IMG/VR virus record: IMGVR_UViG_3300036804_000066
Span: 1 to 38,742 of that record
Reading direction: 5' to 3' (one strand)
Source of the DNA: a virus
DNA: 38,742 nt
Part shown: piece by piece, positions 1 to 38,742 of the stretch
How positions within the stretch are numbered: the stretch's first letter is position 1
How the letters are laid out: each line of letters opens with the position of its first letter
Notes under the pieces: model-generated
Databases searched by the model: none
Told to the model about the DNA's origin: nothing
Seen by the model: the letters and a program-made list of their open reading frames with translations, nothing else
Made by a program: the position numbers and the translations under genes

Positions 1-153
1 GCACTGGCCCGCATCGTGCATGACGTTGCGAGCCTGGCCCCAACGGTATACGAAGTCGCTCTGGCTCATGGCACTGCCCTTGCGGAGCTCGATCAGCTTG
101 CGGCCTTCCTCGGTGTTGGCCAAGGACTCGTTGCAGCTTGCGTACTTGCTCAT
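1..153 (-). CDS. Partial early protein, function unknown (C-terminus outside window)
   Basis: This is the first 51 codons of a leftward gene that runs off the window edge. It starts at an ATG preceded by AAAGGAG at good spacing, and the ATG overlaps the TGA of the upstream gene (ATGA), the rule in this operon. The visible part is hydrophilic, begins MSKYASCNESLANTEEGRK and has one Cys pair far apart, but I recognise no domain. The region around residues 19-45 looks helical, with an MSQSDFVYRWGQARN stretch that could be a short helix-turn-helix-like or helical segment; that is a guess. It is the last gene of the minus-strand block visible here and is probably co-transcribed from the promoter at 913-941. 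Confidence 0.7.
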   Translation of the reverse strand, partial: MSKYASCNESLANTEEGRKLIELRKGSAMSQSDFVYRWGQARNVMHDAGQC

Positions 154-329
154 TCGTCAGTCTCCTTTGCGTCCGCCCTCTTCTCGCATGCTACAAAATC
201 CTTGCAGCAAGGACCTACGTCCTCCATTATGAGCATCTCCCCTAGAGGCCCATATTTGTAGCAGTAGACACACTGGATGATTATCGGCTCATCCGTCTCG
301 GGGTCGTCGATTCCGGGGATTTCGCTCAT
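150..329 (-). CDS. Small zinc-ribbon-like protein (59 aa)
   Basis: A 59-residue acidic protein begins at the ATG that overlaps the preceding stop (ATGA); its own TGA overlaps the next ATG. It contains CVYC near residues 20-23, followed by CC and then a single Cys in PCCKDFVAC around residues 43-50. This is the spacing expected of a treble-clef or zinc-ribbon fold. Small zinc-binding proteins of this kind are common in actinophage early regions, usually with unknown roles and sometimes binding host transcription proteins. Longer in-frame starts reach 515 but would overlap the upstream gene extensively, so the short start is preferred. Zinc binding is inferred from Cys spacing only. Confidence 0.65.
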   Translation of the reverse strand: MSEIPGIDDPETDEPIIIQCVYCYKYGPLGEMLIMEDVGPCCKDFVACEKRADAKETDE

Positions 330-553
330 CGCGCGTCTTCCATCATCTTCGCCAGATTGAGGTAGCCGCCACGCTGAGCGTAACTTAGGATTGCCCGGTA
401 CTCGTGATCGGACAGTTCTGCTATGGCCTCGGCCCAACCACTCGTCGTGATGCCGCGCGTAAGCTGGATGAGCTTTGCCCGCAGCTCTGCGTCGGTTAGG
501 TCGCAGATACCGCACGGATACGGAACGCCGTGCTGGCAGGTCTCGTTGTTCAT
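326..553 (-). CDS. Small hypothetical protein (75 aa)
   Basis: A 75-residue protein beginning MNNETCQHGVPYPCGICDL. The N-terminus carries C-x-H-x5-C-x2-C, a compact zinc-knuckle-like cluster. The remainder is predicted to be mostly helical (AELRAKLIQL, WAEAIAELSDHEYRAILSY). Start and stop both form ATGA overlaps with neighbours, so it is part of a translationally coupled leftward operon. I do not recognise the family. A DNA- or RNA-binding or protein-adaptor role would fit a Cys/His cluster plus helices, but this is inference. The reading frame is well supported by the two overlaps and by its position in an unbroken series of leftward genes. Confidence 0.65.
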   Translation of the reverse strand: MNNETCQHGVPYPCGICDLTDAELRAKLIQLTRGITTSGWAEAIAELSDHEYRAILSYAQRGGYLNLAKMMEDAR

Positions 554-876
554 GGCCGTGCGGGGCGCGTAGCTAGCACGCGGAAGCTAAGACCCGCGTA
601 CAACCCGTTGGGAGTTCCGTACTCTCCCATAGGCGCGTACTCGGTACGATCGCACAGAGCCTCGAACGCGGGGGCGTGGGTGTCGGTAGGGACGCCGTTG
701 ACAAACGCCTGGCCGTCCTCGTTGTAAGCGAACACGAATGCGCCCGGTGCGTACACGCGCTGTATAAGCTGCGTGGTGGGGTCGGTGACCGTGACAAGGA
801 TCTCATCGGTCAGTGCCCATCCGGGAATGCAGCTTGTGAAGTTGGGGGCGTCTGGGGCGTTGGGATACGGGTTCAT
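550..876 (-). CDS. Hypothetical early protein (108 aa), first gene of promoter 913-941 transcript
   Basis: A 108-residue protein starting at an ATG with the leader ACAGGAAGGCGAAAA just upstream. The same ACAGGAAGGCGA leader precedes the genes at 2613 (minus), 6378 and 7442, so it marks the first gene of several independent transcripts in this phage. The product is Pro/Ala-rich at the ends, with a beta-rich middle (EILVTVTDPTTQLIQRV, GAFVFAYNEDGQAFV). No motif is recognised. The promoter at 913-941 lies about 35 bases upstream of the ribosome site. The stop overlaps the next ATG (ATGA). Confidence 0.7.
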   Translation of the reverse strand: MNPYPNAPDAPNFTSCIPGWALTDEILVTVTDPTTQLIQRVYAPGAFVFAYNEDGQAFVNGVPTDTHAPAFEALCDRTEYAPMGEYGTPNGLYAGLSFRVLATRPARP

Positions 877-912
877 TTTTCGCCTTCCTGTGCTGCTGGG
901 CCTTGCCCTTTA

Positions 913-941
913 AGTATACAGCGGAAACCGGGCACGAGCAA
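913..941 (-). promoter_or_regulatory. Sigma70-type promoter, TTGCTC-17-TATACT (minus strand)
   Basis: Read on the minus strand, the -35 box TTGCTC (936-941) is separated by 17 bases from TATACT (913-918). The -35 TTGC core and the 17-base spacing match the plus-strand promoters at 6303, 7376, 8474 and 9107. Transcription would start near 906 and reach the gene at 550-876 after its ACAGGAAGGCGA leader. It sits just past the stop of the RuvC-like gene, so it boosts or uncouples the distal half of the leftward operon. Confidence 0.7.
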
Positions 942-947
942 CGGTCG

Positions 948-1544
948 CTACCTAGCGGTCGGACCGTAGTCTACCTGGATGTCGTCGTCGTATTCCTGAA
1001 ATTCTGCGTCGCTCATGGATGCCAGGTACGGCCAGAATTGGTCGGCAAGGTCTGGATTCTGTCGGGCACGGCGCAGAGCCATGATGGCGTGCTTGGTCGC
1101 GGCCAGAATGTGATCGTTCGCGACGTACATATGCGCTTTGCGGATTCGCTCGTCGCTGACAGCCTTGCTGTCTTTGAAGCCTCTGGACTGCCAGTTGAGG
1201 GTCGCATCCCCGAGGTGACCCAGAAATTTGGCGTACCCGAGCTTTGCTCCGATTCTGACAGGGGACAGAGCTTCTGGGTCTGTGCTGTGGAAGGTCGGAT
1301 CTTGCGTCCATCCTTCTACAACGACGGCCGGTCCGATCCTGTACGCGAGTGATTGCGTCGCACGCACATAGCGGCATATCATCTGGACCTGCTCGTTCTC
1401 TGACTGATCGAAGATGCCGTAGTCCCACTCTACGATATTCGGGGGTGCGTCGCCGAAGATGCTCGCGGCTGGTATCGTAAGTCTGCACCAGCCCGTCGTT
1501 CCGCCCGGATCGAGAGCTATGAGATGGATGTTAGCTGGCGGCAT
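948..1544 (-). CDS. RuvC-like Holliday junction resolvase / RNase H-fold nuclease
   Basis: A 198-residue protein with the hallmarks of phage RuvC-like resolvases. LDPGGTTGW at residues 11-19 gives the first acidic residue (D12) and a following Gly/Thr turn; VVVEGW gives E77; and ANDHILAATKHA at 142-153 supplies the C-terminal Asp (D144) with the family's typical His/Ala-rich helix. Such enzymes cut branched DNA intermediates so that replicated concatemers can be packaged. I chose ATG 1544 over the in-frame TTG at 1556: GGAGAG lies seven bases upstream, and the start overlaps the previous TGA. The exact substrate (Holliday junction versus other branches) is inferred from family. Confidence 0.85.
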   Translation of the reverse strand: MPPANIHLIALDPGGTTGWCRLTIPAASIFGDAPPNIVEWDYGIFDQSENEQVQMICRYVRATQSLAYRIGPAVVVEGWTQDPTFHSTDPEALSPVRIGAKLGYAKFLGHLGDATLNWQSRGFKDSKAVSDERIRKAHMYVANDHILAATKHAIMALRRARQNPDLADQFWPYLASMSDAEFQEYDDDIQVDYGPTAR

Positions 1545-1744
1545 CAATCTCTCCAAAGCGGTTTAGCTTCTTCTGTCCAGTACGAGACTATCCCGCCGAA
1601 GACAGAAGTTGAGACAACAGGATCAGAAGCAATGAAGTCGATGGGAAGTTGCGCATAGCAATCAACGCATACGTTAGCGACTTTCTCATCCGTGCATAGG
1701 ATTACTGGCTCGAAGTTCTTGTGCAGGCAGTCAGTTGGTGGCAT
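1544..1744 (-). CDS. Zn-ribbon-like microprotein with a capsid-protein-like C-terminus (66 aa)
   Basis: A 66-residue protein. The N-terminal half has C6, H8, C17, C26 and C29 (CVDC), consistent with a zinc-binding fold. The C-terminal part contains SVFGGIVSYWTEEA (residues 46-59), which matches SVFGGVVCYWTEEA in the major capsid protein of this same window (codons at 18303-18344): 12 of 14 residues, and 34 of 42 bases over the corresponding DNA. ATG 1744 has CGGAG six bases upstream, and the stop overlaps the resolvase start. The gene therefore looks real and is placed among early genes, opposite in strand to the capsid gene. Its function is unknown; it may be a captured capsid fragment or a deliberate mimic. 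Confidence 0.7.
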   Translation of the reverse strand: MPPTDCLHKNFEPVILCTDEKVANVCVDCYAQLPIDFIASDPVVSTSVFGGIVSYWTEEAKPLWRD

Positions 1745-1745
1745 C

Positions 1746-1988
1746 TTAGCTCCGGTAGGCTGACCCGTAAATCATTATCGGGACAAGTCCTACGCTGCTG
1801 TGTATGTGCCCGAAGAGGAAGGATTCGAGTTGCTGCCAGTACAGCGGACCAGGTGCCCTGATTCCTCTGACTTCGTCCAGACCCCACTGCCATAGAACCT
1901 CGACTGCCTCCGGCCAGGCGTCTGGGTCTTCTATGAGCTCTTTCGGAACTTCCCGATAGACCACGAACTTCTCGACGTTATTGGCCAT
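1746..1988 (-). CDS. Hypothetical early protein (80 aa)
   Basis: An 80-residue protein starting MANNVEKFVVYREVPKELI. I chose ATG 1988 because CCGGAG lies nine bases upstream and the overlap with the previous gene is only 11 bases; a GTG at 2039 and an ATG at 2033 are in frame but would overlap by more than 50 bases. The sequence is rich in Trp and acidic residues in the middle (PDAWPEAVEVLWQWGLDEV) and ends in a hydrophobic segment (SSVGLVPIMIYGSAYRS). No known domain is recognised. It could be a small globular phage protein, but no function is supported. Confidence 0.6.
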   Translation of the reverse strand: MANNVEKFVVYREVPKELIEDPDAWPEAVEVLWQWGLDEVRGIRAPGPLYWQQLESFLFGHIHSSVGLVPIMIYGSAYRS

Positions 1989-2271
1989 GGCGATGTGCTC
2001 CGGAAACTTCGGCACAGTGACAGTGCGGGACATGGGCACCGCAAGGACAGATTACGAGCACAGGGGCAATAAGCTGTTCTTCTGCGTCTGACTCCTCCTG
2101 TGAATGCCAGGCAAGATCATAGTCGCTTATACCCTGTCCTGTATTCTGACTGACCCAGATGGCGGGATGATGCGAGCGGTAAGAACATGAGTAGCGTCGT
2201 ATGCCGAATGCTTCTTGCCACACCATCGGCATGCCGCAGCACTCTAGTGCTTTGTCGTCAGAGGGCGGCAT
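1978..2271 (-). CDS. Cys/His-rich hypothetical protein (97 aa)
   Basis: A 97-residue protein with two Cys clusters: ECCGMPM near the N-terminus with SCSYR about 20 residues later, and CPCGAHVPHCHC near the C-terminus. This suggests one or two zinc sites. ATG 2271 overlaps the previous TGA (TGATG), with AAGGA seven bases upstream; an in-frame GTG at 2286 is less likely. The C-terminus overlaps the next gene by 11 bases. Function is not recognised. It belongs to the group of Cys-rich small proteins in this leftward block. Confidence 0.6.
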   Translation of the reverse strand: MPPSDDKALECCGMPMVWQEAFGIRRYSCSYRSHHPAIWVSQNTGQGISDYDLAWHSQEESDAEEQLIAPVLVICPCGAHVPHCHCAEVSGAHRHGQ

Positions 2272-2507
2272 CAGTAATCCTTCCACCCCTCCGTCGTGTA
2301 CGGCCCTGGCATCTTATCTTCTTGGGGTTCTGAAAAGCTTTTGGCGCGCTCCAAGGCTTCCTGGCATTCCGCGATGAACTTCTGCGCTTCTGACCCGATG
2401 AGGATAATCTCGGCGACGTGATTATCCCAGCCGACAGGCGCAACGGTGCCGATGCTGATACCGTGGTCGCCGTTCTTCTCACGCCAAGCACGTACCGCGT
2501 AGCTCAT
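2271..2507 (-). CDS. Hypothetical early protein (78 aa)
   Basis: A 78-residue protein starting MSYAVRAWREKNGDHGISIG. The ATG has AAGGA eight bases upstream, within the end of the preceding gene. The N-terminal half has a beta-hairpin-like pattern (VRAWREKNGDHGISIGTVAPV, GWDNHVAEIILIG). It is followed by a helix with many Ala, Glu and Lys residues (AQKFIAECQEALERAKSF) and a Pro/Gly tail. No domain is recognised. The frame is supported by coupling to both neighbours. Confidence 0.6.
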   Translation of the reverse strand: MSYAVRAWREKNGDHGISIGTVAPVGWDNHVAEIILIGSEAQKFIAECQEALERAKSFSEPQEDKMPGPYTTEGWKDY

Positions 2508-2511
2508 GTCG

Positions 2512-2613
2512 TCATCCTTGCGGCCAGGGCGGCTTGTCCTCTGGGAATCCGCAATCGCAGCCGAGCCCGATGTATGCTGCCAGAGCGTGAAGAAGAAGCT
2601 TGAGCTTGAGCAT
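2512..2613 (-). CDS. Leader-preceded micropeptide (33 aa)
   Basis: A 33-residue peptide beginning MLKLKLLLHALAAYIGLGC and ending in a CDCGFPEDKPPW tail. The first part is a short amphipathic or hydrophobic helix and the second a Cys-containing tail, so it could be membrane-associated. The ATG at 2613 is preceded by ACAGGAAGGCGACATC, the same leader found before other transcript-first genes of this phage. It is the first gene of the leftward block, read from the divergent region 2614-2991. I did not find a convincing promoter for it. Confidence 0.6.
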   Translation of the reverse strand: MLKLKLLLHALAAYIGLGCDCGFPEDKPPWPQG

Positions 2614-2884
2614 GATGTCGCCTTCCTGTGTTCTGGGTAATGCGGGGCGAGTTAGCCGCTTCTCGCGTCTTCCCTTTCTGTTCCGGCTATGACCAAGCCG
2701 GGAGGCCTCGGTTACTCTTAAGGCTGTCTGAGTTACCCGCATCACGTTCTTTAGTTGACCGGGCCGACCGACCGTGTTCTGGAGACCTGCCGGCCGACCC
2801 GGAGCGCTGCCCGACCCGAAGGAAGGCGAATTCCAAGGACGAGCCGGGGGCTGGTGCCTGGTGCGCTGTGCCCAGCTTACCGCA

Positions 2885-2915
2885 TGGACAGGTAGCGACG
2901 CTACTGGCGTATACT
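2885..2915 (+). promoter_or_regulatory. Weak candidate promoter, TGGACA-19-TATACT
   Basis: TATACT (2910-2915) is an excellent -10 box, but the best -35 (TGGACA, 2885-2890) is 19 bases away, longer than the 17 of the other promoters here. Transcription would begin near 2922, within the hairpin 2919-2950, and read into the primase gene. It is kept as a low-confidence call because the -10 matches the one at 913-918. Confidence 0.3.
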
Positions 2916-2918
2916 GGG

Positions 2919-2950
2919 GTGCCCCGGCTGCTGCCAGCAAGCCGGGACAC
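2919..2950 (+). repeat. Hairpin, 11-bp stem with one mismatch
   Basis: GTGCCCCGGCT (2919-2929) pairs with AGCCGGGACAC (2940-2950) around a 10-base loop, with one C-A mismatch. It directly follows the TATACT box and precedes the primase ribosome site by about 20 bases. No U-tract follows, so it may be a 5' UTR structure or an operator rather than a terminator. Confidence 0.5.
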
Positions 2951-2991
2951 CCTACGCTCTCGCTGCTGAGGCGGGAAGGAGCGATAGCCCT

Positions 2992-5028
2992 ATGCTACCA
3001 CACGATGACCGCCAGCGCATAAACGACGCTCTTGACAACGCGAAGGCGCTGGTAGCGGCCGGGATGCCCGTCTTCGTGGCCCGGCTTGATCGGCAGGGGC
3101 AGCCCATACCCCCGCCGCGCTGGGAGCAGACCCGTCCGGATCCTGCTCGGGTGCGTGCGTGGCGACAAGGACTAGCGTTGTGCGGGGTGACGGGAATCGT
3201 TTACGACGTGATTGACATTGACCCGCGAAACGGCGGTAAAGAGTCGTTTGAGAAGATGTCTGAGGCTTTGGGCGATGATGGCCCCGAGGTTCTGTGGAAG
3301 GTGAAGACGCCTTCGGGCGGCTTGCATCTGTATGTTGAGTCGCTGGGGATACGGAAGCGGAAGTTCCGGTCCTTGCCGGGAATCGATCTGCAAGCCGGGG
3401 ATGGTGACGGCCTCGGTCGCGGGTTCGTGTTCCTGCCTCCTACCGTGCGGAAAGGCGGGACTTATACTCCCGTTAATGGGGGTCCTGACCGTCCGAACGG
3501 AAACGTACCTGGTCGGTTTCTTGAGTATATCGAAGGAATAGATGCTGATGTTCCCGATGCCGATGTGGGGGTGTCGGGCCATCGTCTCTCTAAGGACGCG
3601 TATCGTGCGTCTTGTATGGGTGCGCCTGCGGGCGGACAGAGGGACGCATTGCTGCGTTATGTACGCGAACTGGAGCGGCGTGGATATGACAGAGACGACA
3701 TAAAATCTCTCACACTCTCCCTCTGTGTTGAAATGCCGACATATGACATTAATCGTCCTTGGACTCCGAAAGATGTTTCTGGGCTACTTGACGAGATAGG
3801 TGCGGAAGGTACGACCCCTGACGCGATTGGCGAAGAGGCGCGGGAGCTTGAGTCCTTGTCGGAGGTTGAGCCTCTGTCTGTGGGCCTGATAAAGTGGGCG
3901 ACGGATGTCGAGGTGAAGCCTGTCTCGTGGGGGTGGGAAGGATATCTGGCGTTCGGCGAAATGACACTGCTGGACGGCGAGAAGGGCAAGGCAAAAACTT
4001 TCGTATGTGAGGATGTGACGGCGCGGGCCACAATGGGCCGGGCGATGCCTGGTTGCGAAGAAGCGATTACCGGGCCGATGAACGTGATCTGGTTTACGGA
4101 CGAGGGCGGTCACGATCACTCGGTATCGGTTAAGCGCCTGATGGCGGCAAAGGCAGATTTGCGTCGAGTGGCGTTCTCGCAGGACAAACCCCCAAAGCGC
4201 GGATCTAAGGAACATAAGGAGTGGGAACTGGCTCTCGGGCCAGACGGACATGGTGCTAAGAATATCGCTGCTCGTATTCGTGCGGCGTCGGCAGAGCTGG
4301 CAATCTTCGATCCAATTACAGACTATCTGGCCTCGACGGTAAACACGAACAACGACGCTGCTGTGCGGGCTGCTCTGCGTCCTCTAGGAGTAGAGCTTGG
4401 TCGCTTGGGTTGTATCGGGCTTGCGCTGCGTCATATGAACAAGAACAAGGCGATGGAGGCTCGTTTTAGGGGCGGCGGAACGACAGCTTTCCAGAACAGG
4501 TCACGCGTGCATCTCGTGATGGGAGATATTCCTGGGTCGGCAGGTATTGCCGAGCGCTATGGAATTGCGATGATTGACTCTAACCTTACTGTGGTGCGTC
4601 GCGGGGTTCTGGCGTTCTCTGTAGAAGACTCTGAGATAGAGCTGGACGACCGCGGGAACATGGTTGGTTGCATTTCGTGGGGAGACTATGTTGAGCTCTC
4701 TGGTGACGATCTGTCGCGTGGGGAGAGTCGGAAGCATGGTCCAGAAGCTACGTCGCAGATGTTTATAAGGGAAATTCTTGAAGAAATGTTCAAGGATCAG
4801 GAAACCTGGTCTGCCAAGAAGGTACTGGCTGTCCTCGGGGAAGCTGGATACAAGGACCATAAGACCATTGACAAGGTTACGTCTGGGATGGGCATACGCA
4901 AGTATGCCGTCAGACGTCATGGCGTTCCTGGTGGCACGGATAAGGCTCGTGGCGGTACACTAGGCTGGTACTGGACAACCAAGCCAAAGAAGGAGAAGGT
5001 CAGTGTCAATACGGGCAATCGAAACTAA
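2992..5028 (+). CDS. Bifunctional primase-polymerase / RepA-like helicase
   Basis: A 678-residue replication protein. The N-terminal ~200 residues are a primase-polymerase (AEP) domain: DVIDID gives the metal-binding D75 and D77, KTPSGGLHLY at 105-114 gives H112, and GIDLQ gives D132. The C-terminal half is a RecA/AAA-type ATPase: GEKGKAKT at 329-336 is a Walker A with Ala where Gly is usual, LAIFDP at 437-442 is Walker B, and LRHMNKN resembles the sensor of phage RepA-like helicases. The pair would synthesise primers and unwind the phage origin. AAGGAG lies ten bases before the ATG. The end overlaps the next gene by 26 bases. Confidence 0.88.
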   Translation: MLPHDDRQRINDALDNAKALVAAGMPVFVARLDRQGQPIPPPRWEQTRPDPARVRAWRQGLALCGVTGIVYDVIDIDPRNGGKESFEKMSEALGDDGPEVLWKVKTPSGGLHLYVESLGIRKRKFRSLPGIDLQAGDGDGLGRGFVFLPPTVRKGGTYTPVNGGPDRPNGNVPGRFLEYIEGIDADVPDADVGVSGHRLSKDAYRASCMGAPAGGQRDALLRYVRELERRGYDRDDIKSLTLSLCVEMPTYDINRPWTPKDVSGLLDEIGAEGTTPDAIGEEARELESLSEVEPLSVGLIKWATDVEVKPVSWGWEGYLAFGEMTLLDGEKGKAKTFVCEDVTARATMGRAMPGCEEAITGPMNVIWFTDEGGHDHSVSVKRLMAAKADLRRVAFSQDKPPKRGSKEHKEWELALGPDGHGAKNIAARIRAASAELAIFDPITDYLASTVNTNNDAAVRAALRPLGVELGRLGCIGLALRHMNKNKAMEARFRGGGTTAFQNRSRVHLVMGDIPGSAGIAERYGIAMIDSNLTVVRRGVLAFSVEDSEIELDDRGNMVGCISWGDYVELSGDDLSRGESRKHGPEATSQMFIREILEEMFKDQETWSAKKVLAVLGEAGYKDHKTIDKVTSGMGIRKYAVRRHGVPGGTDKARGGTLGWYWTTKPKKEKVSVNTGNRN

Positions 5029-5629
5029 GTATGCCGGACGCAGATTTCGTTCTCGTCTAGAGGCACGCTGGGCTGTTTTTATGGATGCTCTCGGTATTGT
5101 CTGGGAATACGAACCGGAGGGTTTTCACTGCGACTATCGTCTTACTGGAGAGCGTGGAAGATCGTTTAGATATCTTCCAGATTTTTACCTGCCCGAACTA
5201 GATGTTTATGCGGAGGCAAAGGCTACCCTTACAGAAACAGAAGCAAGGAATCTTCTTTGCGCGACAGCCTGCCTCCCTGTAAGAAAAGGTGAGATTGGAG
5301 GATTGGTAATGCTTGGAAGCGGGGTTCTTTCTGGACTTAGGAGGCTTCCTGCAAGACTATCTATTCGTCCTAGGAATTTGCTCGGGCTGAAGGGTTCTGT
5401 TATGGGTTCAGCCTGGATACCTAACAACAGCGCAGAGCAAATTGTTGAGCTCGCCTTCTCTGTTGACGTAGTTCCTGGTGATGTTAATGAACATGTGATT
5501 GGACGCATGATTAACGGGGTTTTCCCTCACTTTGGTGATGAATATCAGTACACGGATAGTTGGAAAAAGATTTGCGAAGCATATTCAAAAGCAAACTCTG
5601 CCAGGTTTGAGTGGGGCGAGAGCGGCTAG
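5003..5629 (+). CDS. PD-(D/E)XK family nuclease
   Basis: A 208-residue protein with a clear restriction-endonuclease-like core in its first 75 residues. E20 lies in FRSRLEARWAVFMDALGI, then LPDFYLPELDVYAEAK supplies PD60, E71 and K73 (PD-x10-E-x-K). This arrangement is widespread in actinophages and is related to TnsA/VRR-type nucleases. The target DNA is unknown; processing of replication intermediates or host DNA breakdown are options. The start is GTG 5003 with AAGGAGAAGG upstream, inside the end of the primase gene, so the two are translationally coupled. The C-terminal half is not recognised. Confidence 0.8.
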   Translation: MSIRAIETKYAGRRFRSRLEARWAVFMDALGIVWEYEPEGFHCDYRLTGERGRSFRYLPDFYLPELDVYAEAKATLTETEARNLLCATACLPVRKGEIGGLVMLGSGVLSGLRRLPARLSIRPRNLLGLKGSVMGSAWIPNNSAEQIVELAFSVDVVPGDVNEHVIGRMINGVFPHFGDEYQYTDSWKKICEAYSKANSARFEWGESG

Positions 5630-5681
5630 TTTTCAGAGGCATTATATTAGCTGGGTAAGGCGGGGGGCGTCCTTATATATG

Positions 5682-5782
5682 ACTACTACCCCTTCTAGGG
5701 CGTCTTACCTTCTTACCTGGGATCTTTGAGTTTCACGTTCTTGCAGGTAGATCCCTTAAAGGGAGGTAAGGTGGGGTAGTAG
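5682..5782. repeat. Long nested inverted repeat after the nuclease gene
   Basis: Three complementary blocks occur in nested order. CTACTACCCC (5683-5692) pairs with GGGGTAGTAG (5773-5782), CTTACCTTC (5704-5712) pairs with GAGGTAAG and its preceding G (5762-5770, one G-T wobble), and GGGATC (5719-5724) pairs with GATCCC (5750-5755). The 25-base loop is unpaired. A structure of this size could end early transcription or act in replication; there is no clear U-tract. Nearby GGGCGTC(C)TTA is also directly repeated (around 5665 and 5698). Confidence 0.6.
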
Positions 5783-5860
5783 GGCTAGTAGGGTATATGT
5801 TTCGCGCGGGCGCGCGAGCAAAACCGAATTTAGCGCTATATTTGGTCATATTATAGGGAT

Positions 5861-5922
5861 ATGAAGGTGAATAATTTGAAGCATCGCGCGGTATTGCAGG
5901 TGATGGTGCTGCACAGTCAATG
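5861..5922 (+). repeat. Intergenic repeat cassette, copy 1
   Basis: ATGAAGGTGAATAAT-T-TG (5861 onward) and CACAGTCAATG (5912-5922) recur at 8036 and 8065-8075. The distance between the two blocks is 51 bases here and 29 in the second copy. Both copies lie in gene-free gaps flanked by AT-rich, palindromic sequence and both precede a TTGC-17-TAGGCT promoter by about 400 bases. Confidence 0.55.
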
Positions 5923-6013
5923 CACAACACATGCATGGATGCACGACTGGCCCCTGATGGGAGCGCTCTTCACGTACCCAAGGGGGTTAGATGGATCGTT
6001 TTTACGAGTTTAG
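5861..6013 (+). CDS. Doubtful 50-aa ORF within repeat cassette
   Basis: An ATG-initiated frame of 50 codons (MKVNNLKHRAVLQVMVLHSQ at the N-terminus) lies in the intergenic region. Its first six codons recur almost exactly at 8036, where the frame is only 25 codons and diverges at once. There is no convincing ribosome site, and the shared DNA extends unevenly. I think the conservation is at the DNA or RNA level, and that the frame is probably not translated. Confidence 0.15.
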   Translation: MKVNNLKHRAVLQVMVLHSQCTTHAWMHDWPLMGALFTYPRGLDGSFLRV

Positions 6014-6015
6014 AG

Positions 6016-6059
6016 GGCTATTTTGGAGTAAAAACGCCGGATTTTCGGCAAAAATAGCC
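6016..6059. repeat. Nested hairpin in the repeat-rich gap
   Basis: GGCTATTTT (6016-6024) pairs with AAAATAGCC (6051-6059), and inside it GCCG-gatttt-CGGC forms a second short stem. The A/T-rich arms would melt easily in the duplex, so a role in origin opening or protein binding is as likely as termination. Confidence 0.5.
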
Positions 6060-6097
6060 GCCAAGCTCGTGTTTTCCGGCCTTTTGAGTCCTTTTTG

Positions 6098-6244
6098 GGC
6101 CGGATTAGTCGTTTCGAGGCCGAATTAGTCGGTAAATCGGGCTTAAAACGACTCTTTTCGCCCGATACTCGCCGAAACTCCGGGAAAATCGGCTAAATAC
6201 TCCGTTTTACCCGTAAAAGGGGCCTCGATAGGCCGATTTAGTCG
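6098..6244 (+). repeat. Three direct copies of GGCCGRWTTAGTCG
   Basis: The 14-base unit occurs at 6098-6111 (GGATT form), 6118-6131 (GAATT form) and 6231-6244 (GATTT form), all in the same orientation. The first two are spaced 20 bases start to start, close to two helical turns, and the third is further away. This is iteron-like and could bind a replication initiator or regulator. Confidence 0.5.
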
Positions 6245-6302
6245 GTTTATGCGTTCTCAGCGATAATCGGGCAAAAAAGACAAGAAAAACGGCCCGATTC
6301 GC

Positions 6303-6331
6303 TTGCTCTTTTCCTTTTTGGCGGGTAGGCT
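6303..6331 (+). promoter_or_regulatory. Promoter TTGCTC-17-TAGGCT
   Basis: TTGCTC (6303-6308), 17-base spacer, TAGGCT (6326-6331). It is one of four plus-strand promoters in the accessory region with the same layout. Start of transcription is expected near 6338. The first gene (6378) follows the ACAGGAAGGCGAATCC leader. Confidence 0.75.
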
Positions 6332-6377
6332 TAGCATAGCGCCGCAAGCGCGGCCGGCTCAACAGGAAGGCGAATCC

Positions 6378-6737
6378 ATGTTCGAGACCCTACTTCCCAG
6401 TCAGATGTTCCACACCGACCTCCCCACCTCCGAGGAGATCAACGCCACCGTTCCCACGTCGGAAGAGATCAACGCTCCCGTCCTGGCCGTGGTGGACGAA
6501 CTCACGCACGAGAACTGCCCCGAGCCTTGTGTCCACCGTAACAACCCGATCGACACACGGGGCCGCGTTACTCGCGTGTTTCAGGCCCGCTATCCGGGAA
6601 TTGCCAAGACCCATCCGGAAATGATCCGCCAGTTCGTGGACTACGAGCTGGCCCGCATCGCCAATCACGGTCTTGCTCCTCTCGAGCCGCCGGTCATGCC
6701 AGAGCGTCTCAGTAACCGCCACCCGTTCGCGAACTAG
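6378..6737 (+). CDS. Hypothetical protein with PTSEEINA repeat (119 aa)
   Basis: A 119-residue protein from ATG 6378, preceded by the phage's ACAGGAAGGCGAATCC leader and its own promoter. Near the N-terminus PTSEEINA is repeated twice in tandem (residues 16-23 and 26-33, with short linkers). The middle has CPEPCVH, a possible metal site. The C-terminal part (GRVTRVFQARYPGIAKTHPE, MIRQFVDYELARIANHG) is compact and probably helical. Family is not recognised. It heads a short unit with the genes at 6801-7346, although two hairpins separate it from the next gene. Confidence 0.65.
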   Translation: MFETLLPSQMFHTDLPTSEEINATVPTSEEINAPVLAVVDELTHENCPEPCVHRNNPIDTRGRVTRVFQARYPGIAKTHPEMIRQFVDYELARIANHGLAPLEPPVMPERLSNRHPFAN

Positions 6738-6743
6738 GGCGAA

Positions 6744-6777
6744 ACCCGCTACGGCGGGTCTGCGGATAAGGTCCGCA
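6744..6777 (+). repeat. Two adjacent hairpins between small genes
   Basis: ACCCGC-tacg-GCGGGT (6744-6759) is immediately followed by TGCGGA-taagg-TCCGCA (6761-6777). Each stem is 6 bp. They fill the 63-base gap before the gene at 6801 but have no U-tract. They could attenuate transcription or protect an mRNA end. Confidence 0.5.
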
Positions 6778-6800
6778 CTGACGAGCCAAAAGGAGGCGTC

Positions 6801-7085
6801 ATGCAAGAGCTGGTCTGCACCGAATGTCCAGACTGCCATCACGATGTCGGCGATCACTTTCCGGACTGTGTGGAGGTTCCGTCTCCGGACCCGTACCCGT
6901 TCCCGTACAAGTCGCGCAACACGCAGCTCGTGAAGAGTATCGCACTGTGTCACGACGGACAGTCACCATGCTCATGCGGCGTCACTCACGCCCATCCGTT
7001 CAAGTGCAGTCATGTAGGAACGCATGACGAGCACAACGCTCGGGTGGCCGAGTGGGACGCCGAGATGGACGACGACGATGACTGA
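6801..7085 (+). CDS. Cys/His-rich hypothetical protein (94 aa)
   Basis: A 94-residue acidic protein with AAAAGGAGG seven bases before the ATG. It contains CTECPDCHHDVGDHFPDC (residues 6-23) and a second cluster, CSCGVTHAHPFKCSHVGTHDEH. Two zinc sites are therefore plausible. The tail is a run of Asp residues. Proteins like this are common in actinophage accessory regions without assigned function. Its last codons overlap the start of the next gene by eight bases. Confidence 0.65.
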   Translation: MQELVCTECPDCHHDVGDHFPDCVEVPSPDPYPFPYKSRNTQLVKSIALCHDGQSPCSCGVTHAHPFKCSHVGTHDEHNARVAEWDAEMDDDDD

Positions 7086-7239
7086 GGGCATCTGCAAGCA
7101 CTGCTATCGGCCGTGGAGCGAGCACTGCCAGTCGTGCGGCGCGTGTCCAATCAACGAATGTCCGTACTGGTGCGCCGACAACGACGATCCTTACGAGGAT
7201 CACGCAACTCGCGTGCGACGTCAAGGAAGGAGGAAGTAG
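7078..7239 (+). CDS. Zinc-finger-like microprotein (53 aa)
   Basis: A 53-residue protein starting at ATG 7078 inside the previous gene (8-base overlap). It contains CKHC (6-9), then CQSCGACPINECPYWC (17-32), eight Cys in total, and ends in a basic tail (RVRRQGRRK). The Cys density suggests two zinc ions or a disulfide-rich fold; the basic tail suggests nucleic-acid binding. A longer in-frame start at 7024 exists but would overlap much more. Confidence 0.6.
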   Translation: MTEGICKHCYRPWSEHCQSCGACPINECPYWCADNDDPYEDHATRVRRQGRRK

Positions 7240-7241
7240 CT

Positions 7242-7346
7242 ATGTATCCGATTATCCCGTTCATCATCCCGGTCATTCACTTCGGCTTCAACTGGCTGAT
7301 CTCGTTCATGCAGTCAGACAACGGCCTGTTCTGGAACTTCATGTAA
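7242..7346 (+). CDS. Small hydrophobic membrane peptide (34 aa)
   Basis: A 34-residue peptide, MYPIIPFIIPVIHFGFNWLI at the N-terminus, with an almost wholly hydrophobic, Pro- and aromatic-rich sequence that can span a membrane once. AAGGAAGGAGG precedes the ATG by ten bases, a very strong ribosome site for so short a gene. There is no charged tail typical of a holin. A membrane-acting accessory peptide (for example in superinfection exclusion) is possible but unproven. Confidence 0.6.
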   Translation: MYPIIPFIIPVIHFGFNWLISFMQSDNGLFWNFM

Positions 7347-7375
7347 AAGTCTTTTCAAGAAACTGGCGATTTCAC

Positions 7376-7404
7376 TTGCCTCGCAGGCAAAAGTACGGTA
7401 GGCT
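7376..7404 (+). promoter_or_regulatory. Promoter TTGCCT-17-TAGGCT with flanking palindromes
   Basis: TTGCCT (7376-7381), 17 bases, TAGGCT (7399-7404). The -35 box is half of a perfect palindrome TTGCCT-cgc-AGGCAA (7376-7390). A second palindrome, TGAAGCC-gta-GGCTTCA (7404-7420), covers the start point near 7411. The arrangement looks like a promoter with two operators and drives the gene at 7442. Confidence 0.75.
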
Positions 7405-7441
7405 GAAGCCGTAGGCTTCAATCCACAGGAAGGCGAATCCA

Positions 7442-7945
7442 ATGCCACGCACCACCGCGACCAAGACCCCGACCACCACGACCCGCCCGCTGTCCGAGGG
7501 CAACGCCGCGAAGCTCAAGGCAGCCAGGGAAGCCACGGTCAGCACCAACGGCTCCGAGCTTCACACGCCCAGGCGCGGGGCTCCGCGTCAGCCGCTGCCC
7601 ACCACGACCGGCCTGCCCGGCAAGGGCGAGGGCAAGATCGTGAGCCCTAAGGTCACGCCGGAGCAGCTCAAGGCCAACGCCAAGGCGCGCTCGCAGCGCA
7701 CGCCCACTCCGGCTCCTGCCAAGGTGCCCGCCAAGAAGGCACCGGCCTCCAAGGTCGTGCGTCCCGCTGCCGGGGCCAGTCGGGCCGAGCTCATCGCCCA
7801 CGCGGCCAAGCACCGCTCCAACACGATGCAGGCGTACCTGGAATGGCTCGGCGCTGACGAGGGCTCGCTGGACAAGCTCACGCGCACTGAGGCCGCACTG
7901 GTCGGCATCAGCCTGTACGGTAAGTTCCAGGCGAGCAAGCGCTAG
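7442..7945 (+). CDS. Ala/Pro/Lys-rich protein with novel C-terminal domain, paralog A (167 aa)
   Basis: A 167-residue basic protein. Residues 1-110 are low-complexity, rich in Thr, Pro, Ala and Lys (for example TPTPAPAKVPAKKAPASK), and probably disordered. The last ~55 residues form a compact unit, with AYLEWLG then LT-x4-AALVGISLYGKFQASKR. The same unit ends the protein at 8509-8916. The leader ACAGGAAGGCGAATCCA precedes ATG 7442, and a strong promoter lies at 7376. Codon use is far more G/C-ending than in neighbouring genes. A Lys-rich tail on a small domain suggests nucleoprotein binding, in the manner of host histone-like proteins, but no homology is claimed. Confidence 0.75.
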   Translation: MPRTTATKTPTTTTRPLSEGNAAKLKAAREATVSTNGSELHTPRRGAPRQPLPTTTGLPGKGEGKIVSPKVTPEQLKANAKARSQRTPTPAPAKVPAKKAPASKVVRPAAGASRAELIAHAAKHRSNTMQAYLEWLGADEGSLDKLTRTEAALVGISLYGKFQASKR

Positions 7946-7952
7946 TCGCCTC

Positions 7953-7986
7953 AAGTCAAGCTCGGCCGAAAGGTCGGGCTTGACTT
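7953..7986 (+). terminator. Terminator-like hairpin, 15-bp stem with GAAA loop
   Basis: AAGTCAAGCTCGGCC (7953-7967) pairs with GGTCGGGCTTGACTT (7972-7986, two G-T wobbles) around the stable tetraloop GAAA. It begins seven bases after the stop of the gene at 7442-7945. No long T-run follows, which is usual for actinobacterial terminators. Confidence 0.75.
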
Positions 7987-8012
7987 ATGCCTTGTCCCGA
8001 ACGATATTCACA

Positions 8013-8087
8013 GATATTCGTATGTTCATATGAAGATGAAGGTGAATAATGTGTCATGCCATGTCACAGTCAATGTATACGAATATC
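8013..8087. repeat. Inverted repeat enclosing repeat cassette copy 2
   Basis: GATATTCGTAT (8013-8023) and ATACGAATATC (8077-8087) are exact inverted copies 53 bases apart. Between them lie ATGAAGGTGAATAATGTG (8036) and CACAGTCAATG (8065-8075), the two blocks shared with 5861-5922. A 25-codon frame from 8036 has no ribosome site and is not annotated. Confidence 0.55.
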
Positions 8088-8276
8088 GCAGTCAATTGCA
8101 TGCCATGTCATAGTCCGCTATACCGGCATGGGGCCGATAATCGGCTAACGCCCGACGCCGAATTATCTTGGCGTACCACGTATCGTGCCAGTGCCCGCGA
8201 GTTTCGCGCCAGGAGAAGGCGAGCACGCGAGCACGGTGACACTGATGTTCGCCGAAAATCGCTGGCATAATCGTTG

Positions 8277-8307
8277 GGTATGGCAGGCGATAATCGCTAG
8301 CCATACC
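8277..8307. repeat. 31-base imperfect palindrome (operator-like)
   Basis: GGTATGGC (8277-8284) and GCCATACC (8300-8307) are exact inverted copies. Between them GCGAT-a-ATCGC is also palindromic, giving 13 of 15 matched positions around a single central base. This symmetry is what a dimeric DNA-binding protein would recognise. It lies about 200 bases upstream of the promoter at 8474. Confidence 0.55.
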
Positions 8308-8473
8308 GAGACTCGGCCCATGCGAGTTGCCGCGACGCGTGCATGCGCGGTAGCATTGGTGGCATGTGCGCGCCGGCTCGGCGCTCGGTTGCTTGCATGG
8401 CTCCCTGCCGGTCGGCGCGCACCATTCGGTATTAAGTTTTTCCCAAAAACATATTCCTTTTTGCCAAAATCGC

Positions 8474-8502
8474 TTGCACCGGGCTCATTTTGCTGGTAGG
8501 CT
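8474..8502 (+). promoter_or_regulatory. Promoter TTGCAC-17-TAGGCT driving a leaderless mRNA
   Basis: TTGCAC (8474-8479), 17-base spacer, TAGGCT (8497-8502). Only six bases separate the -10 box from ATG 8509, so the usual start distance puts the first transcribed base on the A of the ATG. There is no ribosome site between promoter and ATG, which supports a leaderless transcript. Confidence 0.75.
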
Positions 8503-8508
8503 GCTGCT

Positions 8509-8916
8509 ATGCAAGCAACCCAAACCAGCCAGGCACCGGCCACCGCGCCCGTGCAAACTCCTACCCCTAGCACGCTGGCCAGCACGCTTAACGCGCAGGC
8601 CGTACCCAACCACAGCGCCGGTAGCCAGGTGGCCGCGCCCGCCAAGCCCAAGCCCACTGCCAAGCCCAAGCCCAAGGCTGCCAGCACGGGCACTAAGCGC
8701 ACCACTCCCAAGGTGCCCGCCGCGCAGGCTAGCGGTACCCGCGTACCGGCCACGCGCAAGGCGCTGGTCCAGCAGTACGCACAGCGCCCGCCCACGGCCA
8801 CGCTCAACGCCTACCTGGCCTGGTTGGGCAAGGAAAACCTCAAAGGGCTAACCCCGGAGCAGGCCGCGCATGTGGGCATCGCCCTGTACGGGCGCTGGCA
8901 GGCAAGCAAGCGCTAG
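8509..8916 (+). CDS. Ala/Pro/Lys-rich protein with novel C-terminal domain, paralog B (135 aa)
   Basis: A 135-residue protein starting at an ATG directly under its own promoter with no Shine-Dalgarno sequence. Residues 1-75 are low-complexity (Ala, Thr, Pro, with AKPKPTAKPKPKAA). The last ~54 residues match paralog A: AYLAWLG, LT-x3-AAHVGIALYGRWQASKR, with roughly 25 identical positions. Even the DNA at the end is conserved (CAGGCRAGCAAGCGCTAGTC). Codons are almost all GCC, CCC, AAG and ACG, more biased than in any neighbour. Function is unknown; small basic nucleoid- or DNA-associated protein is one reading. A strong hairpin terminator follows. Confidence 0.72.
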   Translation: MQATQTSQAPATAPVQTPTPSTLASTLNAQAVPNHSAGSQVAAPAKPKPTAKPKPKAASTGTKRTTPKVPAAQASGTRVPATRKALVQQYAQRPPTATLNAYLAWLGKENLKGLTPEQAAHVGIALYGRWQASKR

Positions 8917-8930
8917 TCCCAACCACCCAA

Positions 8931-8962
8931 GCGCCCCGGTCGGCACACGCTGGCCGGGGCGC
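8931..8962 (+). terminator. GC-rich terminator-like hairpin
   Basis: GCGCCCCGGTC (8931-8941) pairs with GGCCGGGGCGC (8952-8962; one T-G wobble) around a 10-base loop. It starts 15 bases after the stop of the gene at 8509-8916, matching the terminator after paralog A. Together with the promoter at 8474 it makes that gene a self-contained transcription unit. Confidence 0.75.
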
Positions 8963-9106
8963 ACCCATGCGCGCCCGGCTCGGCCCGCTGCGAGTCCCGC
9001 AAAATCTGGGCCCAGCCCCCTTTCTTCTTTTCACCCATGGAGTCATTTTTCTGAATTTAGAAATGAGACCCCCGAACGAACTCCGAAAGTGAAACCGTTA
9101 AACCAG

Positions 9107-9135
9107 TTGCCCCGCGCTCCTCACTATGCTAAGCT
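9107..9135 (+). promoter_or_regulatory. Promoter TTGCCC-17-TAAGCT
   Basis: TTGCCC (9107-9112), 17 bases, TAAGCT (9130-9135). It has the same layout as the promoters at 6303, 7376 and 8474, with one change in the -10 box. Transcription would start near 9142, about 27 bases before ATG 9169, whose leader is ACAAGGAGGGCGAA. Confidence 0.7.
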
Positions 9136-9168
9136 AAGTACAGGAACAAGAAACACAAGGAGGGCGAA

Positions 9169-9510
9169 ATGGGAACAAGGGGTCAGAGGGTCAAGACGGT
9201 GAAGTGCGGTGGCGGTCAGACAGGACGTTCCGGTAACAGTCGTCAGAGCACTGCTCCCGACTCCCTCACGAGGCGTGCTTCTTCTGTGCCGACGACAGGT
9301 GTTCGACACGACCCTCTCCATCACAAGCCGTGGATAGACTCGGGAGGCATAGCCCACGAAGGATCTACCCTCGTGAACTGCTGGTGCCTGTGCCCGAAGT
9401 GCTTCGACAAAGACGCTCTTAGGTGCATCTGTCGCGACTGTCCGTGTCCCAGTGCTGATCGTTCCTTCTTCAATTTCTTCCCGCAGAAGGGACACTTGAC
9501 CCCGCGATGA
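9169..9510 (+). CDS. Cys-rich hypothetical protein (113 aa)
   Basis: A 113-residue protein with AAGGAGGGCGAA just before the ATG and its own promoter. The N-terminal half is basic and Ser/Thr/Gly-rich, probably flexible. The second half holds NCWCLCPKCFDKDALRCIC followed by DCPCP, nine Cys in about 25 residues, which suggests one or two zinc sites. Such HNH-like Cys arrangements occur in phages, and HDPLHHKPW before the cluster offers His residues, but the spacing is not that of a standard HNH endonuclease. Function is unassigned. The stop overlaps the next start (ATGA). Confidence 0.65.
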   Translation: MGTRGQRVKTVKCGGGQTGRSGNSRQSTAPDSLTRRASSVPTTGVRHDPLHHKPWIDSGGIAHEGSTLVNCWCLCPKCFDKDALRCICRDCPCPSADRSFFNFFPQKGHLTPR

Positions 9511-9698
9511 AGCAGCGAAATAAGCCGGGCATGGTGACGTTCCTTCAGCTCTTGGCGATGTGCGAGGTATTCGTTATAGTGTTTAGCTTCGCGCTAGAAC
9601 ACGTCGCCCACCACGTTCCTCTGTACATCTACGCCCTCGTGAGTACCGCCGTTGTTCTCTCCACAAGGTTCTCGACGACGCCTGCACGTACGTTCTGA
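9507..9698 (+). CDS. Small two-helix membrane protein (63 aa)
   Basis: A 63-residue protein with a basic N-terminus (MKQRNK), a hydrophobic helix at about residues 10-30 and a second at 38-54, ending in a short basic tail. It is coupled to the preceding gene by an ATGA overlap. Two helices in a small phage protein are compatible with a holin or an accessory membrane protein. No endolysin lies nearby, so a lysis role cannot be supported. Confidence 0.6.
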   Translation: MKQRNKPGMVTFLQLLAMCEVFVIVFSFALEHVAHHVPLYIYALVSTAVVLSTRFSTTPARTF

Positions 9699-9719
9699 CC
9701 CGGCCCGCTGAGCCGACGA

Positions 9720-9740
9720 CCGTCCCTACCTCGCGGACGG
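9720..9740 (+). repeat. Hairpin after the 9507-9698 gene
   Basis: CCGTCC (9720-9725) pairs with GGACGG (9735-9740) around a nine-base loop, 22 bases after the stop of the membrane protein gene. It may act as a terminator for the accessory unit that starts at promoter 9107. Confidence 0.45.
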
Positions 9741-9762
9741 TAAATCGAAGGAGGTGGTTATC

Positions 9763-9810
9763 ATGCGGCTCTCCCCGCGAAGACTCCAGGCCGCCATAAG
9801 TCCTGGATAG
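9763..9810 (+). CDS. 15-aa mini-ORF with near-perfect ribosome site
   Basis: ATG 9763 opens a 15-codon frame (MRLSPRRLQAAISPG). It is preceded by GAAGGAGGTGG, an almost complete match to the anti-Shine-Dalgarno sequence, stronger than that of most real genes here. The peptide is short and basic. It may be a leader peptide controlling what follows, a toxic or signalling peptide, or the decayed remnant of a longer gene whose ribosome site survived. Confidence 0.35.
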   Translation: MRLSPRRLQAAISPG

Positions 9811-9970
9811 CGGAAGGAAGCCTGTACACTACAGGGGATAGAACCACACAGCGACCCCCGTATGCTCCCGCCCTCGTCTTCCTTATTTCCCCCAGCGAGG
9901 GGCTGCGTGCGGGGGTCGTCCTGTGCCCTGGCCTGCCCTGTTCGCGGGTTCGACCCCGACGCCGAGCCGT

Positions 9971-10002
9971 CTACCTGGCCGTTTGCGCAAAGCCCCAGGT
10001 AG
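9971..10002. repeat. 32-base palindrome overlapping a candidate -35 box
   Basis: CTACCTGG (9971-9978) and CCAGGTAG (9995-10002) are exact inverted copies, and the centre TTTGCGCAAA is itself a perfect palindrome. In total 13 of 16 positions are matched. The centre contains TTGCGC, the proposed -35 box of the late promoter, so a protein bound here could block or recruit RNA polymerase. Confidence 0.55.
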
Positions 10003-10012
10003 CGCGTACCAT
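9983..10012 (+). promoter_or_regulatory. Candidate late promoter TTGCGC-18-TACCAT
   Basis: TTGCGC (9983-9988), 18 bases, TACCAT (10007-10012). The -35 core matches the other phage promoters, but the spacing is one base longer and the -10 is weaker. The start would be near 10019, ahead of ATG 10044. It is the best candidate for the promoter of the packaging and structural genes. Confidence 0.4.
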
Positions 10013-10043
10013 AGCCCGCATACCCGGCGCGCAGGGAGGGCCC

Positions 10044-10613
10044 ATGGCGGGCAGAAACGGCAACCGTCCGCCCGGTGTCCCTCGAAAGCCTTCCAAGCCC
10101 GACCCGAACGCATCCCACGGCGGTCTCGGAGACACGGCCGTAAGTGTCCTTTACACGGGACGAGCCCGTCTCGCCCTCATACGAGACCTCGCCCTAGCGG
10201 AATGGTCCCCGAGGGAGCTGGCCGATCAGCTAGGTCTCCCCCAAGAAGATATCGCGTACTTCGCCAACGAGCACGCCGACGATATCGCAGAGGTCAGGCA
10301 AGCTCTAGCAGGACAACTGGCCATCGAGACCGCGGGGCTGTGGATCGCGAAGAAGCAGCTCCGCATCGCCGAGCTTCAGGCAGAGGTCGAGCGTATCGAC
10401 GAAACCCTCAAAGAGCTCAGAGAAGACCGCGAGATTAGCTGGAGCCGTAGTCACCGCGATATGCTGCACACCAAGCTCGCGATTTTCCGTCAGACGGCCG
10501 ACGAGCTCGGGGCTTACCCGCAGCGTCAGCAGCCTCCGGCCCGGCAGGGCACCACCGTTCACTACGTCATCGAGTCCGAGGACGAGGATACGGACACGGA
10601 GGCGCTGACATGA
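10044..10613 (+). CDS. terS: Terminase small subunit (probable)
   Basis: A 189-residue protein at the usual place before the large terminase. It has a Pro/Lys-rich N-terminus, a helix-turn-helix (WSPRELADQLGLPQEDIAYF, about residues 51-70) that would bind the packaging site, and a long helical and coiled-coil middle (AKKQLRIAELQAEVERIDET) likely to drive ring assembly. Its end resembles small-terminase tails (LGAYPQRQQPPARQ, then VHYVIE). GGGAGGG lies about five bases before the ATG. Six small genes separate it from the large subunit, which is unusual. The assignment rests on position and domain pattern. Confidence 0.7.
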   Translation: MAGRNGNRPPGVPRKPSKPDPNASHGGLGDTAVSVLYTGRARLALIRDLALAEWSPRELADQLGLPQEDIAYFANEHADDIAEVRQALAGQLAIETAGLWIAKKQLRIAELQAEVERIDETLKELREDREISWSRSHRDMLHTKLAIFRQTADELGAYPQRQQPPARQGTTVHYVIESEDEDTDTEALT

Positions 10614-10693
10614 AGCAGAAGCAATGTCCTCGGTGTCATCTTTGGTTCCGGGAAGACGAATACGTCGAGCACGCCTGGAGCGAGAAGCCATGA
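10610..10693 (+). CDS. 27-aa zinc-knuckle peptide
   Basis: A 27-codon gene with ATGA overlaps at both ends, which is strong evidence that it is translated. The product, MKQKQCPRCHLWFREDEYVE at the N-terminus followed by HAWSEKP, has C6 and C9, a His at 10 and one at 21, enough for a minimal C2H2-type zinc knuckle. GGAGG lies eight bases before the ATG. Function is unknown; it lies between the small terminase and a gene of unknown role. Confidence 0.6.
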   Translation: MKQKQCPRCHLWFREDEYVEHAWSEKP

Positions 10694-10950
10694 CGCCGAC
10701 CGGCCCGTACCGGGTCTACTGGAAAGAGGGCGATACCCGCAAGGAAGTTGATCTAGCAGATCAGCCGAACGCCGAGGCGCTTTTCGGGGATTTGCAACGA
10801 CAAGGGTTGCTGCCGATGATGGAGTTTCCCGACGGCGGGAGATTTGTCGTTTCTTGTCAGCCCCGGGAAGAATACAACCGAACAGGCGAAGAGGACGCTT
10901 GGAACCGAGCGTGGCGTCTATGGCACCTGCTCAGGAAGGCGCTGACATGA
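10690..10950 (+). CDS. Hypothetical protein (86 aa)
   Basis: An 86-residue protein beginning MTPTGPYRVYWKEGDTRKEV, with ATGA overlaps at both ends. The N-terminal two-thirds look like a small alpha/beta fold (beta strand YRVYWKE, helix AEALFGDLQRQGL, strands MMEFPDGGRFVV). The C-terminus is helical and Trp-rich (AWNRAWRLWHLLRKAL). A longer in-frame start at 10624 would overlap the zinc-knuckle gene and lacks a ribosome site. No family is recognised. Confidence 0.6.
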   Translation: MTPTGPYRVYWKEGDTRKEVDLADQPNAEALFGDLQRQGLLPMMEFPDGGRFVVSCQPREEYNRTGEEDAWNRAWRLWHLLRKALT

Positions 10951-11165
10951 AGCCAGAGGACGAGCTGCTTATCGACAAGAACGTCTTGTACATCACGGTT
11001 CCTGAAGAGCTGCTCATGGATTGCGGCGTAATCCCCGACACCCGTCCTCGCGTTAACGCTTCGCTGTGGTGGCGTATGAGGTGGCACATTCAGGTCGCCA
11101 GAGAGAATCTGGCTCGCGCGGCTTTCCGTCTGATAGCCGGTTATCCGCCAATGGACGAGGAATAA
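10947..11165 (+). CDS. Hypothetical protein (72 aa)
   Basis: A 72-residue protein starting MKPEDELLIDKNVLYITVPE, with AGGAAGGCGCTGAC immediately before the ATG, the same ribosome-site wording as before the gene at 10610. The C-terminal half contains an amphipathic, Arg/Trp-rich helix (SLWWRMRWHIQVARENLARA) that could lie on a membrane surface or bind nucleic acid. No homology is recognised. Confidence 0.6.
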   Translation: MKPEDELLIDKNVLYITVPEELLMDCGVIPDTRPRVNASLWWRMRWHIQVARENLARAAFRLIAGYPPMDEE

Positions 11166-11166
11166 C

Positions 11167-11439
11167 ATGAGCACCGCCCTCGCGATTGTCAGATACACGG
11201 CCACCATCGCCCTTGCAGCCCTCACTGCTGTCTACACGTACTACCCGCGCCTGACATGGATTCCGATTTCCATTGCCGTCATAGGGACTCTCGGCATTCA
11301 TATCATCCCAGCCAGCCCAGGGATCCAGGCAAAGCAGACCCCGACCCTGCCGACCCTTGTGCCCACAGTTCAGATGTCAGTAACGCCTCCGTCTGCCACG
11401 GCCACAGCAACACAGACGGAGCCGCCCCATGCCACCTGA
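11167..11439 (+). CDS. Membrane protein with Pro/Thr-rich tail (90 aa)
   Basis: A 90-residue protein with two predicted membrane helices (about residues 5-22 and 30-48, separated by a short YYPRLTW turn) and a tail of Pro, Thr, Ala and Ser (residues 50-90). The gene begins one base after the previous stop. The topology, two helices and a flexible hydrophilic tail, resembles class II holins in outline, but the tail is not charged and no lysin is near. A weak GAGGA lies before the ATG. Confidence 0.55.
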   Translation: MSTALAIVRYTATIALAALTAVYTYYPRLTWIPISIAVIGTLGIHIIPASPGIQAKQTPTLPTLVPTVQMSVTPPSATATATQTEPPHAT

Positions 11440-11905
11440 TGTCGAGCAGTGCATGGCCAAGGGGCCGGAGTGCCTCGGGATCGCGAACAACGCCCTCATG
11501 TGTCGCCGCGAAGGCTCGAGGGTGTGGATGTGCTCCCCGTGCTTGAAGGAGTGGCGCCGACTAGCTCAGCAGCAGATCGAGCTTCAGGACTGCTGCCCCA
11601 GATGTGCCGACGCGTACCTCAACAGGATTCGCAGCAGCCCGATGCCGCCAAGAACAGAGCATCCCACGCTCAAGGGCAGCGCTGCCCGCGCTATCAACGA
11701 GGCCATGCGACAAGAGGGCATCCTGCCCCCGCAGAGGCAGTCCGTTCTCCGCCGTCTCCACAGGGATGCGAGTTGGCTCGAGTTTGAGATGGACCAGCCA
11801 GAGATTCTCCCCTTGAAACACACTCTGAGCCCTGGCGAGGTCAAGGAACTTGAAGATCGATTTCTGCATGCTGCCGAAAACGACCAACCGAAGTTGCTGT
11901 CATGA
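11429..11905 (+). CDS. Cys-rich hypothetical protein (158 aa)
   Basis: A 158-residue protein overlapping the previous gene by 11 bases. The first 65 residues contain C8, C15, C25, then MCSPC and CCPRC, a double zinc-ribbon pattern. The rest is helical (residues 85-158) with NEAMRQEGILPPQRQSVLRR and DASWLEFEM. It directly precedes the large terminase and overlaps it by four bases. A role in packaging, as an accessory or a second DNA-binding subunit, is possible by position only. It could itself be a terminase partner. Confidence 0.6.
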   Translation: MPPDVEQCMAKGPECLGIANNALMCRREGSRVWMCSPCLKEWRRLAQQQIELQDCCPRCADAYLNRIRSSPMPPRTEHPTLKGSAARAINEAMRQEGILPPQRQSVLRRLHRDASWLEFEMDQPEILPLKHTLSPGEVKELEDRFLHAAENDQPKLLS

Positions 11906-13296
11906 CAGCGCCGACACGCAGCCGAAACGTACGTGGTCAGCCACCGATTACGGAGCATCGGTACAATCCACGAGGCAGTGCCAGGCAGCTTCTCAACTGT
12001 CGGGATTCTGAAGTTCTGGTCGCGGGGCCAGCTGGGACAGGCAAGTCCAGAGCGTGCATGGAGAAGCTGCATCTTATGGCCTTGAGGAATCCCGGAATGC
12101 GAGGGCTTATCTGTCGCAAGGCAGCGACGTCCCTCTCAAGCACCGCTCTGGTGACGTGGCGCAGGTTCGTGGCGAAGGAGTCAATAGACGCCGGGGACGT
12201 TATCTACTACGGGGGCAGCGCTCAGGAGCCAGCCTCTTACCAGTACAAGAACGGCAGTGTCGTCGCGATCGGCGGGCTGGACAAAGTTTCAAAAATCATG
12301 TCTGCCGAGTACGACGTCATCTACGTCCAAGAAGCGACTGAGCTTACCGAGCACGAATGGGAAAGCCTTACCACACGCCTCAGGAACTGGGTCGTCAGCT
12401 TCCAGCAGATTATCGCGGACTGCAACCCACAGCATCCAGAGCATTGGCTCAAGCGGAGATGCGACAAGGGCACGACCACTCTGCTGCCCTCAACACACGA
12501 GGACAACCCCGTTCTGTTCCGCAGAGTACAGGGCATCCCGACTATCACGGAGAACGGGGCCAGCTATATCAAGAAGCTGGATGCCCTTACCGGGGTCAGG
12601 TACAAGCGTCTCCGCCTGGGCCTGTGGGTTGCGGCTGAGGGCGTCATCTACGAAGACTACGACCCTGCTGTTCATATCATCGACGCTCTGCCCAGGTTCA
12701 ACGATCACGTCGATCCCACGGGAATACCGATGACGTGGCGGAGATTCTGGGGCATTGACTTCGGATACGTCAATCCGTTCTGCTTGCAGTGCTGGGCTGA
12801 GGATCCAGACGGGCGTCTCCTGCTCTACAGAGAGATCTATTACACGCAACGTCTCGTAGAGGATCACGCCCGTAAGATCATGTCTCTCGTGACAAACGAG
12901 CGCGGGAGCTGGACGGAGCCCCGTCCCAGCGCTATCGTATGCGATCATGACGCCGAGGGACGTGCCACCTTCGAGAAGGGCGTTGGCATGTCTACGGAGC
13001 CAGCGCACAAAGCCGTGAAGGAAGGAATCGAAGCCGTACAGGCCAGGTTCCGTATCCAGGGCGACGGACATCCTCGCATTGCTTTCCTGCGCAGCGCGCT
13101 CGTGGAGAAAGACCCGGAGCTCGAGGAGTCCCGTCGACCGACTTGTACCCTCGAGGAGATACCGGCGTACGTGTGGTCTGACAAGCACAAGGACGAGCCG
13201 CATAAGAATGACGATCACGGCTGCGACACGATGCGATACGTTGTGGCCGACAGGGAGTTCGGTATACGAGCGATCTACAGGGGGTTCACGGCATGA
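11902..13296 (+). CDS. terL: Terminase large subunit
   Basis: A 464-residue packaging motor. The ATPase has Walker A GPAGTGKS (42-49), an arginine-rich IXXRKA segment after it, and Walker B VIYVQEATE (139-147) with the catalytic Glu. IADCNP at 171-176 fits the coupling motif. The nuclease domain is RNase H-like, with WGIDFGYVNPF (D286), CDHDAEG (D348, D350) and NDDHGCDTMRYV (D437, D438, D442). It pumps DNA into the prohead and cuts it to unit length. The start overlaps the previous gene by ATGA. The length is typical for the family. Confidence 0.95.
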   Translation: MTAPTRSRNVRGQPPITEHRYNPRGSARQLLNCRDSEVLVAGPAGTGKSRACMEKLHLMALRNPGMRGLICRKAATSLSSTALVTWRRFVAKESIDAGDVIYYGGSAQEPASYQYKNGSVVAIGGLDKVSKIMSAEYDVIYVQEATELTEHEWESLTTRLRNWVVSFQQIIADCNPQHPEHWLKRRCDKGTTTLLPSTHEDNPVLFRRVQGIPTITENGASYIKKLDALTGVRYKRLRLGLWVAAEGVIYEDYDPAVHIIDALPRFNDHVDPTGIPMTWRRFWGIDFGYVNPFCLQCWAEDPDGRLLLYREIYYTQRLVEDHARKIMSLVTNERGSWTEPRPSAIVCDHDAEGRATFEKGVGMSTEPAHKAVKEGIEAVQARFRIQGDGHPRIAFLRSALVEKDPELEESRRPTCTLEEIPAYVWSDKHKDEPHKNDDHGCDTMRYVVADREFGIRAIYRGFTA

Positions 13297-13394
13297 GATA
13301 TCTCGCATTCACAGTGCTAACGTGGTTCGCGCTGCTTCAGTGCAGTCCTCCTGACTGCGCTCGCAACGGTCGACACGGCGGGAGACGGAAATGA
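13293..13394 (+). CDS. 33-aa peptide with signal-like N-terminus
   Basis: A 33-codon gene coupled at both ends by ATGA overlaps. MRYLAFTVLTWFALLQCSPP looks like a signal or lipoprotein-type leader: a positive residue, a 13-residue hydrophobic stretch, then Cys. The LLQC is only a poor lipobox. The remaining residues are basic (ARNGRHGGRRK). It may be a small secreted or membrane-inserted peptide. No known function. Confidence 0.5.
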   Translation: MRYLAFTVLTWFALLQCSPPDCARNGRHGGRRK

Positions 13395-13579
13395 CACAGC
13401 CCAGTCCTAGTCCCAAGCCCATCATTTCTCGGGATGTGACGCTGTCAAGGATTCTGCTGTTCGTCGGCACTATCCTCTTTGTCGTGGCTAGCCTGATGGC
13501 CGGGGGAGTCATTCACGGCATAGCATGGGCGTGGGCTTTCGGTGCGTTCGCAGCCTGGATGCTGGCGGGTGCCGTATGA
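13391..13579 (+). CDS. Small two-helix membrane protein (62 aa)
   Basis: A 62-residue protein with a Pro/Ser-rich start, then two hydrophobic helices (about residues 19-40 and 43-61) with almost no charge at the C-terminus. It is joined to both neighbours by ATGA overlaps. Together with the genes at 13293 and 14254 it makes a local group of membrane proteins between large terminase and portal. Function is unknown; a holin-like role would need an endolysin partner, which is not seen here. Confidence 0.6.
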   Translation: MTQPSPSPKPIISRDVTLSRILLFVGTILFVVASLMAGGVIHGIAWAWAFGAFAAWMLAGAV

Positions 13580-13905
13580 TCGGGCGACGCGTCCAGAGCA
13601 TAGCCGAGATCGAGCAGCCCGGAGACTACTTCGGCCCGACGACGGCTTACACTAGCGAACTGGCTCCTGCTGTATTCTTCCTCAAGCCGAATGCCAGGGA
13701 CGAGAACGCGCCGAGACGTGCCCGTTCCGTACAGCATGCCTGCTCACCGCCCCACACCTTCACAGAGCATCCGGACGGTAGTCTTTCTATCCAGCCGAGC
13801 ATCGGGGCGTATGTCAGGGATGCGCCGCATACGCCAGAGTTTTGCGATGGATGGCATGGCTTCCTGGATGAGGGACATTCTTGGCGGAAGGTCGGTGACT
13901 CCTGA
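13576..13905 (+). CDS. Hypothetical protein, DUF6527-like (109 aa)
   Basis: A 109-residue protein starting MIGRRVQSIAEIEQPGDYFG. The second half resembles a small phage family (possibly DUF6527) with a beta-hairpin and Cys/His positions: HTFTEHPDGSLSIQPSIGAY followed by FCDGWHGFLDEGHSW. That resemblance is from memory of the pattern, not a search. The ATG overlaps the previous TGA, and the stop forms TGATG with the next gene. A structural or host-interaction role cannot be assigned. Confidence 0.55.
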   Translation: MIGRRVQSIAEIEQPGDYFGPTTAYTSELAPAVFFLKPNARDENAPRRARSVQHACSPPHTFTEHPDGSLSIQPSIGAYVRDAPHTPEFCDGWHGFLDEGHSWRKVGDS

Positions 13906-14120
13906 TGGCTAAAGTTCCGCCAATGAAGATTGAGTTTGACATCAAGGTCGGCGTTGTCGTGCGTCCTGGGGATACGTTGATTGTGGCCTTGAGTGAAGAA
14001 CGTCGTGCCCTAACAGCTGAGCTTGCTGACGAAGCTTACAAGATGCTCAAGGCGCACATGCCGTCAAATGTTAAGGTTGTAATTATTCCGGAAGCAGAAC
14101 TGGCGGTATATCAGCCATGA
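13905..14120 (+). CDS. Hypothetical protein (71 aa)
   Basis: A 71-residue protein beginning MAKVPPMKIEFDIKVGVVVR. The pattern is beta strands (IEFDIKVGVVV, TLIVALS), a helix (LTAELADEAYKMLKAHM), then strands (VKVVIIPEAELAVY). It resembles a small actinophage family with PGDTLIVALSE, in which a GD turn starts a strand, but whose role is unknown. It is coupled upstream by TGATG and downstream by ATGA. Confidence 0.6.
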   Translation: MAKVPPMKIEFDIKVGVVVRPGDTLIVALSEERRALTAELADEAYKMLKAHMPSNVKVVIIPEAELAVYQP

Positions 14121-14257
14121 TATGCAAGCCTTGTCGAAAGCAGTGCCACAGGAATTGTCCTGGTGGTACGTGGTGCGACTGCCAGCACGAGACCCCGCAG
14201 CCTTCGCAGACAGAACTCTTCCCGTTCTACAGGCACTACAGGCAGGTGTCGTCATGA
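14117..14257 (+). CDS. Cys-rich peptide (46 aa)
   Basis: A 46-codon gene, coupled at both ends by ATGA overlaps. The product starts MICKPCRKQCHRNCPGGTWC and continues DCQHE, with six Cys and two His within 25 residues. This is compatible with two zinc sites or a disulfide-bonded knot. The second half is aromatic and basic (FPFYRHYRQ). The frame lies under another open frame, but the overlaps favour this one. Confidence 0.5.
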   Translation: MICKPCRKQCHRNCPGGTWCDCQHETPQPSQTELFPFYRHYRQVSS

Positions 14258-14571
14258 CGCAACCGCAAGCAATCCTCGGGCGTAGCCGCAGGGGTCCGGA
14301 CTGGAAGCGCATCGGTGCTTTCCTGGCCATGTTCAGCACGTTGCTGCTCGTCAACTATCGTAAGCAAGCTCCGATTGCCCGCACTACCCTCTCAGAGCAC
14401 GGTTATAGTATCGTCGGCTTGGGACTTCTGGCCGGTGCTGCCTGGTATCACTCTCCTTTTGCTGGCCTGCTCGTGACAGGTATCATGTTCCTCTTGTTCG
14501 AGTGGAAGGTGAGCGAGTTATGCCATCTCCCCTACTTGACCCACGTTGGCACTGGATGCGCGATGCCCTGA
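14254..14571 (+). CDS. Membrane protein (105 aa)
   Basis: A 105-residue protein from the ATG overlapping the previous stop. After a basic N-terminus (LGRSRRGPDWKR) it has a hydrophobic helix (residues 20-34), then a second and third hydrophobic stretch (about 50-62 and 68-82). The last 20 residues overlap the next gene by 52 bases and are poorly constrained. It is probably a multi-span membrane protein of unknown role. A longer in-frame start at 14122 is not used. Confidence 0.55.
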   Translation: MTQPQAILGRSRRGPDWKRIGAFLAMFSTLLLVNYRKQAPIARTTLSEHGYSIVGLGLLAGAAWYHSPFAGLLVTGIMFLLFEWKVSELCHLPYLTHVGTGCAMP

Positions 14572-14786
14572 CGAAGTTGTATCGTGAGATGGACGATGAC
14601 GCTGCCCCGGCAGCATTGCAGATCATGGTTGTCACTGGTGAGGAAATGATTGCATATGCCATGACACCGGGTGACAGCAAAATTGACAGGCGGATAATTA
14701 CCAATCCTTCAGCTCTTATTGTTGCTGCTGATATGACCACTGTTGACGTTAGCGTGGACGCGGGGGTGCTCGATGAAGATGCCTGA
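14520..14786 (+). CDS. Hypothetical protein (88 aa)
   Basis: An 88-residue protein beginning MPSPLLDPRWHWMRDALTKL. I chose ATG 14520 because GGAAGGTGAG ends six bases upstream; an in-frame GTG at 14502 sits in front of that site. The sequence has an amphipathic helix then beta-rich segments (ALQIMVVTGEEMIAYAM, LIVAADMTTVDVSVDAG). Acidic overall. No family recognised. Its C-terminus overlaps the next gene by 14 bases. Confidence 0.5.
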   Translation: MPSPLLDPRWHWMRDALTKLYREMDDDAAPAALQIMVVTGEEMIAYAMTPGDSKIDRRIITNPSALIVAADMTTVDVSVDAGVLDEDA

Positions 14787-14949
14787 TCTTGTGAAGGCAG
14801 CCCAGAAGTACGACTTTGAGCATCGTCCGCATGGACAGAGCTGGCATCGGATAACTGATAGTCAGGTAGAGCGCCTATTGCTTGGGGCGAAGATAGCAAA
14901 GGAAGAAGACGAGCAGAGGCGGGGTTCCCCGGCTTCCCCTAGTGACTAA
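14773..14949 (+). CDS. Hypothetical protein (58 aa)
   Basis: A 58-residue protein starting MKMPDLVKAAQKYDFEHRPH. It is mostly helical and charged, with VERLLLGAKIAKEEDEQRRG near the C-terminus. ATG 14773 overlaps the previous gene by 14 bases; an alternative ATG at 14779 is equally possible. It ends within the first codons of the portal gene (TAA 14947-14949). Function unknown. Confidence 0.5.
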   Translation: MKMPDLVKAAQKYDFEHRPHGQSWHRITDSQVERLLLGAKIAKEEDEQRRGSPASPSD

Positions 14950-16402
14950 GTCTTTCATCGGCAAGGTACTGAATACTGCGCATCCGATTCCGTTCAACTC
15001 GAAGTGGAATCCGCAGAGCGGTCTATACGGTACAGGCGTGCAAGACCGATTTACCATGATGAACGCCATGGGTATGCAGGGTACTCTGTATGCCATTATC
15101 CAGTTGCTGTCTACCGGGAGCCAAGCCACCGGCGAATGGCAGATGTTCCGGAAGAACAAAGACGGCCGTGTCAGGTATGCCCCGAATACTGATATCGGTT
15201 CAGACCAGCGTCAGGAAGTGCTGAGGCATCAGGCGCTTAGGCTTTGGAACCGACCTAATGACTTCATGACAGGTCCGGAGTTCCGTGAAATTGGCTGGCA
15301 GCACATGGAACTCGTGGGCGAATGGTATTGGGTTCTGAACAGGGGGCCAAGTGGAAAATCAATCCCAATTGAGATGTGGCCGGTTCGGCCCGATAGAATG
15401 GAGCCTGTTCCGGACCGGGATAAATTCCTGGCAGGATGGGTGTATACCGGGCCAAATGGGGAGGAGGTTCCTCTATCCACGGATGAGGTCATACAGCTTC
15501 GTTACCCACACCCCACTGACTTCTACCGAGGTCTCAGTGCAGTTCAATCGATTCTGGTTGATGTCGATGCTGCGAAATACTCCGCTGAGTGGTCAAGAAA
15601 CTTCTTCCTCAACTCGGCACAGCCGGGCGGTATCGTCACCTTCAGCAAGCGACTGAGCGACGACGAGTTCAACGAGTTCACAGCACGCTGGCGGGAGCAG
15701 CATCAGGGGGTTGCCCGCGGTCATAGGGTCGGTGTGCTGGAGCAGGGTGCGCTATGGACGCCGAACACGTACAGCATGCGCGATATGCAGTTCGTGGAAG
15801 GCCGCAAGGTAAGCTCTGACATGATCCGACAGGCTTATCGAATTCACCAGGCCATGCTCGGTAACTCAGATGACGTCAACAGAGCTAACGCGCAGACGGC
15901 TGAAGAGGTTCACGTTGCCTGGCATGAGATTCCTCGTTTGAAGCGGCAGCGCATAACTCTGAACTCGAAGTACCTTGAGATGTTCGAGGGACCTGACCCT
16001 AAAGTTGAGTTTGACTATGACGATCCGAGGCCTAGCAGCGCTAACGACGCAAATGACGAACTGACGGCGAAGAGCACGGCAGCCCAGGTACTCGTGGAAG
16101 CAGGCTGGGATCCGGACGAAGTTCTTCAGATGGTCGGTTTGCCTCCGATGAAGTTCATCGGGCCTCCGAAGCAACTGCCAGGTCTCGGTGCCCCGGCTGC
16201 CCGTCCGGCACTGCCGCCAGGCGTGCGTCCGCCGAATCAAGAGCCGTCACAAAATGGTATCGATATAGCCGCAATGATGCGCGATGTTTTTGAAGAAGCG
16301 CGTCGCGAGAATGGCAGAGGCGGCTATCAATTTACAGACGAGGAAATAGCTGACATCGCACGCAGTCATCAAAACGGCCATAGAGAGAAGGAGTCCATAT
16401 GA
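14942..16402 (+). CDS. Portal protein (HK97 family)
   Basis: A 486-residue protein that follows the terminase block and precedes the protease, the standard portal position. Recognisable portal features are GMQGTLYAIIQLLSTGSQAT, WPVRPDRMEPVPDRD, the IQLRYPHPTDFYRGLSAVQ stretch, the long helical stem region (residues 195-330) with QAYRIHQAMLGNSDDVNRAN, and NDELTAKSTAAQVLVEAGWD near the end. The dodecameric ring forms the DNA entry and exit channel and the head-tail junction. The start is GTG 14942, overlapping the preceding stop. The C-terminal ~60 residues are Pro-rich and charged. Confidence 0.9.
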   Translation: MTKSFIGKVLNTAHPIPFNSKWNPQSGLYGTGVQDRFTMMNAMGMQGTLYAIIQLLSTGSQATGEWQMFRKNKDGRVRYAPNTDIGSDQRQEVLRHQALRLWNRPNDFMTGPEFREIGWQHMELVGEWYWVLNRGPSGKSIPIEMWPVRPDRMEPVPDRDKFLAGWVYTGPNGEEVPLSTDEVIQLRYPHPTDFYRGLSAVQSILVDVDAAKYSAEWSRNFFLNSAQPGGIVTFSKRLSDDEFNEFTARWREQHQGVARGHRVGVLEQGALWTPNTYSMRDMQFVEGRKVSSDMIRQAYRIHQAMLGNSDDVNRANAQTAEEVHVAWHEIPRLKRQRITLNSKYLEMFEGPDPKVEFDYDDPRPSSANDANDELTAKSTAAQVLVEAGWDPDEVLQMVGLPPMKFIGPPKQLPGLGAPAARPALPPGVRPPNQEPSQNGIDIAAMMRDVFEEARRENGRGGYQFTDEEIADIARSHQNGHREKESI

Positions 16403-17643
16403 GCCGGCAGACACCTTGGAGGACGACCCGGAGGCAGTGGGCTCTGCATCAGCAGAACAACGACTGGTACCGGATCAGGAACCAGAGCAACGGCGGTCCG
16501 ACGCAGTTGCATATCTATGACGAGATCGGGTTTTTCGGCGTTTCTGCCATGGACCTGATTCATGAGCTTGCGGACGTTGATGGACCGCTAGACGTTCACA
16601 TTAGCTCGCCAGGCGGCGAAGTTGATGAGGGCATCACGATTTACAACAACCTCATTGCGCGTAACGAGGTGACGGTCTATATCGACGGCATCGCGGCCAG
16701 CATTGCTTCCGTCATCGCCATGGCCGGTAATCCCGTGCTCATAGCGCGGAATGCCCGAATGATGGTTCACGACGGTTTCGCCATGGCCATCGGAAACGCC
16801 CAGGATATGCGTGATATGGCTGATCAGCTGGATAAGGCGAGTAACAACATCGCCGACATCTATGCGTCTCATACCGGCAAGCCTGTCTCGTACTGGCGTG
16901 AGATCATGAAGGCCGAGAAGTGGTATGACTCTGACGAGGCCATCGAGCACGGTCTGGCTGACCGGCTGATCGACAATGGTGCGGGGGCGCGTGTTCGTGC
17001 CCCTGAGACGTCAAATCAGTGGGACATGTCTGTGTATCGTGATGCAGCCTCTGTGCCGTATGTTGGTCGTGAGCAGCATCGCCACATTCCGATGACGACA
17101 AGGCACGAACACGATCACGCAGCCTTCGGGGCTGACGACCACGATGACGGTGTTCACATCCATCCGCACAGTCATTCCAACGACGCCAATCACGCGCCGA
17201 GCGGCAGTCATGTGCATACTCCAGGCATGGGGCACGAAGGCAGCGAGGGCAGCTTCCGAGTCATGGAGGACAACGCTCACGATGCCATCTTCGGCTGGGA
17301 TGGTGCGGCGGCTATGGCAGCCTGTCATTCGGCTTCTGACTACAAGCATGTCTGTGCCGGGGAGCGGTCGGAGGGAGACCCGGATTCAGCAGGGCACTGG
17401 GCTCTGCCTCATCACAGCGGGCCGAGCTCTGGTCCTGACAAGGGCGGCGTGGTAGCAGCCCTCGGGCGCTGGAACCAGACGCAGGGCCTGAAGAACAAGA
17501 GTGCAGCTTTGAGCCATCTCAAGGCGCACGCTAGCGCCCTCGGATTGCCGAGCGGCGATAGCGACAACAAGGCGGGCGGCCCAGACGGGTGGTCTGAAGA
17601 GGATCTCGATCGGTTCTCCCGGGAACTGAGAGGAGCACTGTAG
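16399..17643 (+). CDS. ClpP-like prohead protease with His-rich linker and C-terminal domain
   Basis: A 414-residue protein. The N-terminal ~200 residues are a ClpP/S14 fold: SSPGGEVDEG (69-78) is the oxyanion-side loop, GIAASIAS has the nucleophile S101, MVHDG has H124, and YDSDEAIEHGLADRLID matches the family C-terminus. A His-rich stretch (residues 227-280, 14 His) follows, and then a domain (about 300-400) with HVCAG, WALPHHSGPS and LSHLKAHASAL. That last domain is often attached to actinophage proheads and may be a scaffold or substrate. It cleaves capsid and scaffold during maturation. ATG 16399 overlaps the portal stop. Confidence 0.88.
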   Translation: MSRQTPWRTTRRQWALHQQNNDWYRIRNQSNGGPTQLHIYDEIGFFGVSAMDLIHELADVDGPLDVHISSPGGEVDEGITIYNNLIARNEVTVYIDGIAASIASVIAMAGNPVLIARNARMMVHDGFAMAIGNAQDMRDMADQLDKASNNIADIYASHTGKPVSYWREIMKAEKWYDSDEAIEHGLADRLIDNGAGARVRAPETSNQWDMSVYRDAASVPYVGREQHRHIPMTTRHEHDHAAFGADDHDDGVHIHPHSHSNDANHAPSGSHVHTPGMGHEGSEGSFRVMEDNAHDAIFGWDGAAAMAACHSASDYKHVCAGERSEGDPDSAGHWALPHHSGPSSGPDKGGVVAALGRWNQTQGLKNKSAALSHLKAHASALGLPSGDSDNKAGGPDGWSEEDLDRFSRELRGAL

Positions 17644-19067
17644 TGGCAACATTGAATGGAACCAAGGTTCCGTCTCGGCCCGAGGAATTCGAGGAGTTCC
17701 TGGCTGACCCCCAGCAGGTCAAGTCGTTGATGAGCACCCCTGGTCAGTTCCGGGACTTCATCAAGGCGTACGCCAAGATGACGGTCGACAAGGACAACGA
17801 CCTTCAGGCTCAGATCAAGGAGCAGGTCCAGATCGGCCTGGCCGACTTCATGCGCGAGCAGGGCATGGGCGGCAGCAAGCTGAATTTCAGCAACGGGTCG
17901 TCTACTGCCGTGCCGGACTTCAAGTTCGGAATCAACAAGGTCAGTCACGGCAAGGGTGCGGCCTATAACATGCGCAGTCCTGGTGCTCGGCTCGAGCGTG
18001 AGCTTGGCAAGGACGACATGTTCGTGGATTCGTCCGAGTTCTTCCAGGCCACCTGGCATCGGCACGAGACCCTCAAGAACGCCTCGGTGTTGAGCAGGAA
18101 GCGGAACAAGGCACTTCAGCTTCAGAACAGTTTCGGCTCCGAGGTCCCGGCCGACGGCGGGTTCCTGATTCCCGAAGTTCTGAGGTCGAACATCCTTCAG
18201 GTAGCTCTCGAGGACGCTGTGGTGCGCCCGCGAGCACAGGTTATCCCTATGGACAGCTTGCGCGTGCCGATCCCCATGATCGACGTTACAAGCAATGTGT
18301 CCAGTGTGTTCGGCGGGGTGGTCTGCTACTGGACCGAAGAAGCTGCGCAGCTCGTGGAGTCGCAGGCTTCCTTCGGCCGTGTCGTGCTGGACGCCAAGAA
18401 GCTGACTGGCTACGCGGAAGTCCCGAACGAGCTGCTGGCTGACGCACCGGCGTTCGGTTCGTTCTTCGACACCATCTTCCCGCGTGCCATCGCCTGGTTC
18501 GAGGACATCGCGTTCATGACCGGCACGGGCGTCGGCGAGCCGTTGGGCTTCGTGAACTGCCCTGCTTCGGTTCAGGTGGCGGCACAGGCCGGGCAGGCAA
18601 CCCATACCATCATCTGGGAAAACGTGATCGGCATGTATGCGCGCATGCTGCCGACCGCGCTTGGTCGCGCTGTGTGGATCGCGAGCATCGACACGTTCCC
18701 CGAGTTGGCGACCATGGCCCTGTCAGTGGGTACTGGCGGTGGCCCGGTCTGGATGGGCAACTACACGAACCCCGGTACGAACACGCCTCCGGTGACTATC
18801 CTGGGTCGGCCGGTGTTCTTCACGGAGAAGACGCCGCCTTTGGGCACGTCCGGCGACATCAGCTTCGTGGACTTCGGCTACTACTTGATTGGTGACCGCC
18901 AGGTCATGCAGTCGATGTCCAGCGAGCACTACAAGTTCCAGAACGACAAGACGGCGTTCCGCGTGATCGAGCGTCTGGACGGTCGTCCCTGGATCCAGTC
19001 CCCGATTACCCCTCACAACAACTCGGCCAACACCCTCACCCCGTTCGTTCAGCTGGCGAGCAGGTAG
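17643..19067 (+). CDS. Major capsid protein (HK97 fold)
   Basis: A 474-residue capsid subunit. Residues 1-165 are helical and charged (SRPEEFEEFLADPQQVKSL, KDNDLQAQIKEQVQIG) and probably form the delta or scaffold region removed by the protease. FGSEVPADGGFLIPEVLR (about 164-181) begins the HK97 core, followed by SVFGGVVCYWTEEAAQLVE, LDAKKLTGYAEVPNELLAD, GTGVGEPLGFVN and the E-loop and spine region to residue 474. The start is GTG 17643, one base overlapping the protease stop. GAGAGGAG lies before it. A 14-residue stretch of this protein is copied in the early protein at 1544-1744. Confidence 0.92.
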   Translation: MATLNGTKVPSRPEEFEEFLADPQQVKSLMSTPGQFRDFIKAYAKMTVDKDNDLQAQIKEQVQIGLADFMREQGMGGSKLNFSNGSSTAVPDFKFGINKVSHGKGAAYNMRSPGARLERELGKDDMFVDSSEFFQATWHRHETLKNASVLSRKRNKALQLQNSFGSEVPADGGFLIPEVLRSNILQVALEDAVVRPRAQVIPMDSLRVPIPMIDVTSNVSSVFGGVVCYWTEEAAQLVESQASFGRVVLDAKKLTGYAEVPNELLADAPAFGSFFDTIFPRAIAWFEDIAFMTGTGVGEPLGFVNCPASVQVAAQAGQATHTIIWENVIGMYARMLPTALGRAVWIASIDTFPELATMALSVGTGGGPVWMGNYTNPGTNTPPVTILGRPVFFTEKTPPLGTSGDISFVDFGYYLIGDRQVMQSMSSEHYKFQNDKTAFRVIERLDGRPWIQSPITPHNNSANTLTPFVQLASR

Positions 19068-19069
19068 TC

Positions 19070-19291
19070 ATGTCTTGGTTCAAGGTCTCGGCAACGCAGT
19101 ACGTTAATGAATCTGGCGTGCAGCTTAACGCTACCGCGACTACCGTCACCTTGACACCGGCTTATGCTAGTGCTCCAGCGGTAGTTCTTAACGGCACCTA
19201 TGGCAGTCAGGCAGCAGCGAATGCTGCCATGCTCTCGATCATGGAGGCAACTCATGAGCGAGTTCTTGACCCAGCGAACCTAGTGGAGTAG
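19070..19291 (+). CDS. Hypothetical head-region protein (73 aa)
   Basis: A 73-residue protein directly after the capsid gene, starting two bases past its stop. It begins MSWFKVSATQYVNESGVQLN and is rich in Ala, Thr and Val, giving several short beta strands. That is typical of small decoration or minor head proteins next to phage capsid genes. A weak GCAGGTAG precedes the ATG. The last ~15 residues are helical (MEATHERVLDPANLVE). Role is inferred from position only. Confidence 0.6.
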   Translation: MSWFKVSATQYVNESGVQLNATATTVTLTPAYASAPAVVLNGTYGSQAAANAAMLSIMEATHERVLDPANLVE

Positions 19292-19293
19292 GA

Positions 19294-19361
19294 GGTCGGC
19301 ATTAACACCCCGACCACCGAGTTAGCAAAAGTGCAGTAACGCCCACTTCCAAGGAGGAAGT
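19294..19361 (+). repeat. Two hairpins between head genes, one touching the ribosome site
   Basis: GGTCGG (19294-19299) pairs with CCGACC (19310-19315). Then ACTTCC (19345-19350) pairs with GGAAGT (19356-19361), placing part of AAGGAGG, the ribosome site of the next gene, in the stem and loop. The second structure could limit translation of the 19367 gene. Confidence 0.4.
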
Positions 19362-19366
19362 TAGTC

Positions 19367-19861
19367 ATGGCAGGTATGGAAGTCCTCGGTCGTAACGCCA
19401 ACGTCATCCCCGTCGCTTCGGGGCAGCCCTTCAAGATGCGTGAGGCAAGTTCGGCACTCGTCGTCGTGACCGGGACGACAACAACTTCGGTCTCGATTTC
19501 GGAGGCTGCTGGTTTCGCCGGTACGCCGCAGAGCCTGGCTTGCATCAAGAACATCTACTGGTCTTCAGCCAGCAACGGAACAGCAGCCTGGAACAAGGTT
19601 ACGTTTGTTCCTGGTGTGGTCGTCGCCGGAGTTTACCCGACCGGGATTCCGTCTCAGACATTCCTGTTCAGTGCCCTGAACACCTTCACCGGCGGAGTGG
19701 CTGCGATGGTGGCATTCACGTTGTTCACGGCAGAGCTATCAGACCCGTTCAACTACCTCATCGTCACCATGGGCGGCGCGGGCGGCGTGGTTTGCTCGGT
19801 CATCCTGTCCGATCTCGTTCATCAGCGTGGCCCGGCCAACATGGCAGTTCTGGCGGCCTGA
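19367..19861 (+). CDS. Probable head decoration or minor structural protein (164 aa)
   Basis: A 164-residue protein with AAGGAGGAAGT before ATG 19367. It is rich in Gly, Ala, Thr, Ser and Val with few charges, a pattern common for phage capsid cement or fibre proteins. No specific motif is recognised. It is followed by a second protein with similar composition (19863-20339), so the two may form a pair of decoration proteins. A hydrophobic stretch FSALNTFTGGVAAMVAFTLF is more likely a beta core than a membrane helix. Confidence 0.6.
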   Translation: MAGMEVLGRNANVIPVASGQPFKMREASSALVVVTGTTTTSVSISEAAGFAGTPQSLACIKNIYWSSASNGTAAWNKVTFVPGVVVAGVYPTGIPSQTFLFSALNTFTGGVAAMVAFTLFTAELSDPFNYLIVTMGGAGGVVCSVILSDLVHQRGPANMAVLAA

Positions 19862-19862
19862 C

Positions 19863-20339
19863 ATGACAGCCAAATATGCACTCCGGGCCGTGGATATGCC
19901 GCATGGCTACGCCGACCCGGGAGTAACTCAAGTCAGCGTCGGGAAGGCGCTTCCACAGGGAAACACGATCAGCTTGTTCACGGTCGTTGGTACGATTCAG
20001 TGTGACCTGAACGGTGTTGTCAGTACCCTGTTCGGTGCGACGACGAAGCTGTCGATCGGCGTCACTGGTGCTTCGGGTGCGATCGCTTCCGTTCCGGCGG
20101 CTGGGACGATCGGGGCTGTAGGTGGTGTCATTTCTATGCCGCAGTCTCTAGGGGGTGTACTTCCGGCTTACATCAATGCTAGTGGTCATCCTGCTTCATT
20201 GTACATGATGGAGATTTCGAATACCGTCATTACCTTGACTGCTGACACCTCAACAACCGGCAATATCACCTGGATCATGAACTGGGTGCCCCTGGCTACT
20301 GCGGCCAACTCACCTGGTGCTAGCGTCACTACCAACTAG
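19863..20339 (+). CDS. Probable structural or decoration protein (158 aa)
   Basis: A 158-residue, Gly/Ala/Thr/Ser-rich protein starting MTAKYALRAVDMPHGYADPG, one base after the previous stop. It has long, weakly charged beta-prone segments (SIGVTGASGAIASVPAAGT, NTVITLTADTSTTGNITWIM). These features suggest a virion surface protein. There is no sequence match that I recognise. Confidence 0.6.
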   Translation: MTAKYALRAVDMPHGYADPGVTQVSVGKALPQGNTISLFTVVGTIQCDLNGVVSTLFGATTKLSIGVTGASGAIASVPAAGTIGAVGGVISMPQSLGGVLPAYINASGHPASLYMMEISNTVITLTADTSTTGNITWIMNWVPLATAANSPGASVTTN

Positions 20340-20347
20340 GAGGCGTC

Positions 20348-20482
20348 ATGGCTAAGATCGCAAGCGGTGATGGGCCGAGCAGTGCCGACGTTGTAAAGGA
20401 AGTAACACTTCTAATTCAGCAAGGCAAGGTCAAGCCCGGAACCAATAAGCTTCACGAGTGGACAGTATGGAAGGTGTCCTGA
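20348..20482 (+). CDS. Small basic hypothetical protein (44 aa)
   Basis: A 44-codon gene with AGGAGG nine bases upstream. The product begins MAKIASGDGPSSADVVKEVT and is basic, with a helix (VVKEVTLLIQQGKV) and a KPGTNKLHEWTVWKV tail. The short length and clean ribosome site suggest a real gene. Its stop forms TGATG with the next start. Small proteins with this layout are common between the capsid and connector genes of actinophages. Confidence 0.55.
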   Translation: MAKIASGDGPSSADVVKEVTLLIQQGKVKPGTNKLHEWTVWKVS

Positions 20483-20865
20483 TGTTCTGGGACTGCCCGA
20501 AGTGCGGGACCAAGGAGCTGTACCCGGACATCCAGACATGTCCGGTGTGCGGGACATCTCAACCCTCGAACGTGCCTGCGGCCCCTGCGGGACAACCGGA
20601 AGCTAAGGATACGACGTCATCCTCGGCCTCCGTGGTAACCGATGATAGCGGGTCGCAGGCACCCAAATCAACTACCGGATCAACCACCGACACAACTTCC
20701 AAGTCAGGAGGAAAGTTATGGGTCGAATCAACGAGTCCGGCCCTAGCGTCGATGCTGCTGACGAGGCAAGGCCGTCAAGCCCTCCGCCGAAGTCTGCGGC
20801 CAAGGAAGATCATGTCGCCTACGCAATTCGTATGGACATGGATCGGGCGCTTGCCGAGACCTTGA
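20482..20865 (+). CDS. Zinc-ribbon protein with Ser/Thr-rich tail (127 aa)
   Basis: A 127-residue frame from ATG 20482 (TGATG with the previous stop, GGAAGG upstream). Residues 1-30 carry CPKCGTKELYPDIQTCPVCG, a textbook zinc ribbon. After it comes a low-complexity Ser/Thr/Asp segment. Past residue 78 the frame runs through the start of the 20718 gene for another 49 codons (KLWVESTSPAL onward). One base change (G20721 to A) would stop it exactly at that ATG, so the last 49 codons may not be ancestral coding sequence. Confidence 0.6.
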   Translation: MFWDCPKCGTKELYPDIQTCPVCGTSQPSNVPAAPAGQPEAKDTTSSSASVVTDDSGSQAPKSTTGSTTDTTSKSGGKLWVESTSPALASMLLTRQGRQALRRSLRPRKIMSPTQFVWTWIGRLPRP

Positions 20866-21182
20866 CCAAGGAACAGCTCATCGAGTGGCACTCAGGATCA
20901 GGAGGTGTATCATCAGCTGGTACCAGCTCCTCGACATCAGAAAGCAAGCAAGACAAGAGTGGTCCTTCTACTGGGACCGACCCCCAGTCGCCTGTCCCCG
21001 ATGCGGAGAACCTCTCAGACAAGGACCCACAAGCCAGGCAAGCCTCCTCTTCTGCCTCTATGACGGGTGGCAGTGGCCACGCGACTTCATCCGTCCGCCA
21101 GAGCCAATCGGACTCTTCGGAGGGATCAGCTCAAGCGAAGGAAGCTACTCCGGGCCAACCATCTGACCCAAAAGCGACGTAG
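20718..21182 (+). CDS. Hypothetical protein with unusual Ser/Thr-rich extension (154 aa)
   Basis: A 154-residue frame with AGGAGGAAAGTT before ATG 20718. The first 63 residues, with KEDHVAYAIRMDMDRALAET then LTKEQLIEW, look like a small phage protein. The following ~90 residues are Ser/Thr/Asp/Gln-rich with no structure and coincide with the 20909-21166 gene in another frame. A single G at 20911 (now C) would end this frame at TGA 20910-20912. The extension is therefore suspected to be the result of a point mutation or a sequence error. Confidence 0.6.
   Translation: MGRINESGPSVDAADEARPSSPPPKSAAKEDHVAYAIRMDMDRALAETLTKEQLIEWHSGSGGVSSAGTSSSTSESKQDKSGPSTGTDPQSPVPDAENLSDKDPQARQASSSASMTGGSGHATSSVRQSQSDSSEGSAQAKEATPGQPSDPKAT
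20909..21166 (+). CDS. Zinc-ribbon small structural-region protein, start codon altered (85 aa)
   Basis: The frame contains SWYQLLDIRKQARQEWSFYW, ACPRCGEPL and LLFCLYDGWQWPRDFIRPP, which I recognise as the conserved core of a small actinophage protein from the capsid-connector region. The Cys pair with a later Cys gives a zinc-ribbon look. AGGAGGTG (20900-20907) is a perfect ribosome site, but the codon after it is ATC (20909), not ATG. An in-frame GTG at 20885 lies before that site. C20911 to G would restore ATG and the expected ATGA overlap. Either a non-standard start, the GTG, or a mutated start applies. Confidence 0.55.
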   Translation: MISWYQLLDIRKQARQEWSFYWDRPPVACPRCGEPLRQGPTSQASLLFCLYDGWQWPRDFIRPPEPIGLFGGISSSEGSYSGPTI

Positions 21183-21298
21183 CCGGGTATAGCGAGGCTA
21201 GTCCGGCTGCTGGAGGATTCCTTACTGGACTCTAGGTACAACTAAATAAGCCATTCCCACCGGATAAGTACCGGACGCCAAGACAGCAAGGGACAGGA

Positions 21299-22417
21299 AT
21301 GTCAACCCTCTATCTCCCAGCGTACTGCACACGGGAGCAGGTTCGTCGTGCTCTCGATGTAAAGCAGGCAGCTTACAACAACGTGAACGTTGACCGTGCC
21401 CTCATGGCAGGCGTTGACGCGGTAGAGGAACTGACGCAGCGTAAGTTCTTCGTGAACAATACAACGCGTCAGTTTGACTGGCCGAATTATCAGTATGCGT
21501 ATCCTTGGCGACTTTGGCTCGACCAGCATGAGATGGCTGGGCAGCCCACTCTTGTCACCACCGGCAGTCTTTTGCCGTCGCCGATTGTCATTCCGCCCGG
21601 CAACTACATCATGCGCCCGGTAAACGACGGGCCACCGTTTACATTGCTGGAATTGCGCCGCGACAAGAACTCGGCTTTTGGATACAACGACACGCCGCAG
21701 CTTGATATAGCCATAACAGGTCCGTTCGGATACTGGGCAAAGACAAGGCAGACTAGCTGTCTTTTTACCTCAGCTGTCGGAGCTACAGACGCAACCGTAG
21801 CGGTTAGCGACGGGATATCTGTTGGCGTCGGAGACATTCTGATCGCTGACTCTGAGAGCATGGTTGTTGTTGACTCTGCATATTCTGATACTGGTATCAC
21901 ATTCAGTGGTTTGTCAACTCCCCAGGCTTCTGATAACCAGGTGGGAGTCCCTGACGGAACAAAATTCACTAGTGGGGAAGCTCTTCAGATTGACTCTGAA
22001 TGGATTCTCGTTCTTAGCGTTCAGGGTAACACTCTTAATGTGAAGCGGGCATATGACGGCTCTGTGCTGACGTCGCACACTGGGGGTACCATATGGGCTA
22101 GGCGCGTGCTTAGCGTGCTACGCGGCCAGCTAGGCACCACGGCAGCAACGCACAGCACCAGCGTGGTTCTGTCGATCAACGCAGTGCCCGGCTTGATACA
22201 GGAGCTCGCGCTTGCTGAAGCTATTGTCTGGATTACCCAGGAGCCGAGTGCCTTCTCGTTTGGCATGCTCAGTACATTGTCTAGCTCTGCGAACGTTGTC
22301 GGGGGTACCGGCCATGGTCAGCAGCGTGAGCCTACGCCTGGTCTCGGACTATATGACATCCGCCAGATGACCATGAATAGCAAGTACACTCGCAAGGCAA
22401 GGACGCGGGTGATCTAA
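21299..22417 (+). CDS. Head-tail connector with inserted beta domain
   Basis: A 372-residue protein. The N-terminal ~60 residues (YCTREQVRRALDVKQAAYNN, then VDAVEELTQRKFF) and the C-terminus (LIQELALAEAIVWITQEPSA, GLYDIRQMTM) match the helical fold of gp6-type head-tail adaptors. Between them (about 155-290) lies a beta-rich insert of repeated units: GVGDILIADSESMVV, GEALQIDSEWILVLSVQGNT and RGQLGTTAATHS. Similar units occur in phage tail-hub proteins. It would join the portal ring to the tail. The start is ATG 21299 with GGGACAGGA before it. Confidence 0.75.
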   Translation: MSTLYLPAYCTREQVRRALDVKQAAYNNVNVDRALMAGVDAVEELTQRKFFVNNTTRQFDWPNYQYAYPWRLWLDQHEMAGQPTLVTTGSLLPSPIVIPPGNYIMRPVNDGPPFTLLELRRDKNSAFGYNDTPQLDIAITGPFGYWAKTRQTSCLFTSAVGATDATVAVSDGISVGVGDILIADSESMVVVDSAYSDTGITFSGLSTPQASDNQVGVPDGTKFTSGEALQIDSEWILVLSVQGNTLNVKRAYDGSVLTSHTGGTIWARRVLSVLRGQLGTTAATHSTSVVLSINAVPGLIQELALAEAIVWITQEPSAFSFGMLSTLSSSANVVGGTGHGQQREPTPGLGLYDIRQMTMNSKYTRKARTRVI

Positions 22418-22782
22418 TGAAAAAAGTATTCTGGCTTATACCAGTCGGACTGATATTTCTTACGGTGTGGTACTATCATCAGTGGCAGCACTGGATTGCA
22501 TATGCGACTGGGAGTTACAACACTCAAGGTACTGCTCACAACTATAACGCTTTCTCTGGATCATTTTCGGACGTGGGAGAGGTCACTCTTCTTTTCAGTG
22601 TAATCACAGCCTTTACCCTTATCTGGCGATCACACACCTGCAATGCGAAGTGGTGGTGCTGGAGACATCCGCATCACACACTAGATGGGACGCCATATAA
22701 GTTCTGTTCTGTGCATCATCCTGATGACGTACCCACAGTTAAGGAAGCGCTAGCAACGGCTGGAGGATCGAATGGGAATTGA
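22417..22782 (+). CDS. Membrane protein with Cys/His C-terminal motif (121 aa)
   Basis: A 121-residue protein with two membrane helices (about residues 4-20 and 53-70) and a C-terminal zinc-like motif: C75, C81 with WRHPHH, then GTPYKFC (C97) and HH at 100-101. The combination is familiar in actinophages as a small membrane protein next to the connectors, without known function. It begins at TAATG overlapping the connector stop. A role at the host membrane during adsorption or assembly can only be guessed. Confidence 0.65.
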   Translation: MKKVFWLIPVGLIFLTVWYYHQWQHWIAYATGSYNTQGTAHNYNAFSGSFSDVGEVTLLFSVITAFTLIWRSHTCNAKWWCWRHPHHTLDGTPYKFCSVHHPDDVPTVKEALATAGGSNGN

Positions 22783-23239
22783 AATAACTGTTAACGCTAG
22801 CGGCCCGGTATTCGATGGTATGGCTGAGATGGAGGTAGAGCGATATGCCAGACATGTCGAAGACGTACTGGGAGAAGACGGCCAGGCAAGAATTCGAGCT
22901 TACCTTCCTACCCAGTATATGTATCTCGGTCACTCAGGGGGTGATCCTCGTCACAATCCTGTTCCTCCCAATGCAGGTGCTCTCGCAGCCAGTGTCATCC
23001 CCGAGAGGCAAGTTGCCGACAGAGTAGTAATTCGTGGAGACCGGGTTACCTACGGGGCCTGGATAGAAGGTATTGACGACAAGAATTTTGTTACAAACCC
23101 AGAGAGACTGGAGAGAGGTCTCTCTGGGCGTTTCCCAGGTTACCATACATTCCGTATTATAACTCAGACCCTTAACGACGAGGCAGAAGCTATAGCGCTT
23201 CGCGAGCTTCCGCCGTATCTACATGCAATGAACTCTTAG
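22772..23239 (+). CDS. Neck / tail completion protein, HK97 gp10-like (155 aa)
   Basis: A 155-residue protein starting MGIEITVNASGPVFDGMAEM with TGGAGGATCGA before the ATG. The pattern is a helix near the N-terminus, then GHSGGDPRHNPVPPNAGALA, then a beta-region with GAWIEGIDDKNFVTNPERL, with FPGYHTFRIITQTLNDEAEA closing the protein. This is the usual layout of the HK97 gp10-like neck proteins found between the adaptor and tail terminator. It overlaps the previous gene by 11 bases. Role from position and pattern. Confidence 0.65.
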   Translation: MGIEITVNASGPVFDGMAEMEVERYARHVEDVLGEDGQARIRAYLPTQYMYLGHSGGDPRHNPVPPNAGALAASVIPERQVADRVVIRGDRVTYGAWIEGIDDKNFVTNPERLERGLSGRFPGYHTFRIITQTLNDEAEAIALRELPPYLHAMNS

Positions 23240-23247
23240 GAGGAACA

Positions 23248-23523
23248 ATGGAACTGAAGTGTCTGTCGTGCATCGTCCAGCAGATGCAGTTCGCTGTCCA
23301 GCAAGCTCTGGGTAATCACCAGGGTGAGGAGCTTCCAGTAGTCAATGACGCCATCACGCTTGCTCCTGCCTGGCAGCAGAAAATGGTCGGTATGCAGATG
23401 GTCATGGCGTGCATTTCTGTACCTGTCTGTGGTACGCACCTCGAGGTTGCTGAAGTTCCTCCGGAGCAGCAGGCTCTTCTGGGCGGCAAGCTTCTAGCTG
23501 GAAGAATTGATGGGATTGAATAA
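23248..23523 (+). CDS. Conserved small phage protein (91 aa)
   Basis: A 91-residue protein, MELKCLSCIVQQMQFAVQQA at the N-terminus, with AGGAGGAACA before the ATG. It has CxxC at 5-8 and a second pair of Cys in VMACISVPVCGTHLEV (residues 53-68), so four Cys could bind one zinc. The sequence is of a type I have seen as an uncharacterised protein in Streptomyces-type phages between neck and tail-terminator genes. Its function is not known. Confidence 0.6.
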   Translation: MELKCLSCIVQQMQFAVQQALGNHQGEELPVVNDAITLAPAWQQKMVGMQMVMACISVPVCGTHLEVAEVPPEQQALLGGKLLAGRIDGIE

Positions 23524-23992
23524 TTTCAATGACGCGGCTGTCAATGCCGTGTTCGACAGAATTGTCAGCTACTCGCTGGCTAGTGGTCGGTTTGACCATG
23601 TGAATCAGCATGAGCCGAAGAACGCGCCTGGTGGCGGATTGTCTGCTTCTATATGGATTCAGGCTATTAGACCGCTAGGAAAGACTAGTGGCTTGTCAGC
23701 TACTAGCGGGCTTTTGTTGTTGAATCATAGAATTTACACAAGTTTTCGTTCGCAACCGTACGACATGATTGATCCGAGTGTAACTGCTGCTACATGTGAT
23801 CTTATGGGAGCACTTTCTGGTGACTTTGAACTTGGCGGCATAGCTGGCGTGCGAGCTGTTGATTTGCTTGGAATGTCTGGTACAGCTTTGAACGCTACTT
23901 CTGGCTATGTTGAGATTGACCGCAATATATACCGAGTTATGACGACTATAATTCCGATAATAATCAACGACATGTTCAGCATGGCTGCGTAG
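23510..23992 (+). CDS. Tail terminator-like protein (160 aa)
   Basis: A 160-residue protein from ATG 23510 (GGAAG upstream; an in-frame TTG at 23507 is less likely), overlapping the previous gene by 14 bases. DAAVNAVFDRIVSYSLASGR is the long N-terminal helix, and SASIWIQAIRPLGKTSG, LNHRIYTSF and YVEIDRNIYRVMTTIIPIII are alternating strands. This fits the tail terminator (gpU-like) that caps the tail tube and joins it to the head. It immediately precedes the tail tube genes. Confidence 0.6.
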   Translation: MGLNNFNDAAVNAVFDRIVSYSLASGRFDHVNQHEPKNAPGGGLSASIWIQAIRPLGKTSGLSATSGLLLLNHRIYTSFRSQPYDMIDPSVTAATCDLMGALSGDFELGGIAGVRAVDLLGMSGTALNATSGYVEIDRNIYRVMTTIIPIIINDMFSMAA

Positions 23993-24000
23993 GAGGAGAT

Positions 24001-25167
24001 ATGGCGGCAAAGACTACTGGCCTAGGAGATGGCTTCTTGGTCAACGGATACGACTTGTCAGGTAACGTTTCGTCACTGGACAAGATCAGTGCCCCGATCA
24101 CGCTGATCGACGTGACGACCCTGAACAGGTTTGCGCACGAGCGAATTGCTGCTCTCCGTGACGGAGCTATGAGTTTCACTACGCAGTTCTTGCGTACGAA
24201 CCTCGGGGTTACCGTCACTACCCCTGGCGTCCCGGCTTCTGGCACTCCTCTTGTGAGTACGTATACCTGGCCGGTGTACGTGACGATCACTGGCGGCACG
24301 ATGTCAGCTGTCGTGATTAATGGTGCGACAGTAGGTTCAGGAGCTGGTAACTATGTGATTCCTGCTCAAGGTACCATCACTCTTACATACACTGTCGCTC
24401 CGACTTGGGCATGGAGTTTCACTCCTCCGGTACCGGCATCTACCGTGGCATTCCAGAATATATTCAACTGGGATGTGGCTGTAACGATAACAGGCGGCAC
24501 CATGTCCAACGTCGTGATTAACGGGGTGTCTGTCGGTACAGGAGCCGGTACGTACATTCTACCGCAGCAGCAGTACATAACGCTCACATACTCTGCCGCC
24601 CCTACTTGGGTCTGGAATACTCTCGGGGCTGAGCATGATGTTCTGAAAGCCCTGTACGCAATCGCTCCGGCTGTTGTTCCTGCGACATATCTCAGGGGGC
24701 AGTTGCTAGGCAATCCGGCCGCGTGCATTAGTGCAAGGCAGACAGACTACGACCCGACGCGTGCCAATGAAGGTTCTATCACTTTCAAGGTAGACTTGAT
24801 CGGCAATCAGTTCGGACTGGAGTGGGGTGTCCAGGTAACTAACGGTCAGAGGACTGACGTTGCTGCTACAATCGGAACATTCTTTGATCAGGGGGCACCT
24901 GTCACGACAATATTCGGGTGCCAGGCTTATCTTCAGCTTCTGGGATTTATCGGCACGTCGGTGGATGTCTCTATCACGCATTGCGCCACGTCGGGCGGTA
25001 CGTATACATCTCTAGTAGATTTCGGTGCACAGAATGCTGTCGGGGGATTCCGTCAGGCTATGGTCGGATCAGTTAACGAATTCGTCAAGGTCGTTACGAC
25101 AGGCACATTCACGTATGCAAGATTCAACGTAGTGCTTGTCCGCAATCAGGTTCAGGTGAACTTCTAA
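24001..25167 (+). CDS. Tail tube-like protein with duplicated beta domain (388 aa)
   Basis: A 388-residue protein with AGGAGGAGAT before the ATG. The start (GLGDGFLVNGYDLSGNVSSL, with LNRFAHERIAAL) parallels the protein at 25657 (VNKFANERILAL), so both are tail tube relatives. Inserted after residue 85 are two copies of a beta unit (about 87-139 and 153-206), each with VTITGGTMS, VVING, G-AG-Y and APTW-W. These would stick out from the tube surface as Ig-like decorations. The C-terminal ~180 residues have AYLQLLGFIGTSVDVSITHC and further strands. Confidence 0.75.
   Translation: MAAKTTGLGDGFLVNGYDLSGNVSSLDKISAPITLIDVTTLNRFAHERIAALRDGAMSFTTQFLRTNLGVTVTTPGVPASGTPLVSTYTWPVYVTITGGTMSAVVINGATVGSGAGNYVIPAQGTITLTYTVAPTWAWSFTPPVPASTVAFQNIFNWDVAVTITGGTMSNVVINGVSVGTGAGTYILPQQQYITLTYSAAPTWVWNTLGAEHDVLKALYAIAPAVVPATYLRGQLLGNPAACISARQTDYDPTRANEGSITFKVDLIGNQFGLEWGVQVTNGQRTDVAATIGTFFDQGAPVTTIFGCQAYLQLLGFIGTSVDVSITHCATSGGTYTSLVDFGAQNAVGGFRQAMVGSVNEFVKVVTTGTFTYARFNVVLVRNQVQVNF
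24259..24620 (+). repeat. Duplicated ~53-residue beta unit in the tail tube-like gene
   Basis: Two units, 24259-24417 and 24457-24618, encode VTITGGTMS-x-VVING-x-(SG)-AG-x-Y and end with APTW-x-W. DNA is similar too, for example ACTGGCGGCACGATGTCAGC against ACAGGCGGCACCATGTCCAA. This is a recent internal duplication. Confidence 0.75.
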
Positions 25168-25655
25168 TGTCTAGGATTCCAAACATGCTGCAAGGTTCTT
25201 TCGATCAGAGCAGGGGTCGAATTCAACCGCTCATGATGCCGAGGGCTTATAAAACATACTCGATCAGTGCCCCTATGCGTACCCACTGGCGCTCGGCTAG
25301 CTGCGAGGAATACGAGTGTGACGATTTCCTCAAGGGGTTTATCACGACAGTGGATATGACGACTGATCTAGGCCAGAAGCAGTTTCATTATCTGAGCCAC
25401 GACCGTACTCGGACATACCGTATGGAGCAGCTGAACATATATGTTGTTCAGTTTATTTACGGACCAGGCAATCGATGCTTCAGGTCTGACGAACACAGAA
25501 TTCCTACAGGGCGTCCTGCGCGTTACCTTGTTGTAGGCGGAGACTGGCGTGGTAACCCAGAGCGCTCAGGCAGGATTCACAGGTGTGCAGAGGATTGGGT
25601 AGACGACAACGCAAATCATCTCATCAAACTGCAAGATGTAATCAAGAGAGGTTAA
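25167..25655 (+). CDS. Conserved tail-region hypothetical protein (162 aa)
   Basis: A 162-residue protein starting MSRIPNMLQGSFDQSRGRIQ with TAATG overlap to the previous stop. It is rich in aromatic and charged residues (YKTYSISAPMRTHWRSASCE, THRT, EQLNIYVVQFIYGPGNRCF, RYLVVGGDWRGNP). It recalls an uncharacterised family found between tail tube genes in actinophages. The conserved GGDWRGN and FIYGPG suggest a small globular protein. Function unknown. Confidence 0.6.
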   Translation: MSRIPNMLQGSFDQSRGRIQPLMMPRAYKTYSISAPMRTHWRSASCEEYECDDFLKGFITTVDMTTDLGQKQFHYLSHDRTRTYRMEQLNIYVVQFIYGPGNRCFRSDEHRIPTGRPARYLVVGGDWRGNPERSGRIHRCAEDWVDDNANHLIKLQDVIKRG

Positions 25656-25656
25656 C

Positions 25657-26100
25657 ATGGCTAAGACCAGCGGACTCGGCGGCGTGGTTGGCGTGTCGAC
25701 AGCAGCTGTCGGCATCGGAACTCCGAACGACATCTCAGTAGACGTCACGAACTGGAGCTTCACGACACCTCGTGCAACCCAGGACGTTACCGGCGTCAAC
25801 AAGTTTGCGAACGAGCGCATCCTGGCTCTCGCTGACTTCACCATCACCATGAACGGCGCATTCGATCCTGCGGCGAACCTAGAGCACGCCGTGTTCTCGA
25901 CGGTACCGTCGTCGACAGCACCGAGGACGTGTCTCGTCTGCCCGATCAGCAACGGGTCTACGGTGACGGTGCCGGTGTCGCCGTACTTCCAGGTGAACGT
26001 GATCCTGACCGACTATCAGATCACACGAGACAATACCGGCGCTATCACGTATCAGGTGCCGGGCAGTATCTATGACGGCAACAACGTTCAGTGGTTCTGA
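25657..26100 (+). CDS. Major tail tube protein (probable, 147 aa)
   Basis: A 147-residue protein that begins MAKTSGLGGVVGVSTAAVGI and contains ISVDVTNWSFTTPRA, VNKFANERILALADFTITMN and YQVNVILTDYQITRDNTGA-like strands. It directly precedes the assembly chaperone, where the main tube protein normally lies. Compared with the 388-residue relative at 24001 it lacks the beta insertions. The hexameric stack forms the tail tube. Its 3' end overlaps the opposite-strand gene 26088-26213 by 13 bases. Confidence 0.75.
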   Translation: MAKTSGLGGVVGVSTAAVGIGTPNDISVDVTNWSFTTPRATQDVTGVNKFANERILALADFTITMNGAFDPAANLEHAVFSTVPSSTAPRTCLVCPISNGSTVTVPVSPYFQVNVILTDYQITRDNTGAITYQVPGSIYDGNNVQWF

Positions 26101-26213
26101 CGACGACGACGCCGAAGGTACTGAATACCAAGCGTTATCAATGCGCCCGGTACTACAAAAAATACTGCTAGTATAGCGGTTCCGATCAAGATGTGGAATA
26201 GTTCTAGCAACAT
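26088..26213 (-). CDS. Antisense small membrane protein with poly-Arg tail (41 aa), moron-like
   Basis: A 41-codon gene runs against the late operon. On the minus strand, ATG 26213 has AGGAGG six bases upstream, better than most late genes. The product is a short N-terminus (MLLELFH), a hydrophobic helix (ILIGTAILAVFFVVPGALIT, residues 8-27) and a tail with five consecutive Arg (residues 34-38) ending QNH. This is a single-span, Arg-anchored membrane protein. A TATACT box lies upstream (26238-26243). It ends inside the tail tube gene. Its location and own promoter suggest a moron, for example a superinfection-exclusion protein; that role is a guess. Confidence 0.7.
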   Translation of the reverse strand: MLLELFHILIGTAILAVFFVVPGALITLGIQYLRRRRRQNH

Positions 26214-26237
26214 GCCAGCCTCCTAGGTTTAGGGCCA

Positions 26238-26264
26238 AGTATACCTTATGCCAAGGGATCACAA
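26238..26264 (-). promoter_or_regulatory. Candidate promoter for the antisense gene
   Basis: On the minus strand TATACT (26238-26243) is the same -10 box as at 913-918. The best -35 is TTGTGA (26259-26264) at 15 bases, or TTTGTG at 16, so it is weak there. The transcription start would be near 26231, about 18 bases before the ATG, leaving room for AGGAGG. Confidence 0.35.
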
Positions 26265-26283
26265 ACATAGAAAGGGGAAGGCA

Positions 26284-26805
26284 ATGGGATTTCGTCCAGA
26301 GCCAACCGTATACAGCCTCGTCTTTGGAGAGGACACGCCGCTACACGGGCTTCATGTGCGAGCTTCAGCCTGCTCGGTGAAGGAGTACAACTCGATCCTT
26401 AAGGCAGCAGTGGGCACTGAGTCTGAGTGCATTATCTGCGAAGGCGACAGGGAGATCTTCGATCCTGTGAAGGACGAAAAGGTCGAATGCCCGGCTTGCC
26501 GAGGCAAGGGCGTCATTCGAGGCGGTATCAACGCACAGACTCTCGAGGATAACGACACGATCCTGGACCTCTTCGCAAACCACCTCCTCTCGTGGGATCT
26601 AGAAGACCTTGCCGGGCAGGCGGTTCCTTGCTCGCGAGAAGGGATTGACAGCCAGGAGCGTGGCTTGGTGGCGCTGGTTATCCAGCAATGGCAGGCAGCC
26701 CTGGTGTCTGTCCCAAAAAGCTCGAAGACGCCATCTACGACTGGGTCGACTTCGGAGGAGAAGTCACTCAATCTGGGGAGTATATCTCAAAGCCCCCCGA
26801 GCTAG
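26284..26805 (+). CDS. Tail assembly chaperone, short form (gpG-like, 173 aa)
   Basis: A 173-residue protein from ATG 26284 (GGGGAAGG upstream; an in-frame start at 26248 is not used). It precedes the tape measure in the usual order and shares its 5' part with the frameshift product below. Its middle has CIIC (C49, C52) and CPACRGKG (C69, C72), a DnaJ- or zinc-ribbon-like pair not usual in assembly chaperones. The C-terminal part after the slippery site is Ser/Thr-rich. It stops at 26803-26805. Confidence 0.75.
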   Translation: MGFRPEPTVYSLVFGEDTPLHGLHVRASACSVKEYNSILKAAVGTESECIICEGDREIFDPVKDEKVECPACRGKGVIRGGINAQTLEDNDTILDLFANHLLSWDLEDLAGQAVPCSREGIDSQERGLVALVIQQWQAALVSVPKSSKTPSTTGSTSEEKSLNLGSISQSPPS

Positions 26806-26954
26806 AAGAGGCGGAAATCGTTATAGGTCTCTGCGATAGATTTCATTGTCTGCCTAGTCAGATACTGGATGAAAGTGCAGAGGTGATCAGAATGCTCAAG
26901 ATCGTAGCACTGACTCAACCTGAAGGACCGGAAGGACCAGACGATGGCTATTAG
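26284..26954 (+). CDS. Tail assembly chaperone, -1 frameshift form (gpGT-like, ~223 aa)
   Basis: The 5' frame from 26284 is open to 26805. A second frame, shifted by -1 (26688-26954), follows it. CCCAAAA at 26712-26718 sits in phase as C CCA AAA, the classical -1 slippery heptamer. After slipping, translation reads KLEDAIYDWVDFGGEV onward to the stop at 26952-26954, giving about 223 residues. Phage lambda gpG/gpGT and its relatives use the same arrangement to make two chaperones that wrap the tape measure in a fixed ratio. The longer form is the one that recruits the tail tube protein. Confidence 0.8.
26712..26718 (+). other. Programmed -1 frameshift site CCCAAAA
   Basis: Codons CCA (26713) and AAA (26716) are preceded by C26712, giving X XXY YYZ with X = C and Y = Z = A. 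Both tRNAs can re-pair after slipping to CCC and AAA. Position and frame change match the G/GT signal of siphovirus chaperones. Confidence 0.75.
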
Positions 26955-27612
26955 CAAAGGATACGGATCAGACACACTTGGTGTCAGTGCTTCCATACCG
27001 ATGACGGATGGTGGCCGCGAGACTACGGTATTCAACATCCGTAAGTGGACGCCAGATCAGATGGCTTTCGTGGCCAGAAAGATCGACGAGGATCTTGTCG
27101 CTCTCGTGCTCAGCGGTCAGAAGACTCTGCAACCGAGACATTTCCTGTGGGCTAGGGTTGCCCCGGAAGAGGTACACGAGTCGTACAGCAACCTCATCAC
27201 CACGGCCGGATGGGCACAGCTATTCAAGTCAATTCTTGGTGGCTCGCCGACCTTGTTCTCTGCCACTGTCGGGCGCATCGGGGTTGGAACCGGGACTACT
27301 GGTGCTGTGTCCTCGGATACAGCCCTCGGCTCCGTAGCCAGCATGACCGGAAACAACTGGATTCTGTGCGGTGCTGCGCCTACAAACTCAACCGCGGCAA
27401 CTCCATGTACCTCTATCTTTGTGGCAACATACGGAGCTACGGCAGCGGTCGGAGCTTGGAGCGAGTTCGCGGTTGACCAGGGCACTGCTTCGGCCGGGCC
27501 TGTCGTCACTGCTACCGCGCCGATGATGAATCATACCGTTCAGAGTGCTGGGTTCTACGGAACCAAGGCAGGCGGTACCTGGACAGCTACCGCAACCCTC
27601 AGCTTCACTTAG
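26944..27612 (+). CDS. Tail-associated structural protein (222 aa)
   Basis: A 222-residue protein that overlaps the chaperone end by 11 bases. The first 90 residues are charged and helical (VFNIRKWTPDQMAFVARKID, VAPEEVHESYSNLIT). The rest is a Gly/Ala/Thr-rich beta domain (SATVGRIGVGTGTTGAVSSD, GPVVTATAPMMNHTVQSAGF), as seen in tail accessory and fibre proteins of actinophages. It lies between chaperone and tape measure, a position held by minor tail proteins in some phages. No catalytic motif is present. Confidence 0.6.
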   Translation: MAISKGYGSDTLGVSASIPMTDGGRETTVFNIRKWTPDQMAFVARKIDEDLVALVLSGQKTLQPRHFLWARVAPEEVHESYSNLITTAGWAQLFKSILGGSPTLFSATVGRIGVGTGTTGAVSSDTALGSVASMTGNNWILCGAAPTNSTAATPCTSIFVATYGATAAVGAWSEFAVDQGTASAGPVVTATAPMMNHTVQSAGFYGTKAGGTWTATATLSFT

Positions 27613-27621
27613 GGAGAGGCA

Positions 27622-28206
27622 ATGGCACAGCAATCATGGTGTAACCTGCTCAATAAGGGTGCTCCGTGGCAGACAGCTCAAGGTGCGGTGCTCAACACTG
27701 CTACAACTGCCGTTATCAGTCCTCAGGCCCCTACCGGCCAGGATTTCATGCTACCCGGCCAGGACAATGGTCTTCAGTGGTATGCAGGTATGAGCTTGCG
27801 TGTTCGGGCGCGCGGGACAGCCACGACCGGGGCCACGACGGCGAACTTCACATGGGGTCTTGCTATCGGTGTATCTGGAACGCTGGCCACGGTGCTGGGG
27901 ACGACAGCAGCCGTGGTCATGGGTGCAACTTCGCTAGGGCCGTTGGCCTGGAGACTAGAGGCCGGTATCGACTGTCAGGCGGTCGGATCAACGGGTAATA
28001 CCATAGAGTGTGACGGTCACGTGATCATCGGTAATTCTACTACTCCCGCACTTGTTACGGCCAACGCCGTGATGATCAATATCCCGTTCACGAATACGGC
28101 ATTCAACACATACACGCAAGGCACCTGTATCGGACTGAAGGGTACTTTGTCGGCAGCGTTCGGGTCTTATCAGTGTAACCACTTTGCAGTTGAGCAGATC
28201 AGCTGA
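27622..28206 (+). CDS. Tail-associated beta-rich protein (194 aa)
   Basis: A 194-residue protein with GGGAGAGG before the ATG. It opens MAQQSWCNLLNKGAPWQTAQ and continues with long Thr/Ala/Gly-rich strands (GTATTGATTANFTWGLAIGV, ALVTANAVMINIPFTNTAF). Four Cys are spread through the chain and may form disulfides in the virion. It looks like a jelly-roll-type tail protein. Role is inferred from its place between tail genes. Confidence 0.55.
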   Translation: MAQQSWCNLLNKGAPWQTAQGAVLNTATTAVISPQAPTGQDFMLPGQDNGLQWYAGMSLRVRARGTATTGATTANFTWGLAIGVSGTLATVLGTTAAVVMGATSLGPLAWRLEAGIDCQAVGSTGNTIECDGHVIIGNSTTPALVTANAVMINIPFTNTAFNTYTQGTCIGLKGTLSAAFGSYQCNHFAVEQIS

Positions 28207-28241
28207 GGAAGGCTTTAGCCCCAACGGGGAGGTGACTGGCA

Positions 28242-28301
28242 GTGACCTGGACCGCTGTCGGTATCCTTAATTCGGTCACCGCCGGGGTGAGCGGACGGTG
28301 A
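28242..28301 (+). CDS. 19-aa mini-ORF coupled to the next gene
   Basis: GTG 28242 opens a 19-codon frame whose TGA (28299-28301) overlaps the GTG of the 918-residue tail gene (GTGA). GGGGAGGTG lies seven bases before it. The frame may be needed only to deliver ribosomes to the weak downstream start. The peptide (MTWTAVGILNSVTAGVSGR, with GTG read as Met) has no recognised function. Confidence 0.35.
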   Translation: MTWTAVGILNSVTAGVSGR

Positions 28302-31054
28302 CATTCGCCCAGGTCGGCAGCGCCTTCTTTTCCGCAGGGCCTAGCTCTTTCTCGCTAACCCCGCATGCTATCGGTGACCTTATCCTGGTCGAGGTTATCA
28401 ATACCAATAGCACGTCTGTCTCCGCGACTGCGCTATCCAGCACTAATGTCACCTGGCAGAAGTTCGGCACCACCCTGACCGGGGTCACCAACAGCGGTGA
28501 GACCGCAGCCTTTTTCGCCGGGCGGGCGACCGCAGCCAGCGCAGCGACGGTGACCGTCACCTGGAGCGGTACTGCCCCGCTGGTCGGCGTGCTTATCGGC
28601 GGCAAGGAATACAGCTCCACCCTGGGTTCCTGGGTTCTGGACGTTCAGGGCAATCTGGACGCCGGGGGTACATCCTTCTGGCCCAGCCTGACTCCCAAGG
28701 TAGCGGGGGAGCTGTACTTCGGGCTTGCTTTCGACTCGCTGTCAAACGCCACGGCTGGCAGCACAAGCGGTTTCACGTACGCCGTTAATAGCGGGCTGAC
28801 AGGCGGCGTGGCTGATGATCCATCGTGCCCGGCGTTCGCGACCGGCCCGCAGTGGGGCGACAGCGGCCAGGCGTTCGGCATTGCCGCCCTGGTGCAGGAA
28901 GCCGTCAGCTTCGATGCCGTAGGCCCCGCTGCTGGCGCGGGTATTACCAACACCGTGAGTCCTATCACCTGGACTCACGTCAACAACGGCAACGCCATCA
29001 TCGTCGCGGTTATTATCGGCACGCAGAGCGGCAATCCGGTCACGGCGGTCACCTACGGCGGCGTGACGCTGCCGCTGATCAAATTTCAAGCGACTTCCTC
29101 GTCGGCGGCAGGTAGCGCGCAATACGGGCTGGTCAGCAATACTCTGCCGCAGGGCTCCAATACTGTCTCGGTCACGTTCACTGGCAGCACCAACGACATT
29201 ATCTGCGGGTCGGTTTCGCTGCTGGGGGCTGGTAGTCTCGGCACTCCGGTAAGTACCGGTCCCGCTGCTGGCACGTCGGTTTCTATCTCAGTACCGGGAA
29301 CCACTACCGGCGGAATGATAGTCGCATCGTCCAGCTACGGCGGCGGCACGGGTGGCGGCACGTTCAGCGGGACGAACAGCGTCACCGTTCGATGGCAGCT
29401 CTCCGTCTCATCAGCCTTTAACGGCGACAATGGAGTTGAGGGCACCGTTCCGTCTACGGGCGGCGGATCAGCACAAACGGTAGGATTTAGCACAACCGGC
29501 GCGAGTGATAACTGGGCACTTGTGGCGGTAGAGGTTTTGCCGGGCGGCGGCGGCGGCACGTCTCCGCCGCCAGTGCCCTCTTCGCGAGCCATCCCGCCCG
29601 GCCGCTTGTCCCCTATGGCTTTCCGTCTTCGAAGTTCTCCCTCGGTTTCGGACATTGTTTCGTCTAGTATAAATGTAAATCTTTCTGATTCTGGTACAGG
29701 TTCTGACTCGCTGAGTGCAGATGCCGCGATACCACTTGCTGATTCCGGTGTTGCTTCAGACTCTTTGCTGGTTGGCGTACCTCTTGCAGAGTCGGGTGCT
29801 GGGTCTGATTCGCTTAGTACAGCCGCAGCAGTATCCCTCACAGATTCTGGTATAGGTTCTGACTCTATAGTTGCTGGAATCTTGCTTTCTGATAGCGGGG
29901 TCGGCTCAGACTCTCTAGTAGCTGCTGTACCTATCGCCTTGGCTGATTCTGGTACTGGTTCTGACTCGCTTGCAGTTGGCGTACAGCTTCCTGAATCAGG
30001 GGCTGGCAGTGATGTGCTAACTACAACAGCGGCATTGCCACTGGCGGATTCAGGGATAGGGTCAGACTCACTTATTGCCGGTATCTTGATGGCTGATAGC
30101 GGAGTTGCTTCCGACACGCTGACAACTACGGCTGCTATACCACTGGCAGAATCTGGTACTGGAGCAAGCTCTCTTGTGGTGGGCGTACCCCTCGTGGATA
30201 GCGGTGCCGGTTCGGACTCTCTTGTCGCTGCTGTTCCGATTGCCTTGGCAGATAGCGGATCTGGTTCTGACTCACTCGCCATTAATGTGCTATTGCCAGA
30301 CTCAGGCTCTGGTTCTGACGTGCTGACCACGACGGCAGCGCCAGTTCTTAGTGACTCTGGATCTGGTAGTGACGCGCTAGCCATTGCCGTTCCTCTTGCC
30401 GACTCTGGTTTGGGAAGCGATACCCTCGCTGCTCCTGCGGCTATACCGCTTGCAGATTCTGGCGCTGGCTCGGACTCGTTGTCAATACAGACCCCAGGTG
30501 CAGCCACGCTTAATGATAGTGGTACGGGAACTGACTCGCTTAGCATTGTTGTCTCGATGCCGCTTAACGATAGTGGTACTGGTAGCGATTCCCTAGGCAC
30601 GCTGGCGCAGATATCACTTGCTGATCTTGGCAGTGCTTCAGATGCGCTCGCGACTAACGCGTTGATAGCTCTTGCTGACAGCGGTACGGGCACAAGTTCC
30701 TTGGCGGTTAATGTACGTCTTACCGACTCCGGAGTTGGGGCAGATTCACTCGGTATCGGTGTAGCGTTTGCTGATTTCGGTTTTGGTACTGACTCGTTTA
30801 CTGTGTCGGCTACGATACTGCTATTGGAATTTGGGTTCGGTTCTGACTCGTTGTTTATTGGCGGGAAGAATCTCCCTGGTTCAGCAACTGCATTTAACCT
30901 GATCACTAATCGGATTATCGTGTCTAACGCTGCTTCCAGTACGGTTATCGCTTTGGACAAGCTATATCAAGAAGCTGTGCCAGGAAACTCTTCGCTTGTT
31001 GTTTCTGCAAGCAACAAGTCAGTCAATAATGCTACGGCGGTGAACAAACTATGA
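28298..31054 (+). CDS. Large tail fibre/adhesin-like protein with 23 RTX-like repeats (918 aa)
   Basis: A 918-residue protein from GTG 28298. Residues 1-205 and 206-415 are two Ig-like, Gly/Thr/Ser-rich adhesin domains with VTWQKFGTTLTGV and related strands. Residues 416-461 are a Pro-rich linker. Residues 462-858 hold 23 copies of [LF]-x-[DE]-[SFL]-G-x-[GA]-[SAT]-[DS]-x-[LIF] with alternating 16- and 18-residue lengths, which resembles a half-set of the RTX calcium motif (GGxGxDxLx). A 60-residue C-terminal part follows. The repeat half uses T/A-ending codons while the N-terminal half uses GC-rich codons, so it looks like a fusion. It may bind host surface or calcium. Confidence 0.75.
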   Translation: MTFAQVGSAFFSAGPSSFSLTPHAIGDLILVEVINTNSTSVSATALSSTNVTWQKFGTTLTGVTNSGETAAFFAGRATAASAATVTVTWSGTAPLVGVLIGGKEYSSTLGSWVLDVQGNLDAGGTSFWPSLTPKVAGELYFGLAFDSLSNATAGSTSGFTYAVNSGLTGGVADDPSCPAFATGPQWGDSGQAFGIAALVQEAVSFDAVGPAAGAGITNTVSPITWTHVNNGNAIIVAVIIGTQSGNPVTAVTYGGVTLPLIKFQATSSSAAGSAQYGLVSNTLPQGSNTVSVTFTGSTNDIICGSVSLLGAGSLGTPVSTGPAAGTSVSISVPGTTTGGMIVASSSYGGGTGGGTFSGTNSVTVRWQLSVSSAFNGDNGVEGTVPSTGGGSAQTVGFSTTGASDNWALVAVEVLPGGGGGTSPPPVPSSRAIPPGRLSPMAFRLRSSPSVSDIVSSSINVNLSDSGTGSDSLSADAAIPLADSGVASDSLLVGVPLAESGAGSDSLSTAAAVSLTDSGIGSDSIVAGILLSDSGVGSDSLVAAVPIALADSGTGSDSLAVGVQLPESGAGSDVLTTTAALPLADSGIGSDSLIAGILMADSGVASDTLTTTAAIPLAESGTGASSLVVGVPLVDSGAGSDSLVAAVPIALADSGSGSDSLAINVLLPDSGSGSDVLTTTAAPVLSDSGSGSDALAIAVPLADSGLGSDTLAAPAAIPLADSGAGSDSLSIQTPGAATLNDSGTGTDSLSIVVSMPLNDSGTGSDSLGTLAQISLADLGSASDALATNALIALADSGTGTSSLAVNVRLTDSGVGADSLGIGVAFADFGFGTDSFTVSATILLLEFGFGSDSLFIGGKNLPGSATAFNLITNRIIVSNAASSTVIALDKLYQEAVPGNSSLVVSASNKSVNNATAVNKL
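29681..30871 (+). repeat. 23 tandem 16-20-residue coding repeats, SGxGSDSL type
   Basis: The repeats encode [LFM]-x-[DE]-S-G-[TAVISL]-G-S-D-[SVTA]-L. Through repeats 1-15 the length alternates 18, 16, 18, 16, and later ones drift to 16, 18 and 20. Repeats 19, 22 and 23 diverge at the Ser-Gly pair (DLG, DFG, EFG), a decay toward the C-terminus. The pattern predicts a beta-solenoid with one Asp/Gly turn per rung. Confidence 0.85.
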
Positions 31055-31350
31055 ACTCATATATGAGCGGGTCTCTTGTTACCGAGACTGCCACCTTCCT
31101 TAATGCGGCAGGGCAGCCTACTGACCCGACATCGGTAACTCTGAAATACAAGATCGGGGCAGGGGCTATCCAGACACTAACATATCCTTCCAATTTGACA
31201 AAGGTGTCAGTTGGGACGTATTCAAACAACTTCGACACGACAGGGTTTGCCGGGCCTGGCTTGCTACTATACACGATGGAGTGGATAGGTACCGGCGCGG
31301 TACAGGCAATAGTTCCAGATTTCTTCACTGTTTACCCGCCGGAGCTGTGA
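31051..31350 (+). CDS. Small tail-associated protein (99 aa)
   Basis: A 99-residue protein from an ATG overlapping the previous stop (ATGA). It is a short beta-sandwich by pattern: SLVTETATFLNAAGQPTDPT, SVTLKYKIGAGAIQTLTYPS, then KVSVGTYSNNFDTTGFAGPG and LLLYTMEWIGTGAVQAIVPD. This resembles an Ig-fold of phage tail accessory proteins. It lies one base before the tape measure start. Confidence 0.6.
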   Translation: MNSYMSGSLVTETATFLNAAGQPTDPTSVTLKYKIGAGAIQTLTYPSNLTKVSVGTYSNNFDTTGFAGPGLLLYTMEWIGTGAVQAIVPDFFTVYPPEL

Positions 31351-31351
31351 T

Positions 31352-34300
31352 ATGGCTAACGAAGTCGAAATCATTATCACGGCCAGGGACTTGAGCGGGC
31401 CTGCCTTCGCTGGGGCGCTGGCTAATATGGAAGCGCTGAAGCGGGCTGCTAAGGATCTGAGGGGCGACTTCGAGAAGATCGGCAACTTTAAGATTGATGT
31501 ACCAGGGGCTACGCAGTCTTTGATACAGATACGCTCGCGTATGCAATCCCTGGGTATTGCCGACATAGCGGACGTAAACATTCCTCAAGGACGCATTGTT
31601 ACTCAGCTGAACATCTTGAAGCGTCTGATTCAGCAGGCTAAGATTGCTGACTTGCTAGCATTCAACATTGATCAAAGCGACCTCACCAGTCAGCTTGGCA
31701 AGGTTGCCGCTATCACGGAAACCATTCCTCTAAACTTTAAGCTCGGAGACATACCGAAGCTACCGACAACAGTTGGTTATACAACGACAATGGCAGCCGC
31801 ATCTGCTACGGCTGCTGGTGCTGGTTCTGACCCGCTGCTCGGGGCTACAGATAACCTAGCTCAAGACACTGTTCGTCTGGACGACACAACTCGTGTTCTA
31901 ATTGCTGCAACATCACCTTTGGTTCCTGCCACTATTAATCTCACTAACGCAACCGAAGATCTGATTAGTGCAACTCGTGCTTTGACAACAGCCACGCTTG
32001 CAGAGAAGGGTGGCAGCTCGCAAAGTCTCATAATGCCGCAAATTCCTACGGCAGGGCCTTCTGCACCAATAAGTCTTGCATCTCGTGTCATGAATCCAGT
32101 AGGGGGTTTGGACCCGAATCTTATAGCGAGGGCTAATACAGCACTTGGAATATATAGTACAGATGCCCTGAAGGCATCTATGGCTAATTTGACGATGTCC
32201 AATACGCTGGCCAATGCTAACGCCAATCTGGCCATAATGAATATGAGCTCTCTAAAGGCCGGGCTAGCAGCGGCAGGTTTCGGCAATCAAGCTCACGGGG
32301 CAGCAGCCGGAGCAGCGGCTCTCGGTGCAGCGGCAGGAGCGGCTGCTGGCGGCGGGGGAGGCGGTGGCGGAGGTGGGGGAGGAGGAGGAGGCCTGGCAGG
32401 CATGGCAGCCGGAGCCGGGGCGGCTGGCGGTGCCTTCAGACTGTGGGGTGGTTGGCTAGGGGGCACTGTCGGGCATATCGGTCTTCTGCACCTCGCTATT
32501 GACGCCACTGCGGAGTCCTTGATAGCTATATTGACAGCCGCAGCCGCAGCGGCTATCGGCCTTGCCGCCATGGCACCGACTGCACAGGACATATATCTGC
32601 ATCTACAGAACTTGAACACAGTAACGAGTGCTCTTGGGACTAGTGTACCCCCATTGACAGGGGCATTCCAAAATCTCTCGGACAGCCTTAAGCCGCAAGT
32701 AATCGGGATATATGGCGGTGCGCTTCAGGTTCTGAACAAAAACTCTGGGGTGCTTGGCCAGACTGCCCATTCTGTGACTGACCTGTTCAGTACATGGACA
32801 GCGAAAATAGTTATATGGTCTCAGGCTCAGGGTGGTGTAGGGAAGCTTCTGCAGAGCGGGGTTGGATATCTTAGCCAGTTTGGCAGCATTGTAGGAGACG
32901 TTCTTACCGCCATCAACAACTTGATCAAGTCTGACCCCGGCATTGCTCACTTCTTGCTAGATTTTATTGGCGGAGCAGCTAAGCTTCTAGACCTTATCAC
33001 GAAGCTACCAAGTCCTCTTCTTGAAGCTGGCCTAGCCCTACATGGAGTCTATCTTTACGGAAATGTTGCAGCCGGAGTTCTTGGCAGGATGATAACTCTT
33101 GTTCCTGGCCTCGATAAAGTAGGCAAGACGATCAGCAAGGGGTTTGGTATCGGCGTTCTGTTCTCTACGCCTGGTATTCTTGCAGCGGTAGCCGCAGGGA
33201 TTGCATATATAGGATATCAGTCTGATCAAGCTGACCCGAAAACCAAGAAGTTTATAAGTGACACAGAAGCTGCCCTTAATAGTCTTCCGGCTAGCCAGGC
33301 TTTCGGGCAGATCGGTACAGACATTAATCTTTATCATCAAAAGGTTCAGGACGCTTTTTCGAGTGCTTCTCTAAATCAGATAGCTAATTACCAGACGTCA
33401 GTCAAGGGTATGGGCGTCGGCATAGCTGATTATTTCAAGTCGGTAGCTGGCAGCGTGAACAAGGTTATGGGAGATATTGCTTCTGGTCATTACAAGTCTC
33501 AGCTACATGATATAGCAGCCGCATGGGATAACTTGTTCAGTAATTCAGGAGCTGCTTCCGAGCAAGCTGGAAACAATGTCGCGCTTTATAACAAGCATGT
33601 TCAGGCATTGATCGGAGAGAGCGCGAATCTTACGCAGGTAGAGCTAGGCCTCGTGGGCGCTGGAAACTCTGTTGCTAATGCCCAGAACCTTATGGACCAA
33701 GCTGGAGTACGAGCTAATGATTCGTATGCGGTTATGGTCCAGAAGGTGAAGCAGCTTATTAATGGCTATATGAATCTTGGCATCGGTGTCGGACAGACAG
33801 CAGCCGCTATGAACGCGATGAACTTTAGTACCGGGCAGTCGGCAAACGTACTTGGGTCTCTTGACCAGGATATCTCTAAATTTACCCAGGCCGAAAGTCA
33901 GCTATTCGGAGTTCTAATCGGCGGGGAACAGAATATGTTTTCATTCCTCGGCGGAATACAGACACTTGGAACTGATGCTGCTGTATCCGGGGCAAACCTT
34001 AATAACCTGACAGACAAGACTGGGAATCTTAATGCCGCGAGCTTGAAGCTTGGTAATGACCTGTATGGCACGGTACTTCCGTCTGCCGAGAGTTTTATTA
34101 ACGCGCTCCAGATGCAGGCTATTAGTTCGGATAAGCTTATCCCAATTGTGGCAACTGTTGCGGGAAATATCCTCAAGTATGCCGGTAATAGTGACGCGGC
34201 AAAGCAGTCTGTTGTTGATCTAATCAATAACGCGCTTGGTCCAGGTACAGTTTCTATGCAGAGCCTTAACAAATGGGTTGGTAATAACTCTGTTTCTATC

Positions 34301-35572
34301 AGTACATTTTCTAAAGATGTTTACAAGGCCCAGCAGAATGCTAGCAGCCTAGCTGGTGTCATGGATGCGCAGCTAGTCCCGCAAATGAAGTCTGCATTTC
34401 TAGAAGCATCTAATCTTCATCCGGCAATGGTGCGTTGGTTCACAGATGTAATTCAAGGCTCTCAGAATACCGCAGCGGGTCAGCGTGACAGGCAGACCTT
34501 GATCAATGACATTATTACGGCTGGCCGGGCTGCTGGCGACACCAAGGGCCAGATTGCCACAATGATCGCTGAGGTACTAAGAATTCCGCGAAGCGTTGCC
34601 CTTCAGATCGTCGCGCAAGCCAGCGGGTCTGGCGGTGTGATGGTTACCCCGAGCACTGGTGCCCCTGGGGCCAAGAACTATGCTGTGTACTTCAAGCCAG
34701 CCGCGAAAGGCGGCATTGTACCAGGATTCGGTGGCGGCGATCAGCATCCGTACTTGCTGGAAAGTGGAGAGGTTGTCGTCGACAAAGATAGAGCTCGCGC
34801 TAATGCCCATGTACTCAAGGCTATGGGTGTTCCAGGCATGGCTGGCGGAGGCCTTGTAGGTATTCCTAGGGGCGGTAGCCTATATCGGATGAATGCCGAA
34901 AGTCCTCTCGGAGTTGACCTTTCCAATGAGATGGCAGATAATCTAAAGGCTGAGACGCATGCACAAATTGCTGCGATTAACGCGGCAATCGCGGCAGCGC
35001 AGGCAGCGACTCTGGCTAACGCATTTCCTGCTTCTGGATTGCCCCTTGGTTCTGGTCCGCTGAGTTCTTCTGCGGCCGTGGCGCAAGCGTTCGCAAGATC
35101 TATCCTTTGGGCCTATGGCTGGAATATGGGACAGTGGCCGTATGAGCTAGCACTGTGGAATCAGGAAAGCGGCTGGAACTCTTATGCCGTAAACCCGAGC
35201 AGCGGGGCTTACGGCATCCCGCAAGCACTCGGTCATGGGCATCCGTACAATCTCGGCGATTATCAGGCACAGATTCGCTGGGGTGACGCATATATCTCCG
35301 GGCGATACGGAAATCCAGCGAACGCCTGGGCTCACGAGCGCGCTAACAACTGGTATGACAATGGCGGATGGATTAAGCCTGGCTGGAATGCTATGTATAA
35401 CGGTACCGGACAGCCAGAACATCTTGTTCCTTCTAAGGGTGGTAGCACAATTACACTAGAAGTTATATCTGGCGGTAACAGTGAATTCGAGCAGTTTATG
35501 CTCACTATGATGCGAAGATTTGTTGTCGTAAAGGGTGGCGGCAATGTTCAGCGTACGTTCGGGAGGCGTTGA
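31352..35572 (+). CDS. Tape measure protein with C-terminal lytic transglycosylase domain (1406 aa)
   Basis: The largest gene in the window. Its N-terminal 300 residues are helical and Ala-rich, then come an Ala-rich stretch, 15 Gly in a row (333-347, DNA 32348-32392) and a hydrophobic region (about 370-400, SLIAILTAAAAAAIGLAAMA) typical of tape measures. At the end, LWNQESGWNSYAVNPSSGAY (E1272 as probable acid), GIPQALGHGHPYNLGDY and RWGDAYISGRYGNP match SLT-type muramidase domains that cut peptidoglycan during DNA entry. At about 1.5 Å per residue it predicts a tail near 210 nm. The ATG follows the previous stop by one base. Confidence 0.92.
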   Translation: MANEVEIIITARDLSGPAFAGALANMEALKRAAKDLRGDFEKIGNFKIDVPGATQSLIQIRSRMQSLGIADIADVNIPQGRIVTQLNILKRLIQQAKIADLLAFNIDQSDLTSQLGKVAAITETIPLNFKLGDIPKLPTTVGYTTTMAAASATAAGAGSDPLLGATDNLAQDTVRLDDTTRVLIAATSPLVPATINLTNATEDLISATRALTTATLAEKGGSSQSLIMPQIPTAGPSAPISLASRVMNPVGGLDPNLIARANTALGIYSTDALKASMANLTMSNTLANANANLAIMNMSSLKAGLAAAGFGNQAHGAAAGAAALGAAAGAAAGGGGGGGGGGGGGGGLAGMAAGAGAAGGAFRLWGGWLGGTVGHIGLLHLAIDATAESLIAILTAAAAAAIGLAAMAPTAQDIYLHLQNLNTVTSALGTSVPPLTGAFQNLSDSLKPQVIGIYGGALQVLNKNSGVLGQTAHSVTDLFSTWTAKIVIWSQAQGGVGKLLQSGVGYLSQFGSIVGDVLTAINNLIKSDPGIAHFLLDFIGGAAKLLDLITKLPSPLLEAGLALHGVYLYGNVAAGVLGRMITLVPGLDKVGKTISKGFGIGVLFSTPGILAAVAAGIAYIGYQSDQADPKTKKFISDTEAALNSLPASQAFGQIGTDINLYHQKVQDAFSSASLNQIANYQTSVKGMGVGIADYFKSVAGSVNKVMGDIASGHYKSQLHDIAAAWDNLFSNSGAASEQAGNNVALYNKHVQALIGESANLTQVELGLVGAGNSVANAQNLMDQAGVRANDSYAVMVQKVKQLINGYMNLGIGVGQTAAAMNAMNFSTGQSANVLGSLDQDISKFTQAESQLFGVLIGGEQNMFSFLGGIQTLGTDAAVSGANLNNLTDKTGNLNAASLKLGNDLYGTVLPSAESFINALQMQAISSDKLIPIVATVAGNILKYAGNSDAAKQSVVDLINNALGPGTVSMQSLNKWVGNNSVSISTFSKDVYKAQQNASSLAGVMDAQLVPQMKSAFLEASNLHPAMVRWFTDVIQGSQNTAAGQRDRQTLINDIITAGRAAGDTKGQIATMIAEVLRIPRSVALQIVAQASGSGGVMVTPSTGAPGAKNYAVYFKPAAKGGIVPGFGGGDQHPYLLESGEVVVDKDRARANAHVLKAMGVPGMAGGGLVGIPRGGSLYRMNAESPLGVDLSNEMADNLKAETHAQIAAINAAIAAAQAATLANAFPASGLPLGSGPLSSSAAVAQAFARSILWAYGWNMGQWPYELALWNQESGWNSYAVNPSSGAYGIPQALGHGHPYNLGDYQAQIRWGDAYISGRYGNPANAWAHERANNWYDNGGWIKPGWNAMYNGTGQPEHLVPSKGGSTITLEVISGGNSEFEQFMLTMMRRFVVVKGGGNVQRTFGRR
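32348..32392 (+). repeat. 15-codon polyglycine tract in the tape measure gene
   Basis: Fifteen consecutive Gly codons, using GGC, GGG, GGA and GGT, are flanked by Ala-rich sequence. The mixed codons mean it did not grow only by slippage, so the Gly run itself is probably maintained. Confidence 0.85.
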
Positions 35573-38500
35573 TGGTTACCGTATTCCCGGCTAATGTGCT
35601 CGGCATAAAGACCGAGCTCTTGATCAACGGGACTTGGACAGACATTACCAACTATCATTATCAGAGGAATGACACTGTATTGACTGGGTTCGGTCGTGCG
35701 GACTGGACTAGTTCTATGCAGGCTTCCCAGGTTACCTTGACACTGAATGGCACTGGCGGGCGTTTCACGCCAAAGGATTCTAATGGGGCTTACTACCCTT
35801 ACCTCGTAAGAAATCAGCAGATACGAATATCAATTAACTCAGAGTCTAGTTCTCTTTCTGTATATAACGGATACAGGTTTTGGGGAGAGGTTTCTACATG
35901 GCCGTTGCAATGGGATCCAACTGGAAATGATGTTTATGTTGATATTATAGCCTCAGGTGTATGGCGTCGAATATCTCAAGGAAACGTTACTGTCGGCAGT
36001 CCATTCAAGAACTATGTTCTTAGCTTGACGCCGCAAGCATACTGGACCATGGAGGATGGCAGCGGATCAACATCATTCGTACTCACTGGCGGCACCGGGG
36101 TAAATGCCACGATTATAAGCTCGCCATCTTTCTCGGCAGATGGCACCAGCTTCCCGGGATCGAATGCTCTTCAGCAATTTAACAGTGCTAGAACTACAAT
36201 GAGTACTTCTGGCGGGACAGCAACAAATAACGTCGTCTGGTTTGCTTTGTCAGTACCAGCCGGAGGAGACTCTAATGCTGGCGCAAGCTCGTGGGATATA
36301 ATCGAAGTAGATACTTCAGGAACTGTCGCTACGCTGACATGTTTCCTAAATCATACCGGGACGCTAACAATTCAAGGTCAGAACTCTGGCGGGACGATTA
36401 TTTTTACGTCTACGACTACGACGAATGTTCAGGGCACTCCGTATCTAGTCAGCTTGGAACTGACTTCCGGACTTAACTATGCCTTGCGCCTGATCAAGCC
36501 TGGGGCTGGATCTATTACTGAATCTAAGACTGGAACACTTTCTGGATCACTAGGAAGTATCAGTACGATTAAGCTGAACCGGTCAGGGGTACTTTCTAAT
36601 ACTACCTTTGGTCAGCTTGCCATTTTCTACTCTTCGGTACCTAGCTTGACGGCAGCATCTCCTTCGCTTAACGGATTTGCCGGCGAGTTCGCGACAACAC
36701 GATTTACCCGGCTATGTACTCAGTTTGGTATAGCTACTGAGATTATAGGATCTACAGGCTGCGCCATGGGGCCGCAACCCGATGACACGCTAGCTAATCT
36801 TCTGCAGATGATTGAGACGACTGATGGCGGCTTGATATTCGAGACAAGGGATCAGTTCGGACTTGGTTATCGAACTCTAGTAAGCTTGCAGAATCAGTCG
36901 GTTGCATTGACGCTTAACTACGCGACAAGCCAGCCAGCCGCAGGGATGATTCCTACTTATGACGACCAGCTTCTTCGAAACCAGATCACGGTATCGAACT
37001 GGGACGGATACGCCGTTCAGGCTACCCTTGTTTCTGGGGCAGTGTCTATTCAGCAGCCGCCTAATGGCGTCGGCATTTATAACGGATCTGGAACAATAAG
37101 TATCAGTGCGAGCTCTGATAGCCAGGCTAACATTATCGCGACGCAGGTTCTTTTTAATGGCACGATAGATCACGCGAGGTATCCTAACGTTCCTGTCGAT
37201 CTATCACGCTCTGCAGTTGCGAGCCTGTTCGCCACGATACCGACAATGCGTGTCGGGGATTATATGCAGGTGATTAACTGTCCGACGTTCATGGACGACA
37301 CGACAGACAAGCAGATTATATGGGGCTGGACAGAGACATTCAATGCGTTTACCTGGACTATGGTTTTCAACACCATAGCTGAAGAGCCGTACGAAACTGC
37401 GTACAATCCGGGCAGCTATACTGTTCTTCGTGCCCCGAACAATCCAGTATCCATTTCTTCTCCTGCTGGTTCTGGCACGTTCGGGGCAAGTGGTTCAATA
37501 GCTGGTGCTCAGATTCCTATAGGGTCTGTCGGCAACGTTGAGATCAGTAACGCCATTACCGCGCGGGGGCTTGGTGGCATTTCCACATATATCTCTGCTA
37601 CTGTGCCGTACGACTGGTCGTTCACAGTTACCGGAACGCCTACTGACGGAACTTACTTTATCTGTACTGATGTTCAGTCGCAACCTATTGCTATAGGAGA
37701 CACGTTCACCTGGTCTGGCGGTGGCGGTGGTCCGTTTACCGTAACGAACCTTCAGTCTTCTGGCGGCAACATCAATGTTTACTTCACGCCTACATCAACA
37801 TCTGTACTTTCTTCAGGTACAGTACAGGGCGGGAAGAACGCAGATGAGTGGATAAATTCCACTACTGGACAGATCAGTAAATGGGTCAATGGAGCCTGGG
37901 TAGCGATAACTTTCAATGCCAGTAACGTGATACAGACTGGAACTATAGTTGCCTCTTTGATTTCTGCGGGTACGATAACTGCTAGCTTGCTTGTTTCCGG
38001 CATTACAGTTTCCGGAATTGTTGACGCTACAACAGTGAATGCGGCACAATATGTAGCGCAAGGATCTACAGGAGAATTCCTGGCTTACACTGGTACTCCA
38101 GCTCTTGGCAATCTAATAGTTTCAATTTCCGGTATGTCAGGCTCTGATGGCCACAGTAATCCATATCCGGCAGGAATAGGGGTTGAGATCGGTGGTCTGG
38201 TTCTCTTTAATCAGTCTTCTGATCCTTCTAGTGTTTCTGGGGCGAGCACGTTCTTCTCATCTCCTGCTGGTCGTCCTGTTTATCTAAGCCAGGTGGGCGA
38301 TAGGTCTATCCTAGACCGTAGCGTGGTTAATGGTGCTACATTTAATGTCGGTAATACCACGACTCCAGGCATCATATCGGCTTCCACTACTTATCAGGCA
38401 GGCGAGGGCGTACAGTCTTCCGAGTATGAGATTGAGATATGGGGCGGTGGCTTGTGGGGGACCAGCTTTTTGAATGGATTGGTATGGCAGCTTTATATAG

Positions 38501-38742
38501 ACGGGTTTGCAGCCGGGAACTCGTGGACCACAGGTATTGCTGGACAGACAACGGGTCAAGGATTTGGTTTCTGTGTGACTTATGGTCTCACTATCCAGAC
38601 TAGCGGGTCAGGCGGTACTGCGCTGGTATGGTCTAAGGGGAATCTCTGGCGAAATGACCCCGCTAACACGGACATTCCGAGCAACAGTATCAACGGGGGC
38701 TCACTTTTTAGCGGAGTATCTTTTGACACTACCTCAAGCCAT
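35572..38742 (+). CDS. Minor tail protein, N-terminal 1057 residues (partial)
   Basis: A frame open from ATG 35572 (TGATG with the tape measure stop) to the end of the window, at least 1057 codons. The first 140 residues (MVTVFPANVLGIKTELLING, FGRADWTSSMQASQVTLTLN, GYRFWGEVSTWPLQWDPTGN) resemble a distal tail or minor tail protein of actinophages. A LamG-like sandwich follows (AYWTMEDGSGSTSF near residue 160), then a hub region with VGDYMQVINCPTFMDDT and WGWTETFNAFTWTMVFNTIA. After residue 640 come fibre-like stretches (GTIVASLISAGTITASLLVS), as in host-recognition shafts. It probably mediates host binding. Confidence 0.75.
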   Translation, partial: MVTVFPANVLGIKTELLINGTWTDITNYHYQRNDTVLTGFGRADWTSSMQASQVTLTLNGTGGRFTPKDSNGAYYPYLVRNQQIRISINSESSSLSVYNGYRFWGEVSTWPLQWDPTGNDVYVDIIASGVWRRISQGNVTVGSPFKNYVLSLTPQAYWTMEDGSGSTSFVLTGGTGVNATIISSPSFSADGTSFPGSNALQQFNSARTTMSTSGGTATNNVVWFALSVPAGGDSNAGASSWDIIEVDTSGTVATLTCFLNHTGTLTIQGQNSGGTIIFTSTTTTNVQGTPYLVSLELTSGLNYALRLIKPGAGSITESKTGTLSGSLGSISTIKLNRSGVLSNTTFGQLAIFYSSVPSLTAASPSLNGFAGEFATTRFTRLCTQFGIATEIIGSTGCAMGPQPDDTLANLLQMIETTDGGLIFETRDQFGLGYRTLVSLQNQSVALTLNYATSQPAAGMIPTYDDQLLRNQITVSNWDGYAVQATLVSGAVSIQQPPNGVGIYNGSGTISISASSDSQANIIATQVLFNGTIDHARYPNVPVDLSRSAVASLFATIPTMRVGDYMQVINCPTFMDDTTDKQIIWGWTETFNAFTWTMVFNTIAEEPYETAYNPGSYTVLRAPNNPVSISSPAGSGTFGASGSIAGAQIPIGSVGNVEISNAITARGLGGISTYISATVPYDWSFTVTGTPTDGTYFICTDVQSQPIAIGDTFTWSGGGGGPFTVTNLQSSGGNINVYFTPTSTSVLSSGTVQGGKNADEWINSTTGQISKWVNGAWVAITFNASNVIQTGTIVASLISAGTITASLLVSGITVSGIVDATTVNAAQYVAQGSTGEFLAYTGTPALGNLIVSISGMSGSDGHSNPYPAGIGVEIGGLVLFNQSSDPSSVSGASTFFSSPAGRPVYLSQVGDRSILDRSVVNGATFNVGNTTTPGIISASTTYQAGEGVQSSEYEIEIWGGGLWGTSFLNGLVWQLYIDGFAAGNSWTTGIAGQTTGQGFGFCVTYGLTIQTSGSGGTALVWSKGNLWRNDPANTDIPSNSINGGSLFSGVSFDTTSSH

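What the first reader, a model, noticed from the sequence alone, without database searches (positions are those of the whole stretch)
26088..26264. Opposite-strand membrane gene inside the tail operon (moron-like)
Between the tail tube and chaperone genes, a 41-codon minus-strand frame has a perfect AGGAGG, a TATACT box upstream, one hydrophobic helix and a five-Arg tail. Its product would be made independently of the late operon, possibly in infected or lysogenic cells. It overlaps the tube gene 3' end by 13 bases, so it could also act as an antisense transcript.
Basis: partly seen in the sequence, partly recalled or inferred. Interest (0 to 1): 0.75.

Follow-up and report, generated by a model that had tools for sequence, protein, structure and literature searches.

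The report
Reverse-strand membrane-peptide gene in tail operon
Between two tail genes of an uncultured soil-type phage sits a tiny extra gene that runs the opposite way, appears to have its own switch and encodes a 41-residue membrane peptide; related phages use the same spot as a plug-in site for other small cell-envelope proteins, probably to alter or protect the infected cell.

Summary
In detail: minus-strand ORF 26088-26213 (41 aa, one strong transmembrane helix, RRRRR tail), AGGAGG 5 nt before ATG, GGTATACTT at 26237-26245. It is unlikely to be chance: 8 of 20,000 shuffles of the region give a comparable ORF. It fills a 183-nt, low-GC gap between the tail-tube gene and the putative chaperone gene. 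In 184 relatives with both genes, 160 have a gap of 105 nt or less; 24 carry inserts. Ten inserts, including this one, encode small membrane, lipo- or secreted proteins; two others are also minus-strand genes convergent with the tube gene. One of those (L007, an unrelated 77-aa protein) has the same GGTATACTT, with TATACT exactly 24 nt before ATG as here; the other (L031) belongs to a conserved phage membrane family. I therefore read it as a real, separately promoted moron-like envelope gene, most likely a superinfection-exclusion or envelope modifier acting in infected cells. Expression in lysogens is unsupported: no integrase or recombinase was found in the window or in seven relatives of 55-95 kb. 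The peptide has no detectable homologue, so its function is inferred. Antisense control remains possible. In passing I found a covarying RNA pseudoknot at this junction in about 16 relatives.

The parts
26088..26213 (-). 41-aa single-TM, Arg5-tailed peptide gene (ATG start, TGA stop)
   Evidence: unique minus-strand SD-led ORF, hydropathy 2.63, rare in shuffles; codon usage within the range of the phage's genes but not decisive
26219..26224 (-). Shine-Dalgarno AGGAGG, 5 nt from ATG
   Evidence: sequence
26237..26245 (-). GGTATACTT, putative -10 (TATACT 26243-26238), 24 nt from ATG
   Evidence: the same 9-mer at the same spacing precedes the unrelated minus-strand gene in L007; weak -35
26101..26283 (.). 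insert: 183-nt tube-to-chaperone gap, GC 47.5% versus 58.8% and 57.2% in the flanking genes
   Evidence: 160 of 184 relatives have a gap of 105 nt or less
26088..26100 (.). 13-nt convergent overlap with the 3' end of the tube gene
   Evidence: sequence; L007's gene likewise reaches the tube stop
25657..26100 (+). tail tube (major tail protein) gene, left flank
   Evidence: phrog_10528 E 1.7e-6; viral and genomic relatives
26284..26805 (+). putative tail assembly chaperone gene, right flank (start MGFRPEP, not the ATG at 26248)
   Evidence: relatives begin at the same MGF motif; no family hit passes its cut-off

Best explanation
The ORF is a real, self-contained accessory ('moron-like') gene inserted between the tail-tube and chaperone genes. 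SHOWN from sequence: an insert in an otherwise tight junction, a -10-like GGTATACTT plus AGGAGG plus ATG cassette facing against the operon, and a single-helix peptide. INFERRED: the host RNA polymerase reads it from its own short-leader promoter independently of the late operon, so the peptide appears early or throughout infection. It inserts in the cytoplasmic membrane N-out/C-in (the Arg5 tail stays inside by the positive-inside rule). By changing the envelope or interacting with an incoming phage's injection apparatus it excludes superinfecting phages or otherwise conditions the infected cell. The junction is a recurrent slot for such envelope-targeted cargo in this phage group; the minus orientation uncouples the cargo from late transcription.
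For: ORF/SD/TM combination far above chance. Insert absent from 160 of 184 relatives. Same slot carries minus-strand L007 5426-5659 (short N-terminal hydrophobic segment) and L031 2501-2713, whose product belongs to a conserved phage membrane family (16 viral homologues elsewhere, 60 phage records, some annotated 'membrane protein', phrog_2697), plus plus-strand TM, lipoprotein or secreted proteins in L162, L167, L025, L024, L149, L156, L004. Envelope proteins are 10 of 20 identified inserts here versus 1 of 22 at the junction on the other side of the tube gene (Fisher p 0.001). GGTATACTT lies at identical distance from ATG in the window and L007, with no other notable similarity between the inserts; an identical 9-mer at equal offset occurs in 0.18% of random start pairs. 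Precedents: JBD26 tab, a minus-strand gene with its own promoter inside the late operon that defends against phages (PMC10884400); STMMW_20121, antisense to prophage lytic genes with its own promoter (PMC7067206); HK97 gp15, TP-J34 Ltp and Tuc2009 Sie, membrane proteins that block injection (PMC10883804).
Against: No homologue of the 41-aa peptide in phages, viral contigs or families, so no purifying selection can be shown. -35 is poor. No minus-strand terminator nearby. L031 lacks the GGTATACTT motif. The envelope classification is post hoc by hydropathy and lipobox, and junctions are not phylogenetically independent. Exclusion is one function among several for a small TM peptide. No lysogeny genes were found.
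Confidence: 0.6

Rival explanations
1. The conserved function is the convergent promoter: the minus transcript runs into the tube gene and, as antisense RNA or by polymerase collision, tunes tube versus chaperone expression; the peptide is secondary.
For: Promoter motif and convergent orientation are shared with L007 while the encoded proteins are unrelated. Other relatives have attenuator-like structures at the same junction: an intrinsic-terminator-like hairpin + T-run in L068, L178, L184, L199, L273, L287, L065, and an RNA pseudoknot in about 16. An antisense RNA to late genes mediates exclusion in phage BTP1 (PMC7067206).
Against: Both genes keep a strong SD, an ATG and a hydrophobic segment, which an RNA-only role does not need; overlap with the tube gene is only 13 nt here and 4 nt in L007; neither strand folds better than shuffles (z 0.50 and 0.17).
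Confidence: 0.15
2. A chance ORF in non-coding spacer DNA, for example the remains of a decayed insert.
For: 41 codons, no homologue, weak -35; an ORF of 35 aa or more alone arises in half of shuffles; L155 and L230 show inserts without a clear gene.
Against: Joint SD + TM + ORF p about 4e-4; unique in window and relatives; the shared promoter/ATG spacing in L007.
Confidence: 0.12
3. A lysis-related small membrane protein (holin or antiholin type) or host-inhibiting membrane peptide, not an exclusion factor.
For: One TM helix with a charged C-terminus resembles some small holins (own knowledge); a very weak tblastn hit (E 10) to an annotated holin.
Against: No family hit to holins; not next to a recognisable lysis gene; opposite strand to the late operon, so not timed with lysis.
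Confidence: 0.13

Closest known systems
Tab of Pseudomonas phage JBD26 (PMC10884400)
   Same: Small accessory gene on the minus strand inside the late operon, own promoter, absent from relatives
   Different: Tab is soluble, sits between the terminase genes, blocks tail assembly and comes with an anti-Tab gene; here a TM peptide, other junction, no partner seen
HK97 gp15 moron (described in PMC10883804; original paper not held)
   Same: Small inner-membrane protein of a long-tailed phage; position among tail genes is from own knowledge
   Different: No sequence similarity detected; different host group; temperate phage; exclusion proven there, not here
Lipoprotein exclusion factors of the Ltp type (Streptococcus phage TP-J34, PMC3952083)
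   Same: Phage-borne envelope proteins; lipobox-like proteins occupy this same slot in L024, L149, L156
   Different: The window's product is a bare TM peptide without a lipobox
phrog_2697 / 'NQHILHLLLTVFTCGLWAPVW' actinophage membrane family
   Same: Occupies the same slot on the same strand in relative L031
   Different: The window peptide is not a member (no match)

Membership tests
Moron (broad sense: extra gene present in some phages between genes adjacent in relatives) | Flanking genes adjacent in relatives, insert absent | tested here: met
   160 of 184 junctions have a gap of 105 nt or less; window 183 nt
Moron (broad sense: extra gene present in some phages between genes adjacent in relatives) | Base composition differs from flanks | tested here: met
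   47.5% GC versus 58.8% and 57.2% in flanking genes
Moron (strict transcription-unit sense) | Own promoter | tested here: inconclusive
   TATACT shared with L007 at equal spacing but no good -35
Moron (strict transcription-unit sense) | Own factor-independent terminator | tested here: not met
   No minus-strand terminator-like site near 26088; hence filed as moron-like only
Moron (prophage-expressed sense) | Temperate phage, expressed in the lysogen | tested here: inconclusive
   No integrase or recombinase in window or seven relatives of 55-95 kb; records may be fragments; expression not testable here
HK97 gp15 / other known superinfection-exclusion membrane proteins | Sequence homology to a known exclusion family | tested here: not met
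   No Pfam or PHROG match, no phage protein match
HK97 gp15 / other known superinfection-exclusion membrane proteins | Small membrane protein | tested here: met
   Hydropathy 2.63 over 19 residues with an Arg5 tail
HK97 gp15 / other known superinfection-exclusion membrane proteins | Blocks infection by other phages | not testable with these tools
   needs expression and challenge
Holin | Homology to a holin family and proximity to lysis genes | tested here: not met
   no endolysin recognised among the window genes scanned

The most novel reading that the evidence does not exclude
The tube-to-chaperone junction in this large group of actinophage-like soil phages is a dedicated plug-in slot for envelope-targeted exclusion proteins. 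One version is a reverse-strand cassette (GGTATACTT-24-ATG) into which unrelated small membrane genes are exchanged, so virulent phages would express exclusion factors early from inside a late operon.
Probability: 0.3. Interest if true: 0.72.

Novelty: new member of a known kind. Interest (0 to 1): 0.5.

Why it matters
Short reverse-strand genes are often missed by gene callers. If this slot is real, it gives a simple rule for finding a reservoir of small phage envelope proteins (look between the tail tube and chaperone genes) in uncultured phages, and a testable set of candidate exclusion factors, including in phages that show no sign of lysogeny.

Tried and rejected
DNA and protein searches with the insert or peptide found no relative; one pattern scan was wasted because I left out an isoleucine. 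The blastn hit to P1-like plasmids covers 30 nt of GACGACGAC-type sequence at E 0.6 and was discarded as chance. Codon usage was tried as coding evidence but is uninformative for 41 codons. RNA folding of either strand of the insert gave nothing. The sigma-70 scan's listed promoter at 26197-26170 lies inside the ORF and was not used. The weak Pfam hits (MWFE, YnaM) are below cut-off and reflect a generic TM helix. No structure prediction was run, because a 41-aa single helix would tell nothing. L159's apparent 197-nt gap is an artefact of a chaperone frame that breaks early.

Full report
WHAT IS THERE. The window is a 38,742-base virus record with a Prim-Pol/AAA protein, terminase, portal, Clp protease and capsid genes, then tail genes that run off the right end. 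The peptide MLLELFHILIGTAILAVFFVVPGALITLGIQYLRRRRRQNH has one strongly hydrophobic segment (19-residue mean 2.63) and an Arg5 tail, predicting N-out/C-in by the positive-inside rule (inference).

MORE THAN CHANCE? An ORF of 35 aa or more in this stretch is unremarkable (half of shuffles), but ORF + SD + TM occurs in 8 of 20,000. It is the only minus-strand AGGAGG-led ORF of 20 aa or more in the window and the most hydrophobic among four SD-led minus-strand candidates in 1.46 Mb (window and relatives). Codon usage is compatible with a gene but not decisive.

THE JUNCTION IN RELATIVES. Four tube-based scans gave 189 distinct tube genes, 184 with the following chaperone-position gene. 160 gaps are 105 nt or less; 24 are larger. 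Inserts: minus-strand genes in the window, L007 (77 aa, short N-terminal hydrophobic segment) and L031 (70 aa); plus-strand TM, lipoprotein or secreted products in L162, L167, L025, L024, L149, L156, L004; a weaker case in L033; zinc-finger, HNH-like genes in L064 and L076/L280; and a tail-type gene in L038, L087, L258, L261, L266, L090 (also L031). L031's product is a real conserved family found in 16 other viral contigs away from tube genes and in 60 phage records. At the junction on the other side of the tube gene, 22 of 164 loci have inserts, mostly tail paralogues and HNH-type endonucleases, with one clear membrane protein. Envelope proteins are thus concentrated at the downstream junction (10 of 20 versus 1 of 22, p 0.001); the classification is mine and post hoc, and the loci are not independent.

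A SHARED PROMOTER MODULE. The upstream sequences of the window gene and the L007 gene share GGTATACTT, with TATACT ending exactly 24 nt before ATG in both; the inserts are otherwise not notably similar. A -10/SD/ATG/ORF pattern scan over all loci gives five hits, of which these are two; the same 9-mer occurs elsewhere only in L006, in another region. Random pairs of start sites share a 9-mer at equal offset in 0.18% of cases. The -35 is poor in both, so the promoter is likely but unproven.

HOW IT LIKELY WORKS. Independent transcription against the late operon would let the peptide be made before or without late transcription. A TM peptide in a slot that relatives fill with lipoproteins and other membrane proteins points to the envelope; superinfection exclusion is the best-known job of such phage genes (HK97 gp15, Ltp, Sie2009: PMC10883804; PMC3952083). 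A minus-strand, self-promoted defence gene within a late operon is documented for JBD26 tab (PMC10884400), and an accessory locus antisense to lytic genes with its own promoter for a Salmonella prophage (PMC7067206). I found no integrase or recombinase in the window or relatives of 55-95 kb, so action during lytic infection is the more economical reading; fragments cannot exclude lysogeny.

LIMITS. No homologue of the peptide exists in the collections searched, so selection on the frame cannot be measured. A terminator is not seen. The chaperone label is positional. Antisense or interference control is a live rival: other relatives place a terminator-like hairpin or a pseudoknot in this very gap.

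SIDE FINDING. In 16 of 189 loci (mean 0.3 in shuffled junctions, 4 of 894 control windows) the gap holds a GC-rich hairpin whose loop pairs with a motif just 3' of it. On 13 aligned elements, 92% of cells pair (shuffled 72%), and 15 of 18 pairs show compensatory changes (36 cells versus 10 by shuffling). The set was chosen for loop-tail complementarity, so the stem's covariation is the more independent part. There was no Rfam match in the seven loci searched. The window lacks it.

Noticed in passing
L006:4362-4422, L010:5437-5499, L015:826-884, L019:5439-5497, L025:5439-5499, L033:5471-5529, L034:3523-3584, L039:3373-3433, L129:5361-5416, L140:953-1017, L149:4425-4488, L156:4413-4475, L162:4241-4301, L167:811-876 (+ strand): Covarying H-type RNA pseudoknot directly after the tail-tube stop and before the next SD (loop CCCGGT type pairs with a motif, often doubled, ACCGGGnACCGGG); strong compensatory changes, no Rfam match in the loci tested. 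In six of these the cargo gene starts right after it. Function unknown: possibly sets tube versus downstream expression.
   Followed up: partly
gaps after the tube gene in L068, L178, L184, L199, L273, L287, L065: Intrinsic-terminator-like hairpin plus T-run (e.g. CAGTCCATCGCAGGTGCGGTGGGCTTTTTT) between tube and chaperone genes, suggesting attenuation after the highly expressed tube gene.
   Followed up: no
L024:5420-5689, L149:4501-4731, L156:4486-4752, L025:5503-5778: Small lipoprotein or secreted proteins with a similar Cys pattern (AC...A...P..C.GL...L in three of them) in the same slot; candidate phage lipoprotein exclusion factors.
   Followed up: no
L045, L071, L097, L123, L157, L181, L184, L185 upstream of the tube gene; L064, L076, L280 downstream: HNH/zinc-finger homing-endonuclease-like genes repeatedly inserted on either side of the tube gene, some on the minus strand (L045, L157, L185); they may drive cargo exchange at these sites.
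   Followed up: partly
window 7242-7346 (+): Another tiny AGGAGG-led ORF (34 aa, MYPIIPFIIPVIHFGFNWLISFMQSDNGLFWNFM) that looks membrane-embedded, in the early region.
   Followed up: no
window 26688-26954 (+): The chaperone-position gene overlaps a downstream frame, with CCCAAAAAG near 26713, a possible programmed frameshift site.
   Followed up: no
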